From positions 1,674,001 through 1,738,000 of the forward strand of contig NZ_CP021023.1 in NCBI RefSeq assembly GCF_002117005.1: 64,000 nucleotides of DNA, written 5' to 3'. Below the pieces are notes generated by a model that was not told where the DNA came from, searched no databases, and saw only the letters and a list, made by a program, of their open reading frames with translations. The DNA comes from Sedimentisphaera salicampi (GTDB lineage: Bacteria; Planctomycetota; Phycisphaerae; Sedimentisphaerales; Sedimentisphaeraceae). Position numbers and translations under genes: made by a program. Position 1 is the stretch's first letter. Each line of letters starts with the position of its first letter. Below are positions 1 to 64,000 of the stretch, in pieces.

Positions 1-805
1 TAGCGAGAGGATATTCAGCACGAACATAAACAAAGCCCCGCTGGGCTCCTATAGTGTATGCTGCGATAGACATACCTTCGATGAGGCTGTACGGGTCTCC
101 TTCGAGAACGCTTCTGTCCATAAACGCCCCCGGGTCTCCCTCGTCTGCATTGCATACAACGTATTTAACCTCGCCCGGGCTCTTCTTTGTGAATGTCCAT
201 TTCATATGGGTGGGAAAACCTGCCCCGCCTCTGCCTCTGAGTCCGGAATCCTTGAGCTGTTCTATAACATCATCGCGGCTCATTCCTGCAAGAACTGAAG
301 CCAGCCCGTCAAACCCGCCAACTGAAATTGAAGCTTCGAGGTCTGTAGGGGTGATTAGGCCGCAGTTGCGAAGGGCGATTTTTGTCTGCTTTTTGAAAAA
401 CTCAATATCCAGCTTTGATGCAGCGGGCTTATCTGTTTTTTCATCTCTCCAGCAGAGCCTTTCAATTGGTCTGCCCTGCATAATATGGCTCTGCACAATC
501 TCCTCAGCATCATCCGGCTGAACCTGGACGTAGAACGTTTTGTCTCTGCCCATAAGCAGTACAGGCCCTGCAGCACATGGCCCCATACAGCCTGTTTCCA
601 CTACCTGAACCTTTTCGCTGAGCCCTTTTGCCTGAAGCTGAGTTCTCAGCTCGTCTCTCAGCTTCAATGCCCCTGAGGCAATGCAGCCGCCGCCGGTACA
701 TATGAAAACCTTTTCAGTATCGCCGGGCTGGGAGCTGCTGTCTTTGAGCTGTTCTCTTATCTTATTGAAATCTTCAAGAGAATTGAATTTTTTAATCTCA
801 TCCAT
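1..805 (-). CDS. NADH-binding flavoprotein subunit, NuoF/HndC/HydB type (3' end outside window)
   Basis: This subunit oxidises or reduces NAD(P)H on FMN and passes electrons to iron-sulfur clusters in complex I or in an NAD(P)-linked [FeFe] hydrogenase. About 268 residues are visible. Residues 30-90 form a thioredoxin-like 2Fe-2S domain with C36, C41, C73 and C77. The 51-kDa FMN/NADH domain follows, with the glycine-rich GLRGRGGAGFPT segment and the NADEGDPGAFMDR motif. The extra N-terminal 2Fe-2S domain is typical of hydrogenase-linked HydB/HndC proteins rather than of plain NuoF, so a bifurcating or NADP-reducing hydrogenase is the better guess. The start at 805 is chosen because GAGG lies nine bases upstream; an ATG six bases earlier sits too close to it. 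It follows the NuoE-like gene by 11 bases, so the two are co-transcribed. The catalytic hydrogenase gene, if present, lies outside the window. Confidence 0.9.
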   Translation of the reverse strand, partial: MDEIKKFNSLEDFNKIREQLKDSSSQPGDTEKVFICTGGGCIASGALKLRDELRTQLQAKGLSEKVQVVETGCMGPCAAGPVLLMGRDKTFYVQVQPDDAEEIVQSHIMQGRPIERLCWRDEKTDKPAASKLDIEFFKKQTKIALRNCGLITPTDLEASISVGGFDGLASVLAGMSRDDVIEQLKDSGLRGRGGAGFPTHMKWTFTKKSPGEVKYVVCNADEGDPGAFMDRSVLEGDPYSLIEGMSIAAYTIGAQRGFVYVRAEYPLA

Positions 806-816
806 AATCATTATCC

Positions 817-1338
817 TCACTGCTCGCTTTCATCGTTTTTGTATTCTGAAAGTATCTCATCAATCTTGCATGCACGCACCCTCTGATAAACCTGATCGTC
901 TATCATAATAACAGGAGCCAGCCCGCAGGCACCGAAACATCTGCCTATATCCAGCGAGAAGAGCCGGTCTTCTGTTGTTTCGCCTACGCTTATGCCAAGG
1001 GCTTTCTTGAAGCCTTCCAGAAGCTCTTTGCCGCCGCGGACATAGCAGGCCGTCCCAAGGCATACACGGATAAGATGTTTGCCGCGGGGAACTGTTGAGA
1101 AAAATGAATAGAAGTTAACCACGCCGGCAACTTCACTGTATGGAATGTCTAACTTGAGGCTTACCTTCTTCAAAGCACCTTCAGGGAGATACCCGAAGAG
1201 CTCCTGAGTTTCCTGAAGCACCGGAATCAAAGCTCCGTCTTCATCCTTGAGCCTGTCGATGATTTGATCAAGCTGGGGATAGAGCTCCTTCTCAGCCTGT
1301 TCAAGACTGCATCCGTTTGCACATTCAACTTCACACAT
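817..1338 (-). CDS. NuoE/HndA-like 2Fe-2S subunit (24 kDa)
   Basis: This is the thioredoxin-fold 2Fe-2S partner of the NuoF-like protein in complex I or in NAD(P)-linked [FeFe] hydrogenases. In the 173 residues the cluster ligands are C93, C98, C134 and C138 (CLGTAC and CFGAC). An N-terminal helical segment precedes them. Three further cysteines in the first ten residues are not part of the family motif. A good ribosome-binding site (AAGGAG) lies six bases before the ATG. It is the upstream gene of the pair and overlaps nothing. The ordering small subunit then flavoprotein matches hndA-hndC and hydC-hydB operons as well as nuoE-nuoF, so the sequence alone does not settle which complex it serves. 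Confidence 0.9.
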   Translation of the reverse strand: MCEVECANGCSLEQAEKELYPQLDQIIDRLKDEDGALIPVLQETQELFGYLPEGALKKVSLKLDIPYSEVAGVVNFYSFFSTVPRGKHLIRVCLGTACYVRGGKELLEGFKKALGISVGETTEDRLFSLDIGRCFGACGLAPVIMIDDQVYQRVRACKIDEILSEYKNDESEQ

Positions 1339-2062
1339 AGATTCTCCTTGTTGAAACTTAAGTTCAATATTTCCCGCAATTTCCGCATTTTCAGCCGAAA
1401 ATTGCGATTGACGAAAAAATTATTATAACTCTGCGGACGGGGATGATTTAATGCCGGAAAGATGTTTGCTCAGTATGCCGCAGAAGAAAATTGAAAACGA
1501 AATATAGATTTTGCCCGTTTGGGCAAGTTGTTTCAAAAAGGAGGCGCAGAAGTTTTCTGGCCGGTAGTAGAGTGCTGAAAGTTTTTCAGCTTGCCGCCGG
1601 CAGGAAAATGCAGGAAGCGTTTGATTAATGCTCCCAATAGTTTTTTTCCCGCTTATCAAGCGCAAAATTACACCAATTACAAAAAAATTAAAGTTTACCC
1701 TTTTTGCAAGGGTCGATACAGATTATAACATAAAAAGCCCTGAGGTCTAAAAGAAAATGTTACGAAAAGTATTTTTTATAAACTTTTAATTATTTTTTTG
1801 GCCTCAAACAGGACAATTATTATTTTTAAGCTTCTAATAATGTTACTTATAAGCAAATCCAATGTTCTTGTATGTAACAAATCACAATAAACCCCCGCTT
1901 TAATGCACTGCATAGCTATTTTAATGTTCACTGCTTCACAAAATAAAGACAAAACTTCAACCCCTGCCACAGGAAATGGTGTCTTTCGGTGTTTGCAAAA
2001 TCGGTGAAATTTGCTATAAAGGGGCGTTCTACTTTAAGATTATAATATTACGCAGAGAATAT
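1339..2062. other. Intergenic stretch between divergent genes
   Basis: The segment is AT-rich, especially 1690-1900, and holds the upstream regions of the nuoE-like gene (left) and prfB (right). Short open frames here have no recognisable protein features. A small hairpin (ACCCTT/AAGGGT, about 1706-1722) has no T-run. No tRNA or other RNA gene was recognised. Confidence 0.5.
1993..2020 (+). promoter_or_regulatory. Putative sigma-70 promoter of prfB
   Basis: TTGCAA at 1993-1998 and TATAAA at 2015-2020 are separated by 16 bases. The prfB start codon follows 42 bases later. This is a pattern match only. Confidence 0.4.
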
Positions 2063-3176
2063 ATGGAAAGAATTGAAATCAAAGAGGCGATTGCCGACTT
2101 GGAGGCGCGAATACTAAAAGTTCGCGACTGGCTTTAACCTCCCTGAAAAACAGGACAGAAAAAACGAGCTTGAAAAGCAGATGAGCTCGCCGGACTTCTG
2201 GGATGAACAGGAGAAGGCGCAGAAAACCGTCTCGGAACTCAGCTCCTTGAAAAGCGTCGTGGAGCCTGTAAGCTCTGCGATACAGGAAATCACTGATCTG
2301 AAAGATATATTCGAGCTTGCAGAGGCAGAAGATGATGATTCAACGGTAGCGTCAATCGAATCGGATGTGAAACGTATGCAGGCTGAATGCGAGAAGATTG
2401 AGCTGGCAGGCACTTTGAACGGCCCAAACGACACCAACAACTGCTTTCTCGGGATTCACGCTGGCGCCGGCGGGACAGAAAGCTGCGATTGGGCTGGGAT
2501 GCTTCTGCGTATGTACACCCGCTACTTCGAAAACAACGGCTATAAATACGAAGAACTCGACAGCACCCCGGGCGAAGAGGCTGGAATCCGCTCTGTGATG
2601 CTTAAGGTGAGCGGGCCGTTTGCATTTGGGAAGCTTTCCTGCGAGGCCGGGGTTCATCGGCTGGTGAGAATAAGCCCTTTCGACTCACAAAACAGAAGGC
2701 ATACAAGCTTTTCGGCTGTGGATGTAACTCCGGAGGCGGGAGATGATATCGATATTGAGATAAACGAATCTGATATACGAGTGGACTACTACCGCGCCAG
2801 CGGAGCGGGCGGTCAGCACGTAAACAAGACCAGCTCAGCAGTGCGGATCACCCATCAGCCTACGGGAATCGTTGTGCAGTGTCAGAACGACAGGAGCCAG
2901 CACAAAAACAAGGCCGAGGCAATGAAGATGCTCAAGGCCAAACTATATATGCTCGAACAGCAGAAACGCGACAAAGAAATCGCAGAGCTCTACGGCAACA
3001 AAGGCGAAATCGCCTGGGGCAACCAAATACGAAGCTACGTGCTCCAGCCATATCAGATGGTGAAAGACCACCGCACAGACACCCAGACGGGCAACGTGCA
3101 GGCAGTGCTCGACGGCGATATAGAGCGGTTTATAGAAAGCTATCTAAGATTCCGTGCGGAGAAGAAGAATAAGTAG
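2063..3176 (+). CDS. prfB: Peptide chain release factor 2 (programmed +1 frameshift)
   Basis: RF2 recognises UGA and UAA stop codons and triggers peptidyl-tRNA hydrolysis. The gene is read in two frames: 24 codons from ATG 2063 to CTT 2132-2134, an in-frame TAA at 2135-2137, then the +1 frame from 2136 to 3176. The joined protein is 370 residues, the usual RF2 length. The upstream frame encodes the expected N-terminal coiled coil, ending in RDWL where other RF2s have a similar LRGYL segment, and the downstream frame continues into a normal ELEKQMSSPDFWDE stretch. SPF (residues 204-206, RF2-type codon recognition) and GGQ (249-251, catalysis) are both present. Starting at ATG 2181 instead would delete 39 conserved residues. 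Unusual points are the UAA rather than UGA at the shift site and no clear internal Shine-Dalgarno sequence. murJ follows 48 bases downstream. Confidence 0.93.
2132..2138 (+). promoter_or_regulatory. RF2 programmed frameshift site, CTT TAA C
   Basis: The heptamer CTTTAAC places an in-frame stop after codon 24. A one-base slip of the CTT-reading tRNA restores the long RF2 frame. The common site is CTT TGA C preceded by an AGGGGG-type sequence three bases upstream. Here the bases before CTT are GCGACTGG, with no purine-rich anti-16S match at that distance. The nearest GGAGG (2100-2104) is about 27 bases away. Confidence 0.85.
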
Positions 3177-3224
3177 GCCGTGAGCTGCTTTAATGCTTAA
3201 GGCGTAATTTTATACCGGCAGAAG

Positions 3225-4817
3225 ATGTTCAAAGGATTCAGGCAGATTGTTTCTTTTACTATGCTCAGCAGGGTGCTTGGTATGGTACGGGACATCTGCT
3301 ACAGCCACTTCTTCGGCGCAACCGCCCTTGGGGATGCCTGGATAATCTCGTTCCGCATACCGAATCTTGCAAGGCGTGTGTTCGGCGAAGGGGCGGCGGT
3401 ATCTTCTTTCATACCCGTTTATTCTGAAGAGCTTGAACACAACCCCGAGGCCGCCCGAAAACTGGCCAACACAATCACCACAGCAGTGTTCACAATTCTC
3501 GCTGGAGCGGTGTTAGCAGGCTGGGCGATTCTCCTTGGGGCAGGAATATTTTCAGAACTGACAGCCGACGGGAAGCTCATAATCCAGCTCACCTCAATTA
3601 TGCTCCCCTACGCTGCGGTTATCTGTACCGTTGCAATTATGGCGGGGATTCTAAACGTGCACGGACACTTCGCAGCCCCTGCGGCAGCTCCTGTAATACT
3701 CAATGCGTTCATCATCTCTGCAATACTGATTTCAGGCTGGGCGATGGGTATGCCGCCCAGGGCTCAGGCGTTCACCGCTGCATTCTGCGTGCTGATTGCA
3801 GGCGCCGTGCAGACAGCGATGCAGATTACCGTGCTAAGAAGGCTCGGAGTTCGCCTCAGGCCGGAGCTGCATCTGAAGATGAAGGCTGCGCGGAAGGTGA
3901 TGCTGCTTATGGCGCCGATGATTCTCGGGGCAACTGTAACCCAGATCAACACGCTCAGCGATGAGCTGATTGCGTGGTTTTTTTCCGGCTCGGAAGCCAA
4001 AGGCAGCGAGCTTATGCTCTTCGGGCGAATTGCTGAATACCCGCTATGGAGGGGAAGCGTTATGCATCTTTACCTCTCGCAGAGGCTTTATCAGCTTCCT
4101 TTAGGCGTATTCGGGATCTCACTCGCCACAGCGATTTTTCCCGTGCTGAGCCGGGCGGCCGCAAGGCTGGAAACCGACAAGATGATGGCCTCGCTCTCAG
4201 GCGGGATTAAAATGGCGGTGTTCGCTGCACTGCCCTGCTCGCTCGGGCTGGTTGTTGTTGCAGAGCCGCTGATAAGGCTGCTTTTCGAGAACGGGAGCGA
4301 ATTTACCGCAGGCGATACAGCCCAGTCTGCCGGAGTGCTGTACGGATATGCGATCGGCATTACAGGCTTCTTCCTCCAGCAGATTCTGATAAAGGCTTTT
4401 TATGCTGTGGGCGATTCAAAGCTGCCCGCCAAAACGGCCTGCTGGGCTGTGGGGATAAATGTGGTGCTGAATCTTACTCTAATCTGGATCGCAGGGGCGG
4501 CAGGCCTCGCCCTTTCTACGGCAATTTGCAGTTATGTGCAGGTGGCTGTTATGCTGTTTGTGCTGAGGAAGAGATACGGCGGATTTGATTCCGGCTTCAG
4601 GCCGTTCCTTGTGAAATCACTTATCGCTGCCGGGCTGATGTTTGCCGCTGGAATAGCTGTTAATTATTTCCTCGCCGGCATGGATAAAACTGCCGCTTTC
4701 GATGCAATAAGAATAGCCGCTGCTGTGGCAGTATGCGCGGGAGTTTATGCCGGCTTCTCAAAGCTCGCCTCAAATGAAGGCCTAAATATGGTTCTCAAAC
4801 GCAATCTGCCGGATTGA
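3225..4817 (+). CDS. murJ: Lipid II flippase MurJ (MviN)
   Basis: MurJ moves undecaprenyl-linked peptidoglycan precursor across the inner membrane. The protein has 530 residues, the usual family length, and is hydrophobic throughout with about 14 predicted membrane segments. The N-terminal signature region (SRVLGMVRDICYSHFFGA, residues 15-32) carries the conserved arginines, and the QRLYQLPLGVFGISLATAIFP stretch near residue 290 is typical of the family. The start has no strong ribosome-binding site, but no better in-frame ATG lies nearby. It lies 48 bases after prfB on the same strand and may be transcribed from it. Confidence 0.93.
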   Translation: MFKGFRQIVSFTMLSRVLGMVRDICYSHFFGATALGDAWIISFRIPNLARRVFGEGAAVSSFIPVYSEELEHNPEAARKLANTITTAVFTILAGAVLAGWAILLGAGIFSELTADGKLIIQLTSIMLPYAAVICTVAIMAGILNVHGHFAAPAAAPVILNAFIISAILISGWAMGMPPRAQAFTAAFCVLIAGAVQTAMQITVLRRLGVRLRPELHLKMKAARKVMLLMAPMILGATVTQINTLSDELIAWFFSGSEAKGSELMLFGRIAEYPLWRGSVMHLYLSQRLYQLPLGVFGISLATAIFPVLSRAAARLETDKMMASLSGGIKMAVFAALPCSLGLVVVAEPLIRLLFENGSEFTAGDTAQSAGVLYGYAIGITGFFLQQILIKAFYAVGDSKLPAKTACWAVGINVVLNLTLIWIAGAAGLALSTAICSYVQVAVMLFVLRKRYGGFDSGFRPFLVKSLIAAGLMFAAGIAVNYFLAGMDKTAAFDAIRIAAAVAVCAGVYAGFSKLASNEGLNMVLKRNLPD

Positions 4818-4878
4818 GGAAATTTTTCAAAAATTTTTTAAGATAATACCAAAATCTTCTTGAATATTTGATAAAATA

Positions 4879-4906
4879 TTGTATATGTATTAAATGAAAC
4901 TATAAT
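4879..4906 (+). promoter_or_regulatory. Putative promoter of the first PEP-CTERM FGE-fold gene
   Basis: TTGTAT at 4879-4884 and a perfect TATAAT at 4901-4906 are 16 bases apart in AT-rich DNA, about 50 bases before the chosen start codon. Confidence 0.45.
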
Positions 4907-4954
4907 TGTTAAAGGTTCATGTGTAAATGTTTGTATTTAATTGAAAGAGTTATT

Positions 4955-5920
4955 ATGAGTTTTTGGCGTTTTTCAGTAATGGAATTGCTGGCTGTTGCAG
5001 TTTCTTTTTCAATGGCTGGCTACGTAACTACAGACACCTTCGGCGAAGGAGCAAATCAGTTTTCGGTGGACTTTGTTAGTATCTCGGGCGATGCAAGCTC
5101 TGCTAACGGTACTGTTATCAGCCAATACGATCCAGGGGTAGATGGCTACAAGACTTTCACTGATCCCGGGACTGAGTACCGTATCGGCCAGTATGAAATA
5201 AGCTACGACCAGTGGAGCAAATTTATAAATGAAGACGGTACTCCTTACGGTACGCCGACCAACGCTTACGGAAACGACTCAGATACAACTGGTTCTCAAC
5301 CAGTAAACAAGATCAGCTGGCTTGAGGCTGCCCAGTTCGTTAATTACCTAAATACAAGCAAAGGCTATCAGGCCGCATATAATTTCACAGGAGATAAAGG
5401 TACAGATAACTACGCCATATCTACTTGGACTCAGGCAGAAGCCGCCGGCGGAACAAACCTCTACCGCCATAAAGACGCACACTACTTCCTACCTACAGAA
5501 GATGAATGGGTTAAAGCGGCATACTGGAACGGCTCCGGGCTTCAGACTTATGCAACACCCGACGGCACTAAGCCGGAAATTTCTGTTGATTCTAACTACG
5601 ATAAACCAAATGATGGGGCTCTCTGGCTTGTTGATGATGGCAGTATTGAACTGAACGATACTTACAATATGATGGGGAATGTCTTTGAATGGGTTGAATC
5701 TTCGTTTAAAGGAGACTATCTTGCAGATTCCAAAAGAGCACTAAGAGGAAATGCCTACCAATACCCTGAAGTTTGGCTTGAACTAACTCAAAGACATAAT
5801 GCTACTATTGACATAGAAGATACTACTTTTGGATTCAGAGTTGCCTCTGTCCCTGAGCCGTGCAGTATAATGCTTTTCTCTCTCGGCGGACTGCTTGTCA
5901 GACGGAAGATAGCTGGCTGA
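4955..5920 (+). CDS. Secreted FGE/SUMF1-fold protein with PEP-CTERM tail
   Basis: The 321-residue protein begins with a hydrophobic signal segment. It continues into an FGE-sulfatase fold recognised by YRIGQYEISYDQWSKF, ISWLEAAQFVNYLN, FLPTEDEWVKAAYW, YNMMGNVFEWVES and the final GFRVAS. The end is a PEP-CTERM sorting signal: VPEP, a hydrophobic run, then RRK. The two cysteines that true FGE uses to oxidise sulfatase cysteines are missing from the LRG...GFR region, so catalysis as an FGE is unlikely and the fold probably serves binding or structure. The start at 4955 is preferred over an ATG at 4919 because a GAAAGAG precedes it and the signal peptide begins directly. A paralogue lies at 50682-51617. 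No exosortase gene is in the window. Confidence 0.85.
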   Translation: MSFWRFSVMELLAVAVSFSMAGYVTTDTFGEGANQFSVDFVSISGDASSANGTVISQYDPGVDGYKTFTDPGTEYRIGQYEISYDQWSKFINEDGTPYGTPTNAYGNDSDTTGSQPVNKISWLEAAQFVNYLNTSKGYQAAYNFTGDKGTDNYAISTWTQAEAAGGTNLYRHKDAHYFLPTEDEWVKAAYWNGSGLQTYATPDGTKPEISVDSNYDKPNDGALWLVDDGSIELNDTYNMMGNVFEWVESSFKGDYLADSKRALRGNAYQYPEVWLELTQRHNATIDIEDTTFGFRVASVPEPCSIMLFSLGGLLVRRKIAG

Positions 5921-5932
5921 TTTGCCTTTAGA

Positions 5933-5951
5933 GTTTTACTTTCAGTAAAAC
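5933..5951 (+). other. Small perfect hairpin after the FGE-fold gene
   Basis: GTTTTACT (5933-5940) pairs exactly with AGTAAAAC (5944-5951) around a three-base loop. No T-run follows, so it is probably an accessory stem beside the true terminator just downstream. Confidence 0.4.
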
Positions 5952-5969
5952 AAAAATAGATTTCATTTA

Positions 5970-6002
5970 AACAGGAATTTTCCATAACAATTCCTGTTTT
6001 TT
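5970..6002 (+). terminator. Rho-independent terminator
   Basis: A ten-base-pair stem, AACAGGAATT (5970-5979) with AATTCCTGTT (5989-5998), is followed directly by a run of T. It ends the transcript of the FGE-fold gene. Confidence 0.85.
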
Positions 6003-6133
6003 AAACTTGTTTTTCCTGCCTGATAATCATAACATATATTTTCAAGAGCTAATACGCAAATCTGTCTAACTGTTTGCGAGGGAAAAATTAGTCAGAAATG
6101 AAAAAATTTTTTGAATTTTTTCTTAATTTTTCC

Positions 6134-6180
6134 TTGCATATTAACGTAATAACACTTAATATAACGTTATGGAAAACGTT
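6134..6180 (+). promoter_or_regulatory. Promoter with repeated AACGT(T) operator-like elements
   Basis: TTGCAT (6134-6139) and TAATAT (6157-6162) are 17 bases apart. AACGT occurs in the spacer (6143), in the perfect palindrome ATAACGTTAT (6161-6170) that overlaps the -10 edge, and again in AAACGTTA (6174-6181). A symmetric AACGTT core is characteristic of LacI/GalR-family operators, so repression by such a regulator is a plausible inference. No LacI-type gene is in the window. Confidence 0.5.
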
Positions 6181-6203
6181 ACTCTAAGTGAAAGGGGCAC
6201 AAA

Positions 6204-6797
6204 ATGAAAACCAAGGCGTTATTTATGAACCTGACAGCATTTTCAATTATATGTATAATGCTGCCCCAAATTTCCAAAGCCGCCTCTCCAGGATGGGAAA
6301 ACCCGCAGGGGCTTGATTACTCAATGTGCATTTATGCAAAAGTTTTCGATCAGCAGGGCAGCGAAATGGCAGTTGCTCCGGAATCGGCTATTTCTGCTTG
6401 GACATCAGAGGGTACATTGGCCGGCTGCACGTCAGAGCCGGTGGATTCGCCCGCAGGGACAATTTTTACTTTTCAGGTGTTTCACGAACTTTCGATGGCA
6501 GAAAATCTAACTGTGAAGGTTTACGACAGCGAGCTTGATGAGGTGTTTGAAACGGAATACATCTTTGATTTCGCTGCCGGCACCACTCTGGGAGATGTGG
6601 TGAACCCTGTTGTGGTTGTGGCAAAAGCAAATTATAAAACCGGAGATTTCAACGAAGACGGGTTTGTAGATTTGCTTGACCTTGCTGTAATGCAGTCTGA
6701 ATGGCTCTCTGAAACGAGCCTGCAGAGCGACATAAACTCTGACAGCAAAGTAAACATTCAGGATTTCCAGCTTTTCTCTAAGGAATTCGATAATTAA
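6204..6797 (+). CDS. Secreted protein with C-terminal dockerin-like repeat
   Basis: The 197-residue product starts with a signal peptide (residues 1-26, ending SKA). A beta-rich middle region of about 110 residues has no recognisable family. The C-terminal 60 residues carry two calcium-loop repeats, GDFNEDGFVDLLDLAVM and SDINSDSKVNIQDFQLF, in the arrangement of type I dockerin modules. Dockerins attach enzymes to cohesin scaffolds, but in planctomycetes such repeats are common on many secreted proteins and no cohesin is seen here. A strong AAAGGGG ribosome-binding site precedes the ATG. An operator-rich promoter lies directly upstream, so it is probably a single-gene, regulated unit. Confidence 0.8.
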   Translation: MKTKALFMNLTAFSIICIMLPQISKAASPGWENPQGLDYSMCIYAKVFDQQGSEMAVAPESAISAWTSEGTLAGCTSEPVDSPAGTIFTFQVFHELSMAENLTVKVYDSELDEVFETEYIFDFAAGTTLGDVVNPVVVVAKANYKTGDFNEDGFVDLLDLAVMQSEWLSETSLQSDINSDSKVNIQDFQLFSKEFDN

Positions 6798-7112
6798 ATA
6801 ATCACGCTGTTCTTCAGTGAGTAAAAAAACTCCCAAGCGGGCAGCGGAAAATGACAATACTCTATTCAGGCCATATATAACATAAACCCAGAGATATGCA
6901 CCTGAAGAACTTACTCCGAAATCCCCGAAATGATAATTTCAGGGGCAATGGTAACATAAATTCAGGCAAAAGGCAGAAAATTGCTCACAGCCCCTCACGG
7001 ACTCTCGGTGGTGAATAGCCGGCAGCCCGTGGAAACCAGTGCTGGTCGGTTCAGGCAAAAAGCCATTGATACACAGCAGTGTCTGCCCCGCCAATTGAAC
7101 AGCTCACGTCTA
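6798..7112. other. Intergenic stretch before the accessory island
   Basis: No gene is recognised. A short direct repeat (TTCAGGCAAAA near 6962 and 7050) occurs here. GTGCTGGTCGGT at 7039-7050 recurs exactly at 35752-35763. It resembles scrambled remnants rather than functional sequence. Confidence 0.4.
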
Positions 7113-7235
7113 TTATCTCCCGCTTTCGATCTTCATTGATTCGTTGAGCAGAATCCTCATAGTTTCCGCAAATCCATCTTCAATTAACAGTTTCATTAGC
7201 GATTCGAATATGTTACTATACTTGCGGCGGGTCAT
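7113..7235 (-). pseudogene. IS256-like transposase, N-terminal scrap
   Basis: A 40-codon frame from ATG 7235 encodes a segment with the pattern NIFESLMKLLIEDGF, ETMRILLNESMKIE. This matches my memory of the first 40 residues of IS256-family transposases, where NEAMKIER leads into the conserved LGA segment. The frame stops directly after this region and no DDE catalytic domain follows, so it can only be a remnant. It sits 40-60 bases before the hsdM fragment, as expected at the edge of an island built by transposition. The match is short and the call tentative. Confidence 0.45.
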
Positions 7236-7297
7236 TTTTATCGTAAAATCCTTTATCAAACATTAAAAATCCGTTGTTATGTGGAGATCCCAAACAG

Positions 7298-7567
7298 ATG
7301 GCCGATAAACAGGGAAAAGCGAATTTTATCTGGAAAATTGCAGATGATATCCTGAGAGGCTCATTCAAAGCCCATGAGTATGGAGATGTTATACTGCCTT
7401 TCGTGGTTCTTAGAAGGCTGGACTGCGTTCTTGAGCCTACAAAAGATAAGGTTATAGAGACTTACAATCAGTTTAAAGATAAAAATCTGCCTGATATTTC
7501 AGGTATTCTCCTGAACTCAACTATAAACGAAAAATCCCCTAAGGGGCTGAATTTTTATAATACTTAA
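7298..7567 (+). pseudogene. Type I restriction-modification methylase HsdM, N-terminal domain only
   Basis: HsdM proteins methylate adenine in type I restriction sites. This frame encodes only the N-terminal helical HsdM_N domain: ANFIWKIADDILRGSFK, GDVILPFVVLRRLDCVLEPT and the ending FYNT. It stops after about 89 residues, where the family continues into the methyltransferase domain with its NPPF motif. That domain is absent downstream; the reverse transcriptase gene starts 56 bases later. ATG 7298 is chosen as start because it matches the usual beginning of this family. Base composition is less AT-rich than in the following gene. It is most simply a truncated remnant of a type I locus, though a small stand-alone product cannot be excluded. 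Confidence 0.75.
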
Positions 7568-7623
7568 ATATGCTAATAAAAGAATGAAATAAATTTAGTA
7601 AAGTTTTTGAAGGTGGTTTATAG

Positions 7624-10524
7624 ATGCTAAATAGAGAAAAGATTGAGTTAGCCTATAAAATATTAAAACATGAAGTATATTATGACAAAAACGATTTAAT
7701 GCTTAGATGTAAGCTTGCAGAGTTCGAAAACCAAAAAGACTTCCCCAATTTTTGGGAAAATATAATAAATATCTTTAAAAAATTCCAGTACTCCAATGAA
7801 AACACCACAATTACCAAATATTTAGAGAGTATTGATTTTGTAATTATCCCTAAATCCTTTGACGGTTCTAAAAACAATTCTGAGCATGATAAGCCAAACT
7901 ATTTAACCAACATTAGCACCAAAGAAAAATATATAATAGACAAAGTTAATTATCATATTAAAGCTCCAGTTGAGCTGCATATTATTTCAACTTTATGGTG
8001 TATGTATGCAGGTGTATTACTTGATAAAGAGTTTTCTGATAAGTGCTATGGCTACAGAATCAATCCTAATTTATATTGCGACAATAATGAAACAGGTAAT
8101 CTATTTAAATTTTACCCTGAACAATACAGTGGTTGGAGAGATAACGGCTTAAAAAAAGCAAAAAAACTTTTAAACTCAAAAGAAGATGTAGCCATCTTAG
8201 CACTAGATATTGAACAATTTTATTATTCTATTGAATTCAATTTTGACAAATTAAAGAATTGTCTGAATGACAAACGTAACGATAAGGATTCTAAAGATGA
8301 AGATATTAGTATTGCAATTAAATTAACGGAAATTATTGAAGTTATATGCAAAAGATACAATTCCAAAATAAAGCATCTAAAAGAACTCACTCACCCTTGT
8401 ACTTCGAATAACACTCTTCCTCTTGGAATGAACTTTTCACCTATTCTCGCAAATTGGTTTATTAGTGATTTTGACAAAGCAATTGAGAAAAAAATTAATC
8501 CTGAATATTACGGCCGCTATGTTGATGATATGTTAATAGTGCTGGCTAATCCAACTATCAATGAAAAAGATTCTTTCAAAAGCTTCGTCCATGATTATTT
8601 TATTAAAACGGATATATTAGCTGAAAAGGACTCTAAATACGTCTTTAAGGATAATCACAACCTTCGAATTAATGATAAGAAAGTTCTTTTGCAACACTTT
8701 AGTAAGGATCATTCCCAAGCAAGCCTTGAAAAATTTGTAAATAAAATAAAACAAAACAGCAGTGAATTCAGATATCTCCCTGAGGATGACATTGACGAAA
8801 AATTTGATGAGGTGGCGTATGATTTACTTTATAAGGGCTCACCTAATAAATTATCAAATGTTATTGGTATTACCGAAAACAAATATGAAATGGCGAAATT
8901 CCTGGGATGTAAAATTTCACTACTTATCCACTCTCACCATAAGCCCGATTTTCAAAGCAATTCTGAATTGTTGTTTTTTTTCTCAGGAAAAACAGGATTG
9001 GAATATTTTTCTTTATGGGAAAGATGCTTAACGTATTTGATTGTAAGCAAATCATATAAAAACGCTGAAACCCTCATCAATAATTTAATTAAAAGTGTCG
9101 AAAAAGTAACTTATATAAATGACAGTCTTGAAAATGCGAGAATCTCAGAACAACTAAAAACCTTTTTCAATAATCATATAGTTTATTCTATAGTAATACC
9201 TTTGGCATTAAAGAATTATATCCCTGAGTATGTGCAGAAAACCCTTTACAAAATATTTGATGAGCAGCGTATTTTAAGAAATGTCAAAGATATTCGAAAA
9301 GCTAATCTTATTCGCCATAATTACATTTCATTGCCTTTGACCAACTATACTGACTATAAAAATGACTATACCGAATTTAACATTCTTAATGTTTCAAAGT
9401 GTAAATTTAAAGACAAAAAAATAGCTTTATCCCCTCGTTTTATACACATGGATGAATTTTTAATTTATAGTTATTATACAAACCCTACCGAAGTAGAACC
9501 AGACAAATTACTTGAGAAATATAATAAAATAGTAGGCCAATTTCTTCAGCCAACTAATTATGGCGATTTATCTTGCAAGATAGAGAACCGTTATTGTGGT
9601 AAAAATGATAAAGAGAAATGTCCGAAAGATGGCTCATTTTGGGATATAAAAGTTAACAAGGAAAAGCAAAAATTTAAGGAAAAAATTAAAGTTGGGATTG
9701 TTAACCTTAAAGTAAAAGATTCTGACATTGAGGCATCTTATAAAAACAAACCAGCAATTTCTATAGCAAGACATCAAGAATTGAATGCGACTCTTAACCT
9801 TGCAACTAGGGAGAATTGCGATTTACTGATAATGCCTGAATTATCGGTCCCATTTCGTTGGTTTCAAGACTTAATTTACTATTCCAAAAAAAGGCAAATT
9901 GGTCTTATATTAGGTTTAGAATATTTTGTAGATAAAGGATATGCCTATAATTATTTAGCAACAATATTGCCATATATTGACTCCAAAAAAAGAAAATATT
10001 GCTATCCAAACTTGAGACTCAAAAAACATTATGCTTACAAAGAAACTGAATTATTAAAAGGGAATCGTTTAAATATTCCACCGGTGGAAAATGAAAGCTA
10101 TTCAAAGTTTGAATGGCAAGGTCTTCATTTTTGTTCATATAACTGTTTTGAATTAGCAGATATTCATCACCGCTCAATGTTTAAATCAATGGTTGATTTA
10201 GTAGTGGCCTGTGAATATAACAAAGATGTTTCGTATTTCTCGAATATTGCAGAATCAGTTTCAAGAGACCTGCATTGCTATTATATTCAAGTCAATAGTT
10301 CAAATTACGGAGACTCAAGAATAGTAAGCCCTTCTAAAAAAGACTTTATGGATGTTGTAAAGGTTAAAGGTGGAGAAAACACTACTATATTGACGGCTAC
10401 TCTGGATATTAAAGCGCTAAGAGAACACCAACATAAAACATATTCATTACAAAAAAATTCTGAGTTTGGGTTTAAACCAACTCCACCAAATTATGATGTT
10501 GATATTCTTGAAAAAAGGAGGTAA
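7624..10524 (+). CDS. Reverse transcriptase-nitrilase fusion (DRT type 1 / UG-family defence RT)
   Basis: The 966-residue protein joins two enzymes. The N-terminal reverse transcriptase (about residues 100-370) shows motif A LDIEQFYYSI with D195, a motif B of LPLGMNFSPILAN in which the usual PQG is PLG, and motif C YVDD (299-302). A helical middle of about 320 residues is unassigned. The C-terminal nitrilase-fold domain (about 690-950) has the expected Glu-Lys-Cys triad: E739 in MPEL, K801 (or K800) in RLKKHY, and C841 in NCFEL. RT-nitrilase fusions are known from the Unknown Group RTs (UG1, UG5) that act as antiphage DRT systems; role here is by analogy. GAAGGTGG lies upstream of ATG 7624. 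The gene is far richer in A/T than its neighbours, a sign of transfer, and stands beside hsdM and transposase remnants. No maturase domain or intron structure is seen, so it is not a group II intron RT. Confidence 0.9.
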   Translation: MLNREKIELAYKILKHEVYYDKNDLMLRCKLAEFENQKDFPNFWENIINIFKKFQYSNENTTITKYLESIDFVIIPKSFDGSKNNSEHDKPNYLTNISTKEKYIIDKVNYHIKAPVELHIISTLWCMYAGVLLDKEFSDKCYGYRINPNLYCDNNETGNLFKFYPEQYSGWRDNGLKKAKKLLNSKEDVAILALDIEQFYYSIEFNFDKLKNCLNDKRNDKDSKDEDISIAIKLTEIIEVICKRYNSKIKHLKELTHPCTSNNTLPLGMNFSPILANWFISDFDKAIEKKINPEYYGRYVDDMLIVLANPTINEKDSFKSFVHDYFIKTDILAEKDSKYVFKDNHNLRINDKKVLLQHFSKDHSQASLEKFVNKIKQNSSEFRYLPEDDIDEKFDEVAYDLLYKGSPNKLSNVIGITENKYEMAKFLGCKISLLIHSHHKPDFQSNSELLFFFSGKTGLEYFSLWERCLTYLIVSKSYKNAETLINNLIKSVEKVTYINDSLENARISEQLKTFFNNHIVYSIVIPLALKNYIPEYVQKTLYKIFDEQRILRNVKDIRKANLIRHNYISLPLTNYTDYKNDYTEFNILNVSKCKFKDKKIALSPRFIHMDEFLIYSYYTNPTEVEPDKLLEKYNKIVGQFLQPTNYGDLSCKIENRYCGKNDKEKCPKDGSFWDIKVNKEKQKFKEKIKVGIVNLKVKDSDIEASYKNKPAISIARHQELNATLNLATRENCDLLIMPELSVPFRWFQDLIYYSKKRQIGLILGLEYFVDKGYAYNYLATILPYIDSKKRKYCYPNLRLKKHYAYKETELLKGNRLNIPPVENESYSKFEWQGLHFCSYNCFELADIHHRSMFKSMVDLVVACEYNKDVSYFSNIAESVSRDLHCYYIQVNSSNYGDSRIVSPSKKDFMDVVKVKGGENTTILTATLDIKALREHQHKTYSLQKNSEFGFKPTPPNYDVDILEKRR

Positions 10525-10648
10525 AAAAGTTTACTGCCTAATTGCAAAAATACTACTATTAAAAATGTCCATATCTCTTCCGGAAGAAGCGGCAGTTACA
10601 AGCTAAAAAGGCAAAGTTAACAAGATAACTAAATAAACTTAATCACCA

Positions 10649-10674
10649 AGAGAAGCCCCGATTGAGGCTTCTCT
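10649..10674. terminator. Perfect hairpin between convergent genes
   Basis: AGAGAAGCC (10649-10657) pairs with GGCTTCTCT (10666-10674) around an eight-base loop. It lies between the converging RT-nitrilase and protease genes. T-runs are weak on both sides, so termination is plausible but not certain. Confidence 0.5.
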
Positions 10675-10694
10675 CAGCGGTTTTAGATTCGTTT

Positions 10695-12092
10695 TCAGAT
10701 AGCCAGTTTTTCGGATACGCCGGCGGATGGGTCTGCCTTCACCTCGGCGATATACTGCCGTGAGATCTGGCGATTCCCGAACAGGGCGATTCTGAGGATG
10801 TGCATTTCCACGGTCTGGCCGGAGCTGATCTCTTCCATTGCGAGCGAGAATTCCTTCATATTGGTAACCGGCGTACCATCTATCTGCAGCACAATATCAC
10901 CTTTTTTGAGCCCGGCCTTTGCGGCGTTTCCCTCGGGGCTTAGATCTTCGATAATCATAACGGGGTATTCGCTCTGGAAGCCGAAATTTTGTGCAATTTT
11001 GCTGTCCAGCTCTGAGATTTCCATCTGGAAAAACCGCTCAGCGAGCTTTCCGCCGTCTGGGATTGGCCTTGGCTGGAGGCTCAGCTCCACTGCATACTGA
11101 GCAGCGGTGTCTCTGCGGACGCAGGTAAGCCGGATTTTCTCGCCGATATCCTTATTCATCATCTTCACATAGAAATCGATAAATCCGCTCACCTTCTTAT
11201 CGTCTATTTCGGTGATAATATCGCCCTGCTGAACGCCCTTCTTCGAAGCGGGGCTGTCTTCAAACACCTTATCCACCTTCAGGCCGCTTTTATCCTTGAG
11301 GCAGCCCATTCTCCCAATCACGAGCCCCATCTTCACGCGTCTCATATTCTCCGGCAGGAGCATATCGGCCAGCCCGCCGGCCACAGTGTCCACTGGAATC
11401 GCAAATCCGATATTCTGAGCCTCGGCCCTGATTGCGGTAGTAACGCCGATGAGCTCTCCGTTTATGTTCAGTACAGGCCCGCCGGAATTGCCCGGGTTAA
11501 TGGCGGCGGATGTCTGGATAAGGCCGCGCAGCCAAAAGCCCTCTCGAACCTTGATGTTCCTGCCCTTAGCGCTGACAATCCCCTCAGTAACCGAGCTTGA
11601 GAACCCGAACGGATTGCCAACTGCTATCACAGTTTCGCCTATCATTAAATCGCAGCTCTCGCCCATCTTTATGGCCTTGAACGTCTCTTCCTCGGATTGT
11701 ATCTTCAGAAAGGCGATGTCTTTCTTTTCGTCGGCGCTGATGATCTCTGCCTCGTATTCCTTGCCGTCGGCGAATGTGAGCATCACCTTTTCCTGCCCCT
11801 TCACCACGTGGGCATTTGTAACAACGTATCCATCCTGATGCACCACAAATCCGCTGCCGAGGTCGTGCTTTTTCTCTTCGTATTCCCGCGGGGCAAACCT
11901 CGGGCCGAAGAAATCGAAAATATCGCCCGAGCCCCTGCGCGGCCTGGCAACGGTATGAAAGCCTGAGATATTGACAATCGAATCCTTAGCGGATTTATAC
12001 GCCTCAACCACCGGCGTTACGCGGTCGTAGTTTTCTGCCGTGCAAACTGCTGCCAGCATAACTGCGCAGAGCGTTATTACCTTAATCTTCAT
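10695..12092 (-). CDS. HtrA/Deg-type periplasmic serine protease with two PDZ domains
   Basis: Deg proteases degrade or refold damaged envelope proteins. From ATG 12092 the protein has 465 residues with a signal peptide (1-19), a trypsin-like domain with H95 (TNAHVV), D125 (KKDIAFLK) and S203 (GNSGGP), and two PDZ domains (about 265-350 and 375-450). The start at 12092 is preferred over an upstream frame start because GGAG lies at good distance and a signal peptide follows at once. The Q-linker present in DegP between signal and protease is replaced by a short RRGSGD segment. It is a single gene, convergent with the RT-nitrilase gene and divergent from gph. Confidence 0.92.
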   Translation of the reverse strand: MKIKVITLCAVMLAAVCTAENYDRVTPVVEAYKSAKDSIVNISGFHTVARPRRGSGDIFDFFGPRFAPREYEEKKHDLGSGFVVHQDGYVVTNAHVVKGQEKVMLTFADGKEYEAEIISADEKKDIAFLKIQSEEETFKAIKMGESCDLMIGETVIAVGNPFGFSSSVTEGIVSAKGRNIKVREGFWLRGLIQTSAAINPGNSGGPVLNINGELIGVTTAIRAEAQNIGFAIPVDTVAGGLADMLLPENMRRVKMGLVIGRMGCLKDKSGLKVDKVFEDSPASKKGVQQGDIITEIDDKKVSGFIDFYVKMMNKDIGEKIRLTCVRRDTAAQYAVELSLQPRPIPDGGKLAERFFQMEISELDSKIAQNFGFQSEYPVMIIEDLSPEGNAAKAGLKKGDIVLQIDGTPVTNMKEFSLAMEEISSGQTVEMHILRIALFGNRQISRQYIAEVKADPSAGVSEKLAI

Positions 12093-12247
12093 TGCTTTGC
12101 TCCTTTGTTTTTTAATCAACAGCTTTCTTGACTTTACTTCTCTCAGCGATACTTTATTGCAGTACTTTTTTCCGGCCTGATTTGTTCCCGCCGGCAAGGC
12201 AGCGGCTGAGCTGCACTGATTATAACATTTTGCTAAAGAGAATAAAT

Positions 12248-12913
12248 ATGCAATACGATACAGTACTCTTCGACCTCGACGGAACGCTTATTGACACCGT
12301 AGAAGACCTCGGAGACACGATGAACAAAGCTTTGGAGCAATTCGGCTTTGCCCAGATCACTTATGAGCAGTGCCGTGTTATGCTCGGGATTGGGCTGAGG
12401 CATTTCTGCGAATCCGCCCTGCCTGAGGGCAAAAAGGGTATGGTGGATGAGGTGATGGAGGTTTTCCGCAAGATCTACAACGATAATTTCTGTGAGAAAA
12501 CAAAGCCGTATGATGGGATCCCGGAGCTGCTGAGCTGGCTCAAAGAGCGGGGATTCAAACTGGCAGTTATCACGAATAAGAATGAAGATATATCGTCTGT
12601 GATAGTGGAGAAGATATTCGGAAACAATGTTTTCGGCGCTGTGCGAGGGGCAAAAGACGGGATAGGCTGCAAGCCCCAGCCCGGGCCAGCGCTGGGAGTG
12701 TTGGAGAGGCTGGGCTCAGAGCCAGCGAAAACGCTCTTCGTTGGCGACGGCGAGACGGATGTGGAAACTGCGAAAAACTGCGGCTGCCGGGGGGTTTGGG
12801 TGAAGTGGGGATTCAGAGAGCTTGAAGAGCTCGGAGAACACAAGCCAGACGATATTATCTCCCGCCCCGAGGAGCTGAAAGAGATAATCGAGCGGAACAA
12901 GCGGATAGATTAA
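12248..12913 (+). CDS. gph: HAD-family phosphatase, phosphoglycolate phosphatase type
   Basis: This enzyme probably hydrolyses 2-phosphoglycolate formed in DNA repair, or a similar small phosphoester. The 221 residues carry HAD motif I DLDGT (nucleophile D9), the helical cap, motif II at VITNK, the lysine in GCKPQPGP, and motif IV VGDGETDVETAKNCG. The length matches Gph/PGP. ATG 12248 is chosen because the motif-I strand starts immediately after it, as in the family. HAD substrate specificity cannot be read with confidence from sequence. The last 17 bases before the stop recur almost exactly at 13041-13057. Confidence 0.8.
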   Translation: MQYDTVLFDLDGTLIDTVEDLGDTMNKALEQFGFAQITYEQCRVMLGIGLRHFCESALPEGKKGMVDEVMEVFRKIYNDNFCEKTKPYDGIPELLSWLKERGFKLAVITNKNEDISSVIVEKIFGNNVFGAVRGAKDGIGCKPQPGPALGVLERLGSEPAKTLFVGDGETDVETAKNCGCRGVWVKWGFRELEELGEHKPDDIISRPEELKEIIERNKRID

Positions 12914-12929
12914 CTCGCCCGATTCAAGC

Positions 12930-13040
12930 AGCCCGCCGAAGGCGGATTCATGCGTAGCTCGGTTTAAAGATTAGTTTCGTGAAACCGCTGAGTAATACTA
13001 ACGACAATCAGAGCCGCACGTGGAGTCCGCCGCAGGCGGA
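12930..13040 (+). repeat. Dispersed repeat, copy 1
   Basis: The segment from 12949 (CATGCGTAGCTCGGTTTAAA) to about 13023 matches the reverse complement of 50541-50611 at roughly 85% by eye, including AGTAATACTAA-like and GACAATCAGAGCC cores. It is flanked by GC-rich palindromes at 12932-12946 and TCCGCCGCAGGCGGA at 13026-13040. The second palindrome is exactly the reverse complement of 50275-50289. No coding capacity is seen. Confidence 0.75.
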
Positions 13041-13077
13041 GAACAAGCGGACAGATTCGGCATTAAAAAGCTTTGCC
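13041..13077 (+). repeat. Short dispersed repeats after copy 1
   Basis: GAACAAGCGGACAGATT at 13041-13057 repeats the end of gph (12895-12911) with one mismatch of 17. AGATTCGGCATTAAAAAGC and the following bases to 13077 match the reverse complement of 35541-35566 with few differences. Confidence 0.65.
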
Positions 13078-13123
13078 TAAAAATATTGTCGCGCACTACA
13101 AACTTGTATCGTAATCATTTCGC

Positions 13124-13151
13124 TTGAGCGGAGAAATGTTTATAATATAAT
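13124..13151 (+). promoter_or_regulatory. Putative promoter of ychF-rsmG-xerD
   Basis: TTGAGC (13124-13129) and TATAAT (13146-13151) are 16 bases apart and lie 56 bases before the ychF start codon. Confidence 0.5.
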
Positions 13152-13206
13152 GCCTGCTTCACACGAAAATGTTATCGAATTGTACAGAATTTAACAGAGA
13201 AAGTTT

Positions 13207-14307
13207 ATGTCCTTAAGCATAGGTATTGTAGGTCTGCCGAACGTAGGCAAGAGCACATTATTCAACGCCCTGACAAAGGCGCAGAACGCAGAATCACAGA
13301 ACTATCCGTTCTGCACGATCGAGCCGAACAAGGCGATTGTGCCGGTGCCGGATAAACGCCTCTACAAGCTGGCAGAGCTTGTGAGCCCCAAGAAGGTTAC
13401 GCCTGCAACGATAGAGTTTGTCGATATTGCCGGCCTTGTGGAAGGGGCGAGCAAGGGCGAGGGACTTGGGAACAAGTTTCTCGGGAACATCCGCCAGACC
13501 TCCGCTATTGTGCATGTTGTGCGGTGCTTCAAGGATGAGAATGTTGTGCACGTTTCCGCTGAGCCGAACCCGAAGCGGGACGTTGAAACGATAGAAACAG
13601 AGCTTGCGCTAGCGGATTTGGAGCAGCTTGAAAGAAAGATCGAAAGGCTTGAAAAACAGGTTAAGGCGGATAAAAAACTCGCTTCCACTCTCACTCTTGC
13701 CGGCAGGCTCAAAGAGCATCTTGAAGAGGGCAGGCCCGTAAATTCATTCGAGCAGGCCGATTCTGAGGCGTTTGAGAACTTCGTTCAGGAGATGGGCTTT
13801 ATAACTGCCAAAACGGTTATTTTTGCTGCGAATGTGGATGAGCAGGGTCTCACAGAAGACAACGAATACGCTAAGGCTCTCGGCGAGATCGCTGAAAACC
13901 GCGGCGCAGAGCTAGTGAAGATATGCGCAAAGCTTGAGGAGGATATGGTGGATATGACAGACGAGGAGAGGGGCGAATTTCTCGAGTCTGCGGGAGTGGA
14001 AGAAAGCGGGCTTGAAAAGGTAATCCACCACGGTTTTGATGCGCTAGGCCTTATGAGCTACTTCACAGCAGGCCCGAAAGAGGTTCGGGCATGGACCATC
14101 AAAAAGGGCTGGACAGCCCCTCAGGCAGCGGGCGTGATTCATACCGATTTCGAGAGAGGCTTTATCAGGGCGGAGGTTATCCCGTACGAGGATTATATTC
14201 ACTTCGGCAGCGAAAATGCGGCTAAGGAGGCTGGGAAAATGGCCGCAAAAGGCAAAGCCTACGTGGTAAACGACGGGGATGTTGTGAACTTCCTCTTCAA
14301 CGTATAA
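13207..14307 (+). CDS. ychF: Ribosome-binding ATPase YchF
   Basis: YchF/EngD is a conserved Obg-like P-loop ATPase linked to ribosomes and redox stress. The 366 residues begin with the P-loop GLPNVGKST (9-17), followed by the DIAGLVEGASKGEGLGN switch region near residue 75. A coiled-coil insertion (about 130-180) and the C-terminal TGS-like domain (FTAGPKEVRAWT onward) complete the fold. Guanine specificity NKxD is replaced by the NVDE sequence, consistent with ATP preference in this family. It is the first gene of an apparent operon with rsmG and xerD. Confidence 0.95.
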   Translation: MSLSIGIVGLPNVGKSTLFNALTKAQNAESQNYPFCTIEPNKAIVPVPDKRLYKLAELVSPKKVTPATIEFVDIAGLVEGASKGEGLGNKFLGNIRQTSAIVHVVRCFKDENVVHVSAEPNPKRDVETIETELALADLEQLERKIERLEKQVKADKKLASTLTLAGRLKEHLEEGRPVNSFEQADSEAFENFVQEMGFITAKTVIFAANVDEQGLTEDNEYAKALGEIAENRGAELVKICAKLEEDMVDMTDEERGEFLESAGVEESGLEKVIHHGFDALGLMSYFTAGPKEVRAWTIKKGWTAPQAAGVIHTDFERGFIRAEVIPYEDYIHFGSENAAKEAGKMAAKGKAYVVNDGDVVNFLFNV

Positions 14308-14327
14308 CTTTTTTGGGAAATCAGGAA

Positions 14328-15041
14328 ATGGGACAAACCCGGCTCGAATCTCTCAGCGATGAGCAGCGAGAAAAGCTTGATCTATTTGCAAGGCTTTTGA
14401 TTGAGCATAATGAAAGACTCAATCTTACCAGAATCATAGAGCCTGAAGAGATCAAAACGAAACATTTTGAGGATTCTCTCGCCCCGCTGGAGATGTTCAT
14501 AGACTACCAAAACAATACCGACAGGCTCCCCTCGCTTGCCGATATCGGCTCGGGCGGAGGCTTCCCCGGGCTCGTTCTCGCGGCAGTTTTGCCGGAATGG
14601 CATATTGTGAGCATTGAGGCTACGGGCAAAAAGGCCGATTTCCAGCAGCTCGTGGTGGAAGAATTGCAGCTTATGAATGCCGAGGTGATAAACGACCGAG
14701 CAGAAACGCTCTCCCAAGAGCCGGAATACAGAGAAACATTCGACTTCGCCCTGAACAGGGCTGTGGGAACTGTTTCGCTTGTTGCCGAGATCACAGGGGG
14801 GCTTGTGCGAAGGGGAGGCTATTTTCTCTCTTACAAGGGGCCGAAAGTGGATGATGAGCTCAAAACAGGCGCCGAAGCGCTGAAGCTTATGGGATTCGCC
14901 AGGCCCGAGCAGATCCCGTATAAGACCTCCGGAGAGGAGGCGGCAGACCTGAGGATCTTGCGGGCGAAAAAGATAAAATCCACCCCGAGGAAGTATCCGA
15001 GGGAGTTTAAGTATATAAAGAAAAGGCATCTGGGGATGTAG
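14328..15041 (+). CDS. rsmG: 16S rRNA (guanine-527-N7)-methyltransferase RsmG
   Basis: RsmG (GidB) methylates G527 of 16S rRNA using S-adenosylmethionine. The 237-residue protein shows LIEHNERLNLTRI near the N-terminus, the SAM-binding motif LADIGSGGGFPGLVLA, and the family's FDFALNRAVG segment. ATG 14328 is preceded by GGGAAATCAGG; an upstream TTG in the same frame at 14313 lacks such a signal. The stop codon directly abuts the ATG of xerD, so translation is likely coupled. Confidence 0.92.
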   Translation: MGQTRLESLSDEQREKLDLFARLLIEHNERLNLTRIIEPEEIKTKHFEDSLAPLEMFIDYQNNTDRLPSLADIGSGGGFPGLVLAAVLPEWHIVSIEATGKKADFQQLVVEELQLMNAEVINDRAETLSQEPEYRETFDFALNRAVGTVSLVAEITGGLVRRGGYFLSYKGPKVDDELKTGAEALKLMGFARPEQIPYKTSGEEAADLRILRAKKIKSTPRKYPREFKYIKKRHLGM

Positions 15042-15980
15042 ATGAAGGATGTGCAGCTTAGCAATACCCTCAAGAAGATAAGCTCTCTTGCAATGGGCAG
15101 CGAGGCATACGAGTTTTTGAATATGCTGATTGTGGAAGCGGGGCTTTCGAAGGAAACCGTCAAATCATATGGCAAAGACCTCAGAGGCTTCCTCGAATAT
15201 TGCGGCGATAAGCGAATAACAAGCCCTGCAGACCTCAGCATTGAAACTGTTTCAGGATACCTCCGGATGCAGATTGAATCCGGCCTCAGCCCCGCCACAG
15301 CAGCACGCTCAGCAGCAGCGATACGCACATTCATAAAATACCTCATCAGCAGTCGCTTGCTCGATAACGATTTCACAATCCTCATCGAAACCCCGCAGAG
15401 ACCAGAGAATCTGCCCGAGGTTTACAGCATTGAACAGATCATCAAACTGCTGAATTCGCCGGATATCGAAAGGGATAAATTCTTCTACCGCGACAAGGCA
15501 ATCCTCGAGATCCTCTACGCCTCCGGAATGAGGGCAAGCGAGCTTTCAGGGCTCAAAACAAAGGATATAAACTTCCGCCTGGGTTATCTCAGATGCATTG
15601 GCAAGGGCAGTAAAGAGCGGCTTGTACCCTTGGCAAACTCCTCAATTTCCCATATCAGAAACTACCTTGAACGGGAAAGGCCTGTAATGGAAAAGCCCGA
15701 AGGCGGTGCGAATCTCTTTCTCTCCCGCCTTGGAAATCCGCTGGACAGGACAAATATATGGAGAATCGTTAAAGGATATGCAGCGAGGGCAGGAATCCCA
15801 AACTTCACTACCCACAGCTTCCGTCATTCCTTCGCTACCCACCTGCTCGGAGGCGGGGCAGACCTCAGAAGCGTGCAGGAGATGCTGGGACACTCCAGCG
15901 TTACTACAACCCAGATCTATACACACCTGCAGGAAAACCAGCTTCTCGAAACGCATAAAAAACACCACCCAAGAGGGTAG
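15042..15980 (+). CDS. xerD: Tyrosine recombinase XerD/XerC
   Basis: Xer recombinases resolve chromosome dimers at dif sites. The 312-residue protein has an N-terminal SAM-like core-binding domain (about 20-110) and a C-terminal catalytic domain with R164 (GMRASELSGL), H258 and R261 (HSFRH), H284 (LGHSS) and the nucleophile Y293 (TQIYTH). The start directly follows the rsmG stop. The housekeeping neighbours and the intact catalytic set favour the chromosomal XerD over a phage integrase, although XerC and XerD cannot be separated with certainty here. Confidence 0.9.
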   Translation: MKDVQLSNTLKKISSLAMGSEAYEFLNMLIVEAGLSKETVKSYGKDLRGFLEYCGDKRITSPADLSIETVSGYLRMQIESGLSPATAARSAAAIRTFIKYLISSRLLDNDFTILIETPQRPENLPEVYSIEQIIKLLNSPDIERDKFFYRDKAILEILYASGMRASELSGLKTKDINFRLGYLRCIGKGSKERLVPLANSSISHIRNYLERERPVMEKPEGGANLFLSRLGNPLDRTNIWRIVKGYAARAGIPNFTTHSFRHSFATHLLGGGADLRSVQEMLGHSSVTTTQIYTHLQENQLLETHKKHHPRG

Positions 15981-16060
15981 AGTAAAATTTTTTTTGGGGA
16001 ATTGCGGTTAGTATAGTATAATTTTACTGAGTTTAATACTAAAATCAGTGAGTGAAAAAA

Positions 16061-17392
16061 ATGAAAAAAACCAACGTTCCCAGTGCATGGAATACCACAT
16101 ACTCAATCATCAAATTTGCTGCGATAATAATTACCCTTCTCTTGTTTCTGATTCCACTTGGTATGTTCGACGGCATTATGCGCAGCCGGCGAAGCCGCTG
16201 CGAGGAGGTGAAAAGGGAGATAAGCGAGAAGTGGAGCGGAGGCGCTCAAACGATTACAGGCCCCGTGATTATCCTGCCCTATCAGGAGCGGGAGATTGTT
16301 CCGAAATACGATAAGACCGGCACAGAAACCGGCAGCACAGTAAAAACTGCAAACGGAAAGATTGCAGTGCTTCCCGAAACGCTCAATATTCAGGCAGGAG
16401 CCGATGCGCATGTGAGGTATCGAAGCATATATGAGGCAGTGGTTTACAATTCTCAGATCAGCATCTCGGGCAGGTTTGTGCTCCCGGAAGCCGATCAGCT
16501 CAAAATAAGCGAGGAAAACGTTACAGTAGGCAAGCCGGAGCTGGCACTATTCGTAAACAGCACGAAATCTTTTTCTGAAAACGTTAAGGCAGAGATAAAC
16601 GGCAATTCAAAGGTGCTCCGGAGAGGAGCAACACAGATAAAAACATTCCCTCAGGGCGATCTGTACTGCTTTATAAATCAGAAGCTCGGGGATGAGGTGC
16701 AGTTTAACATAGATTTGAACGTTAAAGGTGCGGGCAGCCTTTCATTCGCCCCGCTGGGCAATGAAACGAGTGTTGAGCTGGAATCTTCATGGCCGAATCC
16801 AAGCTTTACAGGGCAGTTCCTCCCTAAATCGAGGAAGATAAGCGATTCGGGCTTCTCTGCGGAGTGGCAGGTGCTCGGGCTGAACCGCGAATACCCTCAG
16901 ATATGGAACAACCGCGACTACAGAATCGGCGAATCTTTCTTCGGCGTCGAATTCTTCAACAGCCTGAATGTGTATCATAAGTATGAGCGTACGGCAAAGT
17001 ATGCAATTCTTTTCGTGATATTCACGTTTATTGCGATGTTCCTGATTGAATCTGCCTGCGATTTCAGCTTCCAGTACTTCCATTACCTGCTTGTGGGAGC
17101 CGCCTCAACGCTTTTCTACATAATCCTTCTTGCAACCAGCGAGCATCTCAGCTACGCCCCTGCCTTCCTGATTTCCGCCGCAGCTATGACAATTCTGAAT
17201 TCGGCATACTGCTGGGCGATATCCAAAAAGGGCAAGGCGGCCTTGTCGATGTTTATAACCCTCGGCCTGCTCTACGGATTCTGGTATCTCGTTCTAAACC
17301 TACAGGATACAGCGCTTCTGGTTTGCTCGTGGGGGCTGTTTATTATTCTAGCTGCGATTATGTTCATCACCCGAAAGAGCAGGATATTCTAA
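16061..17392 (+). CDS. creD: CreD-like inner-membrane protein
   Basis: CreD family proteins are inner-membrane proteins of unclear function, induced by the CreBC system in enterobacteria. The product has 443 residues. It has one N-terminal membrane segment (about 15-35), a large soluble domain of beta structure starting with the GPVIILPYQERE segment, and five hydrophobic helices in the last 130 residues. ATG 16061 was chosen; a GTG nine bases earlier (16052) is in the same frame and equally possible. No creBC-type two-component genes are adjacent. It is a stand-alone gene or the first of a transcript with the radical SAM gene 77 bases downstream. Confidence 0.82.
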   Translation: MKKTNVPSAWNTTYSIIKFAAIIITLLLFLIPLGMFDGIMRSRRSRCEEVKREISEKWSGGAQTITGPVIILPYQEREIVPKYDKTGTETGSTVKTANGKIAVLPETLNIQAGADAHVRYRSIYEAVVYNSQISISGRFVLPEADQLKISEENVTVGKPELALFVNSTKSFSENVKAEINGNSKVLRRGATQIKTFPQGDLYCFINQKLGDEVQFNIDLNVKGAGSLSFAPLGNETSVELESSWPNPSFTGQFLPKSRKISDSGFSAEWQVLGLNREYPQIWNNRDYRIGESFFGVEFFNSLNVYHKYERTAKYAILFVIFTFIAMFLIESACDFSFQYFHYLLVGAASTLFYIILLATSEHLSYAPAFLISAAAMTILNSAYCWAISKKGKAALSMFITLGLLYGFWYLVLNLQDTALLVCSWGLFIILAAIMFITRKSRIF

Positions 17393-17469
17393 AATCTTAC
17401 CAAGATTGGCGTGCCCTCTTCTCGAATAAATCTTTGCCTGCCCGGGTTTTGTAAATATAATCCGGCTTT

Positions 17470-19299
17470 ATGGAAAACAAACAAAAGACAAACCAGCAAA
17501 GGATTCAGCACGAGCTCCTCCCGATAGTGGAAAAGCCCGGCAGATATATCGGCGGAGAGGTTAATTCCTGCAGAAAGGATTTTGATGCCTGCGATATACG
17601 CTTCGGGATATGCTTTCCCGATACATACGAAATCGGCATGAGCAATACGGGAGTTTCGCTTATCTACGAACTTGTAAACCGGCTTGAATGGGCGGGCTGT
17701 GAGCGATTCTTCACCCCTTGGACAGATGCGATTGAAGCAATGCGTGAAAAGGGGATTGAGCTTTTCTCTCTGGAAAGTAAAACTGCTGCAAAAGATTTCC
17801 ATATGCTCGGTTTTTCCATAACAACAGAGCTCTGCCATACGAATATCCTCGCAATGCTCGACCTTGCCGGCCTTGAGCTGCGAAGCGAAAACAGAAATGA
17901 ACAAGACCCTGTAATCCTCGGCGGCGGGCAGATTGCAAACTGCTGCGAGCCTGTGGCGGATTTCTTCGATATATTTCTCCTTGGAGACTGCGAAGACGCC
18001 CTGCCCGAGCTGCTTGAGCTTTTGAGAAAATTCAAGGCAGAAGGCAGGGGCAAAAAGGAGTTTCTCCTTGAAGCTGGAAGAATGTTTAGCTGGGCGTATG
18101 TGCCGAGATTCTATGAGCCATCTGAAGACAGCAGCGTTCGGCCTGTAAAAAGCGGGCTGCCCGAACGGGTTGAGAATGCCGCAGTGAAGGATTTCGAGAA
18201 TGCCTGCATACCCGAAAAGCCGATAGTTCCGTTTGTTGAGGCAGTTCATGAGAGGGTGAGCGTGGAGATTATGCGGGGCTGCCCAAATGCTTGCAGGTTT
18301 TGCCAGGCGAATTTCACAAAGCGCCCTGTAAGGCTTAGAAGCGTAGAAAGGATATTCAATGCGGCCGTAGAAAGCTATGAGGCAACAGGCTTTGACACCG
18401 TTTCCCTGCTGAGCCTTTCAACAGCAGACTACCCGCAGCTAAAAGAGCTTGCAGAGAGGCTCAATGAATATTTCGCCCCGCGGAAGGTGGGCATTTCTCT
18501 GCCGAGCCTTCGCGTGGAAAAGCAGCTTGAGCTGATTCCAGCTCTTGGGGCATCGGTTCGCAAAAGCGGGCTTACTATCGCTGTGGAGGCGGCAAGCGAG
18601 CATCTGCGGGAGCTTATCAACAAACCGATTACCAATGAAAAGCTCTTCGCCGGCCTTGAAGAGGCCTACAAAGCGGGCTATCAGCGAGTGAAGCTGTATT
18701 TTATGGCCGGCTTCCCGGGCGAGACAGAGCAAGATCTGCGGGAAATTGCAGACCTCGCAGGCGAGCTGAGCAGGATGGCAAAGGAGATTACAGGCCGGCC
18801 GGCAGCCGTGAATGCTGCGGTAAGCTGGCTTGTGCCAAAGCCGCATACGCCTTTCCAATGGCAGGGACAGAAGAGCGGGGAGTATTTCGAAAATGCAAAG
18901 CAAATTATTCTCCAGAGAAAAAAAGAGCTCGGCTTAGGCCGCAAGGTTTCTTTCAAATTCCACGATATACGCCAGAGCATCCTTGAAACAGCGCTTGCGC
19001 GGGGCTCAAGGGAGCTTTGCGGGGTAATAGAAGATGTTTACCGCTCAGGCGGGATGTTCGATCTCTGGCACGAAAAATTCGATTTCGATAAATGGGAAGA
19101 GAAGTTCGCCAAAAGAGGCATTGACTACAGACAGATTGCTCAAAAGGATTACAGCCTTGATTCGATTCTGCCGTGGCAGCATCTTGGAGGCCCCGATAAA
19201 GAGCTGCTCCTGCGGCACTGGGAAAAGGCTTTAGAAATTATCGGCAGAGAAAGGCAGCCAGAGAGACAGCCTTCCTTGCATACTGCTGAGAAAGGATGA
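17470..19299 (+). CDS. B12-binding-type radical SAM protein (TIGR03960-like)
   Basis: The 609-residue protein begins with a cobalamin-binding-like Rossmann region (about 20-210, with DTYEIGMSNTGVSLIYELVN). The radical SAM domain has the cluster motif C271-x3-C275-x2-C278 (GCPNACRFC). The remaining domain ends near residue 600. The whole order matches the TIGR03960 family, whose reaction is unknown. It is often paired with a TIGR03936 partner, either as a neighbour or fused; none is adjacent here. The following glycosyltransferase overlaps its stop codon by four bases, so the two are co-translated. Confidence 0.85.
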   Translation: MENKQKTNQQRIQHELLPIVEKPGRYIGGEVNSCRKDFDACDIRFGICFPDTYEIGMSNTGVSLIYELVNRLEWAGCERFFTPWTDAIEAMREKGIELFSLESKTAAKDFHMLGFSITTELCHTNILAMLDLAGLELRSENRNEQDPVILGGGQIANCCEPVADFFDIFLLGDCEDALPELLELLRKFKAEGRGKKEFLLEAGRMFSWAYVPRFYEPSEDSSVRPVKSGLPERVENAAVKDFENACIPEKPIVPFVEAVHERVSVEIMRGCPNACRFCQANFTKRPVRLRSVERIFNAAVESYEATGFDTVSLLSLSTADYPQLKELAERLNEYFAPRKVGISLPSLRVEKQLELIPALGASVRKSGLTIAVEAASEHLRELINKPITNEKLFAGLEEAYKAGYQRVKLYFMAGFPGETEQDLREIADLAGELSRMAKEITGRPAAVNAAVSWLVPKPHTPFQWQGQKSGEYFENAKQIILQRKKELGLGRKVSFKFHDIRQSILETALARGSRELCGVIEDVYRSGGMFDLWHEKFDFDKWEEKFAKRGIDYRQIAQKDYSLDSILPWQHLGGPDKELLLRHWEKALEIIGRERQPERQPSLHTAEKG

Positions 19300-20303
19300 A
19301 GAAAGTGCGCGATGATTATCCAATAGAGCTTAGCGTTGTTTCGCCTATGTACAACGAAGAGGGGGTGATTGAAGAGAGCGTTCGAGGGCTTGCCGAGGCG
19401 ATTGCAAAGCTGGGAGTGAGCTGGGAGCTGATTTTAGTTAATGACGGCAGCACCGACAATACCGCCGCCATAATAGAGCAGACCGCAGGGGAAGATGAGC
19501 GTATTCAGGTAGTAAGCTATAAACGCAATCGCGGCAGAGGTTATGCCCTTCGTTCGGGCTTCAATGCCAGCAGAGGCAAATACGTTATCACAACCGAATC
19601 AGACCTCACTTGGGGCAAAGAAATAATCGAAAAGCTATACAATGAGCTCATCGAGAGCGTGGCGGATATAGTGATAGCGTCGCCTTACGCAAAGGGCGGA
19701 AGGCTGGAGAACGTGCCCGCAAAGCGTGCACTGCTGAGCAGAATGGGCAATGAAATCCTCAAACGCACAGTACCAGCTCCAATTTCTATGCTCAGCGGCA
19801 TGACACGCGGCTACAAGGGCGATATTATCCGCAGCCTCCCCTTGGAGCAGGACAGGAAAGAGATTCATCTCGAGATTGTTTCAAAATGCGTTATGCTCGG
19901 GCTTGAGTTCAGCGAGGTGCCGGCGGTGCTGAAATGGCAGAAGGCGGAGAAATCCGGCCCGAAGCGGAAATCCAAATTCAAGGCGGGAAAGCTGATAAAA
20001 AGCCATCTGCTTTTCAGTATGTTCGAGGCGCCGGCGATGCTCTTTGGAACGCTCGGCTTCGCCCTTCTGATAGTCGGAGCGGTTTTCGGGCTTCATCTGG
20101 CAGCTGAATACTTCATCAGGGACGAGGTAATCGGAGACAGGATCATTTTCATACTCGTAACCATATTCCTGCTCAGCAGCGGCTTTACTATGTTCCTCTT
20201 CTGCTTCTTCGCCTACCAGATCAAAACCCTCCAGGCTGAGCTTTTCAAAACCCAGCTCCTGCTCCACAAAAAATGCAGCAGGGAAAAAACAGGGGATATC
20301 TAA
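19296..20303 (+). CDS. Family 2 glycosyltransferase, dolichol-phosphate-mannose-synthase type
   Basis: This inverting glycosyltransferase probably transfers a sugar from a nucleotide donor to a polyprenyl phosphate at the inner membrane. The 335 residues start with the GT-A fold: VVSPMYNEEGVIEES, LVNDGSTDNT (donor-binding DGS) and TESDLTWG near residue 100, which stands at the DxD position. Two hydrophobic helices near residues 245-270 and 285-310 anchor it, as in DPM1/GtrB-like enzymes. It overlaps the preceding gene by ATGA and leads a group with a flippase-like membrane protein, a methyltransferase and wecB. Confidence 0.85.
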   Translation: MKKVRDDYPIELSVVSPMYNEEGVIEESVRGLAEAIAKLGVSWELILVNDGSTDNTAAIIEQTAGEDERIQVVSYKRNRGRGYALRSGFNASRGKYVITTESDLTWGKEIIEKLYNELIESVADIVIASPYAKGGRLENVPAKRALLSRMGNEILKRTVPAPISMLSGMTRGYKGDIIRSLPLEQDRKEIHLEIVSKCVMLGLEFSEVPAVLKWQKAEKSGPKRKSKFKAGKLIKSHLLFSMFEAPAMLFGTLGFALLIVGAVFGLHLAAEYFIRDEVIGDRIIFILVTIFLLSSGFTMFLFCFFAYQIKTLQAELFKTQLLLHKKCSREKTGDI

Positions 20304-20324
20304 TAATTGACTGGAGATATGCTT

Positions 20325-21017
20325 ATGGATTCAAAGGATATTGACAAAGAGGCCTTCGCAGAATTTATGGAAAAGGAGTTTGACATAGCTCCGGAAACAG
20401 AAAAGATAGAACGTTCACTCAAAAACCTCAACCTTATGAGGGACGGGTCTTTGAATCTTGCAGGAGCTCTTTTGTTCGGTAAGAGGCCGCACATTCAGCT
20501 TCCGGCTTTTATAGTTAAGTGCGTCTGCTACCCGGGCAAAGAGATATCCGCAAACAACTACATAGAAAGCAAAGATATCAAAGGAACTATCCCGCAGATG
20601 TTTGAGGGAGTAACAGCATTTTTGCTTAGAAATATTCGATGGATTCAGAACGGCAAAGATATAAATTCAATTGGAGACCCCGAGATCCCGCGAATTGCCT
20701 TAGTGGAGCTGGTGGTTAATGCCCTGATACACAGAGACTACTTTATCTCCGCCCCTGTAAGAATTTTTATCTTCTCAGACAGAGTGGAGATTATAAGCCC
20801 CGGGCATCTGCCGAATAATCTTACAGTGGAGAATATTAAAAACGGTAATTCCAACATAAGAAACCCGATCCTTGCATCCTTCGCTGCAAAACTCCTTCCA
20901 TACAGAGGGCTAGGCAGCGGGATAAGGCGTGCTCTGAAAGCATATCCCGATATTCAGTTCGAAGACGACAGAGACGGCAATCTATTCAAGTGTACTCTTA
21001 TTAGAAAAACAAACTGA
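20325..21017 (+). CDS. HATPase_c_4-domain protein lacking the AlbA/Schlafen half
   Basis: The 230-residue protein resembles the C-terminal part of RecG-like/AlbA_2 regulators. NLMRDGSLNLAGALLFGK is a typical segment of these. GHKL-type ATPase features follow: VELVVNALIHRDYF (N-box), DRVEIISPGHLP (G1) and GLGSGIRRAL (G2). Full-length relatives start with an AlbA_2 (Schlafen-like) domain of roughly 120 residues; this one has none. ATG 20325 has GGAG nine bases upstream and is preferred over earlier in-frame starts. It may be a 5'-truncated remnant or a compact variant. Its placement within a glycan-synthesis cluster is odd and gives no clue to its job. Confidence 0.75.
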   Translation: MDSKDIDKEAFAEFMEKEFDIAPETEKIERSLKNLNLMRDGSLNLAGALLFGKRPHIQLPAFIVKCVCYPGKEISANNYIESKDIKGTIPQMFEGVTAFLLRNIRWIQNGKDINSIGDPEIPRIALVELVVNALIHRDYFISAPVRIFIFSDRVEIISPGHLPNNLTVENIKNGNSNIRNPILASFAAKLLPYRGLGSGIRRALKAYPDIQFEDDRDGNLFKCTLIRKTN

Positions 21018-21056
21018 AAGCGGCTTGATTACAAAGCCGTACAGCAGGCAGATAAA

Positions 21057-22013
21057 ATGAACAGGAAAACGAAGATAACGCTGCAGGTTGCTGTATCAGC
21101 GGTGCTGATTGGGTTTATATTCTCCCGCATAAACCTGCAAGAGCTTGGGGCTGCTATAAGCGGTGTAAGCCTGCCGCTGCTTTTTCTTTGCTTTGCCCTG
21201 CTTATCCCAAACTACCTTCTCAGGGCGTATCGCTGGAGGCTCTTATTTCAAGACAGCTCTCATACAATCAGCCTCACGGATTCCTCTTTGCTTCTCTTTG
21301 CCGGCCTCGGGCTCAATCTGTTTATGCCCGCCGGCAGCGGGGATATCGCCAAGGCATACTTCGGCTACCGCTGGTCTGGTGTGAAGGAGAGGATGGTATC
21401 TATAAGCTTTCTGGATAAGCTCATAGCCGTAAGTTCCATATCCATACCCGGCCTTGCCGCTTCTCTTATAACCTCGCGCCCGATATTTGCCGCCCTTTCG
21501 CTTCTTGCCGGCATACCGCTTCTTTTCGTTTTGTTCTTTGCCGGCTGGTTTTCAAGGAGCGAAAAGGCTAAGGATTTTATCGATAAACGAGCGGGCAGGA
21601 AATTCGATTTTCAGCTTTTCAGCAGGCAGATTGAAAGCTCCAAGGGCAAGCTTTTCTATGCAGTTATCGTTTCAGTTCTTGGCTGGGCTGTAACTTATTT
21701 TATTTTTTTTATATGTTTTAGGATGATAGATTCTCAAATTTCGTTATATTACGTGTTTTCGGTTTCTCCGATTCTCACTCTCGCCAGGCTGTTTCCATTC
21801 TCATTGAACGGGCTTGGCAGTGATGAGGCCGTGATTGGATTTTTATTTCTCGGCAGCGGATTAGAATCTGAAAAGGTGCTTGCAGCGGCTCTTCTTTACA
21901 GAGTCGTTCTTTTGATTATCCCCGGTCTGGCTGGGCTGATAATCTTAAATCTTAAAAGAAAAATTATAACTTCCAATGATGAAACTGTTCAGAGTGATAT
22001 ATGGGACTTTTAG
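21057..22013 (+). CDS. LPG-synthase-type flippase-like membrane protein (AglD/YbhN family)
   Basis: The 318 residues form about eight membrane segments with the family features LRAYRWRLLF, FAGLGLNLFMPAGSGDIAKAYFG and the late PFSLNGLGSDEAVIGF. This fold is the membrane domain of MprF and is found alone in many glycolipid loci, where it is thought to help move or modify lipid-linked sugars. Substrate is unknown. Its stop codon overlaps the start of the methyltransferase by 13 bases, and the GT2 and wecB genes nearby support a cell-surface glycan role. Confidence 0.82.
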   Translation: MNRKTKITLQVAVSAVLIGFIFSRINLQELGAAISGVSLPLLFLCFALLIPNYLLRAYRWRLLFQDSSHTISLTDSSLLLFAGLGLNLFMPAGSGDIAKAYFGYRWSGVKERMVSISFLDKLIAVSSISIPGLAASLITSRPIFAALSLLAGIPLLFVLFFAGWFSRSEKAKDFIDKRAGRKFDFQLFSRQIESSKGKLFYAVIVSVLGWAVTYFIFFICFRMIDSQISLYYVFSVSPILTLARLFPFSLNGLGSDEAVIGFLFLGSGLESEKVLAAALLYRVVLLIIPGLAGLIILNLKRKIITSNDETVQSDIWDF

Positions 22014-22516
22014 AAAACGCTAAGATGGGGATATACCGCTTTATAAGGGTATTCCGCTGCAATGATGTTATGGAAATAATGAAGCCTGATGCCCAAACTG
22101 TGCTCGATATAGGCTGTCAGGAGATGTATTTCTACAACCAGCTCAAAGAGCATTACGATGTTACGCTTGCAGACTGCGAGCCTCAAAACGGCGATATAGT
22201 AAAACAGGATGTTGAAAACTTAAGCTTTGAAGATTCCAGCTTCGATATCGTAATATGCCTGCAGGTTCTCGAGCACGTGCCGGATCCTGTGAAGGCGATG
22301 AAGGAGCTCAAGCGAGTGGCACGAAAGCAGCTTATTATCTCAGTGCCAAACGAGCCGGAATTCACATTCGCACGTATGGGGACATGGGAGAAAGAACATT
22401 TATGGGCAATACAGCCCGCTGTTTTTGAACATCACCTCGGCAAGCCGGACATCTTCAAAACGATAATATTAAAAAGATACTGTTTGTTTGCTTGGGATAT
22501 AGGCGAGGGGGATTAG
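22001..22516 (+). CDS. SAM-dependent methyltransferase (small, class I)
   Basis: The 171-residue protein has the class I SAM motif VLDIGCQEMYFYNQL, the acidic residue of LADCEP, and the later FDIVICLQVLEHVPDP segment of Methyltransf_11 proteins. It lacks a long C-terminal substrate domain. It starts inside the preceding membrane-protein gene and ends four bases before wecB, so it belongs to the same operon. A sugar, lipid or quinone-like substrate is possible; nothing in the sequence decides. Confidence 0.78.
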   Translation: MGLLENAKMGIYRFIRVFRCNDVMEIMKPDAQTVLDIGCQEMYFYNQLKEHYDVTLADCEPQNGDIVKQDVENLSFEDSSFDIVICLQVLEHVPDPVKAMKELKRVARKQLIISVPNEPEFTFARMGTWEKEHLWAIQPAVFEHHLGKPDIFKTIILKRYCLFAWDIGEGD

Positions 22517-22520
22517 AGCG

Positions 22521-23615
22521 ATGAAGATTCTCTGCGTCTGCGGCGCAAGGCCGAATTTTATGAAGATTGCCCCGATAGCTGAGGCATTTTCAAACAGCGG
22601 GATTCAATATTTGATTGTGCATACGGGACAGCATTACAGCCCCGAGATGAGCAGAGACTTTTTTGAGCAGCTTGAAATTCCCAAACCCGATGTCAATCTT
22701 GAGGTTGGTTCCGGCTCGCACGCGCAGCAGACAGCAGAAATAATGAAGCGGTTTGAGCCTGTGGTGATTGAAAAGAGCCCTGATGCCGTGCTCGTTGTGG
22801 GCGATGTAAACAGCACTATCGCCTGCGGTCTCACGGCAGTTAAGCTCGGGATTAGGCTTATTCACGTGGAAGCGGGGCTTCGAAGCTGCGACAAGGCCAT
22901 GCCCGAGGAGATAAACCGAATCCTCACAGACTCCATCAGCGATATGCTTTTTGTATCAGAGCCCTCAGGCATTGAAAACTTGCGCAGGGAGGGCAGGCCG
23001 GAAGAATCGCTCTTCCTTGCAGGGAACGTAATGATTGATACCCTTCGCAGGCGGCTGAGCATCGCAGAAGAATCGGATATCCTAAACAGGCTCGGGCTCA
23101 GAGAAAGACAGTTTATCACCCTCACACTGCACCGCCCTGAAAACGTTGACAGCAAAAGGCAGCTTCTGAAAGTGCTGGATTTGATAGAGCGGGCTGCGAA
23201 AATATCAACGATAGTTTTCCCCATACATCCAAGAGCAGGAAAGGCGTTCAAGAAAGCCGGCCTTGAAGGGAAGCTGAGCGAAATCAGCAACGTTATTATC
23301 ACCCCTCCGCTGGGCTATATTGACTTTTTGAAGCTCTTAACCAGCAGCGCCTGCGTTTTAACCGATTCAGGCGGCGTGCAGGAGGAAACAACCGCCCTCG
23401 AGATCCCCTGCATCACGCTTCGGAAAAATACCGAACGCCCCATTACCATCAGCGAGGGAACAAATATCCTAACAGGCCTCAATCCTGAAAGAGTCGGCGG
23501 AGAATTGCAAAGGCTCTCTGGGAATAATTTCAAAGCGGCAGGCAAATGCCCAAAGCTCTGGGACGGCAAGGCTGCTGAAAGAATAGCAGAACAGGTTCGC
23601 AAAACGCTTGCATAA
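22521..23615 (+). CDS. wecB: UDP-N-acetylglucosamine 2-epimerase, non-hydrolysing
   Basis: WecB/MnaA interconverts UDP-GlcNAc and UDP-ManNAc for surface polysaccharides. The 364 residues show the GT-B-like fold with GARPNFMKIAPI at the start, HTGQHYSPEMS, the HVEAGLRS motif, TLHRPENVD and DSGGVQEETTALEIPC near the C-terminus, all hallmark segments. Length is normal. It is the last gene of the operon that begins at the radical SAM or GT2 gene. Confidence 0.94.
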   Translation: MKILCVCGARPNFMKIAPIAEAFSNSGIQYLIVHTGQHYSPEMSRDFFEQLEIPKPDVNLEVGSGSHAQQTAEIMKRFEPVVIEKSPDAVLVVGDVNSTIACGLTAVKLGIRLIHVEAGLRSCDKAMPEEINRILTDSISDMLFVSEPSGIENLRREGRPEESLFLAGNVMIDTLRRRLSIAEESDILNRLGLRERQFITLTLHRPENVDSKRQLLKVLDLIERAAKISTIVFPIHPRAGKAFKKAGLEGKLSEISNVIITPPLGYIDFLKLLTSSACVLTDSGGVQEETTALEIPCITLRKNTERPITISEGTNILTGLNPERVGGELQRLSGNNFKAAGKCPKLWDGKAAERIAEQVRKTLA

Positions 23616-23639
23616 TTGCGGCGCAAATGATATTAACAT

Positions 23640-23668
23640 TTGACTAAACAGCCTGTTTTTCTGATAAT
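23640..23668 (+). promoter_or_regulatory. Putative promoter of the DAHP synthase gene
   Basis: TTGACT (23640-23645) and GATAAT (23663-23668) are 17 bases apart, 44 bases before the start codon. Confidence 0.5.
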
Positions 23669-23712
23669 TCCCGCAAGCGTCATATCAACTAAAATTAGAA
23701 AGAGGAAATTGT

Positions 23713-24732
23713 ATGATCGTTGTAATGAAGCCGGAAGCTTCAAACGAAGACGTAAAGCACGTAGTGAATCTTGTAAACGACTTCGGCCTGAAGGAAAACA
23801 TTATATACGGAACAGACAGGACCGTTATCGCCTGCATCGGGGATAAAAGGCACGTTGAGAAGGGTGCTATTGAGAACGCTGGTAACGTGGAGAAGGTGGT
23901 TCCGATTCTCGCCCCATACAAACTCGCCTCTCGGGAGGTGGTTAAAGAGAAAACAGCGATTGAGATCGGACCTGAAAAATTTCCGCTTGGCGGGAATCGA
24001 GTGGGCGTTATAGCAGGGCCTTGCGCTGTTGAAGATCTCGATCAGGTGCTCAAAACAGCCGAAAAGGTAAAAGAAGCAGGCTGCATAGGTCTGAGGGGCG
24101 GAGCGTTCAAACCCCGCACAAGCCCTTACAGCTTTCAGGGGCTCAAATACGAAGGACTTGAGATCCTCGCAAAGGCTCGAGAGGAAACAGGACTCGCAGT
24201 TGTTACTGAGGTAGTGAGCCTTGATAACGTTGAAGCTGTGGCAGAATTTGCAGATGTTTTGCAGGTTGGGGCGAGAAATATGCAGCATTACCCCCTGCTT
24301 GAGGCTCTGGGGAAGGTGAATAAACCCATCCTTCTCAAGCGAGGGCTCTGCTCAAGACTCGATGAATTCCTGCTCGCCGCTGAATATATAATAAACGCCG
24401 GCAATAAACAGGTAATCCTCTGCGAGCGGGGCATCCGCACCTATGAGGAGTATGTGCGCAACACGCTGCCTCTTGCTTCAATTCCGGCTTTGAATGAACG
24501 CACTCACCTGCCGATCGTTGTGGACCCCTCACATGGAACGGGGCATTCATATATGGTGCCTGCTATGTGCAGAGCGGCAGTTGCCGCTGGCGCAGACGGT
24601 CTGCTCGTGGAATGTCATTTGGACCCGGAACACGCCCTCAGCGACGGAGCTCAATCCATCACGCCGGAAGGACTTACGGAAATGGTGAAATCTGTAACGA
24701 AAATTGCAGAAACGCTTGGCAGGACATTATAG
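23713..24732 (+). CDS. aroF: 3-deoxy-7-phosphoheptulonate synthase (DAHP synthase, KDO8PS-like class)
   Basis: The enzyme condenses phosphoenolpyruvate and erythrose 4-phosphate, the first step to aromatic amino acids. The 339-residue protein has an N-terminal ferredoxin-like regulatory domain (1-70) and a TIM barrel with GPCAVED, GLRGGAFKPRTSPYSFQG, LLKRGLC and VDPSHGTGHSYMVP. This two-domain layout is that of the Bacillus/Thermotoga type (TIGR01361). The N-terminal domain gives feedback control in relatives. AGAGGAAA precedes the ATG. The gene ends just before the terminator of the converging SRP RNA gene. Confidence 0.93.
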   Translation: MIVVMKPEASNEDVKHVVNLVNDFGLKENIIYGTDRTVIACIGDKRHVEKGAIENAGNVEKVVPILAPYKLASREVVKEKTAIEIGPEKFPLGGNRVGVIAGPCAVEDLDQVLKTAEKVKEAGCIGLRGGAFKPRTSPYSFQGLKYEGLEILAKAREETGLAVVTEVVSLDNVEAVAEFADVLQVGARNMQHYPLLEALGKVNKPILLKRGLCSRLDEFLLAAEYIINAGNKQVILCERGIRTYEEYVRNTLPLASIPALNERTHLPIVVDPSHGTGHSYMVPAMCRAAVAAGADGLLVECHLDPEHALSDGAQSITPEGLTEMVKSVTKIAETLGRTL

Positions 24733-24740
24733 ATAATCTT

Positions 24741-24845
24741 AAAAAAGGTGTCGGGTTTACCACGCACAGCCCGGAATCGCTTATGGCTGCTCGGTTCCCC
24801 GCCTGACCAGGTTCACGTCCCGCAGCTTGCATGGGACCCGACACA
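24741..24845 (-). ncRNA. ffs: Bacterial small signal recognition particle RNA (4.5S type)
   Basis: The minus strand folds into one long hairpin whose ends GTGTCGGGT (complement of 24836-24844) and ACCCGACAC (24748-24756) pair perfectly. The apical part has the conserved SRP domain IV pattern: GGTCAGG, a GGGGAACC tip, then GAGCAGCC. Ffh binds this element to deliver nascent membrane proteins. A run of six T (24741-24746 read on the minus strand) follows the closing stem and acts as terminator. The length of about 95-100 bases indicates the short form without an Alu domain. Confidence 0.92.
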
Positions 24846-24857
24846 ACTGAACATATT

Positions 24858-24886
24858 ATTATACCGCATAATATTCAACAAATCAA
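24858..24886 (-). promoter_or_regulatory. Promoter of the SRP RNA gene
   Basis: On the minus strand TTGATT (24886-24881) and a perfect TATAAT (24863-24858) are 17 bases apart. The RNA's terminal helix begins 14 bases after the -10 box, a good fit for a stable RNA promoter. Confidence 0.75.
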
Positions 24887-25111
24887 CCAGCACAGAAAAA
24901 ATAATTTTCACTGCCTGAAATTTACCAGCCCACCTAAAATATATCCTCGCACAAAGGAGTTTTATGGAGACAGACCAACCACTCTTAAGGGGGTAAAAAC
25001 GCACTTTTCAACCCCTAAGTGAGAAATATAGACGCAGCAGCTTAATCGGGTGCTGAACGGGAAACAGGATCAAATAACCTCAGAAATTTTCATAAAATTG
25101 AGCAAAAAGAC
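24887..25111. other. Leader region before the efflux operon
   Basis: No convincing gene. An inverted repeat CTTAAGGGGGT (24984-24994) / ACCCCTAAG (25011-25019) could form a hairpin but lacks a T-run. Its role is unknown. Confidence 0.35.
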
Positions 25112-25139
25112 TTGACTGAGCTGAACATTCGAGTAAATT
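25112..25139 (+). promoter_or_regulatory. Putative promoter of the TetR-RND operon
   Basis: TTGACT (25112-25117) and TAAATT (25134-25139) are 16 bases apart, 38 bases before the tetR-type start codon. Autoregulation by TetR would be expected here, but I see no clean palindrome. Confidence 0.5.
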
Positions 25140-25176
25140 TGTGCGACCGATTAAAAACGATTCAAGGAAATGAATA

Positions 25177-25818
25177 ATGAAATACTCTACAAGCGAAATA
25201 ACCGTTCAAAACCTTATCAATTCCGCAGGCGAGCTTGCGGCAAGAGTAGGTTTCCCGAATGTAACCACAAGGGGCATTGCAAGGCTCTCAGGCGAGAACA
25301 TCGGCACGATACACTATCACTTCGGCAGCAAGGACAATCTGCTTGAGGCAGTTGTTTATGAAGTTATCGAAAAGAAAAAGGATCTGCTCAGAAATGTCCT
25401 AAAAGAAGGTGGTGAGCTTTCATCAAAGGCCGAACAGGCCAAGATGATACGCAAGCTTGTAAGGCGAAATATAGACAATATGTTCAGAAGCGAGAATCCC
25501 GTATGGCATTCGAGGGCGGTATTTCAGGTTCTTCAAACAGAGTGGCGGCTGAAGGATATCGTGCAGAAAGAAATGATAGACCCTGAAATCAACGCATTGA
25601 AGGCATTTTTCAAGAAGGTTAAGCCTTCGCTAACGGATGAACAGGCCTTCCAGCACGCCCTTCTTATGGGGATACCGGTCTATTTCCATGCCGACTACAG
25701 CAGATCAATCAAAGATAAGCTTGAAACTGAAGAGTATTCAGAAGAATATTTGAATTATCTTGAGGATGTTATCACCTGCCAGACCCAGTGCGCAGTGGGT
25801 CTGGCCTCTGATAAATAG
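25177..25818 (+). CDS. TetR/AcrR-family transcriptional regulator
   Basis: TetR proteins repress efflux genes until a ligand binds. The 213 residues begin with the helix-turn-helix: LAARVGFPNVTTRGIARLSG then GTIHYHFGSKDNLLEAVVYEV, the typical recognition helix and H-Y-H-F-G-S-K motif. The helical ligand domain (about 70-205) shows DUF1956/CerR-like length with no further motif. The RND adaptor gene follows after 24 bases on the same strand, so the regulator probably controls its own operon. Confidence 0.9.
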   Translation: MKYSTSEITVQNLINSAGELAARVGFPNVTTRGIARLSGENIGTIHYHFGSKDNLLEAVVYEVIEKKKDLLRNVLKEGGELSSKAEQAKMIRKLVRRNIDNMFRSENPVWHSRAVFQVLQTEWRLKDIVQKEMIDPEINALKAFFKKVKPSLTDEQAFQHALLMGIPVYFHADYSRSIKDKLETEEYSEEYLNYLEDVITCQTQCAVGLASDK

Positions 25819-25842
25819 ATATATACGTAATTTGGGGAAAAA

Positions 25843-26931
25843 ATGAAGGCGAAGAATATAGTAATCATAATTCTGATTTCTGTTTCGGGGCTGTTTGCTC
25901 AGAAAACCCGTAATGTGGAGCTTGGAGAAGTTAAGAAGCTCGAATTGAACACGGGTAACAGCTATCCGGGGACAGTAAATCCGTGCGAAAATACGAGGCT
26001 CTCATTCAGGGTCTCAGGGCCTCTTGTTGAGGTGGCAGCTGCACCCGGGGATAATGTGAAAAAGGGCGATCTGCTTATGCAGATAGACCCCAGAGACTAC
26101 AACGACAGCATCAGTGTTTTAGAAGCTAATTTAGCACGGGCGAAGGCTGAGAAGCTCAAAACCAAACTCGATTACGACAGGGCGAAAAAGCTGTTTTCCC
26201 AGAACGTAATTCCAAAGGCAGATTATGACGCAGCAAAAAGCGCTTACGAGAGTGCAGAAGCGTCTATCCAAAGCACTCAAGCCCAGCTCCAAATCGCAAG
26301 GCATAAGCTTGAAGATACCTCGCTGAGGGCACCCTACGAGGGAGTAATCACAGAGCAGTTCGCTGAAAATCACGAGATGATTCAGAAGGGGCAGGTGGTT
26401 ATGAGTATGCAGGATATCTCAAGGCTGGAGGTGGATATCAATGTACCGGAAAACGAGATTGTAAACTATGAGTTAGAAAGAGGCAAAGAGGCGGGGGTTA
26501 AGTTCCCTGCTTTCGGCGAAAAACTTTTCAGTGCTTCGCTGTCAGAGTGGAATACGTCTGCATCAAACAGAACAAGAACGTATCAGCTCACATTCACTTT
26601 AGACCCTCAGGGCAGCCAGCTGCTTCCCGGGATGACGGCAGAGCTAAGCCTTAAAACAAACACTCAGGCCGGCAAGACAATAGTTCCAGCAGGCGCAGTT
26701 GTAAGTCTCGGGAGAAACAGAAGCGCAGTGTGGGTTTACAACGAAGAAAACGGAAGAGCCTCAAAGAAAGAGGTTTCTGCGGGAAGGCTCTACGGTTCAT
26801 CGAAAATAGTAATAGAAAGCGGGCTCAAGGGCGGCGAGACTATCGTAACCAAAGGGGCCGATTTCATTACAGAAGACACTGAGCTTCGAGATACCGCACA
26901 ATCAGAAAACACTGAAATTTCAGCCCGCTAA
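25843..26931 (+). CDS. RND efflux periplasmic adaptor (membrane fusion protein)
   Basis: The adaptor bridges the inner-membrane pump and the outer-membrane channel. The 362-residue protein has an N-terminal signal segment (1-19), a biotinyl-lipoyl half (SFRVSGPLVEVAAAPGDNVKKGD), a coiled-coil hairpin (about 95-150), a second lipoyl half (DTSLRAPYEGVITEQ), a beta-barrel and a membrane-proximal domain. No lipobox cysteine was seen after the signal. The pump gene starts nine bases downstream after AAGGAG. Confidence 0.92.
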   Translation: MKAKNIVIIILISVSGLFAQKTRNVELGEVKKLELNTGNSYPGTVNPCENTRLSFRVSGPLVEVAAAPGDNVKKGDLLMQIDPRDYNDSISVLEANLARAKAEKLKTKLDYDRAKKLFSQNVIPKADYDAAKSAYESAEASIQSTQAQLQIARHKLEDTSLRAPYEGVITEQFAENHEMIQKGQVVMSMQDISRLEVDINVPENEIVNYELERGKEAGVKFPAFGEKLFSASLSEWNTSASNRTRTYQLTFTLDPQGSQLLPGMTAELSLKTNTQAGKTIVPAGAVVSLGRNRSAVWVYNEENGRASKKEVSAGRLYGSSKIVIESGLKGGETIVTKGADFITEDTELRDTAQSENTEISAR

Positions 26932-26940
26932 GGAGATAAG

Positions 26941-29900
26941 ATGAATCTTGCAGCATTTGCTCTTCGAAAAAGAACCCTGATGGTGGTGCTGATTATCCTC
27001 TTTACAGGTGCCGGAATTATTTCATATCAGCGGATAGGCCGTCTTGAAGACCCCACTTTCACCATAAAGACTGCCCTTGTATCAACTCTCTACCCCGGGG
27101 CTTCGCCTTCGGAAGTGGAGCAGGAGGTATCAGATGTGATAGAGGAGGCCATTCAGGAGATGGGGCAGGTTAAGGAGATTTACTCCACCAGCAGAGAGGG
27201 GCTGTCTGTGGTGTATGTGGATGTAAAAGACACCTACACCCATGAGCAGCTCCCGCAAATCTGGGATGAGCTCAGAAAAAAAATCGCAGACTCCCAGCCT
27301 TTGCTCCCGCCCGGGGCGGGGCCTTCTGTGGTTAATGATGATTTCGGCGATGTGTACGGCTTGTTTTTCGCAATCACAGGCAAGAATAAAACTTATGCAG
27401 AGCTGAAAGATTATGCAGACCAGCTGAAAACAGAGCTGCTTCTCTGCGAAGACGTTGCGAAGATTGAATTCTGGGGCACCCAGCAGGAAGTTCTCTACGC
27501 AGAGTTCGACAGGGCAAAGCTCTCAGAACTCGGCATAACCCCAGAGCAGATCTACGGCACCCTTCAATCCCAGAACCTTGTGGAGAGAAGCGGGAAAGTG
27601 GAAATCGACGGGGAATATGTACGCATAACTCCTACGGGAGAATTCCAGAGCGTTGAGGCGATTGAGGATTTGCTAATAGGCGGAGCGGACGGTCTCGTTA
27701 AGCTCTCAGATATCTGCGAGGTCAGACGGGGATATATCGACCCTCCCAGAAATATGATGCGTTTCAACGGTCAGAAGGCGATAGGGTTCGGAATCTCCAC
27801 TGTTGACGGGGGAAACGTTGTTGATATGGGCAAGGCCGTTGCGGATAAATTAAAGGCCCTCAAATCCGAACGCCCCGATGGCATCAGGCTTCACAGAATA
27901 TACTATCAAAGCGAGATTGTTACAGAAGCGGTAAACACATTCCTGCTCAACCTTGCTGAGGCCGTGGCGATTGTAATCGTTCTTTTGATGCTTTTCATGG
28001 GATGGCAAAGCGGACTGCTCATAGGGGTGATACTCCTGATGACGATCCTTTGCACATTCCTTGGTATGTATGTTATGGACATTAACCTTCAGAAGATTTC
28101 GCTCGGTGCCCTGATTCTCGCCCTCGGAATGCTCGTTGACAATGCGATCGTTGTGGCAGACGGGATTCTCGTGAAGGTGGAGAGAGGCGAACGGCGCGAG
28201 GAAGCTGCTGTTGATATCGTGCGGGCTGCAGGTATGCCCCTTCTCGGAGCTACTGCCGTTGCAATTCTCGCATTTACAGCTATCGGATTTGCGCCGGGGA
28301 GCGTGGGAGAGTTTTGCAGGAGCCTTTTTTATGTAATGGCGCTTTCGCTTTCTATAAGCTGGGTGCTTGCTGTTACAGTAACGCCGCTTTTCTGCGTGTG
28401 GTTTCTTAAGATCCCAAAAACTGAGGAGGGCTTTGATCCATACAGCAGACCGATGTACAGAAAATACAGGCGATTCCTGCATACTGCAATAAAGTATCGC
28501 TGGCTGACTCTGGCCGCTGCAGGGCTGGCCCTTGCAGGCGGGCTGCACTTTATGGGCAAAGTTTCCCAGTCTTTCTTCCCAGACTCTACAAAACCATACT
28601 TCTACGTAAACTTCTGGAAACCTGAGGGAACTCACATCGACAAAACATCCGAAGATATGCGCGTTATTGAGAAATACATATCCTCGCTTGATGGTATAGA
28701 AAATGTAAGCACTTTTGTCGGCGAGGGGACGCTAAGATTTATCCTCTCTTATGAATACCAAACGCCAAACTCCAGCTACGGGCAGTTTCTGGTAGAAGTG
28801 GACGACTACAAGAAAATCGGTATTTACCAGCAAAAGGTAAAGAAGTACCTAGTGGATAATTTCCCAAATTCCGATCCGATGGTGCAGAAGATAGGAACCG
28901 GCCCGACAGTTCCCTATAAGATAGAAGCGAGATTTCGCGGCAAAGACCCAAAAGTTCTCCATCGCCTTGCGGGTAAGGCTGTGGAAGTGATGCGGGAAAC
29001 CCCTGGAGCAAAGAATATCCGCAAAGACTGGCGCCAGAGGGTTAAGGTAATCAGGCCTGAATTCTCTGAAAGCCAGGCGCACCGCATCGGCGTTAGCAGG
29101 AGCGATCTGGCCAACTCGCTTCAGTGGAATTTCAACGGGCTTAGAGTTGGGCTTTACCGCGAGAAGGATGAGCTGATACCGATTATCTCAAGGCCCCCCG
29201 AAGACCAGCGGGTTTCAGCGGAAAATATAGAGAAGGTTCAGGTATGGAGCTCCAATGCACAGGCCTACTTCCCGATAAGGCAGGTAGTAACTGAGATGAA
29301 GCCGAAGTGGGAGTGGCCAATAATAGAGCGTTTCAACAGGCAGAAAAGCGTAAAGGCCCAGTGCAACGCTGTGGGTAATGCTGAGGCCCTGCGGCAGGAG
29401 ATTGCCCCAAAAATAGAAGGCTTCAATCTTCCTCCCGGCTATTCACTCAAATGGCAGGGTGAATACGACAGCACCCAAGAGGCTCAAGACCCCTTGAAGA
29501 AGGTTTTCCCAATTTGTATGCTGGGAATGTTTATCGTAGTAGTGTGGCTGTTTAATTCTGTTAAAAAGCCGCTGATTATCTTCCTCGCCCTTCCGCTTTC
29601 CATTATTGGAATCGGAACGGGGCTGTATCTTATGAACGTGCCGTTCGGATTTATGGCGATTCTCGGTTTTCTCGGGCTTTCCGGGATGCTGATCAAGAAT
29701 GCAATTGTGCTCATAGATCAGATTCAGTTAGACCTCAACTCCGGCAAAGAACCTTACAAAGCCGTGCTTGATTCGTCTGTAAGCCGTCTCCGGCCTGTGC
29801 TTATGGCAGCGGGAACTACGATCCTCGGTATGGCCCCGTTAGTGCCTCAGCCGCTCTATTCAGGAATGGCTGCAACGATAATGAGCGGACTTTTCGCCGC

Positions 29901-29979
29901 CACGTTCCTAACGCTGATCCTTGTTCCCGTGGAGTACTGCATATTCTACAGGATTAAGACAGATGAAAGTAAACTGTAA
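26941..29979 (+). CDS. RND-family multidrug/solute efflux pump, inner-membrane transporter
   Basis: This proton-driven pump exports toxic compounds through the adaptor and outer-membrane channel. The 1012 residues show the usual duplicated layout: one membrane segment, a large periplasmic porter/docking loop, six segments, and the same again. LILALGMLVDNAIVVADGI in TM4 contains the proton-relay aspartate, although the second Asp of the AcrB pair is Asn here. The GFMAILGFLGLSGMLIKNAIVLIDQ segment is typical of the second half. The sequence resembles the broad AcrB/MexF-like HAE class more than metal-type CzcA, which keeps a longer acidic TM4. Substrate is unknown. Confidence 0.92.
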   Translation: MNLAAFALRKRTLMVVLIILFTGAGIISYQRIGRLEDPTFTIKTALVSTLYPGASPSEVEQEVSDVIEEAIQEMGQVKEIYSTSREGLSVVYVDVKDTYTHEQLPQIWDELRKKIADSQPLLPPGAGPSVVNDDFGDVYGLFFAITGKNKTYAELKDYADQLKTELLLCEDVAKIEFWGTQQEVLYAEFDRAKLSELGITPEQIYGTLQSQNLVERSGKVEIDGEYVRITPTGEFQSVEAIEDLLIGGADGLVKLSDICEVRRGYIDPPRNMMRFNGQKAIGFGISTVDGGNVVDMGKAVADKLKALKSERPDGIRLHRIYYQSEIVTEAVNTFLLNLAEAVAIVIVLLMLFMGWQSGLLIGVILLMTILCTFLGMYVMDINLQKISLGALILALGMLVDNAIVVADGILVKVERGERREEAAVDIVRAAGMPLLGATAVAILAFTAIGFAPGSVGEFCRSLFYVMALSLSISWVLAVTVTPLFCVWFLKIPKTEEGFDPYSRPMYRKYRRFLHTAIKYRWLTLAAAGLALAGGLHFMGKVSQSFFPDSTKPYFYVNFWKPEGTHIDKTSEDMRVIEKYISSLDGIENVSTFVGEGTLRFILSYEYQTPNSSYGQFLVEVDDYKKIGIYQQKVKKYLVDNFPNSDPMVQKIGTGPTVPYKIEARFRGKDPKVLHRLAGKAVEVMRETPGAKNIRKDWRQRVKVIRPEFSESQAHRIGVSRSDLANSLQWNFNGLRVGLYREKDELIPIISRPPEDQRVSAENIEKVQVWSSNAQAYFPIRQVVTEMKPKWEWPIIERFNRQKSVKAQCNAVGNAEALRQEIAPKIEGFNLPPGYSLKWQGEYDSTQEAQDPLKKVFPICMLGMFIVVVWLFNSVKKPLIIFLALPLSIIGIGTGLYLMNVPFGFMAILGFLGLSGMLIKNAIVLIDQIQLDLNSGKEPYKAVLDSSVSRLRPVLMAAGTTILGMAPLVPQPLYSGMAATIMSGLFAATFLTLILVPVEYCIFYRIKTDESKL

Positions 29980-29994
29980 TTGACAGGGGTTATT

Positions 29995-31320
29995 ATGAAA
30001 AAAAACATATCAGCAATATTGATCCTGACAGCCTCGCTCTTTGCAGCAGGCTCTGATTTTGAGCTGCCGGCAGGCAGTCTTACCCTTGAAAAGGCCTGCA
30101 AAACCGCTTTGGATAATAATCCACAGATTGATGCAGCTCTTGATAGAATCAAAGCCGCTGAGGCGATTGTTAAGCAGGCAAAGGCTGCAAACTATCCATC
30201 TGTAAAAGGCGGGGCGGGATATCAGGCACTCAATTCAGCAGAAGAGCCCGGCTGGGCGCCATACACCCACCAGCGCGAGGCCTTCAACGAAAAATCGCTC
30301 AGCCTTGAAGCAAGCTACCTTCTCTTCGACGGATTCGGCAGAAAGGCCGCTATTCTTGAATCAAAAAGCTATTCCAAAAGCCAGTCTCAGAGGCTCTACG
30401 ACACCAGAAGACTGCTGCTTGAGGCTGTGAGCTCAGCATTCTACAGAGCCCAGCTCGCTGTTGAGAATATGGTTATTGCAAGGCAGAACCGAAACTTCAA
30501 TAAACTCCTGGAAAAGGACGCAGAGAAGAAATTGGCCGCACAAACCATAGCTGCTTCTGAGGCGATGAATTTCTCAGTGAAGGCTTTGAAAGCCGAAACA
30601 GATTTCCTTCAGGCGAAGAAGAATTTCAGAGTGATAGCTGCCGCTCTTGCTGAGCTGCTTGCTGTTCCGGGCTCTGAGCTTCCCAAAGAGATGTATCCGA
30701 TTCGCTCAAGCAAAGACGTAAAATCAAAAGAGCTCACCACCGAAAAGCTTATCGCTCAGTCTCTAAGGTCAAGACCCGATCTTGAGGCGATTGATTATCA
30801 GATTGAAGCGGGAAGGCAGAATATCAAAAAACAAAAGGCCGATTATGCCCCCGAGATAGCGATTGTGGCGGGGGTGGATTATTCAAAGACAAACGCCGGC
30901 GATTACGATCAGGATGAATACACCTCATACATCGGCGTTAATGCAGTATGGCAGCTCTATACAGGCGGCGCAAGGAGCGGAAAGGTGAATCAGGCTCGTT
31001 CTGAGCTCAGCCAGTTAAAACAGCAGAAAACGCTCAAAGTGCTCTCGATTCAGTCTTCAGTGAGACAGGCTGTGGAGAAGGCAGAGATAAACTACCAAAC
31101 CTGCCTTCGAAATCAGAAGATTTATGAGCTTTCAAAGAAAATCAGGGATGACGTGGAAAAGAGCTACAAAGCAGGAGCAGTTTCTCTTACGAGGCTCAAT
31201 GAAGCGCAGACCGATATGGTAAACGCTGCGGGGGCTTTAGAAACCTCCAAAATTCAGTACAGAATTTCTCTAATAGAGCTGAATTCCCAAACTGGAGAAA
31301 TCCTCAAGCAGTTTGAATGA
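29995..31320 (+). CDS. TolC-family outer-membrane efflux channel
   Basis: The channel completes the tripartite pump. From ATG 29995, preceded by AGGGG, the protein has 441 residues with a signal peptide (about 1-17) and two OEP repeats of long helices, each beginning with the LEKACKTALDNNPQIDAA-like and SLRSRPDLEAIDYQIEAG-like segments and including the beta-strand LSLEASYLLFDG. An upstream TTG in frame (29980) lacks spacing for a ribosome-binding site. It stops exactly where the converging ABC ATPase gene stops, with no intergenic base. Confidence 0.9.
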   Translation: MKKNISAILILTASLFAAGSDFELPAGSLTLEKACKTALDNNPQIDAALDRIKAAEAIVKQAKAANYPSVKGGAGYQALNSAEEPGWAPYTHQREAFNEKSLSLEASYLLFDGFGRKAAILESKSYSKSQSQRLYDTRRLLLEAVSSAFYRAQLAVENMVIARQNRNFNKLLEKDAEKKLAAQTIAASEAMNFSVKALKAETDFLQAKKNFRVIAAALAELLAVPGSELPKEMYPIRSSKDVKSKELTTEKLIAQSLRSRPDLEAIDYQIEAGRQNIKKQKADYAPEIAIVAGVDYSKTNAGDYDQDEYTSYIGVNAVWQLYTGGARSGKVNQARSELSQLKQQKTLKVLSIQSSVRQAVEKAEINYQTCLRNQKIYELSKKIRDDVEKSYKAGAVSLTRLNEAQTDMVNAAGALETSKIQYRISLIELNSQTGEILKQFE

Positions 31321-32118
31321 TTAGCTCTTCATTTGGCTGCTTCGGGATAGCCGGCCGGCCGGAATGAATATTGGTATGCCGTCGCGGCTTGCCTTTATTG
31401 TTTCAACCTGATAGCTGTTTCTGATATTTTCTTCTGTGAAGAGATTTTCAGGGGTGTCGATTTTTATGCCGCCCCAGCCGTCGAACATAAGGGAGTAGTC
31501 GGCATACTGGATCGCAAGGTTTATATCATGCATTATCACGGCAATAGTTTTCTTCTCCTCCATCTGCAGCCGCTTGAGGATATCGAAAATCCCCACCTGA
31601 TGGCGCATATCAAGAAAGCTTGTGGGCTCATCCAGAAGAAGAACGGGAGTTTTCCTCGCAAGCGCACGGGCGATGAAAACCCTCTGCCTCTCCCCGCCGC
31701 TTATCTTATCGAGAGGCCGGTTCACAAGATGGTGGGTCTCGGTGATCTTGAGCATATGCATTGCAATGTCTCTGTCTTCGGGCGACTCAAATCCGAAGCG
31801 GTCGAAGCTGCTAGTTCTGCCCATCAGAACCGTCTCAAAAACGGTGTAACCGAAAGCGGGCACATACTCCTGCGGGACATACGCCATCTTTCCGGCCTTT
31901 TCTTCCACCCTCCTGCCTTCAAGGCTTTCCCCGCCACAGTAAAAGCAGCCATCTGCGGGCGTGAGAAATCCCATAATCAGCTTCATAAGGGTGCTTTTGC
32001 CTGAGCCGTTAGGGCCGGTTATGCTCATAAACCCGCCTGCTGGGAGGTTGAAATTGAGGCTGTCTATGATTTTCCAGCTGCCGTAGTAAAAGCTGATGTT
32101 TTCCGCTTTCAGTTCCAT
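31321..32118 (-). CDS. ABC transporter ATPase, FecE/BtuD-like, without adjacent permease
   Basis: The 265-residue ATPase has Walker A GPNGSGKST, the Q-loop near YVPQEYVPAF, signature SGGERQRVF, Walker B LLLDEPTSFLD and the switch His of MHDINLAIQYAD. Similarity in these segments is closest to ATPases of iron-siderophore, haem and cobalamin importers. No FecCD-type permease or binding protein lies near. It follows hisD by 17 bases and may be expressed with it. Function as an importer component is inference. Confidence 0.82.
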   Translation of the reverse strand: MELKAENISFYYGSWKIIDSLNFNLPAGGFMSITGPNGSGKSTLMKLIMGFLTPADGCFYCGGESLEGRRVEEKAGKMAYVPQEYVPAFGYTVFETVLMGRTSSFDRFGFESPEDRDIAMHMLKITETHHLVNRPLDKISGGERQRVFIARALARKTPVLLLDEPTSFLDMRHQVGIFDILKRLQMEEKKTIAVIMHDINLAIQYADYSLMFDGWGGIKIDTPENLFTEENIRNSYQVETIKASRDGIPIFIPAGRLSRSSQMKS

Positions 32119-32135
32119 TTTGCCCTTGTTAAAAG

Positions 32136-33446
32136 TTAATCGGCCTTGCCCAGCCTAATAGCAACGCTCTTGGCATGCGCATCAAGACCCTCGATTTCTG
32201 CAAGGCGTATTATATCATCCGCCCCTTCACGCAGCATATTTTCTGAAAAATCTATAATGCTCGATGATTTTACAAAATCGTTGCTTGAGAGCGGGGAGAA
32301 ATATTTCGAGCTCTGACGGGTGGGCAGTGTGTGGCTCGGGCCTGCGAAATAATCGCCCGCTGCTACGGGGCTGTATGGGCCGATAAAAATCGCCCCTGCG
32401 TTTTTAATCTTTTCTGCAATCTCCCTACTCCTCCGGCCGAACTGCACCTCAAGATGCTCCGCAGCGAAGCTGTTGGCAAAATCTATCACGGCCTCTTCAT
32501 CCTCCACTGCCACCACAGCGCTGTATTTCTTGAGGCATTCGGCTGTTTCTCTGCTTCTGGAGAGCCTGCTGCACTGGCTTTCAACCTCGCTGATTATTTC
32601 TTTCGCAAAGCTTTCGCTGTTTGTAACCACGATCCCTGCACCCGGGTTGTGCTCTGCCTGACTGAGCATATCAGCAGCAATCCAGCTTGGATTGGCATTC
32701 TCATCGGCCATAATCAAAACATCGCTCGGGCCGGCAAACGAATCCATATCGACAAGCCCGAACACCTCTTTCTTGGCAAGCTGCACATAATCATTGCCCG
32801 GCCCTGCAATCTTATCAACCTTAGGTATGGTTTCAGTGCCCCAGGCAAGCGCCGCCACAGCCTGCGCTCCGCCTATGCGGTACACCTCGCTGATTCCGAG
32901 CTCCCAGCAAAGCCCAAGGATTACAGGATGAATCGAGCCCTCGAATCTCGGCGGGGAGATAACCGTTATCTGATCAACTCCCGCTGCCATAGCGGGAACG
33001 GCTGTCATTATCACTGTAGAAGGCAGCGGAGCACTTGCGCCGGGAATGCAAAGACCAACTCGCTTGAGGGGAGTGTATTTCACTGCCCCTTCCTGCGAGC
33101 AGCCGCCAACAAAAATGCGGCTCTGATAATCACGCACGTTCTCTATGCTCCGCCTCATACTGCTGAGCAGATCCTCTGGAAGATGCTCATGCGAAACATG
33201 CATCGCCTCCTCCGATACCCGAAACTCAGAAGGCTCAAAGCTTATATTATCAAAACGCTCGGTGTATTCGCATACGGCCTTATCGCCGCGTTTGCCAACA
33301 TCCAAAACCACATCACGCACCCGCCCTGCAATGTCCTGATTGTGCAGGAGGTATTCAGTCATTGAATGCTCTCTTCGAAGCCTTGCGAGCTTTTCCTCGA
33401 AGTCGCTGTCTGTGCTGCTTGCAAGCAATTTACTAAAATTATACAT
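32136..33446 (-). CDS. hisD: Histidinol dehydrogenase
   Basis: HisD performs the last two oxidations of histidine synthesis with NAD and zinc. The 436 residues include the family signature KIAGPGNDYVQLAKKEVFG region, the SQAEHNPGAGIVVTNS segment, and GDYFAGPSHTLPT near residue 355, where zinc and substrate ligands lie. Length is normal. No other his genes are in the window, so the pathway is dispersed. The gene is followed by an ABC ATPase gene and preceded at 37 bases by lpxI on the same strand. Confidence 0.95.
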   Translation of the reverse strand: MYNFSKLLASSTDSDFEEKLARLRREHSMTEYLLHNQDIAGRVRDVVLDVGKRGDKAVCEYTERFDNISFEPSEFRVSEEAMHVSHEHLPEDLLSSMRRSIENVRDYQSRIFVGGCSQEGAVKYTPLKRVGLCIPGASAPLPSTVIMTAVPAMAAGVDQITVISPPRFEGSIHPVILGLCWELGISEVYRIGGAQAVAALAWGTETIPKVDKIAGPGNDYVQLAKKEVFGLVDMDSFAGPSDVLIMADENANPSWIAADMLSQAEHNPGAGIVVTNSESFAKEIISEVESQCSRLSRSRETAECLKKYSAVVAVEDEEAVIDFANSFAAEHLEVQFGRRSREIAEKIKNAGAIFIGPYSPVAAGDYFAGPSHTLPTRQSSKYFSPLSSNDFVKSSSIIDFSENMLREGADDIIRLAEIEGLDAHAKSVAIRLGKAD

Positions 33447-33483
33447 ATTTAAACCTGTTAGTAAGTTGTTATATTAGCTTCTG

Positions 33484-34338
33484 TCAATGCCCGTACACTG
33501 GAATCTTGAGTTTGTCTGCCAGTGCGAGTGTTTCGGGCTTATCGATTATGAATGTCTTACCAGCCTCTACTACCACACACCCTGCTTTGTTTTCCTTGAG
33601 ATCTTTTATAGTATCCGCCCCGATGCACGGGACATCAAACCGCATATCCTGCCCGGGCTTTGCAGTTTTTATGAGCGTCCAGCCCCCGCTTCTGCAGAAT
33701 TTGCCCGCTCTTTCGATCATTTCGGCCGTGCCCTCAATCGCCTCCACCGCTATCACCTCTCTGTTCTTCACGGCGATCGCCTGGCCAACATCAAACTCCC
33801 CAAGCTTTTTAACGATATCCCAGCCGTATTCGATATCGGCCATCATCCTCTCGCCCGGTTTTATTCGGGTCATAATCCCGCTTTCTGCGAGATGCTCTGT
33901 GCTGTATTGCGTGGAATCTATCAAGGTAATCCCTCCGGTTTGAAGTTCATCGGAAATTGCATTCAAAACTGTATCGTCCTGCCAGTCTGAACGGAGAATT
34001 TTGGCGGTGATTCTCAGCACGCGCCAATCCGGCAGGTACGAAAGCACGAGGTTGAGCAGCCCCGCTTTGTGCAGGTCTGCCTTGGCCACCCTGCCAACCA
34101 TTATTGTTTCTCTCGCTCCGAACCTGCGGAGCCATTTTATCCACGTCCCAAGCCTGCTTATTGGAACAGGCCTGTAAAAATCACACAAATCCGCAAGCTC
34201 CGGTTCGGCATTGCCCGCAATTCCAACGCACGCAATTTTCTTGCCCGCCCTGCGAATCCCCTCGGCAACATTAAACGGCAGCCTTCCCTGACCCGCAATC
34301 AGCCCTACAACGGCTTCATCTGGGGCTTTCACTGCCAA
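33484..34338 (-). CDS. lpxI: UDP-2,3-diacylglucosamine diphosphatase LpxI
   Basis: LpxI cleaves UDP-2,3-diacylglucosamine to lipid X in lipid A synthesis and replaces LpxH in many bacteria. The 284-residue protein has the N-terminal VGLIAGQGRLPFNVAEGIR domain, the MVGRVAKADLH motif with a conserved Asp, and the C-terminal catalytic domain with EGTAEMIERAG, DMRFDVPCIGADTI and VVEAGKTFIIDK. The start lies two bases after the lpxD stop, making an lpxD-lpxI operon. Together they show the cell makes lipid A. Confidence 0.93.
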   Translation of the reverse strand: MAVKAPDEAVVGLIAGQGRLPFNVAEGIRRAGKKIACVGIAGNAEPELADLCDFYRPVPISRLGTWIKWLRRFGARETIMVGRVAKADLHKAGLLNLVLSYLPDWRVLRITAKILRSDWQDDTVLNAISDELQTGGITLIDSTQYSTEHLAESGIMTRIKPGERMMADIEYGWDIVKKLGEFDVGQAIAVKNREVIAVEAIEGTAEMIERAGKFCRSGGWTLIKTAKPGQDMRFDVPCIGADTIKDLKENKAGCVVVEAGKTFIIDKPETLALADKLKIPVYGH

Positions 34339-34340
34339 CT

Positions 34341-35378
34341 TTACTCCTCCCTGCCGGCCTCAAGAGCTTTAATTCGTTTTTCAAGCTGCCTTATCTGCTT
34401 GCGCATCTCGGGAACTTTCGGAAATGAGACGAACATTCTTTTCGCTTCGTTTTCATCCATCGCCGGCTGCCCGATAACACGCTTGCCGTCGGGAATATCG
34501 TTCATTACCGCAGACTTTCCGCCAACCATAACCTGATTGCCCACCTTTATATGCCCCACAACCGCAGACTGACCGCCTAAAAGGCAGTACTGCCCTAGCT
34601 CGGCCGTTCCGGCAATACCTACCTGAGGGACAAGCATACACCCCCTGCCGATTCTGGCGCCGTGGCCGATAACAACGCAATCGCCTATTTTGGCGCAGTC
34701 GCCGATGAGAGTGTCTCTCATCGAACCACGCTCTACCGCAGCATTCGCCCCTATCTCCACATCGTCCCCGAGAACAACGCTCTTGATATGCGGGATCTTG
34801 TGGTGAAATCCGTCGTTTTCGGCAAAACCGAACCCGTCCTGACCGATTGAGCAGTTCGATTGCAGTATTACCCGGCTGCCTATTCTGCAGTCCTCAAAAA
34901 CAACCGCATTCGGATAGAGTATGCAGCCATCGCCGAGCTTTGTATCCCTGCCCACAAACGCCCCGGGATACAGCACGCAGCCCTCACCGACAGAGGCATT
35001 TTCATCGATGAATACGTTTTCGTAAATCGTGCATCCATGGCCTATCTCAGCAGAATCGCTTATAAATGCCTTCTCGCTGATTGAAGGCTCACGGTGTTTT
35101 CTGTGGCCGAACATAAACTCAACTATCCTGCAGAAGGCATAGTAAGGCGAGCTGCAAATCAGCAGGGCCTTGGCGGAGGTCTCTGCCTCCTGATCAAGGA
35201 TCACAGCATCGGCCTTCGTGTCTTTCAAAAACTTGAAATACTTCCGATTCGAGAGAAACGTAACAGCCCCCTCGCCCGCCTCCTGTATCGGTGCGGCGGT
35301 GTGTATGACGGTTTCAGGATCGCCTTTTACCTCGCAGCCGAACTTATCTGCGAGCTGCTTAACGGTATATTTTTGCAT
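34341..35378 (-). CDS. lpxD: UDP-3-O-acylglucosamine N-acyltransferase LpxD
   Basis: LpxD adds the N-linked fatty acid to lipid A precursor. The 345 residues have an N-terminal uridine-binding domain and a left-handed beta-helix of hexapeptide repeats (about 110-310, such as IGHGCTIYENVFIDENA). The catalytic His lies in NDGFHHKIPHIKS-type context near residue 245. The C-terminal helix ends KRIKALEAG. ATG 35378 was chosen because the uridine-binding domain begins MQKYTVKQLADKF; a frame extension upstream has no homology. Confidence 0.93.
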   Translation of the reverse strand: MQKYTVKQLADKFGCEVKGDPETVIHTAAPIQEAGEGAVTFLSNRKYFKFLKDTKADAVILDQEAETSAKALLICSSPYYAFCRIVEFMFGHRKHREPSISEKAFISDSAEIGHGCTIYENVFIDENASVGEGCVLYPGAFVGRDTKLGDGCILYPNAVVFEDCRIGSRVILQSNCSIGQDGFGFAENDGFHHKIPHIKSVVLGDDVEIGANAAVERGSMRDTLIGDCAKIGDCVVIGHGARIGRGCMLVPQVGIAGTAELGQYCLLGGQSAVVGHIKVGNQVMVGGKSAVMNDIPDGKRVIGQPAMDENEAKRMFVSFPKVPEMRKQIRQLEKRIKALEAGREE

Positions 35379-35413
35379 AAAGCTTTTCCATAAATAAAAA
35401 TTTCTATGCAAAT

Positions 35414-35441
35414 AGTATATACTGTTTAACCAAATTTTCAA
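35414..35441 (-). promoter_or_regulatory. Putative promoter of lpxD-lpxI
   Basis: On the minus strand TTGAAA (35441-35436) and TATACT (35419-35414) are 16 bases apart, 36 bases before the lpxD start. Confidence 0.55.
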
Positions 35442-35540
35442 GCAATTCAATCCGCAGCTCAGGCGTTGGTACGAGGTTTTATGTTTAAGCAGAGTTTTGC
35501 AATGAAAATTGCAGGCCATAATTAATCTGCGTCAGGGCTG

Positions 35541-35566
35541 GGCAAAGCTTTTTTAAAGCCGAATCT
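35541..35566 (-). repeat. Dispersed repeat matching 13053-13077
   Basis: Read on the minus strand it gives AGATTCGGCTTTAAAAAAGC and then TTTGCC, against AGATTCGGCATTAAAAAGC then TTTGCC at 13053-13077. Both copies stand next to a GC-rich CCGC-GGCGG palindrome. Confidence 0.65.
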
Positions 35567-35606
35567 ATACGCCGCAGGCGGGCAGACACAGAGGAAATAT
35601 TTAATC

Positions 35607-35672
35607 CACAGATTGCACGAATTACACAGAGGATTTTTTTGACGGGATTTACAGGATCTACAGGATTTTTAA
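35607..35672 (+). repeat. TTTACAGGATCTACAGGAT-type repeat, intact copy
   Basis: AATCCACAGATTGCACGAAT leads into ACACAGAGGATTT and GACGGGATTTACAGGATCTA, then CAGGATTT. Related strings occur at 50308-50363 (interrupted) and, inverted, at 50490-50522. Confidence 0.65.
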
Positions 35673-35915
35673 GGTTCAAGGAAATGAGAAGGCAAAAGGC
35701 AAAAAATTTTTTGATCAACACTTGCCACGAGCCACACGCCAAAAAAAGCCCGTGCTGGTCGGTGCAGGGATCACGCCGGCAGGGAGCAAAAAATCTCATC
35801 ATCACAAAAGATGGCTGGCTTGGGGGCTGGGGGTTCAGATTGACTTAAACTCATATTTCAGTAAACTATTAGCTCAGGGTTAAGGTTCAGTTCATTATAC
35901 TTTTGAGACATACTT

Positions 35916-37367
35916 ATGAGCTACAAGAGAGAAGAATGCGGTGTTTTCGGAATCTGGAACACTGAAAACCCCGCAGAAAAAATATATTTCGGGCTTCACA
36001 GCCTTCAGCACAGGGGCCAGGAATCTGCCGGAATGACCACAACAGACCGCAGTTCGCTCAAGCATTTCGCAGGCATGGGCACTGTATCGAAGGTTTTCCG
36101 CAAATCATCCATGAATATAATCCCCAAGCTCAGCGACGGCGCTTCAGGCGGTATAGGACATGTTCGATATTCCACGGCCGGAGCGAGCATGCGTGATAAC
36201 GCCCAGCCGATGGTGGCGGCGTACTCGCAGGGCGAGGTGGCAGTTGCTCATAACGGGAATATTACCAACGCCGATATCCTCCGAGAAGAATACGAATCCA
36301 CAGGCAGCATCTTCAAAACCACCTCCGACACGGAAATACTTATTCATATGCTTGCCAAGCCCGCCCATATAAACAAAACAGACACAATAGCCCACGTTAT
36401 GAGGCATCTCGACGGGGCTTTTTGCGTTTTATACCTCTTCCCTGACAGGATTGAAGCAGCAAGAGATCCCCATGGAATAAGGCCGCTCAGCATCGGCAAA
36501 TCTAAGAACGGAGCTTGGTGTGTGGCAAGTGAGAGCTGCGCATTCGATGCTATCGGCGGCGAACTTGTGCGGGATGTGGAGCCAGGAGAGATTGTAACGC
36601 TCAGCGACGACGGCCTCTCAAGCAGGTTTTTCATTGAACCGGGCTCTGTAAAGCCGTCGCACTGCATCTTCGAACACGTATATTTTTCACGCCAAAACAG
36701 CAAGGTTTTTGGCGAAAACGTGCATACAGCAAGGAAGAATTTCGGGGCTCAGCTTGCAGTCGAACACCCTGCTGATGCGGATGTTGTGATCCCTATTCCG
36801 GATTCCGGGACCGCCTCAGCGATCGGCTATGCGAACCGGAGCGGGATTCCGTTTGATATGGGATTTGTTCGAAGCCATTATATAGGCCGCTCTTTCATTG
36901 CCCCAACACAGGAGATGCGTGATCTGGCCGTGAGGCTGAAGCTTGCGGTGATAAAGGAGGCGGTTGAAGGCAAACGGGTGGTCGTAGTGGATGATTCAAT
37001 CGTTCGAGGAACAACCACAAGGGGGAAGGTGAAAAATCTTCGAGAAGCGGGAGCTAAAGAAGTGCATATACGCGTGAGCTGCCCGCCGCTGAAATTCCCC
37101 TGCTTCTACGGCGTTGACTTTGCATCCAAAGATGAACTGGTGGCAAACAGAATGGATATGGATGAGCTCAGCCGATACCTCGAGGCAGACAGCATCGGAT
37201 ATCTTTCCGTAGAAGGTATGCTGAGCTGCGTAAACCTGCCCCCCGAGCATTACTGCACTGCATGCTGGACGGGCAAATACAAGGCTCCAACCCACCGAGC
37301 CCGAAGCAAAGATGCCATGGGAGGAAGCAATCACAAGATGCTTTTCCAGATAGAGGACAGCCGATGA
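35916..37367 (+). CDS. purF: Amidophosphoribosyltransferase (Fe-S type)
   Basis: PurF converts PRPP and glutamine to phosphoribosylamine, the first step of purine synthesis. The 483 residues begin with a short propeptide and C8 (EECGVFGIWN), the N-terminal nucleophile after cleavage. The glutaminase domain contains GHVRYSTAG, and the PRPP-binding site is VVVVDDSIVRGTTTRG. Cysteines in KPSHCIFEHVYFSR, SCPPLKFPCFYGVDF and the C-terminal HYCTACW pair match the 4Fe-4S ligands of the Bacillus enzyme, so this form is likely oxygen-sensitive. purM overlaps its stop by four bases. Confidence 0.95.
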   Translation: MSYKREECGVFGIWNTENPAEKIYFGLHSLQHRGQESAGMTTTDRSSLKHFAGMGTVSKVFRKSSMNIIPKLSDGASGGIGHVRYSTAGASMRDNAQPMVAAYSQGEVAVAHNGNITNADILREEYESTGSIFKTTSDTEILIHMLAKPAHINKTDTIAHVMRHLDGAFCVLYLFPDRIEAARDPHGIRPLSIGKSKNGAWCVASESCAFDAIGGELVRDVEPGEIVTLSDDGLSSRFFIEPGSVKPSHCIFEHVYFSRQNSKVFGENVHTARKNFGAQLAVEHPADADVVIPIPDSGTASAIGYANRSGIPFDMGFVRSHYIGRSFIAPTQEMRDLAVRLKLAVIKEAVEGKRVVVVDDSIVRGTTTRGKVKNLREAGAKEVHIRVSCPPLKFPCFYGVDFASKDELVANRMDMDELSRYLEADSIGYLSVEGMLSCVNLPPEHYCTACWTGKYKAPTHRARSKDAMGGSNHKMLFQIEDSR

Positions 37368-38428
37368 GCGATTATCTCACCTACCAGTCTTCCGGCGTGA
37401 ATATTGAAGCCAACGATGAGATGGTGGAGAAGATCAAGGGCTCTGTAGGCTCCACTTTCGGGCCGAGAGTGATGGATCTGCACGGGGGTTTTGCAGGGCT
37501 TTTCAGCCTTGAAAACAGCAATAATTTTTCAAAGAACTACAAAAATCCCGTTCTCGTTTCCTGCACAGACGGCGTGGGCACTAAGGTTATGCTCGCAAGG
37601 GATATGTGCAAGTTTGATACTGTAGGGCAGGATCTGGTGGCCATGAGCGTTAATGATATGATTGTGCTGGGTGCTGCCCCGCTCTTCTTCCTCGACTACC
37701 TGGCAGCAGATGAGCTTAACCCCGAGAAGGTGGCAGTGTTGGTGGAGGGGATTGCCGCTGCCTGCCGTGAAGCGGGCTGCTCCCTGATTGGCGGAGAAAC
37801 GGCGGAAATGCCCGGTATATACTCCAAAAACGATTTCGATATGGCAGGTTTTGCTGTGGGGGTTGTGGAAAAAGATGAGATTATTAAAGGAGACAGCGCC
37901 GAGCCGGGCGATGTAATTATTGGCCTGTCCTCCTCCGGTGTGCATTCAAACGGCTATTCGCTTGTGCGCAATATCTGCTTTAATAAAGCTAAGCTCTCGC
38001 TCGATTCTCCCGTAGATTCGCTTGGGGGGAGAAAGCTTGGCGAGGTTCTCTTAGAGCCAACAAAGCTCTACGTCCAGCCGGTGCTTGCTGTGCTGGAAGA
38101 GCTTAAGGCAGCCAGCGAGATTAAGGCGATGGCGCATATTACAGGCGGGGGGCTTGTGGGTAATATCCCGAGAGTGCTTCCTGAAGGGACTAAGGCTGTA
38201 ATCAAAAGAAAAAGCTGGGAAAAGCCCGATATTTTCCCGTTCCTCCAAAAAACCGGACCTGTTGAGGAAAGCGAGATGTACCGCGTGTTTAATATGGGCG
38301 TCGGCTTTGTTATGGTTGTGAGCCCGGAGAAGGCCGATAAGGCTGTTGAAATTCTCACCAAGAATGGACAGCAGGCTTGGCAAATCGGTGAAATCTGCAA
38401 AGGCAGTAAAGAAGTTGTAATACAATAG
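37364..38428 (+). CDS. purM: Phosphoribosylformylglycinamidine cyclo-ligase
   Basis: PurM closes the imidazole ring to aminoimidazole ribotide using ATP. From ATG 37364 the protein has 354 residues with YQSSGVNIEANDE, the SCTDGVGTKVMLA segment, MSVNDMIVLGAAPLFFLDY, the IGGETAEMPG motif and HITGGGLVGNIPRVLPEG. The start inside the purF stop (ATGA) fits translational coupling. Longer upstream frame extension is not part of the family. Confidence 0.95.
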   Translation: MSDYLTYQSSGVNIEANDEMVEKIKGSVGSTFGPRVMDLHGGFAGLFSLENSNNFSKNYKNPVLVSCTDGVGTKVMLARDMCKFDTVGQDLVAMSVNDMIVLGAAPLFFLDYLAADELNPEKVAVLVEGIAAACREAGCSLIGGETAEMPGIYSKNDFDMAGFAVGVVEKDEIIKGDSAEPGDVIIGLSSSGVHSNGYSLVRNICFNKAKLSLDSPVDSLGGRKLGEVLLEPTKLYVQPVLAVLEELKAASEIKAMAHITGGGLVGNIPRVLPEGTKAVIKRKSWEKPDIFPFLQKTGPVEESEMYRVFNMGVGFVMVVSPEKADKAVEILTKNGQQAWQIGEICKGSKEVVIQ

Positions 38429-38486
38429 GCAAAAGGGCTTGCAGAAAGATGATTTTCTGCGCATTCGTCCGGCGGAAACATTTTCT

Positions 38487-39359
38487 ATGAGCGATAAAAA
38501 ACAAAGACATTACATTGAGATGTTCCGGCGTCTGCTAAAGCTCTATTTCGCCCGCCCCGCCGACTGTGAAACACTTGTAACCCAAAGCTACGACCGGATC
38601 AGCTCCGGCTACGACGAAAGCTGGACAAATCATATGCGCGGGCTCACCGAATCAATGATAAACCGCCTCGCCCCGCCTGCCGGAAGCAAATGTATAGATC
38701 TCACCTGCGGAACAGGCTACGCCTCAGAACTGCTTGCAAGACGCACCGGCGGCGAGGTGATTGGAGTGGATTCTTCAGGAGGTATGCTGGAGAAAGCAAG
38801 AGAGAACTGCGGCGATTCCTGCCGCTTCGTTAATTCAGACGTACTCGATTTTCTCAGGCAGAAGGAGAAGGCAAGCTGCGATATTATCACCTGCTGCTGG
38901 GGGCTTGGATACACCAAGCCGATGAGCGTGATAAGGGAAATTTCCCGCGTGCTCAAGCCGGGCGGAAAGACGGCAGTGATCGACAATTCAATCTTTTCTC
39001 TGCGGGAGATTTTATCCTGCTCGTTTCTCACTTTCGCCGAGAGCCCAGAGAAGCTCGAAAACCTTATGCGGTTTAAGTTTCTTACAGGCCCGGGAATGCT
39101 GGGATTTTTCTTTAGAATCTCCGGCCTTACCAAAATCTACAGCGATCAGGGCAGGAAAACATATTATGCCGGCTCAGGCAAAGAGGCTATCGAAAAGCTA
39201 ACCGCAACGGGCGCAGCAGCGGGCTTTGAATACGCCTGCCGGCCGGAAGACAGGGAAGAGATTTACGCCAGATTCGCCGAGCTGATCGAAGAGAAATACA
39301 AATCCAAGGGCAAGATCCCGATAACACATCGTTACCTTGCGGGGATTGCAGTAAAATGA
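38487..39359 (+). CDS. UbiE-like SAM-dependent methyltransferase
   Basis: The 290-residue protein shows the SAM motif CIDLTCGTGYASELLARR, VIGVDSSGGMLEKAREN and a late ISRVLKPGGKTAVID segment. The layout is like UbiE/COQ5, but the C-terminal 120 residues diverge and include a hydrophobic stretch. ATG 38487 was chosen; an in-frame TTG at 38439 is less convincing. The UbiA-type prenyltransferase overlaps its stop by four bases, so the pair may act together on a prenylated lipid or quinone. The purine genes upstream probably share only the transcript. Confidence 0.75.
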   Translation: MSDKKQRHYIEMFRRLLKLYFARPADCETLVTQSYDRISSGYDESWTNHMRGLTESMINRLAPPAGSKCIDLTCGTGYASELLARRTGGEVIGVDSSGGMLEKARENCGDSCRFVNSDVLDFLRQKEKASCDIITCCWGLGYTKPMSVIREISRVLKPGGKTAVIDNSIFSLREILSCSFLTFAESPEKLENLMRFKFLTGPGMLGFFFRISGLTKIYSDQGRKTYYAGSGKEAIEKLTATGAAAGFEYACRPEDREEIYARFAELIEEKYKSKGKIPITHRYLAGIAVK

Positions 39360-40189
39360 CTGCTTCGCTTCTAAGGCTTATTCGGCTGTATTATTCGCTT
39401 CCGCTTGCAGGCGGTTTTATAGTGATAATGATGTATCTCAGAGGCGGCTCGCTCGCCGGGGTCTGGGGGAAAACGCTTATCGCCTTCGGCTCGCTTTTCT
39501 GCATAATCTGCGCTGCATACTGCCTGAATGATATATGCGACAGAGAGATTGATGCTGTAAACAAACCTTCACGCGTGCTTCCGAGCGGAGGGCTGAGCAT
39601 AAAGGCGGCTCTAATCTTCAGCGGCTGTTTGTTTGCCGCCGGTCTTGGAGCGGCCATTTTCTGCGGGACAGATTTCTCGCTTGCCGCTGCGGGGCTTTCA
39701 GTTTTGCTTGTACTTTACGATACTAAATCGAAATCTGCAGGCATTATCAAGGTGCTGCTTGCTGCCGGGCTCACCACCTCGCTCTATCCGCTTGCGTTTA
39801 TCCTTGCAGAACCCGTGCAGACTCCCCGCCTTACCGTGCTCTACATCCACCCGTTCTGGCTTTTCTTCAGCTCGCTGGGCTATGAGATGCTTAAAGACGT
39901 ACGCGATATTGAGGGAGACAGCAAGTTCAGCAATGCAAATCTAAAAAGCAGGGAGAAAAATTACCTTCTCGCAGCGAAAATCATCATCCCCGCAGCCTCT
40001 CTAATTACTCTGATTCCTTATTTTGCCGGCTTGTGCAGAGAGGTTTATCTCGCCTCCTCAGCGGGGGCGATTCTGCTTGCTTTCGGTGCTGTCGGGCAAA
40101 AGCCCTCGCGAGCAATAAGGCTTGTGTACTGCGAGGTTTTCCTGATTACCGCCGGCTCGCTCGCAGATCTGCTCACCTTCGGCGTCTGA
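39356..40189 (+). CDS. UbiA-family prenyltransferase
   Basis: UbiA enzymes attach a polyprenyl chain to aromatic rings, glycerol phosphate or haem. The 277-residue protein has about eight membrane helices and both aspartate motifs: NDICDREID (near residue 60) for prenyl diphosphate binding and KDVRDIEGD (near residue 180). The substrate is not evident; geranylgeranylglyceryl-phosphate-synthase-like and menaquinone-type UbiA proteins share these motifs. It is co-translated with the preceding methyltransferase. Confidence 0.85.
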   Translation: MTASLLRLIRLYYSLPLAGGFIVIMMYLRGGSLAGVWGKTLIAFGSLFCIICAAYCLNDICDREIDAVNKPSRVLPSGGLSIKAALIFSGCLFAAGLGAAIFCGTDFSLAAAGLSVLLVLYDTKSKSAGIIKVLLAAGLTTSLYPLAFILAEPVQTPRLTVLYIHPFWLFFSSLGYEMLKDVRDIEGDSKFSNANLKSREKNYLLAAKIIIPAASLITLIPYFAGLCREVYLASSAGAILLAFGAVGQKPSRAIRLVYCEVFLITAGSLADLLTFGV

Positions 40190-40334
40190 TAAGTATAAGC
40201 TCGCCTTGCACTAATGATCGCCGCAGAGTTTCGCCTCCGAAAAGGCCTTGTGTTTTGAATAGCTGGAGGCAGTGAACCTAAACTGTTACCTGTACCATTG
40301 CTCATTCCGCTTTTGCCTTATGCCGCTATATTTC

Positions 40335-41306
40335 CTAAAGCCACTTTTTCCTTTTGAATATGATTATTTGTGTTATCACCGCCGCAGCCAATATCAATAT
40401 GAATATCCAGAAAGCCGATTCCGCTTCTGCCCCGGGAATTCCGGCAACATTAATACCCAGAAGTCCTGTCAGAAAGCTTAACGGCAGAAAAAGAGCAGCA
40501 ACAAGTGAAAGTATATACATTCTGGAGTTCAACTGTTCTGATAGTTTGCCCGCAAGCTGTTCCTGAGCTACCGCTGCGCGGTCTCTGATGGAATCGAGGT
40601 CTTCGGTGTATCTGATTAGATTGTCGTTAGTTTCCCGCAGATGCCGGCGGTTGTTCTCGCTCAGCCAGTGGAAGCGGTCCGTTTGGAGTCTGGCCATGGC
40701 TTCTTTTTGCGGGTTCAGATATCTTCTGAGCATTATAGCTTCTCTTCTTATCTCTGAGAGATCTGTGCGGAGGTCATAGGATTCTGTTGCGATAAGCTGC
40801 TCTTCAAGATCGTCGAGGCCGTCTTCTATGTTCTGGACAGTACTCTCTATTCTTCCAATCAGGTGTTCGGCCAAATCGCTTATAAATTCTCCTGTGGTTT
40901 TCGGGCCTTTGTTATCGATGAAAGATTGTATTATATCGTTTTCAGAAAGCAGCTTTCTTTTTCGGGTGCTGATAATTCGATTCTCATCCACCCAAAGCCT
41001 TATTGCCACCATATCTTCAGGTTCAGAGTTTGGGCTCAAATTAACCCCTCTAAGCGCAATCAACGCCCCTTTATCTATAATCGAAACTCTCGGCCGGCTT
41101 TCTTCGGATAATAACGCCGATACTGTTGCCTCATCAAGCCCGCTTTTCTCGGCAAGCCATTTTTCAGGATCAGATGCGGTATAGTCCAAATGCAGCCAGC
41201 AGGGGCCTTGCTCTGGCAGCCATTTTTCAATTTCCTGCCATCCGCCTTCTTGAGCAGAACCGTCCCCATCCATAATATAGAAATATATCAAACCGTTTTC
41301 AGCCAT
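40335..41306 (-). CDS. zntB: ZntB/CorA-family divalent cation transporter
   Basis: CorA-superfamily pentamers carry Mg2+, Zn2+ or Ni2+. The 323 residues have a large N-terminal cytoplasmic domain, a long helix (about 170-260) and two C-terminal membrane segments. The pore signature is GIN (TGLLGINVAGIPG) rather than the GMN of CorA, which marks the ZntB branch. ZntB was first described as zinc exporter and later as proton-driven importer, so the direction is open. It stands alone. Confidence 0.85.
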   Translation of the reverse strand: MAENGLIYFYIMDGDGSAQEGGWQEIEKWLPEQGPCWLHLDYTASDPEKWLAEKSGLDEATVSALLSEESRPRVSIIDKGALIALRGVNLSPNSEPEDMVAIRLWVDENRIISTRKRKLLSENDIIQSFIDNKGPKTTGEFISDLAEHLIGRIESTVQNIEDGLDDLEEQLIATESYDLRTDLSEIRREAIMLRRYLNPQKEAMARLQTDRFHWLSENNRRHLRETNDNLIRYTEDLDSIRDRAAVAQEQLAGKLSEQLNSRMYILSLVAALFLPLSFLTGLLGINVAGIPGAEAESAFWIFILILAAAVITQIIIFKRKKWL

Positions 41307-41454
41307 CTCGCCTCTCCTGTAAACATAAAACAGTGGTTATTGGTAAAACCTGATAGAAATATTCTAAGCTCATTTAATGCAGCGGCAAGCTTAAAAGTTT
41401 ATGAGGTGCGGGAGGGGGTTCAGAAAAGGATTGTGCAAACAGCTTTTATGCTGA

Positions 41455-41491
41455 AAAAAGAAAAAGCCGGCAAGCTGCTAACCTGCCGGCG
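41455..41491 (-). terminator. Rho-independent terminator of the oxidative-stress cluster
   Basis: On the minus strand GCCGGCA (41490-41484) pairs with TGCCGGC (41472-41466), followed by TTTTTC and TTTTTT. It lies just after the rubredoxin gene. Confidence 0.85.
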
Positions 41492-41498
41492 ATAAATC

Positions 41499-41660
41499 TT
41501 ATTCTACCGGGCTGAATTCATCTTTGCCAACCCCGCATTCCGGGCATACCCAGTCGTCGGGGAGATCGTCGAATGATGTTCCCGGTTCAATCCCGCTGTC
41601 AGGATCGCCTACAGCAGGGTCGTAAATATAGCCGCACACATCGCATTCATACTTTTGCAT
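41499..41660 (-). CDS. Rubredoxin
   Basis: Rubredoxin is a one-iron electron carrier that here probably feeds the flavodiiron protein, rubrerythrin and superoxide reductase encoded beside it. The 53-residue product has the iron ligands C6 and C9 (CDVCGY) and C39 and C42 (CPECG), with the typical [13 protein letters not shown] end. AGGAGAAAT precedes the ATG. It is the last gene of the cluster, directly before a strong terminator. Confidence 0.97.
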
Positions 41661-41670
41661 AGCATTTCTC

Positions 41671-42132
41671 CTAAACCTTGCTCAATTCTTCGCTGAGAAT
41701 CGTTATATGACTCATCTCTTCGTTAATAATCTCTTCTACAGTTTCTTTGGCCTGCTCTGTCTTCAGTGATGCCTTTACGCCGAGGTAGTAGCAAACTGAG
41801 TCCTTCTCCATCCCTATTGCATAGCTCAAAACTCCCGTCGTATCAAGAGAGCGGGCTTTTTTAGCGAGGTCTTTCTCGGGGGAGAAAACCGCATACTTCA
41901 CGAAATAGTCAAGATACTTCATTGCCTCGTTGTCGGGGTTGAAGCTGTCTGCCTTTTTAACCGCCTCCTGAAGCTTTTCGAAATATTCGAAATGGTTTTT
42001 CTCCCAACCGGCAAGCTCCTCAAGCAGCTTTCCAGCAGACTCAGTATCAGCGGACTCAGCGGCCCTTGAGTAAAACTCAATTCCGTCTGTTTCCATCGTC
42101 TTGGCTACTTCCAAAACTTCCATTGCGTTCAT
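41671..42132 (-). CDS. Ferritin-like diiron protein (rubrerythrin-related, no rubredoxin domain)
   Basis: The 153 residues form a four-helix bundle with diiron ligand pairs in [14 protein letters not shown] (Glu), [11 protein letters not shown] (ExxH) and [13 protein letters not shown] (EExxH). The C-terminal rubredoxin-like domain of full rubrerythrin is missing. Such proteins reduce peroxide or store iron; the exact reaction is not known here. It sits between ferritin and rubredoxin genes with gaps of 10-17 bases, so it is in one transcript. Confidence 0.85.
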
Positions 42133-42149
42133 AGGCTTCTCCCGTGGTG

Positions 42150-42662
42150 TTATTCTTCTGCCGGCGCCGGATGAAATACCCGCTGGCCAAGCTCTTTGTC
42201 TATCATAAACAGCCCGCCTTTTGTCTCGCAGGCCATTTTAGCTTTGTCTATGATATCCTGCACACTGGCCTCTTCTTCCACCTGCTCTTCAACAAACCAG
42301 TTGAGGAATATCTTGGAGGCGTGGTCGTTCTCGCTGATAGCAACGTCCATAAGATCGTTAATCAAAGATGTAACCTTCTGCTCGTGGGCGAGCACTGCCT
42401 CAAACACCTCAATAGGGCTGTCCCAGCTGCCTTCAGGCTTATCGATCTTATCAAGCTCGATCTTTCCGCCCCGCTCAAGAACATACTCAAAGAACTTGTC
42501 CGCATGGGTAAGCTCTTCCTGCGCCTGAATCTTTGTCCAGTTGGCAGCGCCGGGCATACCGTTATCTGCAAACCAAGCACTCATAGCCAGATAGAGGTAT
42601 GAAGAGTACAGCTCGGCATTAATCTGGGAGTTAATAGCTTTGTTTACTTTTTCTTTTATCAT
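42150..42662 (-). CDS. ftnA: Bacterial ferritin (FtnA type)
   Basis: Ferritin oxidises Fe2+ and stores the iron, limiting Fenton chemistry. The 170-residue protein has the non-haem ferritin pattern: [14 protein letters not shown] (E17), [13 protein letters not shown] (ExxH ligands near residue 50), and the later [14 protein letters not shown] helix. Length is that of FtnA. Its ATG overlaps the stop of the desulfoferrodoxin gene by four bases. Confidence 0.93.
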
Positions 42663-43039
42663 TGCTCAGCCTTCCAAAGCCCGTGTTTATTGCAGTACTC
42701 TCTTGCAGTTATCTTCTCAGCATCAACCTTGAATTCTGCAATCGGCTCATCTCCCGGTTTAAGGAATTTCACATAACTGAAGCCGTCTGCTACAAGCTCA
42801 ATCCACATTATGTAATGCTCCGGAGCCATCGGATGCAAAACACTCCCTACGGACACTTTGTACCCGTCGGTGGTCTTTTCGATTACCGGCACGTGCTTTT
42901 CTGTGGCCGCATCGGTTGTGTTGCCTTCAAGAAGCCTCATAGGAGCGCCGCAGCAGTAAAGCTCGCCGTCGGCTCCGCAGTAAACCTCTACTACATTGCT
43001 GCATACAGGGCAAAAATAAATCTGTTGTCTCTTAGCCAT
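42659..43039 (-). CDS. Desulfoferrodoxin (superoxide reductase)
   Basis: The enzyme reduces superoxide to hydrogen peroxide without releasing oxygen. From ATG 43039 the protein has 126 residues. The desulforedoxin-like domain carries C10, C13, C29 and C30. The active-site iron ligands are H49, H69, H75, C116 and H119, all in place. AGGAG precedes this ATG, and an upstream frame extension has no homology. Ferritin follows with overlap. Confidence 0.95.
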
Positions 43040-43085
43040 TTTAGTTACTCCTAAATTAAAGTTACAGCTCAAACAAACGCCGGCC

Positions 43086-44267
43086 TTACTCAACCAGCCC
43101 TTCTGACCTGTGTTTTTCAAGTATTTTGTCTGCAAACTCATTAATAAGCTGCAGGTCATCTTCACGAGGCATACCTTTTATCATCAATGGTTCGATAAGC
43201 TCCGCCTTTATGTTCGGTATAGCTGCCTGAAGCTTTTCCACCATCTTTCCGCCCCAGCCGTAGCTGCCCATAATCGAAACGAATTTCGTTTTGGGCTTGA
43301 GCATATTTGCAAGGAAAGCAGCGTTGGCAAGAGCCGGATGCGGGCCTGCGAGAATCTGAGGTCCCGCAAGAACTACCGTAGCACTGTCAACAAGAGAGGA
43401 GGCAAGCTGGCTTATATCGCAGCCAATCAGGTTGTAAGGCCGTGCATGGATGCCCCTTTCGGTAAGCTCATCAATCAGATGCTCCACCATAATCCTCGTG
43501 CTGTGGTGCATGGAGATATACGGAATCACCACGTGGTTTGTAACCTTATCGCTCACCCAGTCTTTATAAGCGTTTATCGGGAACTGCGGGTCGTCGTATA
43601 TCGGGCCGTGGCTTGCAGCTATCATATCAATATCGAGCTGGTCGATCTTTTCCAGATTTTTAACTATCACCTTCTTGTAAGGCATCATAATCTCAGCATA
43701 GTAGCTTTTTATAAGCTCGAGCTGATAAGCGTCGGATTTTGCGAACATCTCGCTTGTGGCATAATGAGAGCCGAACATATCGCACGGGAAAAGCACCTTG
43801 TCTTCCTGCAGGTATGCGGCCATTGTCTCAGGCCAGTGCACCCACGGGATAAAGAAAAACTGAAGGGTCTTATCGCCGAGGCTGAGTGTCTCCCACTCCT
43901 CGATAACTTGTATCTGCTCAGGACTGATATGCAGGTGTTCCTGAAGGAGCCCGCAGTTCTTTTCGTTTGTAACCACTTTGCATTCAGGGAATTCCTGAAG
44001 TATTACAGGAATGCAGCCTGAATGGTCCTGCTCGCAGTGAAGGCTTACAATATAGTCGATTTTTTCAACGCCGAGCCGCTCCAGATTAGACAGAAGCGTA
44101 TCAAATTTTTCGGGGTCAACGCTGTCTATCAGAACGTTTTTCTCGCTGCCCTTGATGAAGTAAGCGTTGTAAGTTGTGCCTTCGCTGAGTGGAACGAGCT
44201 CATCAAAGAACTTCCTGTCCCAGTCTTTTGCACCAACGTAGTAGATGTTGTTTTTTATTTCCGCCAT
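43086..44267 (-). CDS. Flavodiiron protein (A-type flavoprotein, rubredoxin:oxygen oxidoreductase)
   Basis: Flavodiiron proteins reduce O2 to water (or NO to N2O) with electrons from rubredoxin. The 393 residues have a beta-lactamase-fold diiron domain with H77-x-E79-x-D81-H82 and further ligands in WVHWPETM and ASHGPIY, then a flavodoxin domain (from about residue 250, [12 protein letters not shown]). No extra rubredoxin or reductase domain is fused. It lies 46 bases upstream of the desulfoferrodoxin start. Confidence 0.95.
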
Positions 44268-44354
44268 ATTCTCTCCAATCCCTGATTTAAATACTTCGCT
44301 GCTCTAAAACTGATTCTACAGTCTTGGCGGGATAATTCAAAGATTTTTATAAGA

Positions 44355-44382
44355 AGCGCCGAAGTATAAAGGCTCCGGCGCT
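44355..44382. other. GC-rich hairpin after rubrerythrin
   Basis: AGCGCCG (44355-44361) pairs with CGGCGCT (44376-44382). On the minus strand, the direction of the genes, no T-run follows directly, so it may be a partial attenuator or processing site instead of a full terminator. Confidence 0.4.
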
Positions 44383-44399
44383 GCAAATTTTTACAGATT

Positions 44400-44972
44400 T
44401 TAGTAATTCTCAGGCTTAAGCTGGAAATAGGCCTTTGGATACCTGCATGTCGGGCAGATGCTTGGCGCTTCTTTTCCCTCATGAAGGTATCCGCAGTTGA
44501 TGCACATCCAGATGTAATTGCCGTCTCTTGAGAAAACTTTTCCTTCTTCAAGGTTTTTCTTCAGGTCAGTGTATCTCTGGCGGTGGTGCATTTCAGCCTT
44601 TGCGATGTTTCTGAAGAGTCTTGCAATGTCCTTAAAGCCTTCTTGTTCGGCCTCGTCTGCAAAATTCGGATACATCGTTGTTACTTCGTAGTTCTCCCCC
44701 TCGAAGCCTTCCTGCAGATTCTCTACAGTAGTGCCGACTTTGCCTGCCGGGTAAGCGGCGGTTATCTCTACTTCTCTTCCTTCCATAAAGCTGAACAGCC
44801 TCTTGGCATGCTCTTTTTCGTGATTAGCTGTTTCCTCGAAGATATTTGCAATCTGTTCATAACCCTCTTCTCTTGCCTTCTCGGCAAAGTATGTATAACG
44901 GTTTCTTGCCTGCGATTCGCCTGCAAATGCCTTTAGAAGATTAGCTTCTGTTTTACTTCCCTTAAGTTCCAT
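44400..44972 (-). CDS. rbr: Rubrerythrin
   Basis: Rubrerythrin reduces hydrogen peroxide in anaerobes. The 190 residues have the diiron four-helix domain (AFAGESQARNRYTYFAEKA and ETANHEKEHAKRLF near the N-terminus, IAKAEMHHRQRY near residue 130) and a C-terminal rubredoxin domain with CINCGY and CPTCRYPKAYF. Everything is intact. It follows perR by 38 bases and is probably its first target gene. Confidence 0.96.
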   Translation of the reverse strand: MELKGSKTEANLLKAFAGESQARNRYTYFAEKAREEGYEQIANIFEETANHEKEHAKRLFSFMEGREVEITAAYPAGKVGTTVENLQEGFEGENYEVTTMYPNFADEAEQEGFKDIARLFRNIAKAEMHHRQRYTDLKKNLEEGKVFSRDGNYIWMCINCGYLHEGKEAPSICPTCRYPKAYFQLKPENY

Positions 44973-45010
44973 ATAGTTCTCCTTTGATATTATTGTTTTA
45001 GAAAAATTAA

Positions 45011-45463
45011 CTAATTACCTGTTTTTTCAATTTCAATTAAGCACTGTTTACAATATCCTTCAAAATATACCGACTTTTTCAAAATTTTAAACCCTTCCGG
45101 CATATCTTCAGGCGTTTCTATTTCATCAAACGGCTTGTGATGAAAATCGAATATTCTTTTGCATCTCACACATTTTATGTGCTGGTGCTTTTCAAGATCG
45201 CCGTCAAACCTGCGAACATCGCCGCTTCCCTCAACTATGAAAGCCGCTCCAATCTGATTAAACGTAAGCAGAGTTCTGTTTACCGTATCCAGCGAAATGC
45301 CAGGGTGCTCTTTTTTTACTTCCCTGTGCACCATTTCCGCTGAAGGGTGGGAATTAGTCTCAGCGAGGACTCTGTAAACAGCCACACGCTGCGGGGTTAC
45401 CCTGAGCCCGTTTCCCCTGCACAAATCTATAAATTGTTCAATTTTTTCTTCAGTAGATTTCAT
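45011..45463 (-). CDS. perR: Peroxide-responsive Fur-family repressor PerR
   Basis: PerR senses H2O2 by metal-catalysed histidine oxidation and represses peroxide-defence genes. The 150-residue protein has a winged helix (RVTPQRVAVYRVLAE, SLDTVNRTLLTF) and a dimerisation domain. Structural zinc ligands are C98, C101, C138 and C141. The regulatory site of B. subtilis PerR (H37, D85, H91, H93, D104) is matched here by H39, D87, H93, H95 and D106, each shifted by two. The Asp at the last position is the one that separates PerR from Fur. The gene heads the rubrerythrin-to-rubredoxin cluster. Confidence 0.93.
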   Translation of the reverse strand: MKSTEEKIEQFIDLCRGNGLRVTPQRVAVYRVLAETNSHPSAEMVHREVKKEHPGISLDTVNRTLLTFNQIGAAFIVEGSGDVRRFDGDLEKHQHIKCVRCKRIFDFHHKPFDEIETPEDMPEGFKILKKSVYFEGYCKQCLIEIEKTGN

Positions 45464-45496
45464 AAGGTTTTTCCGCCAATCTAAATCTTAGTGCAA

Positions 45497-45525
45497 ACTA
45501 TATAGGAGCTGCTCTTATTTGTCAA
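45497..45525 (-). promoter_or_regulatory. Promoter of perR and the oxidative-stress cluster
   Basis: On the minus strand a perfect TTGACA (45525-45520) and TATAGT (45502-45497) are 17 bases apart, about 34 bases before the perR start. An imperfect PerR-box-like string (TTATAGATTATTA) lies near 45582-45594, which is upstream of the promoter. Confidence 0.75.
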
Positions 45526-45716
45526 GGTTTTTTTTATATTTTTCAAAACTTATCATTTTTTTCGTAATAATTCGCTTTGAAATTATAGATTATTAGGTGA
45601 AGAGAGCATAGCTGACTCTGCTGATGAACATTACAGAAGGTTATGCTTTCTAAAGCTTTTGGCTTAAAAATCTAAGAATTAAATAAAATATTATACTTTT
45701 GAAAGGTAATGAAGTT

Positions 45717-47831
45717 ATGTTCAATCGAAATTCAATGGGAAAAATAAGCCTGCTGCTGATCTTGCTTGTCAGCACTATGGCAGCTAAGGCTGATGCGCTT
45801 GATGCAAAAGCCTTAAAAGGAAGCGGGTTAAAGATACTGCAAGGCTTTTCTGAAACGCCTGAAAACGGGATTCTGAAAAGCTTTGAAGTAAGTCTGCCGC
45901 CGGTTGAATCGGTTGTGTATTTCAGCACCGACGGGCGGAATCGTTTGCTCGGAGCGGCAAATCGAATTTTCCCATGGGCAGCCAAAGGTCTTGAAGAAAT
46001 AATCAGCAGCGATTTCGATCCCGACCCAACAACCCGCCAGCCCTCAAGAAACGGCCTACAGGTTCTCTTTCAGCTAAAAAGCGGTCGTTACCTCCTTCTC
46101 CAAGGGCTCGCAGGCGCTGAAACTATGAGCTATTTCCAGATTCACGACAGCGGCAAATTTACTATAAATCTTGCTACTTTCGGAAAGGCCCGTGTTTCCG
46201 GAGATATACCTCTGCTTGCTTGGGCAGAGGCATCCAGCCCGGTTGAGGTTTTCAATGATGCATGGAAAAAGATTCTCAACTGCAGGAAATTTGAGGATCG
46301 CGTTGCTCCCCGTTACCAGAAGAACTATCCCGAGCCGTTCAAATATTTGGGATGGTGCAGCTGGGAGCAGTACCGCAGGGAGATTAGCTCTGAACTGCTC
46401 GTTGGAGCGATGGAAAAAATAGAGAGCTCCCCCGTGCCTGTTCGGTGGGTGCTGGTTGATGACGGGCATCAGCATCAAAGCGGTTCGGGGATGAGAACCA
46501 GCCAGATGCTTTCATTTCAGGCTAACCCCGAAACCTTCCCCGAAGGATTTGCCCCGCTTATGGAGGAGCGTTCGGATAAAATCAAGTGGACAGGAATCTG
46601 GCATACGATGAACGGCCTCTGGCAGGGGCTGAGCCCAGATCATCAGCTTGAAGAGCTCGACCCGCATCTTATCAGTATCCATCAGAAAAGGGGAAATGAA
46701 GACTTTACGGTTATGATGCCCAAAGACGACCCTGGCTCTTCGCAGAAATTCTACAATGCCTTGATCGGCTCAGCGAAAGAGCATGGATTCGATTTTGTGA
46801 AGATTGACAACCAGAACCGGCAGGTTGGCTATTACAAGGGTCGGAAAAATGCCGTCGAGGCGGTAGCTGAAAACGCTCAGTCTTTGGAGAAGGCCTGCAA
46901 AAAGTTTACCGATGGATTGATAAACTGTTTCTGCGTTGACCTGATCAGCGTTATGAATACAAAATACAGCGCCGTTTCAAGAGTGAGCGTTGATTATCTG
47001 CTTAATCACGAAGATAAGGCGAAATCCCATTTGCTCCAGTCTTATCAGAATACGCTCTGGGTGGGGCAAGCTGTATGGCCGGACCATGATATGTTCCATT
47101 CCTGCGATCCGGTTTCCGGGCGTATGATGGCGGTTAGCAAGGCTGTAGCGGGGGCTCCGATTTACCTCTCTGATGCGCCGAAGGATTTTGTTCCTGAATT
47201 GATTGAGCCGCTGTGCTGGGAAAACGGCAAGCTCCTGCGTCCGCTCGCTCCGGCAATTCCGCTGCCCGATTCTGTGATGCTTTCAGCTTTATCCACCCCG
47301 CAGGCCTACAGGGTGATTGCACCCCTGCCGAACGGGGCAGCTTCAATTATTGCATACAATCTGGCAAACCCAACCCCAGATTCGCCGGTGAAAGCGGCTG
47401 TGAGAGAATCCGATTATAAATCCGCATCTTCGTTTATCCAGCCGGCTGTGCCGTCTTGGGAAATTCCCGAAGAAGGCCTTGCCTATTACGACTGGTATAA
47501 ACAAACCGGCGGAAAGCTTGGCACAAAGTATGAATTTGAGCTGGACGGATTTTCAGACCGTTTTGTACAGCTCTCGCCGATTAAAGAGGGCTGGGCAGTA
47601 ATCGGAAGGCCGGATAAATATCTTTCTGCTGCTGCAGTTGAATCTGCTGAATACAAGTCCAAAACCCTAACTGTAAAATTCGTTAAGTCTGGTCCTTTGG
47701 TTGTTTACAACAAAAGACCAGTTGAATGCAGCGAGGCAAAGAAAATCACAGATATGGGCGGAGGCCTCTGGCGGCTCGAATTCCCGAAAAATAATAAGGG
47801 GATGGAAGTAATGATTCAAATAAGAAACTAA
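45717..47831 (+). CDS. Secreted GH36-like glycosidase (Sip1/raffinose-synthase-related alpha-galactosidase)
   Basis: The 704-residue protein starts with a signal peptide (about 1-27, ending AKADA). It carries the LGWCSWEQYRREI and VLVDDGHQHQ segments of raffinose-synthase/seed-imbibition-type GH36 enzymes. The FVKIDNQN segment contains D364, which stands at the nucleophile position of GH36. LWVGQAVWPDHDMFHSCDP fits the substrate-binding part. It should cleave alpha-galactosides or a related sugar outside the cytoplasm; the substrate is unproven. ATG 45717 follows GAAAGG; a shorter start at 45735 would also give a signal peptide. Confidence 0.8.
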   Translation: MFNRNSMGKISLLLILLVSTMAAKADALDAKALKGSGLKILQGFSETPENGILKSFEVSLPPVESVVYFSTDGRNRLLGAANRIFPWAAKGLEEIISSDFDPDPTTRQPSRNGLQVLFQLKSGRYLLLQGLAGAETMSYFQIHDSGKFTINLATFGKARVSGDIPLLAWAEASSPVEVFNDAWKKILNCRKFEDRVAPRYQKNYPEPFKYLGWCSWEQYRREISSELLVGAMEKIESSPVPVRWVLVDDGHQHQSGSGMRTSQMLSFQANPETFPEGFAPLMEERSDKIKWTGIWHTMNGLWQGLSPDHQLEELDPHLISIHQKRGNEDFTVMMPKDDPGSSQKFYNALIGSAKEHGFDFVKIDNQNRQVGYYKGRKNAVEAVAENAQSLEKACKKFTDGLINCFCVDLISVMNTKYSAVSRVSVDYLLNHEDKAKSHLLQSYQNTLWVGQAVWPDHDMFHSCDPVSGRMMAVSKAVAGAPIYLSDAPKDFVPELIEPLCWENGKLLRPLAPAIPLPDSVMLSALSTPQAYRVIAPLPNGAASIIAYNLANPTPDSPVKAAVRESDYKSASSFIQPAVPSWEIPEEGLAYYDWYKQTGGKLGTKYEFELDGFSDRFVQLSPIKEGWAVIGRPDKYLSAAAVESAEYKSKTLTVKFVKSGPLVVYNKRPVECSEAKKITDMGGGLWRLEFPKNNKGMEVMIQIRN

Positions 47832-48046
47832 AATCCCCCAGAAACTGACCAAATAACGGTTTTATGATGAAAATTGGAACTATCGGTAACCAAGTGAAGT
47901 GTTCCGAAGCGAATAAAAATGCTGCGATTCAGATTTTATTCTAAAAAAGTTTATTAAAAAAACATTTTTTTTGTAAAAATTTGAGCCCATCTATGATAAT
48001 AAAGTAAGCGGAAACATTTTAATTAAATTATGGAGAAACCGATTCT

Positions 48047-49891
48047 ATGAAAAAAGTTACATTACTTATCCTGCTGGGAGCAGCAGCCGTGTCTTTTGCC
48101 GACTGGAAACCAGTGGGCGATAAGATTAAAACCAGATGGGCAGAAGAAATAAATCCGGAAACAGTTTGGGATGAATACCCGAGGCCGCAGTTTGAAAGAA
48201 GCGGCTGGATGTGCCTCAACGGGCTTTGGGATCTTAGAGTGGCAGGCAGTTCATCCGAGAAACCAAAATATTTCGACAAAGAAATTCTCGTGCCTTTCGG
48301 CGTTGAATCTTCGCTTTCAGGTGTGGGAGAGCTTGTAGAACCGGACGATAAAATTTGGTATCACAGGACATTCGAATGCCCCGATGATTTCAGCGGCAAG
48401 AAAGTATTGCTGAATTTTGAAGCTGTTGACTGGAAAACAGCCGTTTGGGTGAACGATTCATACGTTGGCGGGCACAAAGGCGGATACGACCGCTTCACCT
48501 TCGATATCACAGACTGCCTCAAATCCACCGGCGAGCAGAGCATTACCGTGATGGTAACAGATCCCTCCAGCTACGGCTCGCAGGCAAGAGGCAAGCAGAA
48601 AAATTCTCAGCACGGTATATGGTACACACCAAATTCCGGTATCTGGCAGACAGTATGGCTCGAAGCGGTGAATAAAAAGGCGCATCTTGCGGACGTTGAG
48701 ATCACTCCGGATATAGACAGCAGCAAAGTTACGATAATTCCGATTATGGACAGCCCTGAGATTGGCAATTATTCTGTTCGCTGCAGCGTTTACGAAAACG
48801 GCAGCCGTGTTGCTCAGAAAACAGGGCACGTTTATAAGCCTCTTGAAATTAAGATTGATGATCAGAAGCTGTGGTCTCCGGATAATCCCTTCCTCTACGA
48901 CTTGAAGCTTGAGCTCTTTGAAGGTAAAAACAGCAGCTCAGGCAAGCTTCTTGATACAGTAAAGAGCTACTTTGGAATGCGTAAAATCAGCCTTGGACAA
49001 GGCGATCATACAAAGGTTCTTATGCTCAACAACAAGCCGCTCTTCCATTACGGAACTCTCGACCAAGGGTGGTGGCCGGACGGACTGCATACACCGCCGT
49101 CTGATGAGGCGATGAAGTATGACATTGAAATGACCAAGAAGATGGGCTTCAATATGATCCGCAAGCACATCAAAATTGAGCCGGACAGATGGTTCTACTG
49201 GTGCGATAAGATGGGGATTATGGTTTGGCAGGATATGCCGTCGGGGATGATTGAACCAAATCCCGGGAAAAGCGGCAGCCCCGAACACGTGGGCGGAAAT
49301 CAGTCCGATCAGTATAAGGATTCCGAGGTGGAAGCCCAGTTTGAGCTGGAGCTCAGGAAGATGATAAGCCAGCACTACAACAGCCCGAGCGTTGTGGTTT
49401 GGGTGCCGTTTAACGAAGGCTGGGGGCAGTATGACACATGCAGAATCAGCCGGATGGTGAAAGACCTCGACCCAACAAGGCTCGTGGATGCTGTGAGCGG
49501 ATGGGCTCTGAGAGACTGCGGCGATATCCTCGATATCCACACATACCACAAAGACCTCCGCAAACCGGATGTAAACGAGAAGGACAGGGCGACCGCTGTA
49601 GGCGAATTCGGCGGAATAGGCTACGCAATCAAAGGACACCTCTGGGATCCGAACAGAAGGAACTGGGGGTATCAGTCTTACGATTCCAAGGAAGAGCTCT
49701 TCCAGAACTACAAGCATAAATTCGACCAGATCGTGGAAATGAAGAAAAACCAAGACCTCTCCGCTGCTGTGTACACACAGACCACAGACGTGGAAGGCGA
49801 GGTGAACGGACTTATGACGTACGACAGAGATGTGGTTAAATTTGACGAGGCCAAGCTTCGCAAGCTCCACTCTGTGCTGTACGAAGAATAA
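48047..49891 (+). CDS. Secreted glycoside hydrolase family 2 enzyme
   Basis: The 614 residues begin with a signal peptide (1-18). GH2 sandwich domains follow (GLWDLRVAGSS, WYHRTFECPDDF, LLNFEAVDWKTAVWVNDSYVG), then an immunoglobulin-like domain and a TIM barrel. E457 in FNEGWGQYDT is the expected acid/base and E520 in VGEFGG the expected nucleophile. This sub-branch has a short barrel without the large C-terminal domain of LacZ; beta-galactosidase, -glucuronidase or -mannosidase activities are all possible. TGGAGAAA precedes the ATG. It follows the GH36-like gene after 215 bases, suggesting a joint role in polysaccharide use. Confidence 0.88.
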   Translation: MKKVTLLILLGAAAVSFADWKPVGDKIKTRWAEEINPETVWDEYPRPQFERSGWMCLNGLWDLRVAGSSSEKPKYFDKEILVPFGVESSLSGVGELVEPDDKIWYHRTFECPDDFSGKKVLLNFEAVDWKTAVWVNDSYVGGHKGGYDRFTFDITDCLKSTGEQSITVMVTDPSSYGSQARGKQKNSQHGIWYTPNSGIWQTVWLEAVNKKAHLADVEITPDIDSSKVTIIPIMDSPEIGNYSVRCSVYENGSRVAQKTGHVYKPLEIKIDDQKLWSPDNPFLYDLKLELFEGKNSSSGKLLDTVKSYFGMRKISLGQGDHTKVLMLNNKPLFHYGTLDQGWWPDGLHTPPSDEAMKYDIEMTKKMGFNMIRKHIKIEPDRWFYWCDKMGIMVWQDMPSGMIEPNPGKSGSPEHVGGNQSDQYKDSEVEAQFELELRKMISQHYNSPSVVVWVPFNEGWGQYDTCRISRMVKDLDPTRLVDAVSGWALRDCGDILDIHTYHKDLRKPDVNEKDRATAVGEFGGIGYAIKGHLWDPNRRNWGYQSYDSKEELFQNYKHKFDQIVEMKKNQDLSAAVYTQTTDVEGEVNGLMTYDRDVVKFDEAKLRKLHSVLYEE

Positions 49892-49921
49892 ACTCGGACG
49901 TAAATGCTTTCATTGTGATCT

Positions 49922-49957
49922 CGGGGGGTGGTTTCTCCGGCCGCCTCCCGTTTTTTT
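49922..49957 (+). terminator. Rho-independent terminator of the GH2 gene
   Basis: CGGGGGG (49922-49928) pairs with CCTCCCG (49944-49950) with one G-T pair, followed by seven T. Confidence 0.85.
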
Positions 49958-50274
49958 ATGCGCCGATTTAATCCACAAACCTGCAAAACGATCAAAAATC
50001 CGCAAATTCAATGAATTTAATATGTTAATTCGCTGTAAATTCCTCGGCGCGAGACCGCCCCAATTAGCGTGTCTAAAGAAAGAGGGATTCCTTTTATAAG
50101 CATAAATGCTGAAAAGAACCTTCAGACACACAATTTGGGACACTGCCATAAATCCAAATTTACATTGGAGGAAACAGGTACATAAATGAGGGTAGGCTTT
50201 CTGCCGGCAAGGACGCTTCAACGAAATACACAATCCTGCTCTGATGTGGACAGTGTTTTTTTTGACAGAGTCAG

Positions 50275-50289
50275 TCCGCCTGCGGCGGA
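50275..50289 (+). repeat. GC-rich palindrome, inverted copy of 13026-13040
   Basis: TCCGCCTGCGGCGGA is the exact reverse complement of TCCGCCGCAGGCGGA at 13026-13040. Confidence 0.7.
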
Positions 50290-50307
50290 GAGGGGAGATA
50301 CAATTTT

Positions 50308-50363
50308 GACGGGATTTACAGCCCCGAACCGCTTTGGCTACGGGGCAAGGATCTACAGGATAA
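50308..50363 (+). repeat. TTTACAGGATCTACAGGAT repeat interrupted by a 27-28-base hairpin
   Basis: GACGGGATTTACAG is followed by an inserted segment that begins CCCCGAACCGC and ends CTACGGGGCAA (able to form a CCCCG/CGGGG stem), then GGATCTACAGGATAAA. The uninterrupted version is at 35640-35667. Confidence 0.7.
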
Positions 50364-50540
50364 ATATTAAATAAGAAAAAGGCGGAGAGAAATTTTTCAG
50401 CCACTAATCAGCACTAATTTTTCTCTAATGATTTAAGATAAGTTCTTTTGATGGAGAAAGCCAAATTAAAATTAATATGAAATCTTTATCCCATCCTGTA
50501 AATCTTGTTAATCCTGTCTAATTTATCACATCCCTCCCCA

Positions 50541-50630
50541 CGCACGGCTCTGATTGTCTTTAGTATTACGCAGCGATTTCACAAAACGAGATATTTAAAC
50601 CGAGCCACGCATGTAGTCCGTCTGCGGCGT
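50541..50630 (-). repeat. Dispersed repeat, copy 2 (inverted)
   Basis: Read on the minus strand it gives CATGCGTGGCTCGGTTTAAA, then GTGAAATCGCTGCGTAATAC and GACAATCAGAGCCGTGCG, matching 12949-13020 at about 85%. The CGCCGCAGACGG motif on its 5' side parallels the palindrome before copy 1. Confidence 0.75.
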
Positions 50631-50681
50631 ACGGAATAAGTGGTCAGCAGATGCCCATCACAGGCAACCCCCAACCAACCC

Positions 50682-51617
50682 TTAGCGTGCCCTGCGGCGG
50701 CGAATAAAGAGACCGCCAATGCCGAGGAGAGCCATTGTTGCCGGCTCGGGGACGGTGCCCACGCGAAAACCTATATCTCCGTACTCACCATAAGGACTCA
50801 TATCTCTGCGGTCAGATGAAGCAAGTACATCGGCACCATTGTAATAAGAGCCGCCGCGGTATACTCGTTCGCTGTCTGCGGCGGTGTTTTGATCACTGAA
50901 AGGGCTTTCCATCCACTCGAAAACGTTACCCATCATATCGTATGTGCCGTTGAGCTCTTCTGCGCCGCTGCCTGCGTCCCAAGTATCAGGATTGGCATCG
51001 TTATAATTTGTATCCACACCAGCTTCTGGTACTGAACCGTCTTTTGTTGCGTAGGTCTGGATACTGCTTCCGTTCCAGTATGCCGCCTTCACCCATTCAT
51101 CCTCTGTGGGCAGGAAGAATTGGGCGTCTTTATGGCGGTAGAGGTTTGTTCCGCCAGCCGCCTCTGCTGTGCTCCATGTATCGAGGGCGTAATTGCTTGT
51201 TCCCTGCGTGCCGGTAAACTTATACGCCGCCTGATGTCCCTTGCTTGTGTTCAGATAGTTCACGAACTGCGCAGCCTCATACCAGCTAACCCTGCCGGTG
51301 GGGGCATTAGTGCCCATCTCAGGATCGCTGTCATAGGCGCTGGAAGGATCGCCGGTTACCTGTCCGTAATCAGCCTTAAACTTATCCCACTGGGCGTTGG
51401 TAATCTCACGGGTGCCCATACGGTACTGGTAGCCCGGGTCTGAAAAAGTTTTTCCTTCTCCGATATTCGTTCCGTTTGCACTGCTCGCATCGCCGGAGAT
51501 GTCAACGAAACTGATAGTAAACTGATTACTGCCGTTTCCGAAATTTTCCTGATAAACTGCAAAACTCGCAGAGGCAAGTATTGTGCATACTGCCAGATAA
51601 AAGACTGCTCTTTTCAT
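50682..51617 (-). CDS. Secreted FGE/SUMF1-fold protein with PEP-CTERM tail (paralogue)
   Basis: The 311-residue protein has a signal peptide (1-20, ending ASFA), then the same fold segments as the protein at 4955-5920: FGNGSNQFTISFVDISGDAS, YRMGTREITNAQWDKF, VSWYEAAQFVNYLN, FFLPTEDEWVKAAYW, YDMMGNVFEWMES, RVYRGGSYY and IGFRVG. It ends in VPEPATMALLGIGG and RRRRAR, a canonical PEP-CTERM signal. The catalytic cysteine pair of true FGE is absent. PEP-CTERM proteins are thought to be cut by an exosortase and displayed or released. The close identity of the two proteins over the N-terminal half indicates gene duplication. Confidence 0.9.
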   Translation of the reverse strand: MKRAVFYLAVCTILASASFAVYQENFGNGSNQFTISFVDISGDASSANGTNIGEGKTFSDPGYQYRMGTREITNAQWDKFKADYGQVTGDPSSAYDSDPEMGTNAPTGRVSWYEAAQFVNYLNTSKGHQAAYKFTGTQGTSNYALDTWSTAEAAGGTNLYRHKDAQFFLPTEDEWVKAAYWNGSSIQTYATKDGSVPEAGVDTNYNDANPDTWDAGSGAEELNGTYDMMGNVFEWMESPFSDQNTAADSERVYRGGSYYNGADVLASSDRRDMSPYGEYGDIGFRVGTVPEPATMALLGIGGLFIRRRRAR

Positions 51618-51679
51618 AATAAAACGCCAAACTTTCTTCTCTAATTCTCATAAATATTACTAAAAACTTCGATTATTTT

Positions 51680-51708
51680 ATTTTATCACAGTTTATTGCA
51701 TAACGCAA
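51680..51708 (-). promoter_or_regulatory. Putative promoter of the second PEP-CTERM FGE-fold gene
   Basis: On the minus strand TTGCGT (51708-51703) and TAAAAT (51685-51680) are 17 bases apart, 63 bases before the start codon. Confidence 0.4.
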
Positions 51709-51715
51709 ACTTTAG

Positions 51716-51739
51716 ACCGGTAGATTTACCGGTTTTTTT
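51716..51739 (+). terminator. Terminator-like hairpin with T-run on the plus strand
   Basis: ACCGGTA (51716-51722) pairs with TACCGGT (51727-51733) and seven T follow on the plus strand. Both neighbouring genes are on the minus strand, so no obvious plus-strand gene uses it. Confidence 0.6.
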
Positions 51740-51881
51740 AATTTTTTTAAGCAGTTATACCAACCCTTACAGCCCCTCCAGCAAAACGGGGCGTGTTTGA
51801 AGTTTTGTGGGTTATAACATTGAAGAGTTGAAGGCAGTGCGGCCGCTCGAGAATGCTTTAAAAGCATCTTGGGGGGATTAT

Positions 51882-53075
51882 TTATCGGTTGAGGTAATTT
51901 TCGTACACCTTCGGGAGCCGGCCTCTGCGGGGTAGCTGGCGGCAGATGTTTCGGCTTGTTTCGGGCCCTGCGGGCAGCGCACTGCCGGCGGCGGGCAGAA
52001 TGCCTTTTTTCGCTGCCTCTTTCATAAAGCAGCCTCTTCTGGGCAGCGGGAAAAACTGCTCCATCTCCTGCCATATTTCGCTGAGCGGCTTTTCAAGGGC
52101 GTTTCCGAATGAGAGCGGCGTGAGGTCGCAGGGGCACACGTTCCCCGCCGAATCGATGAAGAGGTGGTGATAGCCGGCTCCGCAGCCGAACATCTCGCCC
52201 GATTCAAGGTGCGAGAAGCTGCAAACCGCAAGGCTTGTTTTTCTCCTGTTCCAGCGTTTCTGGAAATCCGCCATCTCTCTTGATTCTTCGCTCGAGAGGA
52301 TAATCGAATCATCCCCGCAAACGCCGCCTGTTGGAATCGGTTCGAGTATGCGGAGCTCCATCGCACCAAGGCTTTCGCAAAATCGTGCGATTTTTTCTAT
52401 TTCGCAAGAGCGAATCTTTTCTCTGAATGCGATTGTGGAAGCTGCGGCATAGAGCCCAGCCTGCTTTGCGATTTTAATGCCCTCAAAAGCCTGACGGAAG
52501 GAATTTTCCCTGCCGCGAAGCCGGTTGTGCTCTGCCATCTCCGCCGATTCAATCCCCACCATAACACTGCTCAGCCCGGCATCTTTCAATTTGCGGGCGA
52601 TTGGCTCAGTGAGACCTGAGGCAGTGGTAAAAAGCACCGTAGAGGCGTTTTTCGAGGCGGCTTCTATCAGCTCGGGCAGGTCTTTGCGTAGCAGAGGCTC
52701 GCCGCCTGTGAACCCGATTACAGGGCAGCCCAGCGAATCAATCTGCGAGATAATTTCGAGGGCATCAGCGGTCGGCAGCTCTCCAGCCTGCCTGCCGGCG
52801 AAACTGCAATGGGCGCATGAATGCGGGCAGCGGCTCGTAACAGCGAAATATGCCGAGTACGGCGTTCTTGCTCTGGCCAAAACTGAATCCATAAACCGAT
52901 CGAATGCCGGCGATGGAATAGGCGGGAAGAACGTGTTTATCCAGAGCTTCCCGCTATGCATATGCGGGTTCTCGCTGCCCATCTTTCGGGCAAGATAGAG
53001 AAGATGCTTTGCAGGCAGCCTGCCCAGACACCGAAAGAAATGATATGCAAACCGAGAAGCGGTTTTCAAATCCAT
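51882..53075 (-). CDS. Radical SAM protein with SPASM-like C-terminus
   Basis: From ATG 53075 the protein has 397 residues. C83-x3-C87-x2-C90 (SRCPHSCAHC) binds the SAM iron-sulfur cluster, and GFTGGEPLLRKDLPEL is the following SAM-binding segment. Cysteines in CSFSHLESGEMFGCGAG and SAGNVCPCDLTPLSFGNALE suggest a second cluster of the SPASM/Twitch kind, as in peptide- or protein-modifying enzymes such as PqqE and AlbA. The start overlaps the last base of the upstream membrane-protein stop codon (TAATG), so the two are co-translated. No short precursor peptide was recognised nearby, and the substrate is unknown. Confidence 0.85.
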   Translation of the reverse strand: MDLKTASRFAYHFFRCLGRLPAKHLLYLARKMGSENPHMHSGKLWINTFFPPIPSPAFDRFMDSVLARARTPYSAYFAVTSRCPHSCAHCSFAGRQAGELPTADALEIISQIDSLGCPVIGFTGGEPLLRKDLPELIEAASKNASTVLFTTASGLTEPIARKLKDAGLSSVMVGIESAEMAEHNRLRGRENSFRQAFEGIKIAKQAGLYAAASTIAFREKIRSCEIEKIARFCESLGAMELRILEPIPTGGVCGDDSIILSSEESREMADFQKRWNRRKTSLAVCSFSHLESGEMFGCGAGYHHLFIDSAGNVCPCDLTPLSFGNALEKPLSEIWQEMEQFFPLPRRGCFMKEAAKKGILPAAGSALPAGPETSRNICRQLPRRGRLPKVYENYLNR

Positions 53076-54355
53076 TATTGCTGCTCGATAGATTGAGTGT
53101 TTTTCCTTGGCAGTTCTTGAAGGAAGACGATGCTCAGCCCGCCGAGCAGTAATCCGGAGTACGTCCCGAAAGGCGAGGCGAACATAATCGGGTGGGGCAG
53201 GAAGAAATCGTAAGCTGCCATCAGGATCAGATGCGCCGCTGAAGATGCGAGAAGGCCTGTTAGAGCTCCCGCTGCGGTTGCCCAGCCCATCAGCTTGAAG
53301 CCCTCTGGGGATTCGCTCTTCCATTTGCAGAGAAGGCCTGTGAAAACTGCGCCGGCAGCAATTCCCGCCGCCCCGCCTGCAGCCCAGCCGATACCGTAAT
53401 TCCTAACGTGCTGAGAATAGAAGATCATCTCAGCGAGAGCCGCAAATCCTGCCCCAGCTCCTGCTGAGAGCACGGTGATAAAAGCCGCCAAACCTGCCCG
53501 CCGGCGGAGATATACTGAGCGTTTGCGGAGAAACACCCCTGCAGCAGAGAGGCAAATCAATGCCCCAATACTTGTAGAGGCATAAGCGGGAGGCTCGGGG
53601 ATGTTCATCTTATCATCAATGCTCCAACGCAGATTTTCTGCGTCTTTGGGGCGTATCGTTTCAGTTTTCCCGCCGGCCAAAAACACTTTCACAAAATAAG
53701 AACCGGAATCGGCTTGGAAAAGCTCAAGGCCGCCGGAGCTGTTCCAGCCCTCTTTGGCGGGGAAAATCAGAACCATATCATCAGGCGCATCTTTGCCAAG
53801 GGTGAGGGCATTTTCATTTAATGCAAACGGGCAGTTTGCATTTTCCTTCTGATACATAAGGCTGCCTTCTCCCTGAGATTCTATGAGCTGGTCGCACCAT
53901 TTATCCGCATCAGGGAATCTGCCGTTATGGTTATTGCTGTAAAGTGTTACAGATCTTCCAACTTGTCCAATTCTCCAATCAGACCCAAGGGAGTAGATCC
54001 CGGTTTCCATCAAAAATGTTCCTGCAAACACTGCCGCTAATGAAATAAAACAAACAGCGGGCGTTATTAAGCCTGGGATTGCAAATTCATCTTTTCTAAC
54101 AGCGCCACCCTCGCTCTGGATTTGATTCTTTTTCTTAAGAGCAAGGCAAAGAACTGCAATGCATAGTAATCCAAATAAAATTGCAAAAATGATGTAAATA
54201 AACAAACTCCCCGCAACTGCAAATGCCAAGAGAAGTAAGGCAGCAGGGGTTAAAAGCAATAGCGAGAAGAGAATTTTATACCATATCTCAAGGCTCCTGC
54301 CTCTTTTCTCCTGAGGCATATTGGGAATGGATTGGTTATTATCAGCATCAGTCAT
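53075..54355 (-). CDS. Polytopic membrane protein with a pseudopilin-like periplasmic insert
   Basis: The 426-residue protein has two to three N-terminal membrane helices (about 25-80 and 95-120), a soluble stretch (about 130-255), and six or so helices up to residue 415. The soluble stretch holds SVTLYSNNHNGRFPDADKWC, a CPFALNENA segment and VLIFPAKEGWN, which recall the globular part of planctomycete type II pseudopilins (DUF1559-like proteins). No family is recognised for the whole protein. Coupled translation with the radical SAM gene suggests they work together, for instance as enzyme and membrane partner; this is inference. Confidence 0.6.
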   Translation of the reverse strand: MTDADNNQSIPNMPQEKRGRSLEIWYKILFSLLLLTPAALLLLAFAVAGSLFIYIIFAILFGLLCIAVLCLALKKKNQIQSEGGAVRKDEFAIPGLITPAVCFISLAAVFAGTFLMETGIYSLGSDWRIGQVGRSVTLYSNNHNGRFPDADKWCDQLIESQGEGSLMYQKENANCPFALNENALTLGKDAPDDMVLIFPAKEGWNSSGGLELFQADSGSYFVKVFLAGGKTETIRPKDAENLRWSIDDKMNIPEPPAYASTSIGALICLSAAGVFLRKRSVYLRRRAGLAAFITVLSAGAGAGFAALAEMIFYSQHVRNYGIGWAAGGAAGIAAGAVFTGLLCKWKSESPEGFKLMGWATAAGALTGLLASSAAHLILMAAYDFFLPHPIMFASPFGTYSGLLLGGLSIVFLQELPRKNTQSIEQQ

Positions 54356-54434
54356 TTTGCGATCCTTAAAACAATAACAGTTTAACGGCAGAAATATTTT
54401 AACTTATTCCAGCCTGCCTGCAAGCCGCTGTAAA

Positions 54435-54470
54435 ATGAAAAAGCCCCAGCCGGCAGGGCAAGGGGCTTTG
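54435..54470 (-). terminator. Rho-independent terminator of the smc-M16 operon
   Basis: On the minus strand AAAGCCCC (54469-54462) pairs with GGGGCTTT (54447-54440), followed by TTCATTTTA. It lies 21 bases after the last M16 gene. Confidence 0.8.
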
Positions 54471-54490
54471 ATTCTCGTTTTGTTTATTGT

Positions 54491-55711
54491 TTATTTTTCG
54501 GGCGTAAGAACGGCCTGCGAGCAGTTTACCATATCGAAGAGCCTTGCAGCAGAGTTCACATCCTCCACGCTCACAGCCCTGATCTTCTCGATCTGCTCTT
54601 TCGTGGGGATGTATTTATCGAGATACACGCTGTCGAAGGCCACGCTGATGAGTCTGCCCATGGGCAGTTCGTTTTTCAGCGTAAGGGCGCTAAGGGCTTT
54701 GTGCTTGGCCTTATCGAGCTCTTCTTCTGTAATGCCCTGATCGCGCACATCTTCCAGCACCTTTTTTGCAGTCTGGATTGTTTTCTCGGAATTCTCGGGG
54801 CTGCACTGGAAATAGCTGTAAACAGCTCCAACGCCGTCCATATCCTCGAAATGCATTGAGGCGATCTCGGCGATTGCCGTATCCACGAGCTGCCAGTAAA
54901 ACCGTGAGCCCTTTTCATCGCCGATAATCAGGCTCAGCAGGTTCATCGCATAATGCCTTTCATCCTGCGCTGAAACGCCCGGGCTCACCATACATATATG
55001 CTCTCGGGAGAGGTTCTTCTTTGTGTAGGTTTTGGTTTGTGCTGTGCCTTCAGTGAAGGTGGTTTCCCGTTTGGTATCAACCTTTTCCCAATGCCCGCAG
55101 AGCTTTTCAATCTGCGCAGCGAATTTATCCCAGTTGAAATTCCCGCAGCAGCAGACTGTAATGTTTGAGGGGCTGTATCTTCGGCGGAAGTATTCGAGCA
55201 TCTGCTCTGCCTTGAGATTTTTGATCGATTCGCTCGTGCCGAGGATGCTGTTTCCGCAGGGATGGCCGGAGAAGTGCAGCTCTTTGGCCTTATCCACAAC
55301 ATCAAACTGCGGCATATCCTCATACATCGCAATCTCTTCAAGGATTACATTCTTCTCCATATCGAAATCATCTGTCCTGAGCGAAGGGCGCATCAGATCC
55401 GCCCAGATAGCGGTAACATCTTCGAGAAATTCCGGCAATACACCCGCAAAGAAAACCGTATTCTCCTCGCTGGTAAATGCGTTGAACTGGGCTCCTGTGC
55501 GGTCGAAAGCAGCATTCACTTCCAGCGCACTCATATTCTCAGTGCCTTTAAACACCATATGCTCGAGGAAATGGGATACCCCGCTGTTCTCAGCAGATTC
55601 ATCGCGTGAGCCGGTTTTAACGAAAAATCCCACAGCTGCGGAAAGTGAGGAGCTGGTGGTCTCGCCTACTATTTTGAGTCCGTTATCAAGGACTTTACTC
55701 TTAAACTGCAT
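54491..55711 (-). CDS. M16-family zinc peptidase (active subunit)
   Basis: The 406-residue protein has the inverted zinc motif H47-x2-E50-H51 (SHFLEHMVFKG) and a downstream glutamate in VILEEIAMYEDMP, as in mitochondrial-processing-peptidase beta and bacterial PqqL/YmxG-type enzymes. M16B peptidases form a chamber that cuts small peptides. Two M16 domains are needed, and the partner gene lies nine bases upstream on the same strand. The protein has no signal peptide, so it probably acts in the cytoplasm. Confidence 0.93.
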   Translation of the reverse strand: MQFKSKVLDNGLKIVGETTSSSLSAAVGFFVKTGSRDESAENSGVSHFLEHMVFKGTENMSALEVNAAFDRTGAQFNAFTSEENTVFFAGVLPEFLEDVTAIWADLMRPSLRTDDFDMEKNVILEEIAMYEDMPQFDVVDKAKELHFSGHPCGNSILGTSESIKNLKAEQMLEYFRRRYSPSNITVCCCGNFNWDKFAAQIEKLCGHWEKVDTKRETTFTEGTAQTKTYTKKNLSREHICMVSPGVSAQDERHYAMNLLSLIIGDEKGSRFYWQLVDTAIAEIASMHFEDMDGVGAVYSYFQCSPENSEKTIQTAKKVLEDVRDQGITEEELDKAKHKALSALTLKNELPMGRLISVAFDSVYLDKYIPTKEQIEKIRAVSVEDVNSAARLFDMVNCSQAVLTPEK

Positions 55712-55720
55712 TCTGATACC

Positions 55721-56962
55721 TCAAATTTTCTTTGCTGCTTCAATTTCTTTCGGGCCGATGCTCACAACGCAGAATTCCTCAAACGGATTTGAATCGAGGA
55801 ATTCTTGGAGGCTGTCCAGAGTAACCGCTTCAATCCGCCTTTTGATTTCCGAAAGGCAGCGTACCTCGCCGAGGAGGTTGTAGTCTCCGCCGATTGAAGA
55901 CGCCCGAGACATTGAAGATTCGCTCCGCATTACTGTTGTGCTCTTGAGCCCTGCTTTTGCGCGGGCGAGCTCATCTTCGGAAACGCCGTCTTTGAGCTTT
56001 TTGAATTCATCTATAACCACTTCGAGCGTTTCCTCAGCCTTGTCCGGCGTTGTGCCGGCGTAGCAGGAGATTCCCGCTTCGTCTTTGAGCGTGTTGTAAT
56101 TAGCGCCCACAGCATAGCAGAGCCCGCGTTTCTCGCGTACCTCGGTGAAGAGCCGTGAGCTCATTCCGCCCGAGAGCACAGAGACCGCCACCTGCGCATC
56201 GAAATATTTATCGCTGCGTATTGGAACGGTTTCGGTCATTATCCCGATGTGCACCTGCGAGCCCTCGTGGGGCTCGTGCCAGTATCCTCTGCGGGGTTTC
56301 TCTGCTTTGAAGTGCGGGATGTTTTTATCTTCCGCACCGCCGAAAAGTTCTTCTAGCCTGCTGCAAACTTTATCAAAATCATAACTGCCCGCTACTGAGA
56401 AAATCGTATCGGGCATACTGAAGTATTTATCGATCAGCCCTGCTGTTTCATCGCTTGTGAGCGAATGCAGGGTATCCATCGTGCCGAACGCGTTCAGACC
56501 GAGCGGTTCTGGGTAAAATTTTTCGCGGAGGCTTATCATCACCTTCTGCCGCGGGTTGTCATCGAGACCCATAAACTCGCTCAAAGCAAGCTGCCGGCAG
56601 AGCTCAAACTGGTCGCTGCCCAGCTCCGGGCTCTGGAGGATAGATGAATACAGCTCAATCGCTTCAAGAAGGCTGCCCGCCTCCATCGCCGCTGAAAAGC
56701 CCATCCGGTAGCTGCCCACTGCATTGCTTCTGTGGAGGCCGAGGCCGTCGAGCCGGTCTGTAAGCTCCCTGCCGCTAAGGCCGCCTGCCCCGCGCATTAC
56801 CCAGTTTTTGATTATCTTACCCGCCCCCTGAAGGTCTTTGCCGATGCGGGATGTTCCGCAGGGCAGGAGGAAATTAAATGCCGCCGAGCCAACCTCTTCC
56901 ATAGGTTCGCCCAGAACGGTCATTCCGTTTTTCAAAATGTGTTTGTCTGTTTCTCTTTTCAT
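55721..56962 (-). CDS. M16-family peptidase homologue, non-catalytic partner
   Basis: The 413 residues share the M16 fold, including VLSGGMSSRLFTEVREKRGLCYAVGA, which is the RY-loop-type segment. The zinc motif HxxEH is missing; the equivalent place reads GAGKIIKNWVMRG. In heterodimeric M16B peptidases one subunit lacks zinc and supplies substrate-binding residues, so this is the likely alpha-type partner of the gene downstream. It follows smc by 14 bases. Confidence 0.88.
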   Translation of the reverse strand: MKRETDKHILKNGMTVLGEPMEEVGSAAFNFLLPCGTSRIGKDLQGAGKIIKNWVMRGAGGLSGRELTDRLDGLGLHRSNAVGSYRMGFSAAMEAGSLLEAIELYSSILQSPELGSDQFELCRQLALSEFMGLDDNPRQKVMISLREKFYPEPLGLNAFGTMDTLHSLTSDETAGLIDKYFSMPDTIFSVAGSYDFDKVCSRLEELFGGAEDKNIPHFKAEKPRRGYWHEPHEGSQVHIGIMTETVPIRSDKYFDAQVAVSVLSGGMSSRLFTEVREKRGLCYAVGANYNTLKDEAGISCYAGTTPDKAEETLEVVIDEFKKLKDGVSEDELARAKAGLKSTTVMRSESSMSRASSIGGDYNLLGEVRCLSEIKRRIEAVTLDSLQEFLDSNPFEEFCVVSIGPKEIEAAKKI

Positions 56963-56976
56963 ATATCGCTTTCAAA

Positions 56977-59900
56977 TTAAGCTGCGTCGGTATCTTCACT
57001 GTCGAATTTAACAGTAATACGTTTGCTAACGCCCTGCTGCTGCATTGTAACGCCAAAGAGCTTATCCACAATGCTCATTGTGCGTTTTGCGTGGGTAACA
57101 ATAATAAACTGCGAATCCTTCTGAAACTCCTGCACGATCATATTGAAACGCTCGTTGTTCGCTTCATCCAGCGCCGCATCCACCTCATCGAGAAAGCAGA
57201 ATGGCGAGGGCTTTGTTTTGAATATGGCGAAAAGAAGCGCGATTGCGGTCATTGTCTTCTCGCCGCCGCTGAGAAGGCTGATAGCCTTGGCTCCCTTGCC
57301 CGGAGGCTGAGCGATGATTTCAATGCCGCATTCGAGAATATCCGGTTCGTCCTCATCGTCGAGATGGACATCTGCCTTTCCGCCGCCGAATAGCTTGCGG
57401 AAGATCTCCTTGAAGTTCTGACGCACCTTCTCGAATGTATCCTGGAATTTCTCCCTGCTTTCCACGTTGATCCGGTTTATCAGCTCCGAAAGTTTGTTCT
57501 TGCTTTCGGTTAAATCATCAATCTGTTCGGAGAGGAAGGCCTCGCGTTTTTCGAGCTCTTCCTGCTGGTCTATCGCATCAACGTTTACATTCCCGAGCCT
57601 GAAGATTTTCGTCTTCAGATCGGATATTTCTTGCTTGATTTCGTCCCAGTTTACCTCAGACTCATCGAACTGTTCATCATCCTGCTGCTGAGTTGTTATG
57701 TCTATCTCGAGCTCGTCTGCTGCCTTCTGAATCAGGTCTTCGATTTTTATTTTCGTTTCGTTCAAATCCAGATCGAGCTTGTGCACACGATTTTCACCTT
57801 CAGCGTTAGACTCTTTCTTCTCTTTCAGGTCTTTCTCTGTTTCAGAGAGCTTCTCGAAAAGCTCAGAGGCATTTTTCCGCAACTCAGATGCCTCATCAGC
57901 GAGGTTCTCCTTTCGTGAGTACAGCTCGCTGAGATCGGATTCTGCATTCAGTACAGACTGAGTGGTGCTCTCGATCTGTTCATCCCCGCCTTCAATGTCG
58001 CTGCGGGCAGATTTAATGTTCAGCTTTACGTTTTCAATCCTGCCCTTGAGCCCGCTTAGCTCCTGCTTGAGGGCGTTTCGCTTCACTGTATCCTGACCGA
58101 TATTGATCCTGAGGTTCGTAACCTGCGAATTGAGCTCGTTTTTGTACTGCTGTTTTTCTTCGCTCTGGCTGCGGAGATCTTCGAGCAGAGAATCACTGGA
58201 GCTGGTTTGCTGCTCTATCTCTTGGAGTTGGGCTTCATTTTCCTCTTTGCTCTTTTCGGCCTCGCGAATCTTCTCATCAATGCCCTCCAGCTCTCTTTGG
58301 GATTCGGGAAGGTCTCGCTGGATATTTTCAATCGCCTGATCAACCAGCTGCAGGCTTGACTGCGCCTTGTAGCGGTCTGAATTTGCCTGCTCTATCTCGC
58401 TTCCAATCTGCGAGGCGGTTTCCGAGAGCTCCTTATGACGGCTGTTGTTCTCATCTATGCCGGCTTCAATTTCGGCGATTCGCCCTTCCACCTCTTCAAT
58501 CTTTTTATTCAGCTCGTTCATCCGGCTCTTTCTGGATATTATCCCGAGACTGCCCGAACCTCTGCCGAATTTAACGCTTCCTCCCTGCCCTGCAATCTCG
58601 CCTGCAAGGGTTACCGCCTGCTCGTCTTCTTTGAGCTCGTTTCTAAGCTGCAAGGCCTTATCTATATCCTCTGCCAAGATAAAGCTCGAGAAAAGCCTGT
58701 CTTTGAGTCCGCTGAACTCATCGCTGCACCGGACAAATTCCGAAAGCCTCGGGTGTTCACTGCTTCCGGAGGGGCTTGCTGGAAGCTGCTCTTTTTCTAT
58801 TGCTCCGAGCCGGCCGGACTTATCGGCAAGCGGCTTCCAGTCTTTCACGAAGCTCTTCGAGTCTTCCACAATCAGCCAGTTTACCATTTCACCCAGAGCC
58901 GCCTCCACGGCCACCGAATGCTTTACGTCTGATTCGAATATCTTTGAAGCCAGTCCGCAGATGTATCCGTAGTTTTCGGGGGATTTCTCCACCTCATCCA
59001 GCAGCCGGCTTACAGACTTGCCCACTCCCTCGTTGGATTTTTCCAGCTCGTTGAGAAGCCTGTACTCCCTTTCTAATGCGCTCTTCTCCTGCTTCTCCGA
59101 GGCGGCCTGATTCACCTTCTCGCTTATCTCGGCGTTAAGCTCTTCGATCATATCCTTATTTGCCTCAAGCTTGCCGCTGAGCTCTTCAATGCGGGATTTA
59201 ACATCCTCGAGCTCTTTCTGCTTCTGCTTTTTATCCTGCTGGGAAGATTCGAGCTGAGTCTGCTGAGAATCAACGCTCTTAGAGAGCCTTTCCTTCTCTA
59301 TCATCAGGTTTTCAGCTCTGTTCTGAGAGTTTTGGATTTCGTTTTTGATCTGGGTTGTCTTGCGTACGGCATCCAGAGCCTGAGTCTTCTGGTCTTCTAT
59401 GCGTGAATTGATGCTGGAAACATCAAGCTCGGCCTCGTTGAGAAGCTCCTGAAGCTCTGAAAGCTGGTCTTGCTTGCTCTGAGCCTGTGATTCAACATCA
59501 GAAAGCTCATTCTCGCATCTGTAAACCTCAGCCTCAAGCATTGCCTTTTGGTTATCCAGCTCTGAGATTCTCTTTGAGGCATCTGTTTTTCGCTTAGAAA
59601 GTTCATCAAGCCTGTTCATCAGGAAATCCGCCCGCTGGCTGGTTTGTTCAATCCTGCCTTTCACTGCAATTATCTCGCCGTCTTTACTGCTGATAGTATG
59701 CTCCTTCTCACGAAGAGAATTCTGCAGCTCAGCCTGAAGAGTCTCCAGCCGCGAGAGCTCCCTGAACACCTCCGAACAGCTTTCCTTCACGCCGGCAAGC
59801 TGTTTCTCGGTTTGCGTCTTTCTGTCTTCGAGCCGTTTGTATTCGGCAAGGTAATACTGGAGGCGAAGCTTATCAAGCCTCTCTTTATACTCGACATAAT

Positions 59901-60528
59901 TCCTGGCCTTGCCCGCCTGAAGCTTGACGCTCCTGAGCTGCTTCTGCACCTCGTTGTATATATCAGCCACTCTGAGCATCCGCTCTTCTGTTTTTTCGAG
60001 CTTTCTCTGAGCTTCCTTCTTGTGCGCCTTAAACTTGCTTATCCCCGCAGCCTCTTCGAATATCATGCGGCGTTCTTTCTTTGATGCGCTAAGGAGCTGG
60101 CCAATCTGACCCTGCTCAATAATCGAGTACGCGCTAACGCCCACGCCGGTATCCATAAACTGCTCGCGGATATCCTTGAGCCGGCAGGTTTTCCCATTCA
60201 TAAGGTATGCGCTGTCTCCGTCTCGATAGAGTCGGCGGGTAATCTGGAGCTCGCTGCCTTCGCCGTCAACATCTCCGAAAATCATTACAACTTCCGCCAT
60301 GCCCGAGGCCTTGCGTTTGCTGCTGCCGCTGAAAATTACATCGGCCATCTGCGAGCTTCGAAGACTCTTCTTGCTCTGCTCGCCCAAGACCCATTTTACC
60401 GCATCAACAACGTTGCTTTTGCCGCAGCCGTTCGGGCCTACAATTCCCGTTATGCTGTCCTCAAAAGAAAATTCTGTTTTGTCTGCGAAGCTCTTGAAGC
60501 CGTGAAGTATTATTTTATTCAGTCTCAT
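56977..60528 (-). CDS. smc: Chromosome segregation protein SMC
   Basis: SMC dimers with ScpA/ScpB organise the chromosome by loop extrusion. The 1183 residues have the Walker A motif GPNGCGKSNVVDA near residue 32, two long coiled coils, a hinge (about 505-660, starting GVGKSVSRLLDEVEKS), the ABC signature LLSGGEKTMTAIALLF and Walker B FCFLDEVDAALDEANNERF near the C-terminus. Length is normal. The FlgI-like lipoprotein gene lies 11 bases upstream and two M16 genes follow closely. No scpA or scpB is in the window. Confidence 0.97.
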   Translation of the reverse strand: MRLNKIILHGFKSFADKTEFSFEDSITGIVGPNGCGKSNVVDAVKWVLGEQSKKSLRSSQMADVIFSGSSKRKASGMAEVVMIFGDVDGEGSELQITRRLYRDGDSAYLMNGKTCRLKDIREQFMDTGVGVSAYSIIEQGQIGQLLSASKKERRMIFEEAAGISKFKAHKKEAQRKLEKTEERMLRVADIYNEVQKQLRSVKLQAGKARNYVEYKERLDKLRLQYYLAEYKRLEDRKTQTEKQLAGVKESCSEVFRELSRLETLQAELQNSLREKEHTISSKDGEIIAVKGRIEQTSQRADFLMNRLDELSKRKTDASKRISELDNQKAMLEAEVYRCENELSDVESQAQSKQDQLSELQELLNEAELDVSSINSRIEDQKTQALDAVRKTTQIKNEIQNSQNRAENLMIEKERLSKSVDSQQTQLESSQQDKKQKQKELEDVKSRIEELSGKLEANKDMIEELNAEISEKVNQAASEKQEKSALEREYRLLNELEKSNEGVGKSVSRLLDEVEKSPENYGYICGLASKIFESDVKHSVAVEAALGEMVNWLIVEDSKSFVKDWKPLADKSGRLGAIEKEQLPASPSGSSEHPRLSEFVRCSDEFSGLKDRLFSSFILAEDIDKALQLRNELKEDEQAVTLAGEIAGQGGSVKFGRGSGSLGIISRKSRMNELNKKIEEVEGRIAEIEAGIDENNSRHKELSETASQIGSEIEQANSDRYKAQSSLQLVDQAIENIQRDLPESQRELEGIDEKIREAEKSKEENEAQLQEIEQQTSSSDSLLEDLRSQSEEKQQYKNELNSQVTNLRINIGQDTVKRNALKQELSGLKGRIENVKLNIKSARSDIEGGDEQIESTTQSVLNAESDLSELYSRKENLADEASELRKNASELFEKLSETEKDLKEKKESNAEGENRVHKLDLDLNETKIKIEDLIQKAADELEIDITTQQQDDEQFDESEVNWDEIKQEISDLKTKIFRLGNVNVDAIDQQEELEKREAFLSEQIDDLTESKNKLSELINRINVESREKFQDTFEKVRQNFKEIFRKLFGGGKADVHLDDEDEPDILECGIEIIAQPPGKGAKAISLLSGGEKTMTAIALLFAIFKTKPSPFCFLDEVDAALDEANNERFNMIVQEFQKDSQFIIVTHAKRTMSIVDKLFGVTMQQQGVSKRITVKFDSEDTDAA

Positions 60529-60539
60529 ATATTTCGGGG

Positions 60540-62174
60540 CTATTCATTGAGTTTTTCAATTGTATTGGCTCTTTCCGGCATCTCCGGCAGAGGCCCGAGC
60601 ATAAGCTTTGATTTTATCGCTCCCTTTTTATCCAGCTCATTTAGCACGCGCACAACCTCAGTGAAATTAAGGCCGAGCCCGCTTCGCACGCCGCTGGATT
60701 TAACAGTTTTATCGCAAAGCCTGCTGATAAGGCTCTCCACATTAAAATCTGCATAAATCGGCCCTATAACCCCTTTCTGATCGGGATGCTGGCGAAGCAT
60801 CATAATCTGATCTTTACCCGCGGGGTTATCCAGCAGGAGATTGCCTTTATCCAGCGAGAGAAATACGTTTTGCCCAAGCGGTATGTTAATTCCAAAAAGT
60901 GCTATTCGGGGCTGATCTTTCCTTTTGATATATATAAGCGGCTCGCTTTCTTTGGCGAGCATTGTGTCTATGCGGAAGCCGGCAGATGTGAGCTTTGGCA
61001 TCACAGCCAAATCAGATGCCTCGCTGAGATACTTGTATGCAAGCAGCCTCGCCTGAAAATCATCGTCTGAAAGGAATTCCCTCAAAAGCGATTTCACTGT
61101 TGCCGAGGCACTTGATTCACCAATCGCCTCAATCGCCTCATACTTATAAGGCGAGGGGTTCATCTTCGCCAGCTTTACAAGCACAGAGCCTGCATCAGCA
61201 TACCCCATATTCACAAGGCATCTGGCAGCACGAAGACGTACAAGCGGCTTTTCGTGCTTGAGATAAGGCACTAACGTTTTAACCGCTGGCTTTCCGATTG
61301 CCTCAAGGCCGTATTCGATATCCGGATTTCGGGGCTCTGTAAGGTTTTTGGCAAGGATTTTTATCCTTGACTGCAAAGAGCTGTTGTTTTCATAGAGGTA
61401 TAGAGCCTCAACAAGGTTGGCGAATTTGCTGTAGTTCTGTTTATAGCCGTTGGGGAGATTTAAATCTACAATCTGCGAGCTGCGGGCTTTGGCGGTTTTC
61501 TCACCAAACCGCTCATTGATTCTGTTTCGGATTACAGCGGCAAGGCGGTAATTCGGCCTCTTGAGCTCAATATACAGCCTGTTGCTTTCCTGAAATTTCC
61601 CGCCTCCGATAACGTATCCTTTTCGGAGATTCGGCTTGTCTTTGCCTGCAAAGTTTATAAACACCGGCCCTTTGCCTTTTGCGAGAATCTTCGCACCTTC
61701 TACGCCGAGCCGAGAGCGGGAGGTTAGATTGCAGGTGTAGAGGCTTCCTCCCTTGAGCGAGGTGGTTTGAGTGCTGGGCAGGGCTTCTACGAAAAGGTCG
61801 AATTTTCTCCCCCGCCTCGCTCCTGCCGGCACGTATCCATAAACCCTGACAACCGCATTATCCTCATCACGAAGCATTCGCATCGCTTCAAGACGATTTG
61901 CATCGCCGAGCATCTGCTGGATGTATTTTATCATATACTCTCTCACCCGGGTTGGGCACTCAGACGAACCGTTGCCGTTGAGGTTTGCCACTAATCCGAA
62001 ACCCTCTACAGCTATGCCGTCCGGAGCGTAGAGATTGCAGAGATTTCCTATCGTGCTGTTGAGCCGGAGAGGAGGTTTATTCTGCTCTTCAGGCTTCTTA
62101 ACCTTCGCCTGCTCCGAACAGCCGAAAAGCAGCATTACCATCGATAAAATAACAAGATAGTGTTTTGGTCTCAT
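60540..62174 (-). CDS. Lipoprotein joining a FlgI/P-ring-like domain and HEAT-like repeats
   Basis: The 544-residue protein has a lipoprotein signal (VMLLFGC, C19). Segments NLYAPDGIAVEGFGLVANLNGNGSSECP, VVRVYGYVPAGARRGRKFDLFVEALP and TTSLKGGSLYTCNL look like the beginning of flagellar P-ring protein FlgI (ADIAGVRGNQLVGYGLVVGL-type, PPGARKGDRFDVTVSALGDATSL-type). From about residue 270 there are HEAT-like helical repeats (VKTLVPYLKHEKPLVRLRAARCLVNMGYADAG). No flagellar genes are nearby, so a role outside the flagellum is likely. The domain assignment is from motif resemblance. Confidence 0.7.
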   Translation of the reverse strand: MRPKHYLVILSMVMLLFGCSEQAKVKKPEEQNKPPLRLNSTIGNLCNLYAPDGIAVEGFGLVANLNGNGSSECPTRVREYMIKYIQQMLGDANRLEAMRMLRDEDNAVVRVYGYVPAGARRGRKFDLFVEALPSTQTTSLKGGSLYTCNLTSRSRLGVEGAKILAKGKGPVFINFAGKDKPNLRKGYVIGGGKFQESNRLYIELKRPNYRLAAVIRNRINERFGEKTAKARSSQIVDLNLPNGYKQNYSKFANLVEALYLYENNSSLQSRIKILAKNLTEPRNPDIEYGLEAIGKPAVKTLVPYLKHEKPLVRLRAARCLVNMGYADAGSVLVKLAKMNPSPYKYEAIEAIGESSASATVKSLLREFLSDDDFQARLLAYKYLSEASDLAVMPKLTSAGFRIDTMLAKESEPLIYIKRKDQPRIALFGINIPLGQNVFLSLDKGNLLLDNPAGKDQIMMLRQHPDQKGVIGPIYADFNVESLISRLCDKTVKSSGVRSGLGLNFTEVVRVLNELDKKGAIKSKLMLGPLPEMPERANTIEKLNE

Positions 62175-62383
62175 ATGTCGATCCTCAAATAAACAGAACC
62201 CGCTTTGTACTTCTAACGGGACAATTTAGATGTTAAAGAATAAAGCATATCAGTCAAGATAATAGCAGGCAGGCAGACAAGGCCGAAGAATCCCTGAAAA
62301 CTCAGCTCGCAAAACCCAGACCCACCTTCCGCCGCTTATGGAAAACAAAATAAACTGTGCAGCCAAAAGCTTAAGGATGAATA

Positions 62384-64000
62384 TTAATTTTGCGGAATAT
62401 TGATAAATGCTCTGAAACCAATTCTTTTGCCTTCATCTTTATGGCTCCAACTATATTTTTCTTCCATCACGCTGCGGGGCGTTAAAAGGCAAAAACCGCA
62501 GACATAAGGTTCTCCGCTGGGTCCTGCTGCCCATTCCCAAGCATTGCCAACAACATCATAAAGACCGTTTCTGTCTGGTTTTCTGTCTTCACAGCTTGAA
62601 GGCTTTTTATCGCCTTTACCGCCTGTAGTGAAGCATTCCTCTTTTACTTCGAAACTATTGTAAGTATTAGAGTCTATAATCTTGTCCTTCCATAAATCTT
62701 CCTTCAAATCAGAAGCATCTTCGAACTTTTCTCCCGCCTGCTCATTTATCAAATTGCAGACTTCCGGAAATGGATTTTCCGCTTCTCCTTCAAGATTCTT
62801 TATCTCATTATAAATATGTTTGCCCAGCTCTTCATGCTGGTCAACTGTGGGAAGATCAGCCTCAATTTTTTTGCAGAACTCTTGAGCATCATTAAATTTT
62901 ACATCAGTTTTAGGGAGCTCAGGTTTGTCTTCAGAATCCTCTTTTCCTGAAATTTTCTCGTATTGAGAATTGGTAATCTCTGAAATAGACACATAGGCAG
63001 GGCCGCCATCAAGTTCAATATATTTGAAAATCAAGGAATCATCCTTTTTGCACCTTATGTAATCCGGCCAGCTGCCATTTTCATTTATTTCAGCAAAAAA
63101 GCCCCGGGCAAGATCGCTTTCTTCATCTTTCAGCTCCTCCCAGTCTTCCCCTTCAAGCTCTTCAAACTCCAGCTTGGCAACTCTATTAACTGGAATGTAA
63201 TGTTCACGAATATTTTTAGGTGTTTGGGCAGGATTGAAGACGACTTTACCGTTATCAAAATTCAACAGTTTCAGATATTGAAACTCCTCCAGGTACTCGG
63301 CTATTTCAGTTATTCTTTTCGGGATTGTTTTATCATCATATTCATATTTACGAAGGGATTCTATCTTACTCCTGTTCTTCTTGATTGATTGGTAAGATTC
63401 CAGCGAACCCTCAACCTTTTCTTTCAGGTCTTTTAATTCGCCTTTTGTTTCGTCTAAAGAACCTGTACTTCCTTCAGAATTCTTGCATATTTCAAGCTGC
63501 TTCTCGATATCCTTTAGGGCAGAATTTCTCCAGTCTTTTTCTAATATCTTAAAATCGCTGACATCAACTTCTTCAAGCAGTTTTCTGTAACCTTCCAAAT
63601 CAATCTGACTTTCTTCAAACTCATCTTTGGCAAGAGCTTCAAGGTGATAATCATCTCTGTTTTCACTTAGCTGGCTGGTAACCTTCTCCAGACTGTTTTT
63701 AAGAGTCTTTAGTTCAGACGAGTCTTTCGAACTGCCTGATACATCTTTTAGTTCAATGATAAAATTATCGAAGCCTTCAAATTGAACGTCGCTGAAAATT
63801 TTTTTCAGCTTAACAATTTGTCCGGTAAGAGTCTCCCGAATCTTCTGAAGCTCCAAATTATTCTGATATTCTTCGTAAATCTGGTTCCTTTTCCGCACAA
63901 CGCTGCTGTACATAGTTTTATCGATATCGAACTTATAGATTATCTCACGAGCTTTATCCTCAATCTTCTTCTCATCTTTTTCTTGCGGCCAGCTTTCATT
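62384..64000 (-). CDS. Coiled-coil protein with C-terminal FGE-sulfatase domain (5' end outside window)
   Basis: The frame is open to the window edge, so the 538 residues seen are only the C-terminal part; the first in-frame ATG at 63913 is probably internal because upstream codons (ending FDIDKT) continue the same charged style. Residues from the edge to about 200 are charged and coiled-coil-like. The last 230 residues form an FGE-sulfatase domain: VSISEITNSQYEKI, DAQEFCKKIEADLPTVDQHEEL, NGLYDVVGNAWEWA and RIGFRAFIN. Relatives often have an N-terminal Ser/Thr kinase or other signalling domain; that part cannot be seen. Several cysteines lie in the FGE domain, but not in the canonical C-terminal pair spacing. 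Confidence 0.75.
   Translation of the reverse strand, partial: NESWPQEKDEKKIEDKAREIIYKFDIDKTMYSSVVRKRNQIYEEYQNNLELQKIRETLTGQIVKLKKIFSDVQFEGFDNFIIELKDVSGSSKDSSELKTLKNSLEKVTSQLSENRDDYHLEALAKDEFEESQIDLEGYRKLLEEVDVSDFKILEKDWRNSALKDIEKQLEICKNSEGSTGSLDETKGELKDLKEKVEGSLESYQSIKKNRSKIESLRKYEYDDKTIPKRITEIAEYLEEFQYLKLLNFDNGKVVFNPAQTPKNIREHYIPVNRVAKLEFEELEGEDWEELKDEESDLARGFFAEINENGSWPDYIRCKKDDSLIFKYIELDGGPAYVSISEITNSQYEKISGKEDSEDKPELPKTDVKFNDAQEFCKKIEADLPTVDQHEELGKHIYNEIKNLEGEAENPFPEVCNLINEQAGEKFEDASDLKEDLWKDKIIDSNTYNSFEVKEECFTTGGKGDKKPSSCEDRKPDRNGLYDVVGNAWEWAAGPSGEPYVCGFCLLTPRSVMEEKYSWSHKDEGKRIGFRAFINIPQN

Follow-up and report, generated by a model that had tools for sequence, protein, structure and literature searches.

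The DNA analysed here, referred to below as the window, is a 64,000-nt stretch of the Sedimentisphaera salicampi genome (assembly GCF_002117005.1, contig NZ_CP021023.1, positions 1,674,001-1,738,000 of the forward strand). It contains an intact reverse transcriptase (RT)-nitrilase gene of the UG5 type lying directly downstream of a truncated hsdM gene, and the features of the locus are as follows:

6803..10649, no strand: lineage-specific island of 3.85 kb at a synteny breakpoint, flanked by genes for a dockerin protein and an htrA-like protein
7117..7235, minus strand: fragment of about 40 codons (MTRRKYSNIFESLMKLL...), a candidate decayed transposase N-terminus
7298..7567, plus strand: truncated hsdM, coding for the ~83 N-terminal residues of a type I methyltransferase (Pfam HsdM_N, 1.5e-17; PADLOC MTase_I, 4e-26)
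7610..7616, plus strand: Shine-Dalgarno-like sequence AAGGTGG, 7 nt 5' of the ATG
7624..10524, plus strand: intact UG5-type RT-nitrilase gene, 966 aa (open frame; PADLOC RT_UG5-nitrilase)
7930..8703, plus strand: RT palm and fingers, about residues 103-360, with the D195 codon at 8206-8208 and the YVDD codons at 8518-8529
8719..9663, plus strand: predicted helical middle domain, about residues 366-680 (AlphaFold2 helices; positional counterpart of the DRT1 alpha-helical repeat domain)
8761..8763, plus strand: codon of Ser380, the proposed DNA-priming serine and counterpart of DRT1 S402 (conservation, profile alignment, helix end)
9673..10458, plus strand: nitrilase-superfamily domain, about residues 684-945 (fold match; tetrad invariant or nearly so)
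9838-9840, 10021-10023, 10042-10044 and 10144-10146, plus strand: nitrilase tetrad codons E739, K800, E807 and C841, respectively
10471..10494, plus strand: F-K-P-T-P-P-N-Y lid motif at residues 950-957, corresponding to DRT1 K1219-F1225 (motif count, hhalign)
10644..10679, minus strand: hairpin resembling a strong terminator, right edge

The RT-nitrilase is present as a single copy in the 3.19-Mb, single-contig genome, and its downstream neighbour is an htrA-like protease gene on the opposite strand. The initial annotation had read 7624-10524 as one intact 966-residue frame with an RT and a C-terminal nitrilase, and had picked out D195, YVDD at 299-302 and a PLG-type motif B. The frame is indeed open, and in an alignment of 56 relatives D195 and Y299-V300-D301-D302 are invariant, while the proline and glycine of the motif B region (P266-L267-G268) are each present in 54. 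The catalytic triad proposed for the nitrilase, E739/K801/C841, needs one correction and one addition: E739 (56/56) and C841 (55/56, the sole exception being Ser) are retained, but K801 is a lysine in only four of the 56, the true lysine being K800 (56/56), and the triad omitted the fourth tetrad residue, E807 (56/56). Pfam RVT_1 matches the protein above the Pfam cut-off (7e-9), and the CN_hydrolase match is below significance. Over residues 2-962 the protein scores 796 bits with the PADLOC RT_UG5-nitrilase model (E=1.3e-239), a result that, together with the RVT_1 match, excludes a chance similarity.

The same model comparisons place the protein within the RT families. The fusion had been assigned broadly to the UG1/UG5 type, which agrees with the RT_UG5-nitrilase score and the nitrilase fold described below, and more narrowly to a DRT type 1-like system, which does not: the UG1 model Drt1a scores 96 bits against 796 for UG5. 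Other PADLOC models give 118 bits (RTasNitrilase) and 58 bits (Drt3a), and RT_UG5_small, from the same UG group without the nitrilase, gives 514 bits. The CRISPR, group II, retron, DGR and other UG models reach at most about 35 bits, and a retron, DGR or group II intron RT is thereby ruled out. Placement on a UG RT tree, suggested in the initial annotation, points the same way. In this tree of the RT region (88 UG5-side rows and six UG1 rows; a quick tree with SH-aLRT support only), the UG1 rows are split off by one branch with support 88 and the window RT falls on the UG5 side, several inner branches around it being weak (82-91). Its nearest relatives over the RT region, to which it is at most 39% identical, belong to the archaea, Verrucomicrobiota, Pseudomonadota and Fibrobacterota; this spread over archaea and several bacterial phyla indicates that the gene moves widely. 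A single-sequence scan found no close relatives of the RT-nitrilase, relatives being recovered only after a scan with a four-sequence alignment, and the phage records contain no match to it. The suggestion of a new subgroup is unsupported, since the protein fits the known UG5-nitrilase model even though its nearest RT-region relative is only 39% identical; the window gene is a divergent member of the known UG5-nitrilase group, not a new group.

The AlphaFold2 model of the full-length protein is confident, with a pLDDT of 87 and a pTM of 0.88. In Foldseek its N-terminal part is matched by RTs, among them DRT9, DRT4, AbiK and G2L4, and its C-terminal part by solved nitrilases and amidases (2e-8), so the similarity to the nitrilase fold, on which the initial annotation had made its reading depend, is retained. 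The DRT1 structure 9YFD is absent among the fold-search matches listed (library to April 2026). The middle of about 320 residues, previously left unassigned, is predicted to be all-helical. Because a profile of UG5 proteins aligns collinearly from end to end with six UG1 proteins (hhalign, probability 100, E=7e-52), this stretch falls where the cryo-EM structure of DRT1 has its alpha-helical repeat domain (PMC13275509). With low confidence, on the basis of position and secondary structure, the two may thus correspond; alignment confidence is low inside the middle stretch, and the domain folded alone gives a low-confidence model with no significant match in a fold search of the PDB. In one UG5 branch (L070-L073, L077-L079, L086, L092, L101 and L103) the RT (~650 aa) and the nitrilase (~310 aa) are encoded separately, the two genes overlapping by 4 nt or almost doing so, and this natural fission marks the domain boundary near residues 650-680 of the window protein. 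G088, one genome of the phylum, has a UG5-nitrilase gene that is apparently broken and dispersed: the RT half (L039 8248-10083, model positions 14-569) and the nitrilase half (L038 about 7137-9749, positions 580-904, with a transposase inside it) are far apart, at about 44 kb and 3.94 Mb of a 4.4-Mb contig.

DRT1 primes template-free DNA synthesis on Ser402, a residue reported as not conserved in other class 3 DRTs (PMC13275509). Position 380 of the window protein is nevertheless a Ser in 55 of 56 UG5 relatives and a Thr in the remaining one, and the column is a Ser in 84 of the 88 rows of the RT-region tree alignment. None of the other Ser/Thr residues of the protein, 103 in all with this one, is as well conserved, and within residues 362-690 it is the top column, while its neighbours vary (E/A/Q, F/M, R/W/N). 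Ser380 lies 78 residues after D302, and S402 lies 77 after D325 in DRT1; across UG5 the Asp-to-serine distance ranges from 77 to 149, with the serine staying at the helix end. The profile-profile alignment pairs it with the consensus serine of UG1, which also ends this helix and is two residues from the S402 counterpart. A serine is present there in 6/6 UG1 sequences, and two residues later in L200 and DRT1 (DRT1 as a fragment), so the Ser380-S402 match holds only to within two residues, UG1 itself being shifted at this point. The AlphaFold2 helix 366-380 stops at Ser380 and is followed by a low-pLDDT loop, which fits the location of S402 in a segment of DRT1, 382-478, that is not resolved (PMC13275509). 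Taken together, the conservation, helix end, spacing, UG1 profile alignment and adjoining loop make Ser380 a rather good candidate for the priming residue of UG5 RT-nitrilases, with a role as a helix cap being a possible alternative. Ser380 thus provides a single-residue prediction of where DNA synthesis starts in UG5 enzymes, one that contrasts with the published report of non-conservation outside DRT1.

A second prediction concerns K951 in the C-terminal lid. In DRT1 the lid is swapped, and the K1219A and A1223F substitutions abolish defence (PMC13275509). The UG5 motif aligns with DRT1 K1219-F1225 in the hhalign comparison, and the pattern KxxP[PA]x[FYW] occurs in the last 60 residues of 46 of 56 UG5 proteins, compared with 8 of 2545 background windows.

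Much of the relevant biology is known from relatives. A UG5 RT with a C-terminal nitrilase, carried by a P4 satellite together with a small membrane protein, protects Escherichia coli from phage, these satellite systems being described as RT-nitrilase + 1TM (PMC9122126). Purified DRT5S and DRT5L, presumably the small and large UG5 proteins judging from their names and class rather than from sequence, make protein-linked DNA without a template; DRT1, whose structure (9yfd) is matched by the window protein in a phmmer search (4e-14), forms DNA-driven filaments and requires its nitrilase for abortive infection (PMC13275509). UG5-nitrilase defence and class 3 DRT biochemistry are therefore already published, and the window copy adds another member. 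The initial annotation's reading of an anti-phage gene is probably right. The window gene is of interest as a divergent example, without a partner gene, of this defence family.

The initial annotation overlooked the hsdM stump that immediately precedes the RT gene. It comprises the residues from M9 onwards of its ORF, covers positions 3-83 of the 661 in the MTase_I profile, and ends 57 bp 5' of the RT start codon. It is the only occurrence of HsdM_N or N6_Mtase in the genome, and removal of the hsd genes to another site was considered and rejected, there being none intact elsewhere in the genome. Homology to a genome of the same genus (G325) ends at 6802 on the left and restarts at 10650 on the right, so that the stump and the RT form one lineage-specific island; the island flanks are not adjacent in that genome, lying 1 Mb apart. 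In another member of the phylum (G032, L037) the order is hsdM-Fic-hsdS-hsdR-RT-nitrilase with an hsdR-RT gap of 13 bp, and an operon of this kind would acquire exactly the window arrangement if a single deletion took out everything between about codon 83 of hsdM and the end of hsdR. We infer that the locus probably once belonged to a type I restriction-modification (RM) operon from which the rest of hsdM, hsdS and hsdR were deleted; no intermediate of such a deletion was found. Elsewhere in the island, the fragment at 7117-7235 has no Pfam match and is possibly a decayed transposase N-terminus, and a 125-bp stretch at 6963-7087 recurs with 80% identity elsewhere in the genome, at G000:C1:800303-800428.

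The RT coding sequence has a GC content of 30.2% compared with 47.6% for the window, in accord with the earlier description of an AT-rich island. We considered whether this difference points to separate origins of the RT and the hsdM stump and rejected that view. In all 14 of the 14 relatives linked to RM genes, the GC content of the UG5 RT gene is below that of its own locus, by about 2-15 points, and in 13 of 14 it is also below that of the hsd genes detected there, the exception being L053, in which hsdS is slightly lower. The AT-richness is therefore a property of the gene family and no proof of a different origin.

A truncated operon at a synteny breakpoint also raises the question of whether the RT-nitrilase is itself a decaying relic, its frame still open but the gene not expressed or useful since the RM operon was deleted. 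The hsdM stump with no intact hsd gene elsewhere in the genome would fit this, as would the lack of a transmembrane (TM) partner and of any other defence gene among the window ORFs tested. However, 966 codons at 30% GC have stayed free of stops, the catalytic residues, the Ser380 candidate and the lid are all intact, and a good ribosome-binding site precedes the gene, and we regard decay as improbable.

The association with RM genes extends beyond this locus. Among 80 UG5 loci collected by scanning bacterial and archaeal genomes, with 1.15 Mb of flanking sequence in total, an hsd gene is present in the flank of 20, and within 400 bp on the same strand in 13. On a rough, uncontrolled estimate that puts the density of type I operons well below one per Mb, fewer than one would be expected in this much flank. 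The commonest complete order places the RT between hsdS and hsdR, as hsdM-hsdS-RT-hsdR (L049 and L053) or hsdM-hsdS-RT-nitrilase-hsdR (L078, L079, L086 and L092), with 4-nt overlaps in several of these RM-embedded operons, and on the RT-region tree the link to RM must have been gained or lost five times or more. The hsdS-hsdR slot is the one occupied by the anticodon nuclease PrrC, in hsdM-hsdS-prrC-hsdR (PMC3014915). One possible reading is a guard function. UG5 RT-nitrilases situated between hsdS and hsdR would be silenced by, or would monitor, the type I enzyme: DNA attached to the invariant serine would keep a nitrilase killer dormant, and a phage that disarmed Hsd would release it, killing the cell as restriction was blocked. 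The window copy, which has only an hsdM stump where relatives have complete hsd operons, would then be a guard whose partner system is gone and which is now either re-wired or dormant at all times.

The recurrence and placement of the linkage speak for such a recurrent type I guard, which would parallel PrrC while being chemically unrelated to it; compared with PrrC in EcoprrI, the UG5 relatives fill the same operon slot, but the protein and its enzymology are different and the window copy has no RM genes around it beyond the stump. On the other hand, three quarters of the 80 loci have no hsd gene in the flank examined, the P4-satellite UG5-nitrilase defends without RM (PMC9122126), and the unrelated defence gene DarTG2 uses the same hsdS-hsdR slot (PMC12255303), which may simply be a favoured landing site. 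We therefore view the guard as an unlikely explanation, for the relatives and for the window copy alike, although the repeated physical link between UG5 RTs and type I operons makes it directly testable. The RT of L104 (771-10509), which is close to that of the window on the tree, lies downstream of genes for an SNF2/PLD helicase and AbiD and a type IIG/HsdM-kind methylase gene pair, and restriction linkage is therefore wider than classical type I.

The reading we favour, and think likely, is that the window gene is a single-gene class 3 (UG5-nitrilase) abortive-infection DRT that works like DRT1 and was left behind by deletion of an RM operon. We infer its mechanism from that of its relatives, as we do priming at Ser380 and the origin by deletion. 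In a resting cell the RT would add dNTPs to its own Ser380 without a template, and the attached DNA would drive assembly of an inactive tetramer or filament, in which the swapped C-terminal lid (K951...Y957) would close the nitrilase pockets. Activity associated with phage replication would disturb the DNA adduct or the filament and free the nitrilase (C841/E739/K800/E807), which would then consume an essential metabolite, such that the infected cell would halt before phage release.

A different type of RT chemistry, in which synthesis is templated by an associated ncRNA as in DRT2, DRT9, DRT10 or retrons, has in its favour the YVDD-containing RT domain and the fold similarity to DRT9 and DRT4 structures. 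We consider it very improbable, as the gap between the hsdM stump and the RT is only 57 bp, the 4-nt overlaps in RM-embedded relatives leave no space for an upstream ncRNA, and class 3 enzymes synthesize DNA template-free and RNase-resistantly (PMC13275509). An Rfam scan of 6000-11000 for an ncRNA partner, intron or retron RNA gave nothing significant, and the one match, being sub-threshold (E=0.44), was rejected as a partner.

Compared with other UG5-nitrilase RTs, including those of P4 satellites, the window protein has the same domain order, catalytic residues and C-terminal lid, but it lies behind an hsdM stump, and its overall identity with the examples from plasmids and G032 is only 19-33%. 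With DRT type 1 (UG1, 9YFD) it shares the RT-helical-nitrilase order, the tetrad, the C-terminal K..P[PA] lid and a serine that ends the helix following the RT domain, 76-78 residues past the catalytic Asp in the closest cases; it differs in length, the 1229-aa DRT1 having about 260 residues more, mostly in the helical domain, and in its affiliation with UG5 on the tree and by model score.

The absence of a TM partner gene beside the window RT-nitrilase counts against the DRT1-like single-gene reading. A Grimontia relative has a Drt1b/RTasTM gene, and in L043 (UG5) the small gene directly downstream (12979-13455) is identified as Drt1b/RTasTM by PADLOC. Genes of similar size lie behind UG1 RTs (L200 4731-5153, L205 6675-7127 and L206 6831-7337), the products being 140-170 aa overall. 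A DEDDh/3'-5' exonuclease gene follows the RT-nitrilase in a UG5 locus of Methanolinea (L041 13100-13681) and in a UG1 locus on a Leptospira plasmid (L201 3516-4232), and its product could trim or sense the DNA adduct.
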